In this document: one piece after another, positions 1 to 12,495 of the stretch
How the letters are laid out: every line of letters begins with the position of its first letter
Numbering within the stretch: position 1 is the first letter of the stretch
Assembly (NCBI GenBank): GCA_031254955.1
Contig: JAIRTK010000186.1
Location: forward strand, 1 to 12,495
Source: Opitutaceae bacterium
GTDB taxonomy: Bacteria; Verrucomicrobiota; Verrucomicrobiia; Opitutales; Opitutaceae
Length of the DNA stretch: 12,495 nucleotides
Direction of reading: 5' to 3'
Made by a program: the position numbers and the translations under genes
Notes under the pieces: generated by a model
Databases searched by the model: none
What the model was told of the DNA's origin: nothing
Seen by the model: the letters and a program-made list of their open reading frames with translations, nothing else

Positions 1-3
1 TTC

Positions 4-2979
4 TTAAAACTGGTTTTGGAAGACTGCTGTTTTTCGGAATTGCAGTTTCACCTCGCCCAGCAAACCGGCGTCGAGCAGGGGGGATTTTTCATTAAAATAA
101 TTCCAGGAAGAGAACGCCGCCCTTTGTTTTGACGGGCGCGGCTTTCCCGCGATCAGCCATTCGGGGAAAATCCGCAACGCCCTTCCTTCCGCATTCATGG
201 ACGGCCCCCATTCGCAATCATCCGGGTGGTTGTTGTCACCGATCAACCGGTTGGCCCAGGTGTTGGTCACGGAAACGGCGATTTCATTCTCGCCGGGTTT
301 TATAAATTCGGTGATGTCCACCTCAAACGGAGCGTGCCAGAGCGTCGCGACCGGGTTTCCGTTGATCGTGACCGAGGCCAGTTCCTTGACAAGGCCCAGA
401 TTGAGGGAAACGGACAGGCCGCCGCCGGCGATGGCGTCAGGCGCGCGAAACCGGTTTGAATAGGTGGCGGTTCCGGCAAAATACCGGATGCGTTCGTCGT
501 TGGAGAGCGTCCACGATTCAAGCTTTTCAAATTTGGCGGTGAAGGGGCTTCCGACCGGCGGCTTGAATTCAACCTGCCACGCTCCGTCGATGACCCTGTC
601 GGCGGGCACGGTGTCGATGGCGGCGCGCAGTTTTTTGCCTTTGGCGGTCTGCAAGGCAAATTCGCCCGGCTGGCCGGATTTCACGATCCAGTTTCCCGCC
701 GCGTTTTTTTCCACGACCGACGTGTCGTCGGGCGACCGGGTGGCGACCTCGGTGACAAAATCGTCCTGCGCAATCGGATTCCGAAAAACAATAAACAGCG
801 CCTGGCTGGGTTTCAGGCGCAGGGCCACGTCAGTGCCATTGCCGGACGGGTTCCAGATCGCGAGGGGGGCGATATTCCCGGTCTCGGGGTCCCAGATTTC
901 CGGGGTCTTGTCGCGGACTCTCAAGGTGGCTTTTATATGTTTTGCCTTCGCTTCCGTGTTGGCGAAATAAAAAATATCCGCGTCACCGGCGCGGCGGTGC
1001 AGCCAGCAGAGGGAGTCATCGACGCCGCCGTGGACCATCACGCTGGGCGTCCTATTCAATTTCCGCAATGCATCCTCAATGCCGCCGTCCCAAAACACCC
1101 TGCCTTTCCCGTGGATATTTTCCTGGATTCCCGCAGAAATATCCTTTCCCCAGACAAGATCGGCCAGCTTTTTGAATTTTTCCTCATGGGTCGCGAGGTC
1201 CTTGTATCCTTTGGCCCTTGCCGGACGCGGGCCGAAGACAACCGCCCCTTGGGCCACCAGTTTCTCAAGTTTTATCAAGGCATCCAGCGAGAGACCGCCC
1301 TCATGGGGCACGGCGAGCAGGGAGTAGGTTCTCCCGGAGGGGCTGACGATTTTGCCATCCCTTGTTTCGGTGTGATGGAGCAATGTTTTTTCCGAGATTA
1401 CATCCCCGCCCGGAATATAAACATTCAGCGAGACGAAATCGCTGACCTTCTCCCCTTTTTGCAATAGATATTGCGACCGGCCCAGATAGGCGATCCATGC
1501 CTTGCCCGGTTCGAACCAGGTTTGGTTGCGGCCAAAATGCGTTCCCCACGGCCCCATGCTCATGCCCGGTTTTATATGATCGGGGAAGGGCTGGTGGACC
1601 CAGTGGTGCAGGATCATCCGGTTGACGCCTTTGGAAAAGGCCACGTCGCCGCTGAACTTGAGCTGCGCGGGCGTCTCGGTCCAGCGGCTTTGCGCGCCGT
1701 TGCCGGTGAATGCCTCCGCGCTCAACAGGGTGAGGCCAAAGAAAGGAATGGCCGCGTTGACATGCCATTTGTCGATGTCGCTTTTCCTCATGCGGGTCCA
1801 GAATTCGGTCGTGGGCAGATCGGCCACGTGTGCGGCGTCGAAGGTGTTGAACGGGCGCGGGACGTTCACCGGCCCGGTGGCGTAAGGCTCGATTTGTATG
1901 CGCAGGCCCAGCTCCCGGAGCATCTTTTTCGGGAGTTGATAGCTATATTCGACAAACATGTCCGACACGACGGTCTTCAGGTCCCACTTGAATCCTTCTG
2001 TGGCCTCGTTGCTTTCGAGGATGCGTCCCGCCAGGACAGGCAGCCACGGAATAATATCATAACCCTTCCGGGCGAGAAATTCCTCCCGCATCCGGGCCGT
2101 CCAATTCTGGTCGCCGGCCTCGTAACTGTCGAAGAGCATGTGCGTGATCGTGCCGCCGAGATAGGGGCCGGCGTGTTTTTTCAACGGTTCCAGGATGTTT
2201 CGCAGGTGGAGGGCCATCGCCCCGGCGCTCATCTTGTCCGCCTCCAGCGCGTCGACGTTTTCGGGCGCCGAGGTCGGGGTTGCCCCGGTCGGGGTATGGC
2301 CGAAACGGTATATAATATAGTCCCCCTTTGGAATTTCGCATGTCAATTTTCCATCGCCCCGCATTTTGTCGGAGATGTCTATGATGCCGCCGACCGCCGG
2401 CTCGCCGTCCGGCACCAGCAGCACGGCGATGTCTTTATAATAATTTAATTTCCCCTCGGGCCGGCTCAGGTGGCCGGTGAATCGTCTCGGGCCTGAAATC
2501 CGGGTCTCCGACCAGACGACCTGCTGCATGGCGTTTTCCGGCGTTATCCAAGGGCCGCCGCTGACCGACCAGCCCGCGCAATTATGCAGGCCCAGCTCCA
2601 AGCCGAGCCTTTTGGCCTCCGCCGCCGTGTATTTTATCAAGTCCCACCACTTTTCATTAAAATAATCAATGTCTTGGGAATAGGTGTTGGCCACGGGCGG
2701 ATACCGGTCGGTCGCGGTCGAGACAAGCTGGAAGAGCGTCGCGCCGGCCACGCCGGAGTCGCGCATGGCCTCCAGGTCCTTTGTGATGCCCTCCTTGTCA
2801 ACGTTGTATCCCACCCAGTGCCACCAGACATGCGGGCCTGATGCTTTTCCCGGCGACCGGAAGCCGTCCGGGGAGATGGCGTCGTTCATTGGGGCATCCT
2901 TGCCGTGGCCATGCGCGAAGGCGAGCGCCAGGGCGCACAGGACGCGCAGTTGATATTTCAATTTATAGAGACAGGTCAT
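4..2979 (-). CDS. Secreted GH106-type alpha-L-rhamnosidase
   Basis: The 991-residue product is probably an exported glycoside hydrolase that removes alpha-L-rhamnose from plant or algal polysaccharide. The chosen start gives a basic, hydrophobic N-terminus (about residues 1-26) that fits a signal peptide; the open frame runs on upstream into the transporter gene, but that extension reads as out-of-frame coding. Family signs are GPHVWWHWVGYNVDKEGITK (48-67) followed by DLEAMRDSGVAGATLFQ, the DSYEAGDQNW block (284-293), SAEAFTG (420-426), the GVNRMILHHWVHQPF block (451-465), and the FGRNQTWFEPGKAW plus YLGRSQYLLQKGE blocks (482-509). E287 and E422 are candidate catalytic or metal-site acids, by inference only. 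Residues about 835-930 resemble a galactose-binding beta-sandwich as in GH2 and GH106 proteins. The length fits the family. There is no clear Shine-Dalgarno. It lies 101 bp after the symporter gene. Base composition looks less GC-rich than that of its neighbours. Family call is firm; the substrate is unknown. Confidence 0.88.
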   Translation of the reverse strand: MTCLYKLKYQLRVLCALALAFAHGHGKDAPMNDAISPDGFRSPGKASGPHVWWHWVGYNVDKEGITKDLEAMRDSGVAGATLFQLVSTATDRYPPVANTYSQDIDYFNEKWWDLIKYTAAEAKRLGLELGLHNCAGWSVSGGPWITPENAMQQVVWSETRISGPRRFTGHLSRPEGKLNYYKDIAVLLVPDGEPAVGGIIDISDKMRGDGKLTCEIPKGDYIIYRFGHTPTGATPTSAPENVDALEADKMSAGAMALHLRNILEPLKKHAGPYLGGTITHMLFDSYEAGDQNWTARMREEFLARKGYDIIPWLPVLAGRILESNEATEGFKWDLKTVVSDMFVEYSYQLPKKMLRELGLRIQIEPYATGPVNVPRPFNTFDAAHVADLPTTEFWTRMRKSDIDKWHVNAAIPFFGLTLLSAEAFTGNGAQSRWTETPAQLKFSGDVAFSKGVNRMILHHWVHQPFPDHIKPGMSMGPWGTHFGRNQTWFEPGKAWIAYLGRSQYLLQKGEKVSDFVSLNVYIPGGDVISEKTLLHHTETRDGKIVSPSGRTYSLLAVPHEGGLSLDALIKLEKLVAQGAVVFGPRPARAKGYKDLATHEEKFKKLADLVWGKDISAGIQENIHGKGRVFWDGGIEDALRKLNRTPSVMVHGGVDDSLCWLHRRAGDADIFYFANTEAKAKHIKATLRVRDKTPEIWDPETGNIAPLAIWNPSGNGTDVALRLKPSQALFIVFRNPIAQDDFVTEVATRSPDDTSVVEKNAAGNWIVKSGQPGEFALQTAKGKKLRAAIDTVPADRVIDGAWQVEFKPPVGSPFTAKFEKLESWTLSNDERIRYFAGTATYSNRFRAPDAIAGGGLSVSLNLGLVKELASVTINGNPVATLWHAPFEVDITEFIKPGENEIAVSVTNTWANRLIGDNNHPDDCEWGPSMNAEGRALRIFPEWLIAGKPRPSKQRAAFSSWNYFNEKSPLLDAGLLGEVKLQFRKTAVFQNQF

Positions 2980-3034
2980 GATAGTGTGGCGGCCATCTTT
3001 TCGGACGCGCCCCGCCGGGGCAACCCCGTCCTCG

Positions 3035-3047
3035 GTCAACCGTTGAC
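3035..3047. promoter_or_regulatory. 13-nt palindrome upstream of the GH106 gene
   Basis: GTCAAC and GTTGAC form perfect 6-nt arms around one central base, 56 bp upstream of the rhamnosidase start in the 101-bp gap after the symporter gene. Read with the next base it also fits the loose LacI/cre-like pattern AANCGNT..CA. It could be an operator for a LacI-type protein and would allow separate control of the rhamnosidase. It is not the same sequence as the palindrome at 9187-9202, and a 13-nt palindrome can occur by chance. Confidence 0.3.
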
Positions 3048-3080
3048 ATCGGGGAAACGCGGGCGCCGGCCCGTGACCGG

Positions 3081-5036
3081 TCATTTTTTCGCGTCCACCG
3101 TCCCGTTGTCCTCCTCGTCGCGGCTGGCGGTGCGCAGGTGGGTGAAGAGTCTTCGCAGGTCGCGGCGTCCGCCGATGACAAACCACGCCACCGTCGCCAC
3201 CGCCGCGAGCATCGACACGAGCACGGTGAAGCCCCACCAGCCGCGCCACCACTCGATTCGCAGCCAGCCCGCGATGCCCAGCGCCGTGCCGATGACAAAC
3301 GCGGCCGTGAAGACCGTCGTCCAACCGACCTTCAGGCCGATGGTCCAGCGGTCCTCGCGCGTGTAGATGTCGCGCGGCTTGGCGGGCGCGGGGGATTTTT
3401 CAGCGACTTTTTTCGCGGTTTCCGGGACGCCGGCGGCTCCCGTCCGCCCGAGCATGAGGTCGAGGTCGAAGCGTTTTCCGCGCGAGGTCGCCAGCGAGAC
3501 CGCGACGAAGCCGGCGATCGAGGCCGCGTAGGCGACCATCGCCAGCCACGCGCCGTTGAGCGGCATGCGGGGCGCGAGGCTCAGGAGGAACGGCACCGAG
3601 GGCCACACCGTTTGCAGGCCGACGCCGAGCAGGGCCACCACCGCGCCGGTGATCATCGCCGTCCACGCGCCCTGCACGGTGGCGCGGCGCCAGTAGAGGC
3701 CGCCGATGATGACCGCGCCGGAGCCGCCGAGATAAATCGTCCCGGTGATGAGAAAATACATAAAAATATGGTCGCGCATCGGGAAGAACAGGCTCCACAG
3801 ATACGCGAACAACGCCACGCCCGCCGCCGCGAGGCGCAGGCAGCGCAACTGCTCCGCGGGCGTGAACGGTTTCTTGCGCAGCGGCAGCACGACATCCTGT
3901 ATAAAAATGCTGCCCCAAGAATGAAGCTGGCTGGCGTCAGCCGCCGTGGAGCCGCCGATAATCGAGGCGATGAACAATCCCAGCAACCCGGTGGGCAGGA
4001 TCACCGCGAGCGTGACCGGCACGGTCATCTGGCTGCGGATTTGGGCGTCGCCAATCTCGCCGAGGCGCGACTGCACGAGCGCGCCCAAGTCGGCCAGCCC
4101 CGCGTGGTGCAGCACGGCATAGGCGCAAATCGGAATCACCAGCGGCACGATATATAAAAAGCCGCGCCGCCACTCGCTGAGCACGCTCGCCATGCGGGCC
4201 TCGTGCGGCGAGGTCGCGGCGGCATTGAAGCCCTGCGCGTTTTGCCAGCCGAGGCAGTTATAAAACGCCTTGAACGTGAAAATGAGGAAAAACCAAATGT
4301 TGAAATCCGCGATGGCCTTCTGGTCGAACGGGTCCAGCAGCGAGGCGCCGGCGGGCGCGGCTGACACGCTTTCCATCATCACGGCCCAGTCGAAGCGTTT
4401 CAGCAGGTAGAGCGTGATCGCCACATACACGGCGATCATGAACATGCCTTGGAGAAAATTGGTCACGATGCATGTGATCATCCCGCCGTAGAGCGTGATC
4501 AACAGCGGCACCAGCATCAGCGGCAGCATGACGAGCGCGCGCGTGTCCACGCCGAGGCCGAGGATGACGGTTTGCGCGGGCAGGTCGGCAAGCTGGATGA
4601 GCACGTTGGCGACGATGCCGGGAAACACGCCGTAGTTCAGCAGCCCCGACACGAACCCGAGCATGCCCGACATGATGCGGAAGCGCCGCGTGTAGCGCAT
4701 CTCGAAGAACTGCGCGAGCGTGAGCGCCCGCGTCGCCCGGAAGCGATACACGACCCAGCCGCTCATGGCCACGATCAGGCCCACGGGCGCGAGCATGAAC
4801 TCCCACCACATCGCGCCGAACCCGGCCTGAAAGAATTTCTCGAAATTGGCGACCATGGCCGTGACGCCAAACAGGCTCATGCCCTGGCCGACCGACACGA
4901 GGTAGCGTCCCGCGCAGCGGTCGGCGGCGAGAAAGTCCGCCACGCTGCGCGTGTATTTTTTCAGATAGACGGCGCTGCCAAGAAACAGGCCGACCACTCC
5001 GATGATGATGATCCAGTCAAGCAAGCCGATGTGCAT
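3081..5036 (-). CDS. SSS-family sodium/solute symporter
   Basis: This 651-residue integral inner-membrane protein belongs to the sodium:solute symporter family (SSF, SGLT-like) and probably couples sodium to uptake of a sugar or sugar acid. It starts with a membrane segment (about 8-24), then KKYTRSVADFLAADR, typical of the loop after the first helix, and GQGMSLFGVTAM in the second. The segment IASIIGGSTAADASQLHSWG (357-375) followed by SIFIQD matches the family's TM8 signature, where S363/T364 would be at the Na2 site. About 13 helices span residues 1-520. A cytoplasmic linker rich in Lys, Ala and Pro (about 520-562) leads to two further helices (about 565-590 and 600-625), an extension beyond the core fold. 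The start MHIGLLDW places the first helix correctly; there is no Shine-Dalgarno. It precedes the rhamnosidase gene by 101 bp, which suggests that it imports a product of that enzyme. The substrate cannot be read from sequence. Confidence 0.92.
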   Translation of the reverse strand: MHIGLLDWIIIIGVVGLFLGSAVYLKKYTRSVADFLAADRCAGRYLVSVGQGMSLFGVTAMVANFEKFFQAGFGAMWWEFMLAPVGLIVAMSGWVVYRFRATRALTLAQFFEMRYTRRFRIMSGMLGFVSGLLNYGVFPGIVANVLIQLADLPAQTVILGLGVDTRALVMLPLMLVPLLITLYGGMITCIVTNFLQGMFMIAVYVAITLYLLKRFDWAVMMESVSAAPAGASLLDPFDQKAIADFNIWFFLIFTFKAFYNCLGWQNAQGFNAAATSPHEARMASVLSEWRRGFLYIVPLVIPICAYAVLHHAGLADLGALVQSRLGEIGDAQIRSQMTVPVTLAVILPTGLLGLFIASIIGGSTAADASQLHSWGSIFIQDVVLPLRKKPFTPAEQLRCLRLAAAGVALFAYLWSLFFPMRDHIFMYFLITGTIYLGGSGAVIIGGLYWRRATVQGAWTAMITGAVVALLGVGLQTVWPSVPFLLSLAPRMPLNGAWLAMVAYAASIAGFVAVSLATSRGKRFDLDLMLGRTGAAGVPETAKKVAEKSPAPAKPRDIYTREDRWTIGLKVGWTTVFTAAFVIGTALGIAGWLRIEWWRGWWGFTVLVSMLAAVATVAWFVIGGRRDLRRLFTHLRTASRDEEDNGTVDAKK

Positions 5037-5070
5037 GGGCGGAAGGGATGGTTAAAGTAACTCAACAGGT

Positions 5071-5098
5071 CTTTCTTTTTTTCCTCTTTATCTTTATC
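5071..5098. repeat. Pyrimidine-rich tract, inverted match to 5618-5633
   Basis: This run of C and T lies just upstream of the symporter start. Its segment 5080-5095 is the exact reverse complement of AAAGATAAAGAGGAAA at 5618-5633, with a near-match continuing past it. It is low complexity, so chance is possible, but together the two tracts bracket the entire repeat-rich spacer. On the coding strand of the symporter it is a purine-rich 5' leader about 35-65 nt before the start. Confidence 0.5.
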
Positions 5099-5108
5099 AT
5101 TTCAAATG

Positions 5109-5139
5109 GACGCAAATGAGTGCGAATAGACGCGGATTT
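5109..5139. repeat. Dispersed ACGCAAAT/GCGAATA-type repeat, left copy
   Basis: The segment contains ACGCAAAT, four bases, then GCGAATA and CGCGGAT. The reverse complement of 5447-5502 has the same blocks in the same order (ACGCAAAT, about four bases, then CGCGAATA). It is non-coding and probably a degenerate member of a genome-wide intergenic repeat. Confidence 0.55.
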
Positions 5140-5218
5140 GGAAAGATGGATTGAATGCATGATTAGACTCGTTCGGGAACTTGGTTTTTCGCCATGTCTG
5201 ATTGATGGTTGCGAAGCG

Positions 5219-5323
5219 GGTAGGGAGGCCTCTCCGAGGCCTCCGCCGGATGGGGAGGACGGCTGGAACATTCATGGGGAAATCGGGGTGTTTTCGCGGA
5301 GGCCTCGGAGAGGCCTCCCTACC
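5219..5323. repeat. REP-like inverted pair (BIME-like), family A
   Basis: Two exact 28-nt copies lie in inverted orientation at 5219-5246 and 5296-5323, separated by 49 nt. Each copy is itself a hairpin: arms GGAGGCCTC and GAGGCCTCC around a TCC loop. Directly before each hairpin stands GTAG (5220-5223 on +, 5322-5319 on -), so both heads point outwards. A GTAG tetranucleotide before an imperfect palindrome is the known signature of REP sequences mobilised by RAYT (TnpA-REP, Y1 HUH) transposases, and outward-facing pairs are typical BIMEs. No RAYT gene is in the window. When transcribed, the pair could form either two small hairpins or one long stem, which may protect or terminate transcripts between the enzyme gene and the symporter gene. 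Confidence 0.75.
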
Positions 5324-5446
5324 GCCCGCCTTCGGCCAAGAGTTAAGGGGGTGTGGATTTTGTATCACGGTGAAAACAGGGTTGGCGAATAACTCTATTA
5401 TTTAAATATGAGTTTATTGTATTTTTATTTGTTCACCTTTGTTTTT
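5324..5446. other. AT-rich gene-free stretch
   Basis: No gene or clear signal is seen. The segment around 5385-5445 is markedly AT-rich against the GC-rich surroundings. It might hold the promoter of the symporter operon about 350 bp from its start, but I could not pick out convincing -35/-10 boxes. Confidence 0.3.
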
Positions 5447-5502
5447 ATTCGCGATTATTCGCAATTATTCGCGGTTGATTTGCGTTCATTCGCGGTTGAT
5501 TT
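5447..5502. repeat. Dispersed GCGAAT-type repeat, right copy
   Basis: The block contains ATTATTCGC-type units with a 10-bp period (5447-5473) followed by CGCGGTTGATTT twice (5470-5481 and 5491-5502, 21-bp period). Its reverse complement shares ACGCAAAT and GCGAATA blocks with 5109-5139, so the two flank the REP pair in opposite orientation. It is non-coding. Confidence 0.6.
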
Positions 5503-5544
5503 GTCGGATAGGGGGAAGGGGGAGTGAAATTTTGAAATCTCCCT

Positions 5545-5642
5545 AAAGAGAACGAGAACGAGAACGAAGAACGATAAAGGGAACGAGAACGATAAAGGGA
5601 AGGGGAACGATAAAGAGAAAGATAAAGAGGAAAGAAGAAAGA
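5545..5642. repeat. Purine-rich tract with hexamer and 18-bp tandem repeats
   Basis: Almost all bases on the + strand are A or G. It begins with three GAACGA hexamers (5550-5567), continues after one extra A with three imperfect 18-bp units starting at 5569, 5587 and 5605 (core GAACGATAAAG), and ends in GATAAAGAGG and GAAGAAAG. It lies immediately 3' of the 1165-residue enzyme gene, so its transcript would carry a pyrimidine-rich 3' trailer. Length variation by slippage is likely. Confidence 0.7.
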
Positions 5643-5656
5643 TTTCATGGGAGGAG

Positions 5657-5672
5657 AGGGCTTTTCTGCCCT
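5657..5672 (-). terminator. Weak hairpin just after the large enzyme gene
   Basis: A 5-bp stem (AGGGC/GCCCT) with a 6-nt loop lies directly after the stop codon on the - strand, and a T- and C-rich stretch follows about 15 nt later. The stem is short and there is no immediate U run, so this is only a possible terminator. Confidence 0.22.
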
Positions 5673-8600
5673 TCAGTTTTTCGGCCCTTCGGCCTTTTCC
5701 TTCGTGCCGGGAAGCTCGAACCACGGCGTCGCGGTCTCCGGCTTGCCGGACTCGGCAAGGTGAAGCCGCAGACGGATGTCGCGCGCCATGTCCACGCGCG
5801 GGACGGAAAATTCATACGGGAACGCGTCGGCGCGCGGGCCGTTACCGACGGCGGCGCCGCCGCTTTCAAGCTCCAGCCGCGCGGTTGCGCCCGCGCCGGG
5901 CCGTCCGTCCAGCACGACATACACTGCGTCGCTGCCAAAGGGCGAGCGGATGCGGAACGCCCGCATTTCGCCCCACGTTTTCCCGAGGTCCGCCGAGACC
6001 GGCCTGGTTTCGAGTTTGGGAATGGCCGGGGTCACGGTTTCCTCCGCCGCGTCAAACGTGAGCACGGCGAGGCCGCCGGGCGGAAGCGTGACGAGGCGGC
6101 GTCCGTCCGGCTTGAGCACGAGCCGGGTCTTTTTTCCCGGGTCGCCGGCGGTGCGGAGGGCCGGGCGGGCGCCGGGCGCGAGCCGGAGCGCGGCGGAGTC
6201 GAGTTCGACGCCCGCCGTGACCTCGCCGCGGGACTGGTTGAGCAGCACGAGGTGGAACTGGTTTTTCCCGCGCGCGCCGAAATAATCGACCAGCGGCGTG
6301 TCCACGCGGAATTTCGTCCGGTCGAGCCACAGGCGGCAGTCCTCGTCGTCGAAAACCCGTCCGGCGCGCCCGCCGTAAACGCGCGAGGTGAACCACACGT
6401 AGCCCTGCTGGCGCGCGTAGGGGAAGCGCACCGCGCCCTGCGTGCGCACGTCGGCGTCGGTGACGAGATAGTCGAGCAGCATCGCCAGGTGCACCGGCAC
6501 GTGGTGCCAGTAAAACGAGGTCAGGTCCGGCCCCGCGCGCGGGTAGTCGGGCCGCTGCATCACGTCGATATAATCGGAGAGATAATAACCGGGATAATTC
6601 GCGCCGCGCCCGATGATGGCGTTGCGGGCGAACACGCGCCAGTAATCGTCCCCCGTCCCGCCGTAAAGGCGCAGCAGGCTCGGCGCCCAGACGGCGAGCT
6701 GGATGTTGCTCATCTTGTCCGACGCGCTGAAATACGTGATCGGTTGCTCCACGCCGAGGCCGGAGGGCGACACGACCCACTCGGGCACGGTTTTCTCGGG
6801 CATGGCAAAGGAGGCGCGCGCGCGGATGTGCGGCTTGATGCCCTCGGGCCAGCCCATGCGCCAGGTCCTGTCGCCCCGCCACCAGACGTGGTGCAGGCAG
6901 GTGTATTTGTTTTCAGGATACAACGTGAGCGCTCCCCCGCCCGGCGGCGGCGTCACCCACTGGCCGGCCACGGTCTGCCAGGCGCCGAGCCGGGCCGCGT
7001 CGAGATAACGCGGCTCGCCGGTGAGCTGCCACAGGTCGAGCAGGTCCCACCAGCAGGGATAAACCGCGACATTGTAGAACGGCTGAATGCCGGTCGTTTT
7101 TGTCAGGCCGGGGTTGTTCTCAAAGGCGCGCTTGATCCAGCCGTCCGCGTTGGCCTGCACGCGCTTGAGCAGGGCGGCGTCCGGCTTTTGGCGGAGCAGG
7201 GCGAGCCAGCCCGACCAGTCGGTCTCGGCGCTGTTGTTGGCGGGCTTGAGCGGGCGGCCCTCGGCGGTGCGCATGTAGTCGAGCAGCCACGGGTTCAGGC
7301 CGCCGGTGAGGTCGTCCGCGCCCTGCCAGACGGCGGAGCCGAAAAAGAGGTTTTTGAAGTCGATGCGGGCGGTTCGTTTCGTGACGTAAAGGTTGCCCTC
7401 CGCGCTCAGGGCGAAATGCGCGCCGGGCCGGCTGAGCAGATACTCCAGCGCGGGCAGCGCGCGGCGGTTGAAAAACGCCTCGTCGCGCGTGAGGCGGGCC
7501 GCCGTGAAATAGGCCAGCGGCGCGGCGTGCGTCACGGTGTTCGGGCTTTCGATGTTCGCCGGCCCCTTCAGCCGCGCATCCCAGCCCGAGGCCTCGTCGT
7601 CGGCCATCAGGTCGATGATGTTGAGCGCCTGCTCCGTGAGCGAGGCGGCGACCGGCTCGCGGTAGTCGGCCAGTCCGAAGATTTTTGTGTCGGCGGCGCG
7701 CATGACTTCCGTCCACGGTTGCGGCGCGGCCACCGCCCACCAGGTCGCGCGCACTTTTTCGCCGCGCTTCGCGTGCGAGTTTTTCCCGCCCAGAATGGGC
7801 GCGAAAATCCAGCCTTGTGCCTCGCCCGACGGCGCGACCAGGGCGAACCCGCAACGCGCGTTGTGCTTCGTCGGCCACTCGCGCGAGAGAAATTCCGGCG
7901 CGGCGACCACGCCGAAAGTCGCCCCGGCGGCACCGCCTTTCGCGCGGCGCTCGACCAAGGCAAACGGATGCGAGGTCAGCGAGGACGTGATCATCTCCGC
8001 CGCGTCCGGCACCCGGCGGAATTGAAACAACGGCGGCAACTGCACCGCCGCCACCTCGTCGCGCGGCACGGCGGCGCCGGAGGCAAACGCGAACGCATAC
8101 CAGCCGTCCGCCTCCGCCTCGTGCTCCACCTCCACGCGCGCGGCAAAGCCCTCCGCCGGCGCGTGCCAGATGGCGCGGATTGTCCTCGGCGCACGTGACA
8201 GAACCATTCCAACAGGCAAAATCTCGCGATACTCCACCTCGACCGCGTCCGCGCCGCCGCCGGTTTTCACGCGCCGCGCCGCGACAGGCTCCAGCCTTGA
8301 TTGCCAGCCGGCGGCAAACGGGTCGCGCGGGTCCGCCGGACGCGAAAAGGTCCGCCCGCCCAATTGCCACGCCACCACGGCGTCGTTTTTCCACGCCGGA
8401 AAATAGCCCTCGAACGACGCGATGTTTTCCGCGCTCTCCATCAACAACAGCGGCTCCACGCCCGCCTCGACCGTGACCGCCGGGCCGCCGGATGTCCTGT
8501 GCGCAACCTCGCGCCACACGCGGGCCGAGCCGTCCGCCGCCCGCGCCGCGCGGAACACCAGCGTGGCGCCGGGCGCGTCCAGCGCCGCCAGCGGCGGCGC

Positions 8601-9170
8601 TTCGCGGTCGGGGACGGCGGGCCTCATCTCGCCGCCGGGCGCGACGCGGCGCGGCTGCACGACATCCACGCGGTATTTGTTCAACGCATCCCGGCCCACG
8701 CTGTTCGGGTCCAGCCCCTCCGAGGACAGCAGAACCGCGTCGAGGCGCGCGTAGAACCGCGCGGAATCCTCGATTTCCAGCAGTCGCACGCCGGCCTCCA
8801 GCCGCGCCTCGCCCACGTGCTCCCAATACCAGCCGTCCCGCCCGTGCCGGCCCGATTCACGCGCCGCGGGCTGCCCGTCGAGCTTGATGAGGCAGCGGCG
8901 CGTCCCAGGCTGGCTGGCGGGAAAATCCTGCGTGCGCGTCCAGATTTGGTAAACGCCGGGGCGCGTGATGTTGACGCCGGCGAAGGCGGTGCCCGGCATG
9001 TTGCTGGACTGGATGTGAATCCCGGTTTTCTGCCACGAGCCGAGCGCGACAAACGTCTCGGGTTCGACAAGCAACGTGGCGCCGGCGGCGGACGCGCCAA
9101 GCGGGGCGAAGGCGAGCGCCGCGCCGGCGGACAGGCGGGCGACGAGTTTGGCAAAGGGTAGTTTCGGCAT
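5673..9170 (-). CDS. Large exported protein, probable carbohydrate-active enzyme of unassigned family
   Basis: The 1165-residue product opens with a good signal peptide (1-28, ending GASA), which also supports this start; no Shine-Dalgarno is visible. Residues about 31-150 look like a beta-sandwich ligand-binding module: VEPETFVALGSWQ, VYQIWTRTQDF, KLDGQ, GWYWEHVG, LEIEDSARFYARLDAVLLSSEG, a pattern I associate with secreted planctomycete/verrucomicrobial enzymes. Residues about 230-490 appear beta-rich. Residues about 500-910 look helical and may be an alpha/alpha toroid, with conserved-looking blocks ADDEASGWDARLKGPANIES (523-542) then PNTVTHAAPLAY, FYNVAVYPCWWDLLDLW (698-714), YTCLHHVWWRGDRTW (756-770), GYYLSDYIDVMQRPDYPRAG (861-880) and TSFYWHHVPVHLAML (884-898). 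The paired His, Trp and acidic residues suggest a catalytic cleft. The C-terminus (about 950-1165) looks like beta domains. I do not recognise the family; a lyase or glycosidase is an inference. It is divergent from the LacI gene across a shared operator. Confidence 0.85.
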   Translation of the reverse strand: MPKLPFAKLVARLSAGAALAFAPLGASAAGATLLVEPETFVALGSWQKTGIHIQSSNMPGTAFAGVNITRPGVYQIWTRTQDFPASQPGTRRCLIKLDGQPAARESGRHGRDGWYWEHVGEARLEAGVRLLEIEDSARFYARLDAVLLSSEGLDPNSVGRDALNKYRVDVVQPRRVAPGGEMRPAVPDREAPPLAALDAPGATLVFRAARAADGSARVWREVAHRTSGGPAVTVEAGVEPLLLMESAENIASFEGYFPAWKNDAVVAWQLGGRTFSRPADPRDPFAAGWQSRLEPVAARRVKTGGGADAVEVEYREILPVGMVLSRAPRTIRAIWHAPAEGFAARVEVEHEAEADGWYAFAFASGAAVPRDEVAAVQLPPLFQFRRVPDAAEMITSSLTSHPFALVERRAKGGAAGATFGVVAAPEFLSREWPTKHNARCGFALVAPSGEAQGWIFAPILGGKNSHAKRGEKVRATWWAVAAPQPWTEVMRAADTKIFGLADYREPVAASLTEQALNIIDLMADDEASGWDARLKGPANIESPNTVTHAAPLAYFTAARLTRDEAFFNRRALPALEYLLSRPGAHFALSAEGNLYVTKRTARIDFKNLFFGSAVWQGADDLTGGLNPWLLDYMRTAEGRPLKPANNSAETDWSGWLALLRQKPDAALLKRVQANADGWIKRAFENNPGLTKTTGIQPFYNVAVYPCWWDLLDLWQLTGEPRYLDAARLGAWQTVAGQWVTPPPGGGALTLYPENKYTCLHHVWWRGDRTWRMGWPEGIKPHIRARASFAMPEKTVPEWVVSPSGLGVEQPITYFSASDKMSNIQLAVWAPSLLRLYGGTGDDYWRVFARNAIIGRGANYPGYYLSDYIDVMQRPDYPRAGPDLTSFYWHHVPVHLAMLLDYLVTDADVRTQGAVRFPYARQQGYVWFTSRVYGGRAGRVFDDEDCRLWLDRTKFRVDTPLVDYFGARGKNQFHLVLLNQSRGEVTAGVELDSAALRLAPGARPALRTAGDPGKKTRLVLKPDGRRLVTLPPGGLAVLTFDAAEETVTPAIPKLETRPVSADLGKTWGEMRAFRIRSPFGSDAVYVVLDGRPGAGATARLELESGGAAVGNGPRADAFPYEFSVPRVDMARDIRLRLHLAESGKPETATPWFELPGTKEKAEGPKN

Positions 9171-9179
9171 GGCGGACAG

Positions 9180-9208
9180 GGTAGTTTCGTAAACGTTTAC
9201 GATGTCAA
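9180..9208 (-). promoter_or_regulatory. Possible promoter of the large enzyme gene
   Basis: On the - strand a perfect TTGACA (9208-9203) is followed 17 nt later by ACTACC (9185-9180), a poor -10 match. The 16-bp palindrome fills almost the whole spacer. If real, transcription would begin within a few bases of the ATG at 9170, giving a near-leaderless message, which fits the missing Shine-Dalgarno. Confidence 0.4.
9187..9202. promoter_or_regulatory. LacI-type operator palindrome
   Basis: TCGTAAACGTTTACGA is a perfect 16-bp palindrome with the central CG and AAACGTTT core typical of LacI/GalR-family operators. It lies in the 88-bp gap between the divergent regulator and enzyme genes, 17 bp before the enzyme start. 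Its last base coincides with the first base of an upstream in-frame ATG of the regulator frame, which argues that the regulator starts later, at 9259. The neighbouring LacI protein is the obvious ligand, acting on the enzyme gene and probably on itself. Confidence 0.85.
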
Positions 9209-9258
9209 TGCAAAAACTTGCCCTCCGCCGTCGCCCGCCTCATTTTGTCCGGGATTTC

Positions 9259-10347
9259 ATGGCCGCAAAATCCAAAACCTCGTCCGCCTCCGCCGCCGTC
9301 CCGGTCAATATCAAGAGCCTCGCCCGGCTCGTCGGCGTGAGCATCGGCACCGTCTCGCGGGCGCTCAACAACCGCTACGGCGTGAACCCCGACACGCGCC
9401 GCCGCGTGCTGGAGGCGGCGCGCGCGCACCACTTTCTGCCCAACGGCGCCGCCCGCCGCCTGCGCCACCGCCCCTCGCTGCAACTCGGGCTTTTTTTCGC
9501 CCCCTACTACGGCCCGAACCGCGAGATCAACCCCGCCGCGCTCAACCTCATCGAGACCCTGCGCGCCAGCCTGGCGGAGCACGGCGCGGAGTTGCGCGTG
9601 CTCTATTACAAGGACGACGAGGACCTGCGCGCCCAAGCCGAGGGCGTGGACGTGGGGCTGTTTTACGGGCACTTCGAGGCGCCGGCGTTTCACGTCGCGC
9701 ACGCGCTGGGCGTCCCCGCCATCCTCTACGACAAACGCTCGGCGCACGAGGACCAGGTGTCGCTCATGGCCGACACGGGCCGGAGCTGCGGCATGGCGGT
9801 GCAGTATCTCGCCGCGCTCGGCCATGAGCGCATCGCGATGGTCACGGGACCCTCGGGCGAGCAGTATTTCCACAACTATCTGGAAACGTTTCCGGCGGCG
9901 ATGGCGGAGTTCAACCTGCCCGTCCGCCCGGAGTGGGTCGTCACGCTGGACGCCGCCGCCTGCAACAAGGACGGCGCGCGCGACGCCGTGCTGCCGCTTC
10001 TCAAAAAACGCGTCCGCCCCACGGCCATTATTTTTGCCTCCGACTGGCTCGCCATCGGCGGACGCAAGGCCGCGCGCGACGCCGGGCTTCGCGTGCCGGA
10101 CGACATCAGCCTCATCGGCTATGACAATCTCCCCATCACCTCCGAGCTGGACCCGCCGCTGACCACCTTCGACGTGCACATCCCGCGCGTGGTCGAGACC
10201 CTCACCCTGCTCGCCACGCAACTCGGCACCCGCCAGCGCCGGGCCGCGCGGGGCGCGTTGCGGAAGGAATACCTCATCACTCCCGATTTCGTGAAGCGCC
10301 AGTCCTGCCGCTGTCTGCGCCCCGCGCGTGGAAAACCGGGGGCGTGA
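9259..10347 (+). CDS. LacI-family transcriptional regulator
   Basis: This 362-residue cytoplasmic DNA-binding protein has the full LacI/GalR architecture. The helix-turn-helix is at about 17-36 (IKSLARLVGVSIGTVSRALN), followed by the third helix and the hinge PNGAARRLRHRPSLQLGLFF. The periplasmic-binding-protein-like core follows, with VQYLAALGHERIAMVTGP and the typical C-terminal motif PTAIIFASDWLAIGGRKAAR then DDISLIGYDNLPITSELDPPLTT, where D290 of GYDN is the usual sugar-contact region. An earlier in-frame ATG at 9202 would overlap the operator and add 19 atypical residues, so ATG 9259 is preferred; neither has a good Shine-Dalgarno. It is divergent from the 1165-residue enzyme gene and is likely its sugar-responsive repressor. 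It ends in a Cys/Arg-rich tail (QSCRCLRPARGK). The inducer is unknown. Confidence 0.93.
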   Translation: MAAKSKTSSASAAVPVNIKSLARLVGVSIGTVSRALNNRYGVNPDTRRRVLEAARAHHFLPNGAARRLRHRPSLQLGLFFAPYYGPNREINPAALNLIETLRASLAEHGAELRVLYYKDDEDLRAQAEGVDVGLFYGHFEAPAFHVAHALGVPAILYDKRSAHEDQVSLMADTGRSCGMAVQYLAALGHERIAMVTGPSGEQYFHNYLETFPAAMAEFNLPVRPEWVVTLDAAACNKDGARDAVLPLLKKRVRPTAIIFASDWLAIGGRKAARDAGLRVPDDISLIGYDNLPITSELDPPLTTFDVHIPRVVETLTLLATQLGTRQRRAARGALRKEYLITPDFVKRQSCRCLRPARGKPGA

Positions 10348-10468
10348 CCCGAATGACGGTTGGGATTTGCCCCTGATTTCAAGGCTTTCTCTTTTTAACC
10401 GGGGTTGCGCGCCGCCGGTGTAACGCAGGTTGTCCTACCCATTCCCAATGAAAACCACTCTTTTGCAG
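10348..10468. other. Gene-free stretch after the regulator
   Basis: No gene, strong terminator hairpin or promoter is seen. It leads into the repeat-dense segment from 10469. Confidence 0.4.
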
Positions 10469-10488
10469 GGGCGTCGCAAGCGGTGCCC
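10469..10488. repeat. Degenerate REP-like hairpin, family B
   Basis: GGGCGTCGC, AA, GCGGTGCCC resembles the family B hairpin (GGGCTTCGC, AA, GCGAAGCCC) with a few substitutions that break the pairing. No GTAG (CTAC) head is left, so this is probably an old remnant. Confidence 0.4.
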
Positions 10489-10502
10489 GGCTTGATAACC
10501 GC

Positions 10503-10555
10503 GCACCAGCAACGGACGTGCACCAGCAACGGGCTTCGCACCAGCAACGGGCTTC
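10503..10555. repeat. Short tandem array derived from a REP tail
   Basis: GCACCAGCAACGG occurs three times, starting at 10503, 10520 and 10538 (units of 17, 18 and 18 bp). The second and third units continue with GGCTTC, the beginning of the family B hairpin arm, so the array runs straight into the REP copy at 10549-10572. It looks like slippage or aborted duplication of the REP tail. Confidence 0.7.
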
Positions 10556-10572
10556 GCAAGCGAAGCCCCTAC
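10549..10572 (-). repeat. REP-like element, family B, copy 1
   Basis: A perfect 9-bp stem (GGGCTTCGC/GCGAAGCCC, AA loop) is followed by CTAC at 10569-10572, so on the - strand it reads GTAG followed by the hairpin. Copies 2 and 3 have the same hairpin. It lies 57 bp outside the left end of the MITE-like element. Confidence 0.72.
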
Positions 10573-10698
10573 ATGGCTCTGCTTATAAAGTGTCATATTC
10601 ACTGGGAAAGGGTTTTATACCATTTCTTAGGGCGCCTAACAAAATTACAATAGGGCAGGCCGAAAGACGGTATGAAAAGCGAGGGGAAAGGCGAAGAT

Positions 10699-10722
10699 GT
10701 AGGGGCTTCGCTTGCGAAGCCC
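10699..10722 (+). repeat. REP-like element, family B, copy 2
   Basis: GTAG at 10699-10702 is directly followed by GGGCTTCGC, TT, GCGAAGCCC (10703-10722), a perfect 9-bp stem, and then CGTCGC. With copy 3 it forms an outward-facing inverted pair of 135 bp (10699-10833) inside the MITE-like element. Confidence 0.72.
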
Positions 10723-10810
10723 GTCGCGGAAGGACGCCACGGATTTGCTTCCGCCAGTGCGCCGGCGCAGTCGCATAAAACACAAACGCGCGCGACTGCC
10801 GTCCGGCAAC

Positions 10811-10833
10811 GGGCTTCGCAAGCGAAGCCCTAC
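10811..10833 (-). repeat. REP-like element, family B, copy 3
   Basis: The hairpin GGGCTTCGC, AA, GCGAAGCCC occupies 10811-10830 and CTAC is at 10830-10833, overlapping the stem by one base compared with copy 1. The tail GCAACG before the hairpin is shared with copy 1. It pairs with copy 2 as a BIME-like unit. Confidence 0.72.
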
Positions 10834-10942
10834 ATCCGCCGCCGCGCGCCTCCATGTCCGCTGTGTCTCTTCGATCAAGCCTTCTTTTTGTTAGATGCTC
10901 TTAATCAAAACCCTTCTTGAGAAACACCCTCCAAGCCGACCT

Positions 10943-11036
10943 CGGATTGCACGGATTTCAACGGACGACACAGATTAAATCCTTTGTTTTTCAGTGAATT
11001 AAACATCCGTGTAATCCGTTTTATCCGTGCAATCCG
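10943..11036. repeat. Inverted repeat of ATCCGTG/CACGGAT type
   Basis: Arms 10943-10976 and 11003-11036 are inverted copies: CGGATTGCACGGAT is exact in both, followed by ACGGA and CACRGAT blocks with a few differences and one indel. The loop is about 26 nt. Such ATCCGTGCAATCCGTGG blocks are, from memory, common dispersed intergenic repeats in PVC and Bacteroidetes genomes. It lies in the 186 bp between the MITE-like element and the IS. Transcribed, it would form a long hairpin. Confidence 0.7.
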
Positions 11037-11086
11037 TGGTTAAAAGAATTGGTGTAAAAAGTGAAACTGGGAGGAAAGTGGTATAA

Positions 11087-11937
11087 GAGCGTCTAACAAA
11101 ATGATTTGAAAAGGAGGCGAAGGCACTATGAAACCGAGGGAAGTCAAAACCATTGTTGAGCGACGGGCTATGGTCGGAGATCGAGGAGTTGCTGCCGGTC
11201 AAGCCGAGGCGCAAGCGCAACCCCGGGCGCAAGCGCGTGGGCAACCGGGAGGCGCTCACGGAGATAATCTTCATCCTGAAGACGGGGATGGGCTGGGAGG
11301 ATCTGCCGCAGGAGCTTGGCTGCGGGAGCGGCATGACCTGCTGGCGGCGGATGCGCGAATGGCTGGCGGCGGGGGGCTGAGAGCGCCTGCAAACCAAGCT
11401 GCGCGAAAAGCTCGACGGAGCGGGGAAAATCGACTGGTCGAGGGCGGCCGTGGATTCAAGCAGCGTGCGGGCTGTTTTTGGGGGAGCCAGACCGGTCCCA
11501 ATCCGGTCGACCGGGCGAAGCCGGGCAGCCAACACCATGTCCTGACCGACGCCCTGGGCGTGCCCCTGGCCACGGGCCTCTCGTCGGCGAACCGGCACGA
11601 CAGCCAGTATCTGTTTGCGCTGCTGGCCGCGCTGCCCGGCTGCCTGCGCCGCAAAATCGTCAGTCTGTATGCCGACCGGGCCTAGGACAGCGAGGAGTTC
11701 CGCCGCCGCCTCAGCCAGGAGGGCATCACGCCGTTTCTTGCCCGGCGCGGCGTCGCCCACGGCAGCGGCTTGGGCGCAAGCCGCTGGGTGGTCGAGCGCA
11801 CCATCGCCTGGCTCCACCAATTCCGGCGGCTGCGCATTCGTTACGAGCGGCACGGTTATATGCATCGCGCTTTCCTTTCGCTTGCCGCTTCCATCATCAT
11901 GTCAAGATCACTCCAAAATTCATTTTGTTGGACGCTC
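11087..11937 (+). mobile_element. Decayed IS5-family insertion sequence
   Basis: The left end GAGCGTCTAACAAAATGA (from 11087) and the reverse complement of the right end GAGCGTCCAACAAAATGA (from 11937) are inverted repeats with one mismatch in 18. The 851-bp length fits IS5-family groups of the IS427/IS1031 kind. Flanks are TAA on the left and TTG on the right, so no intact target duplication remains. The only gene is a broken transposase on the + strand. Confidence 0.88.
11111..11117 (+). promoter_or_regulatory. Strong Shine-Dalgarno of the IS transposase
   Basis: AAGGAGG lies 10 nt before the ATG at 11128 and fixes that codon as the original transposase start, although the frame is broken a few codons later. 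No host gene in the window has a comparable site. Confidence 0.7.
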
Positions 11938-11961
11938 TTGGTCTGCTGGGATCGATATTGA
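11128..11961 (+). pseudogene. IS5-family transposase, inactivated by four lesions
   Basis: Joining frames recovers an almost complete DDE transposase. After ATG 11128 (MKPREVK) a 1-nt shift in the A run at 11146-11149 is needed to reach LLSDGLWSEIEELLPVKPRR in the frame from 11150, which continues with REALTEIIFILKTGMGWEDLPQ. TGA at 11378-11380 replaces the Trp expected in the family's GW-ERL motif. The frame goes on as ERLQTKLREKLDGAGKIDWS and then VDSSSVRA, which holds the first catalytic Asp. A 1-nt loss in the T5G5 run (11475-11484) then moves it to GPNPVDRAKPGSQHHVLTDA and LYADRA (second Asp). TAG at 11683-11685 replaces the Tyr usual in the YDS motif. The last part carries RWVVERTIAWLHQFRRLRIR (catalytic Glu) and ends at a TGA beyond the right IS end, so the native stop also seems lost. 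Confidence 0.9.
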
Positions 11962-12003
11962 GCATTTTGGAATCTTCGCCTGTGAACTTTGGTCAATATC
12001 GAT
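11951..12003. other. 11-bp inverted repeat downstream of the IS
   Basis: ATCGATATTGA (11951-11961) and TCAATATCGAT (11993-12003) are exact inverted copies with a 31-nt spacer. The site is 95 bp after the stop of the sialidase-like gene on the - strand. It has no adjacent U run, so it is a weak terminator candidate; a protein-binding site is equally possible. The rest of 11938-12097 shows no gene. Confidence 0.4.
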
Positions 12004-12097
12004 ACGCCGTGCCCGTTTCAAAGCATCACACAAGAAGCGAGTGTTATTGGAGAGTTTGTAGAACTATGGCAAAAGCCCGGAAAAATTTAGCCATCCA

Positions 12098-12495
12098 TCA
12101 TGGTTGGGCGCTCTCATTCGGAAACGGAGCAGCATCTTTGGGTGTTCTGCCATCAGTGCTCAACATAAAATCAGCTTCAGCGGGCGCTATGGCATGACGT
12201 TTATTCACGGCGGTGGCCTTGTTTACGCTTTGCCGAAAGCGAGTTTTCCCCGAAACTGTTTTGCCCGCCAATACATCTTCCTCCGCGAATACAGCCATAA
12301 GGATCTCTTTCGCGCGGTGGCGTTGATAATCATATATAATATAAATACGTCCATCACTTGCCTGCATGCCGTCGGGATAGCTGACTTCGTTGCGCTCATC
12401 AATCACCAGACCGCCTTGCCAGTTCTTTCCGTCATTGTCCGACACGAATGCCATTAGTTGCGAACGCCCTGTTTTGGCCGTTATCGCCCCGTGCT
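12098..12495 (-). CDS. Sialidase-like (BNR-repeat) protein, C-terminal part
   Basis: The frame is open to the window edge, so the start lies outside and only about 132 C-terminal residues are visible. LMAFVSDNDGKNWQGGLVID is an Asp-box-like segment (SDNDGKNW), followed by ERNEVSYPDGMQASDGRIYI and IYDYQRHRAKEILMAVFAEEDVLAG, which match the last blades of exo-alpha-sialidase-like six-bladed propellers widespread in Verrucomicrobiota and Planctomycetota. Members are usually exported, but the N-terminus is not visible here. Many are not proven to act on sialic acid, so the substrate should be left open. The ATG at 12454 is internal (Met in QLMAFVSD), not the start. The last 45 residues are a polar tail ending ESAQP. 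The gene lies beyond the decayed IS and its composition looks lower in GC than the central genes. Confidence 0.8.
   Translation of the reverse strand, partial: HGAITAKTGRSQLMAFVSDNDGKNWQGGLVIDERNEVSYPDGMQASDGRIYIIYDYQRHRAKEILMAVFAEEDVLAGKTVSGKTRFRQSVNKATAVNKRHAIAPAEADFMLSTDGRTPKDAAPFPNESAQP

Follow-up and report, generated by a model that had tools for sequence, protein, structure and literature searches.

Which reaction is carried out by a large, predicted exported protein encoded beside a rhamnosidase and a sugar-type symporter, and to which family does it belong? This question is raised by a 12,495-nucleotide stretch of Opitutaceae DNA (in its full length termed the window), in which the gene in question is referred to as the target. 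Apparently, the target is of an ordinary kind, namely a carbohydrate-active enzyme within a sugar operon, and represents an unnamed family of real breadth that may carry a recent CAZy number.

Gene, predicted architecture and family searches

The target ORF, for which the initial annotation had given the position and the length of 1165 residues without a strand, was found intact on the minus strand, with 1165 codons and an ATG start. Judged by its relatives, it is a real gene and no chance ORF, because at least 58 homologues were detected at E<=0.001 (8000 candidates scored) and a one-genome-per-species scan yielded 380 candidate stretches, of which 347 encode a relative. Among the matches listed, the best homologue is a hypothetical protein of Termitidicoccus mucosus (91% identity over 100% of the length), and the other named close homologues are of Opitutaceae origin (Ereboglobus luteus, Opitutaceae TAV5 and TAV1, and MAGs), many rows being nameless. 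The source bacterium is close to Termitidicoccus. TAV5 is an isolate from a termite hindgut (PMC11848413).

Table 1. Positions of the target, its parts and the adjacent elements within the window; residue numbers refer to the target protein.
Feature	Position	Strand	Basis or remark
GH106 alpha-L-rhamnosidase with jelly-roll domain	4..3324	-	Pfam/NCBIfam
SSF sodium:solute symporter	3081..5036	-	Pfam/NCBIfam
Target protein	5673..9170	-	1165-aa predicted exported protein, unclassified (alpha/alpha)6-barrel family
C-terminal beta domains, residues 918-1153	5712..6419	-	model
(alpha/alpha)6 barrel, residues 486-910	6441..7715	-	model; beta excursion at about 745-796
Conserved Tyr/His block, Y862 to H890	6501..6587	-	conservation in cores
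E808, candidate catalytic carboxylate	6747..6749	-	invariant Glu in all three branches
E541, candidate catalytic carboxylate	7548..7550	-	Asp in p945 (D354), Glu/Asp in p860 (hhalign)
Beta domain, residues 195-482	7725..8588	-	model; supersandwich-like by our reading
CBM6/35/36-like beta module, residues 29-152	8715..9086	-	model
Probable signal peptide, residues 1-28	9087..9170	-	sequence by eye; helix 6-17 at low pLDDT in model
Putative LacI-type operator, perfect 16-bp palindrome	9187..9202	.	between target and divergent lacI
LacI-family regulator, divergent	9202..10347	+	Pfam/NCBIfam; true start may lie downstream

An AlphaFold2 model of the target reached a mean pLDDT of 90.6 and provides a confident fold prediction, comprising a beta module (residues 30-150), a beta domain (195-482), a helical barrel (approximately 486-910) and C-terminal beta domains. 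The signal peptide read from the sequence in the initial annotation corresponds to an N-terminus that is Sec-like by eye, and the other parts were recovered in this model: the binding module corresponds to a predicted beta-sandwich of the CBM6/35/36 fold, the long helical core to an (alpha/alpha)6 toroid-type barrel that was also recognized by structure comparison, and the C-terminal beta domains are likewise present. Furthermore, its rhamnosidase and sugar-type symporter were identified by family search as GH106 and SSF (Table 1). The GH106 gene probably starts downstream of its ORF start because the ORF overlaps the symporter gene.

Searches of the target against Pfam-A and NCBIfam (reference of 1164 aa, first codon missing) returned zero families at E<=1, and phmmer with the single target sequence against all PDB chains returned nothing at E<=10. 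Alignment profiles yielded weak PDB rows only, with best E-values of 0.059 (A1), 0.0056 (A2), 0.014 (A3) and 0.023 (A5); A1 combines 51 of the 58 homologues with the window protein (52 rows), and A5 joins 71 of 78 locus cores to the window core (72 cores). The view that the protein belongs to no recognised family is therefore upheld for Pfam, NCBIfam and, by sequence, the PDB; in its Pfam part, the profile search proposed with that view matched no characterised family. No description of the family was found in literature titles and abstract openings, and PADLOC gave no match.

As modelled, the fold is known and the family is not, because structure comparison places the barrel about as close to epimerases as to GH76, GH88 and PL27. 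AGE-superfamily cellobiose 2-epimerases share 8-15% identity with the target, comprise approximately 370-420 residues and lack beta domains. It is very improbable that the target is such an epimerase-like or a purely glycan-binding (alpha/alpha)6 protein without cleaving activity: its 1165-residue, predicted exported chain with beta domains differs from these short chains, and it sits together with glycosidases. The GH88 unsaturated glucuronyl hydrolases and GH76 mannanases are single-barrel chains, and neither family is matched by the target. For GH88 (PF07470), the target had no match at E<=1, and two remote relatives matched below the cut-off. The catalytic pair of GH76 is formed by adjacent Asp residues; no such adjacent pair was found among the residues conserved to at least 93% in the 72 cores. 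For the full model, Foldseek ranked GH15 dextran dextrinase highest, with an E-value of 6.9e-8; these rows were set aside because TM-scores were near 0.14 and the rmsd was 27.5.

Relatives, palindrome and gene neighbourhoods

The best 80 of the 347 relatives, representing 79 distinct loci, were kept; according to record titles they originate from Opitutaceae, other Verrucomicrobiota, Kiritimatiellae, Lentisphaerae, Planctomycetes, Capsulimonadaceae and Bacteroidota (Pedobacter, Chitinophaga, Sphingobacterium and others). Within Opitutaceae, the target profile matched 13 of 61 sampled genomes (10 of 50 of good quality by the tool's tally), nine of the 13 showing a core match and the matches in the other four being confined to the N-terminal module or to a short segment, as read from the rows. 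The window's own genome (69% complete) contains 13 profile-matching places, with core matches on nine contigs (some split in two or from other branches) and one module-only place; the single target sequence identified 11 places. The family is widespread and multi-copy, the core of its scanned members carries no Pfam or NCBIfam name, and a name for the target's reaction would supply annotation for hundreds of genes in one step.

Two proteins encoded next to the target in Bacteroidota loci, p860 and p945, were recognized as its relatives by hhalign against the target core, each with probability 100 (p860: E 4e-60 over 743 columns; p945: E 9e-100 over 762 columns). On the basis of these profile alignments, target, p860 and p945 are branches, at least three in number, of one large uncharacterised superfamily; the p945 search alone yielded at least 854 homologues. 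To our knowledge, no superfamily member has a known activity. One p945-branch protein (P0082) is naturally fused to a GH97 enzyme.

The dedicated LacI operator named in the initial annotation was located as the palindrome TCGTAAACGTTTACGA upstream of the target. It is the sole match in the window at <=3 mismatches, and any match appeared in 6 of 200 shuffles. Elsewhere in the window's genome, one further exact copy precedes a GH35 beta-galactosidase gene on a 3.7-kb contig, and one site with 2 mismatches was found. The 7.9-Mb genome of a member of the same genus (G133) contains exactly two copies at <=1 mismatch (reversed-pattern control: none), located on either side of lacI: one precedes a gene that by eye is nearly identical to this GH35 gene, and the other precedes target-SSF-GH106; no copy was found in G137, a genome of another genus. 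Because of exactly two copies in G133 and none in G137, the regulon is local and small, comprising GH35, target, SSF and GH106, which makes the substrate question directly testable. The LacI regulator presumably binds the palindrome. Since GH106 and GH35 share this regulon, a glycan that contains both alpha-L-rhamnose and beta-galactose is indicated, either galactan-branched rhamnogalacturonan-I or arabinogalactan protein.

Neighbouring genes were labelled by their best phmmer match to proteins of L055, L059 and the window that are of known family. In the 28 loci with SusC/D, p860 was present in all 28 and in 27 of them lay directly upstream of the target gene, followed in frequency by DUF5017 (21), GDSL (19), FAD oxidoreductase (15), p945 (13), GH3 (9) and GH97 (6); SSF-type transporters were counted in 9 and 8 loci by two queries. 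The three branches thus co-occur in polysaccharide-utilisation loci of Bacteroidota. GH106 was observed beside the target in one of these 28 and in one of 51 other loci, which are lower bounds as many contigs are short, and its vicinity is not a general trait. Within Opitutaceae, further cases of the target near GH106 are G000:C88, a region of G133 around 7.2 Mb and the G137 cluster. The family's substrate may differ between lineages, because in Bacteroidota loci the place of GH106 is taken by GH3, GH97 and FAD oxidoreductase.

The 100-kb island of the Opitutaceae genome G137 (L111-L115) encodes two targets, two p860 and three p945 proteins together with three GH106-labelled ORFs, GH78, GH97, GH3, GH2, two GH43-type enzymes, GDSL, a BNR protein, FAD oxidoreductase and, by eye, a LacI-type regulator. 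One superfamily member of this island resides within a 3765-aa ORF, with autotransporter and TonB-receptor-plug genes nearby. In locus L036 (3524-7939), three ORFs neighbouring the target (354, 553 and 538 aa) had no Pfam family at E<=0.001, and other Pedobacter-type loci contain ORFs of similar size at the equivalent position. In loci without SusC/D, the families of unlabelled ORFs (64 of 103 candidates) were too scattered to indicate a substrate, sulfatases being found in 2 of 64. A rhamnulose aldolase, suspected from an 'Aldolase_II' label, was not located by NCBIfam searches of ten chosen proteins. Weak hints of acid sugars are given by one Capsulimonadaceae locus, where an SDR and a galactonate-dehydratase-type enzyme adjoin the target, and by one Ereboglobus locus encoding an MFS transporter with D-galactonate transporter as best NCBIfam match, below the cut-off.

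FAD oxidoreductase-labelled genes were recorded in 9 of the 51 other loci as well. Nine places in the sampled Opitutaceae carry the N-terminal module without the core, and all five of those examined encode FAD-dependent oxidoreductase-like proteins; the shared module provides a lead, and no more, that both enzymes act on one and the same polymer. Both observations would fit a target acting after the oxidoreductase, with a keto sugar made on the polymer and the oxidised unit cleaved by the target and its paralogues. This order of events is improbable, as the module was detected at E<=1e-3 in just these five of 32 FAD oxidoreductase-labelled ORFs and the window contains no such gene. An oxidation-assisted breakdown of an acidic plant glycan by as yet unnamed enzyme families, combining target, p860 and p945 with the module-sharing flavoprotein of some Opitutaceae, is likewise regarded as a long shot.

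Conserved residues and proposed reaction

In the 72 target-branch cores, W260, W432, R504, S510, N517, E541, W707, E808, R849, R855, Y862, Y887, H890 and D900 are 100% conserved, and R771, H889 and D869 (99%) as well as R930 (96%) are near-invariant. Across all three branches (82 sequences, including 46 of the 52 A1 rows; P0054-P0059 were excluded as p945-like or remote), E808, Y862 and H890 do not vary, and R855, D900 and R570 almost never do. The alignment of p860 near E541 is locally uncertain, two alignments placing neighbouring residues differently. Three of the four conserved blocks marked in the initial annotation contain polar or aromatic residues kept in at least 93% of the cores, namely 523-555 (W530, E541), 698-714 (N700, Y704, W707, W708) and 861-898 (Y862, Y863, D869, D882, Y887, H889, H890); the fourth, 756-770, has no such residues, R771 lying just outside it.

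Membership in GH127 (beta-L-arabinofuranosidase, PF07944) had been suggested by local helix matches in remote relatives: p945-branch proteins gave weak matches of 26.9, 24.9 and 24.5 bits (cut-off 24.9) over approximately 100 of 376 positions, and the target itself gave none. GH127 enzymes possess a catalytic cysteine and cysteine zinc ligands. No cysteine is conserved in more than 20% of the 72 cores, and membership was rejected on this test.

With an invariant Glu and a second position that is always acidic, all branches possess the minimum for a hydrolase, and the Tyr, His and Arg residues also kept in all branches would serve a lyase. The Arg/His-rich conserved set suggests an anionic substrate. 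We infer catalysis, reaction type, substrate and inducer as follows. The target is tentatively proposed to be an exported, glycan-binding and exo-acting hydrolase that removes a terminal unit from a plant glycan containing rhamnose and galactose, a hydrolase being somewhat more likely than a lyase. The CBM6/35/36-like module would dock the enzyme on the polymer, of the rhamnogalacturonan-I or arabinogalactan kind, and a pocket at the barrel mouth would release the terminal, probably uronate-containing, unit. E541 and E808 may act as general acid and base in a single-displacement hydrolysis, with the carboxylate of the substrate held by the cluster R504/R771/R849/R855/H889/H890. GH106 would then remove rhamnose and GH35 beta-galactose, the SSF symporter would import the product, and the latter would release LacI from the palindrome. 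Against this proposal, a lyase would be equally compatible with the conserved Tyr, His and Arg residues, the family seldom has GH106 as a neighbour outside Opitutaceae, and the Bacteroidota loci are equipped with other enzymes in its place.

A polysaccharide lyase like PL26 or PL27, performing beta-elimination at a uronate beside rhamnose with Y862, H890 and R855 as catalysts, is considered doubtful. The L-rhamnose-alpha-1,4-D-glucuronate lyase of PL27 (BACCELL_00875, 5no8), a family that releases rhamnose from gum arabic by beta-elimination, is the best structural match across both domains with moderate rmsd. Its layout, given as a beta-sandwich followed by an (alpha/alpha)6 barrel in PMC8377490, recurs in the target model, which shares the N-terminal beta domain and the barrel and, unlike PL27, adds the CBM-like module and the C-terminal beta domains. 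Against a lyase, 5no8 is absent from the PDB sequences reached at E<=10 by the A1 profile (6) and the A5 core profile (4), and a Tyr/His lyase does not need two conserved carboxylates. Beyond the reach of the single-sequence and A1/A5 searches of the PDB, a very remote sequence link to PL27 may exist.

The exo-rhamnogalacturonan lyases of PL26 (5xqg, 5xq3; Pfam PcRGLX) share the beta-then-barrel order, with approximately 480-500 residues aligned; an rmsd of about 25 indicates differently placed domains. Membership in PL26, prompted by the domain order, was ruled out by profile comparison, since hhalign probabilities for eight PL26 proteins, used as same-fold control, did not exceed 0.3 with A1, A2 or A3, and zero Pfam families were matched at E<=1; these values also speak against the lyase reading. 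Two separate PcRGLX matches are present in the window's genome. Six weakly PcRGLX-like proteins (L097-L102) aligned to the three branches with hhalign probabilities of 56 (79 columns), 75 (76 columns) and 77 (257 columns), and the p945 profile matched one of these six with E 1.4e-4 over 42 positions. A remote link of the superfamily to the PL26 neighbourhood may exist. Naming the target reaction would probably fill a gap in the degradation pathway of a branched acidic plant glycan.

Further elements of the window

The gap between symporter and target genes contains a perfect 28-bp inverted repeat at 5219-5323, with 49 bp between the arms. An element may have been inserted here, because this repeat is present and the gap comprises 636 bp in the window versus 145 bp in the same-genus genome (L129). 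Purine-rich degenerate direct repeats, consisting of four 24-nt copies with spacings of 18-25, were observed at 5544-5628. On the plus strand at approximately 11130-11930, a stretch that is transposase-like by eye is broken by frameshifts and a stop; a 288-aa ORF on the opposite, minus strand had no family match. At 12098-12493, a partial BNR_2 protein (sialidase-like propeller) is cut by the window end and scored below the Pfam cut-off; a BNR_2 protein is also encoded in the G137 cluster.
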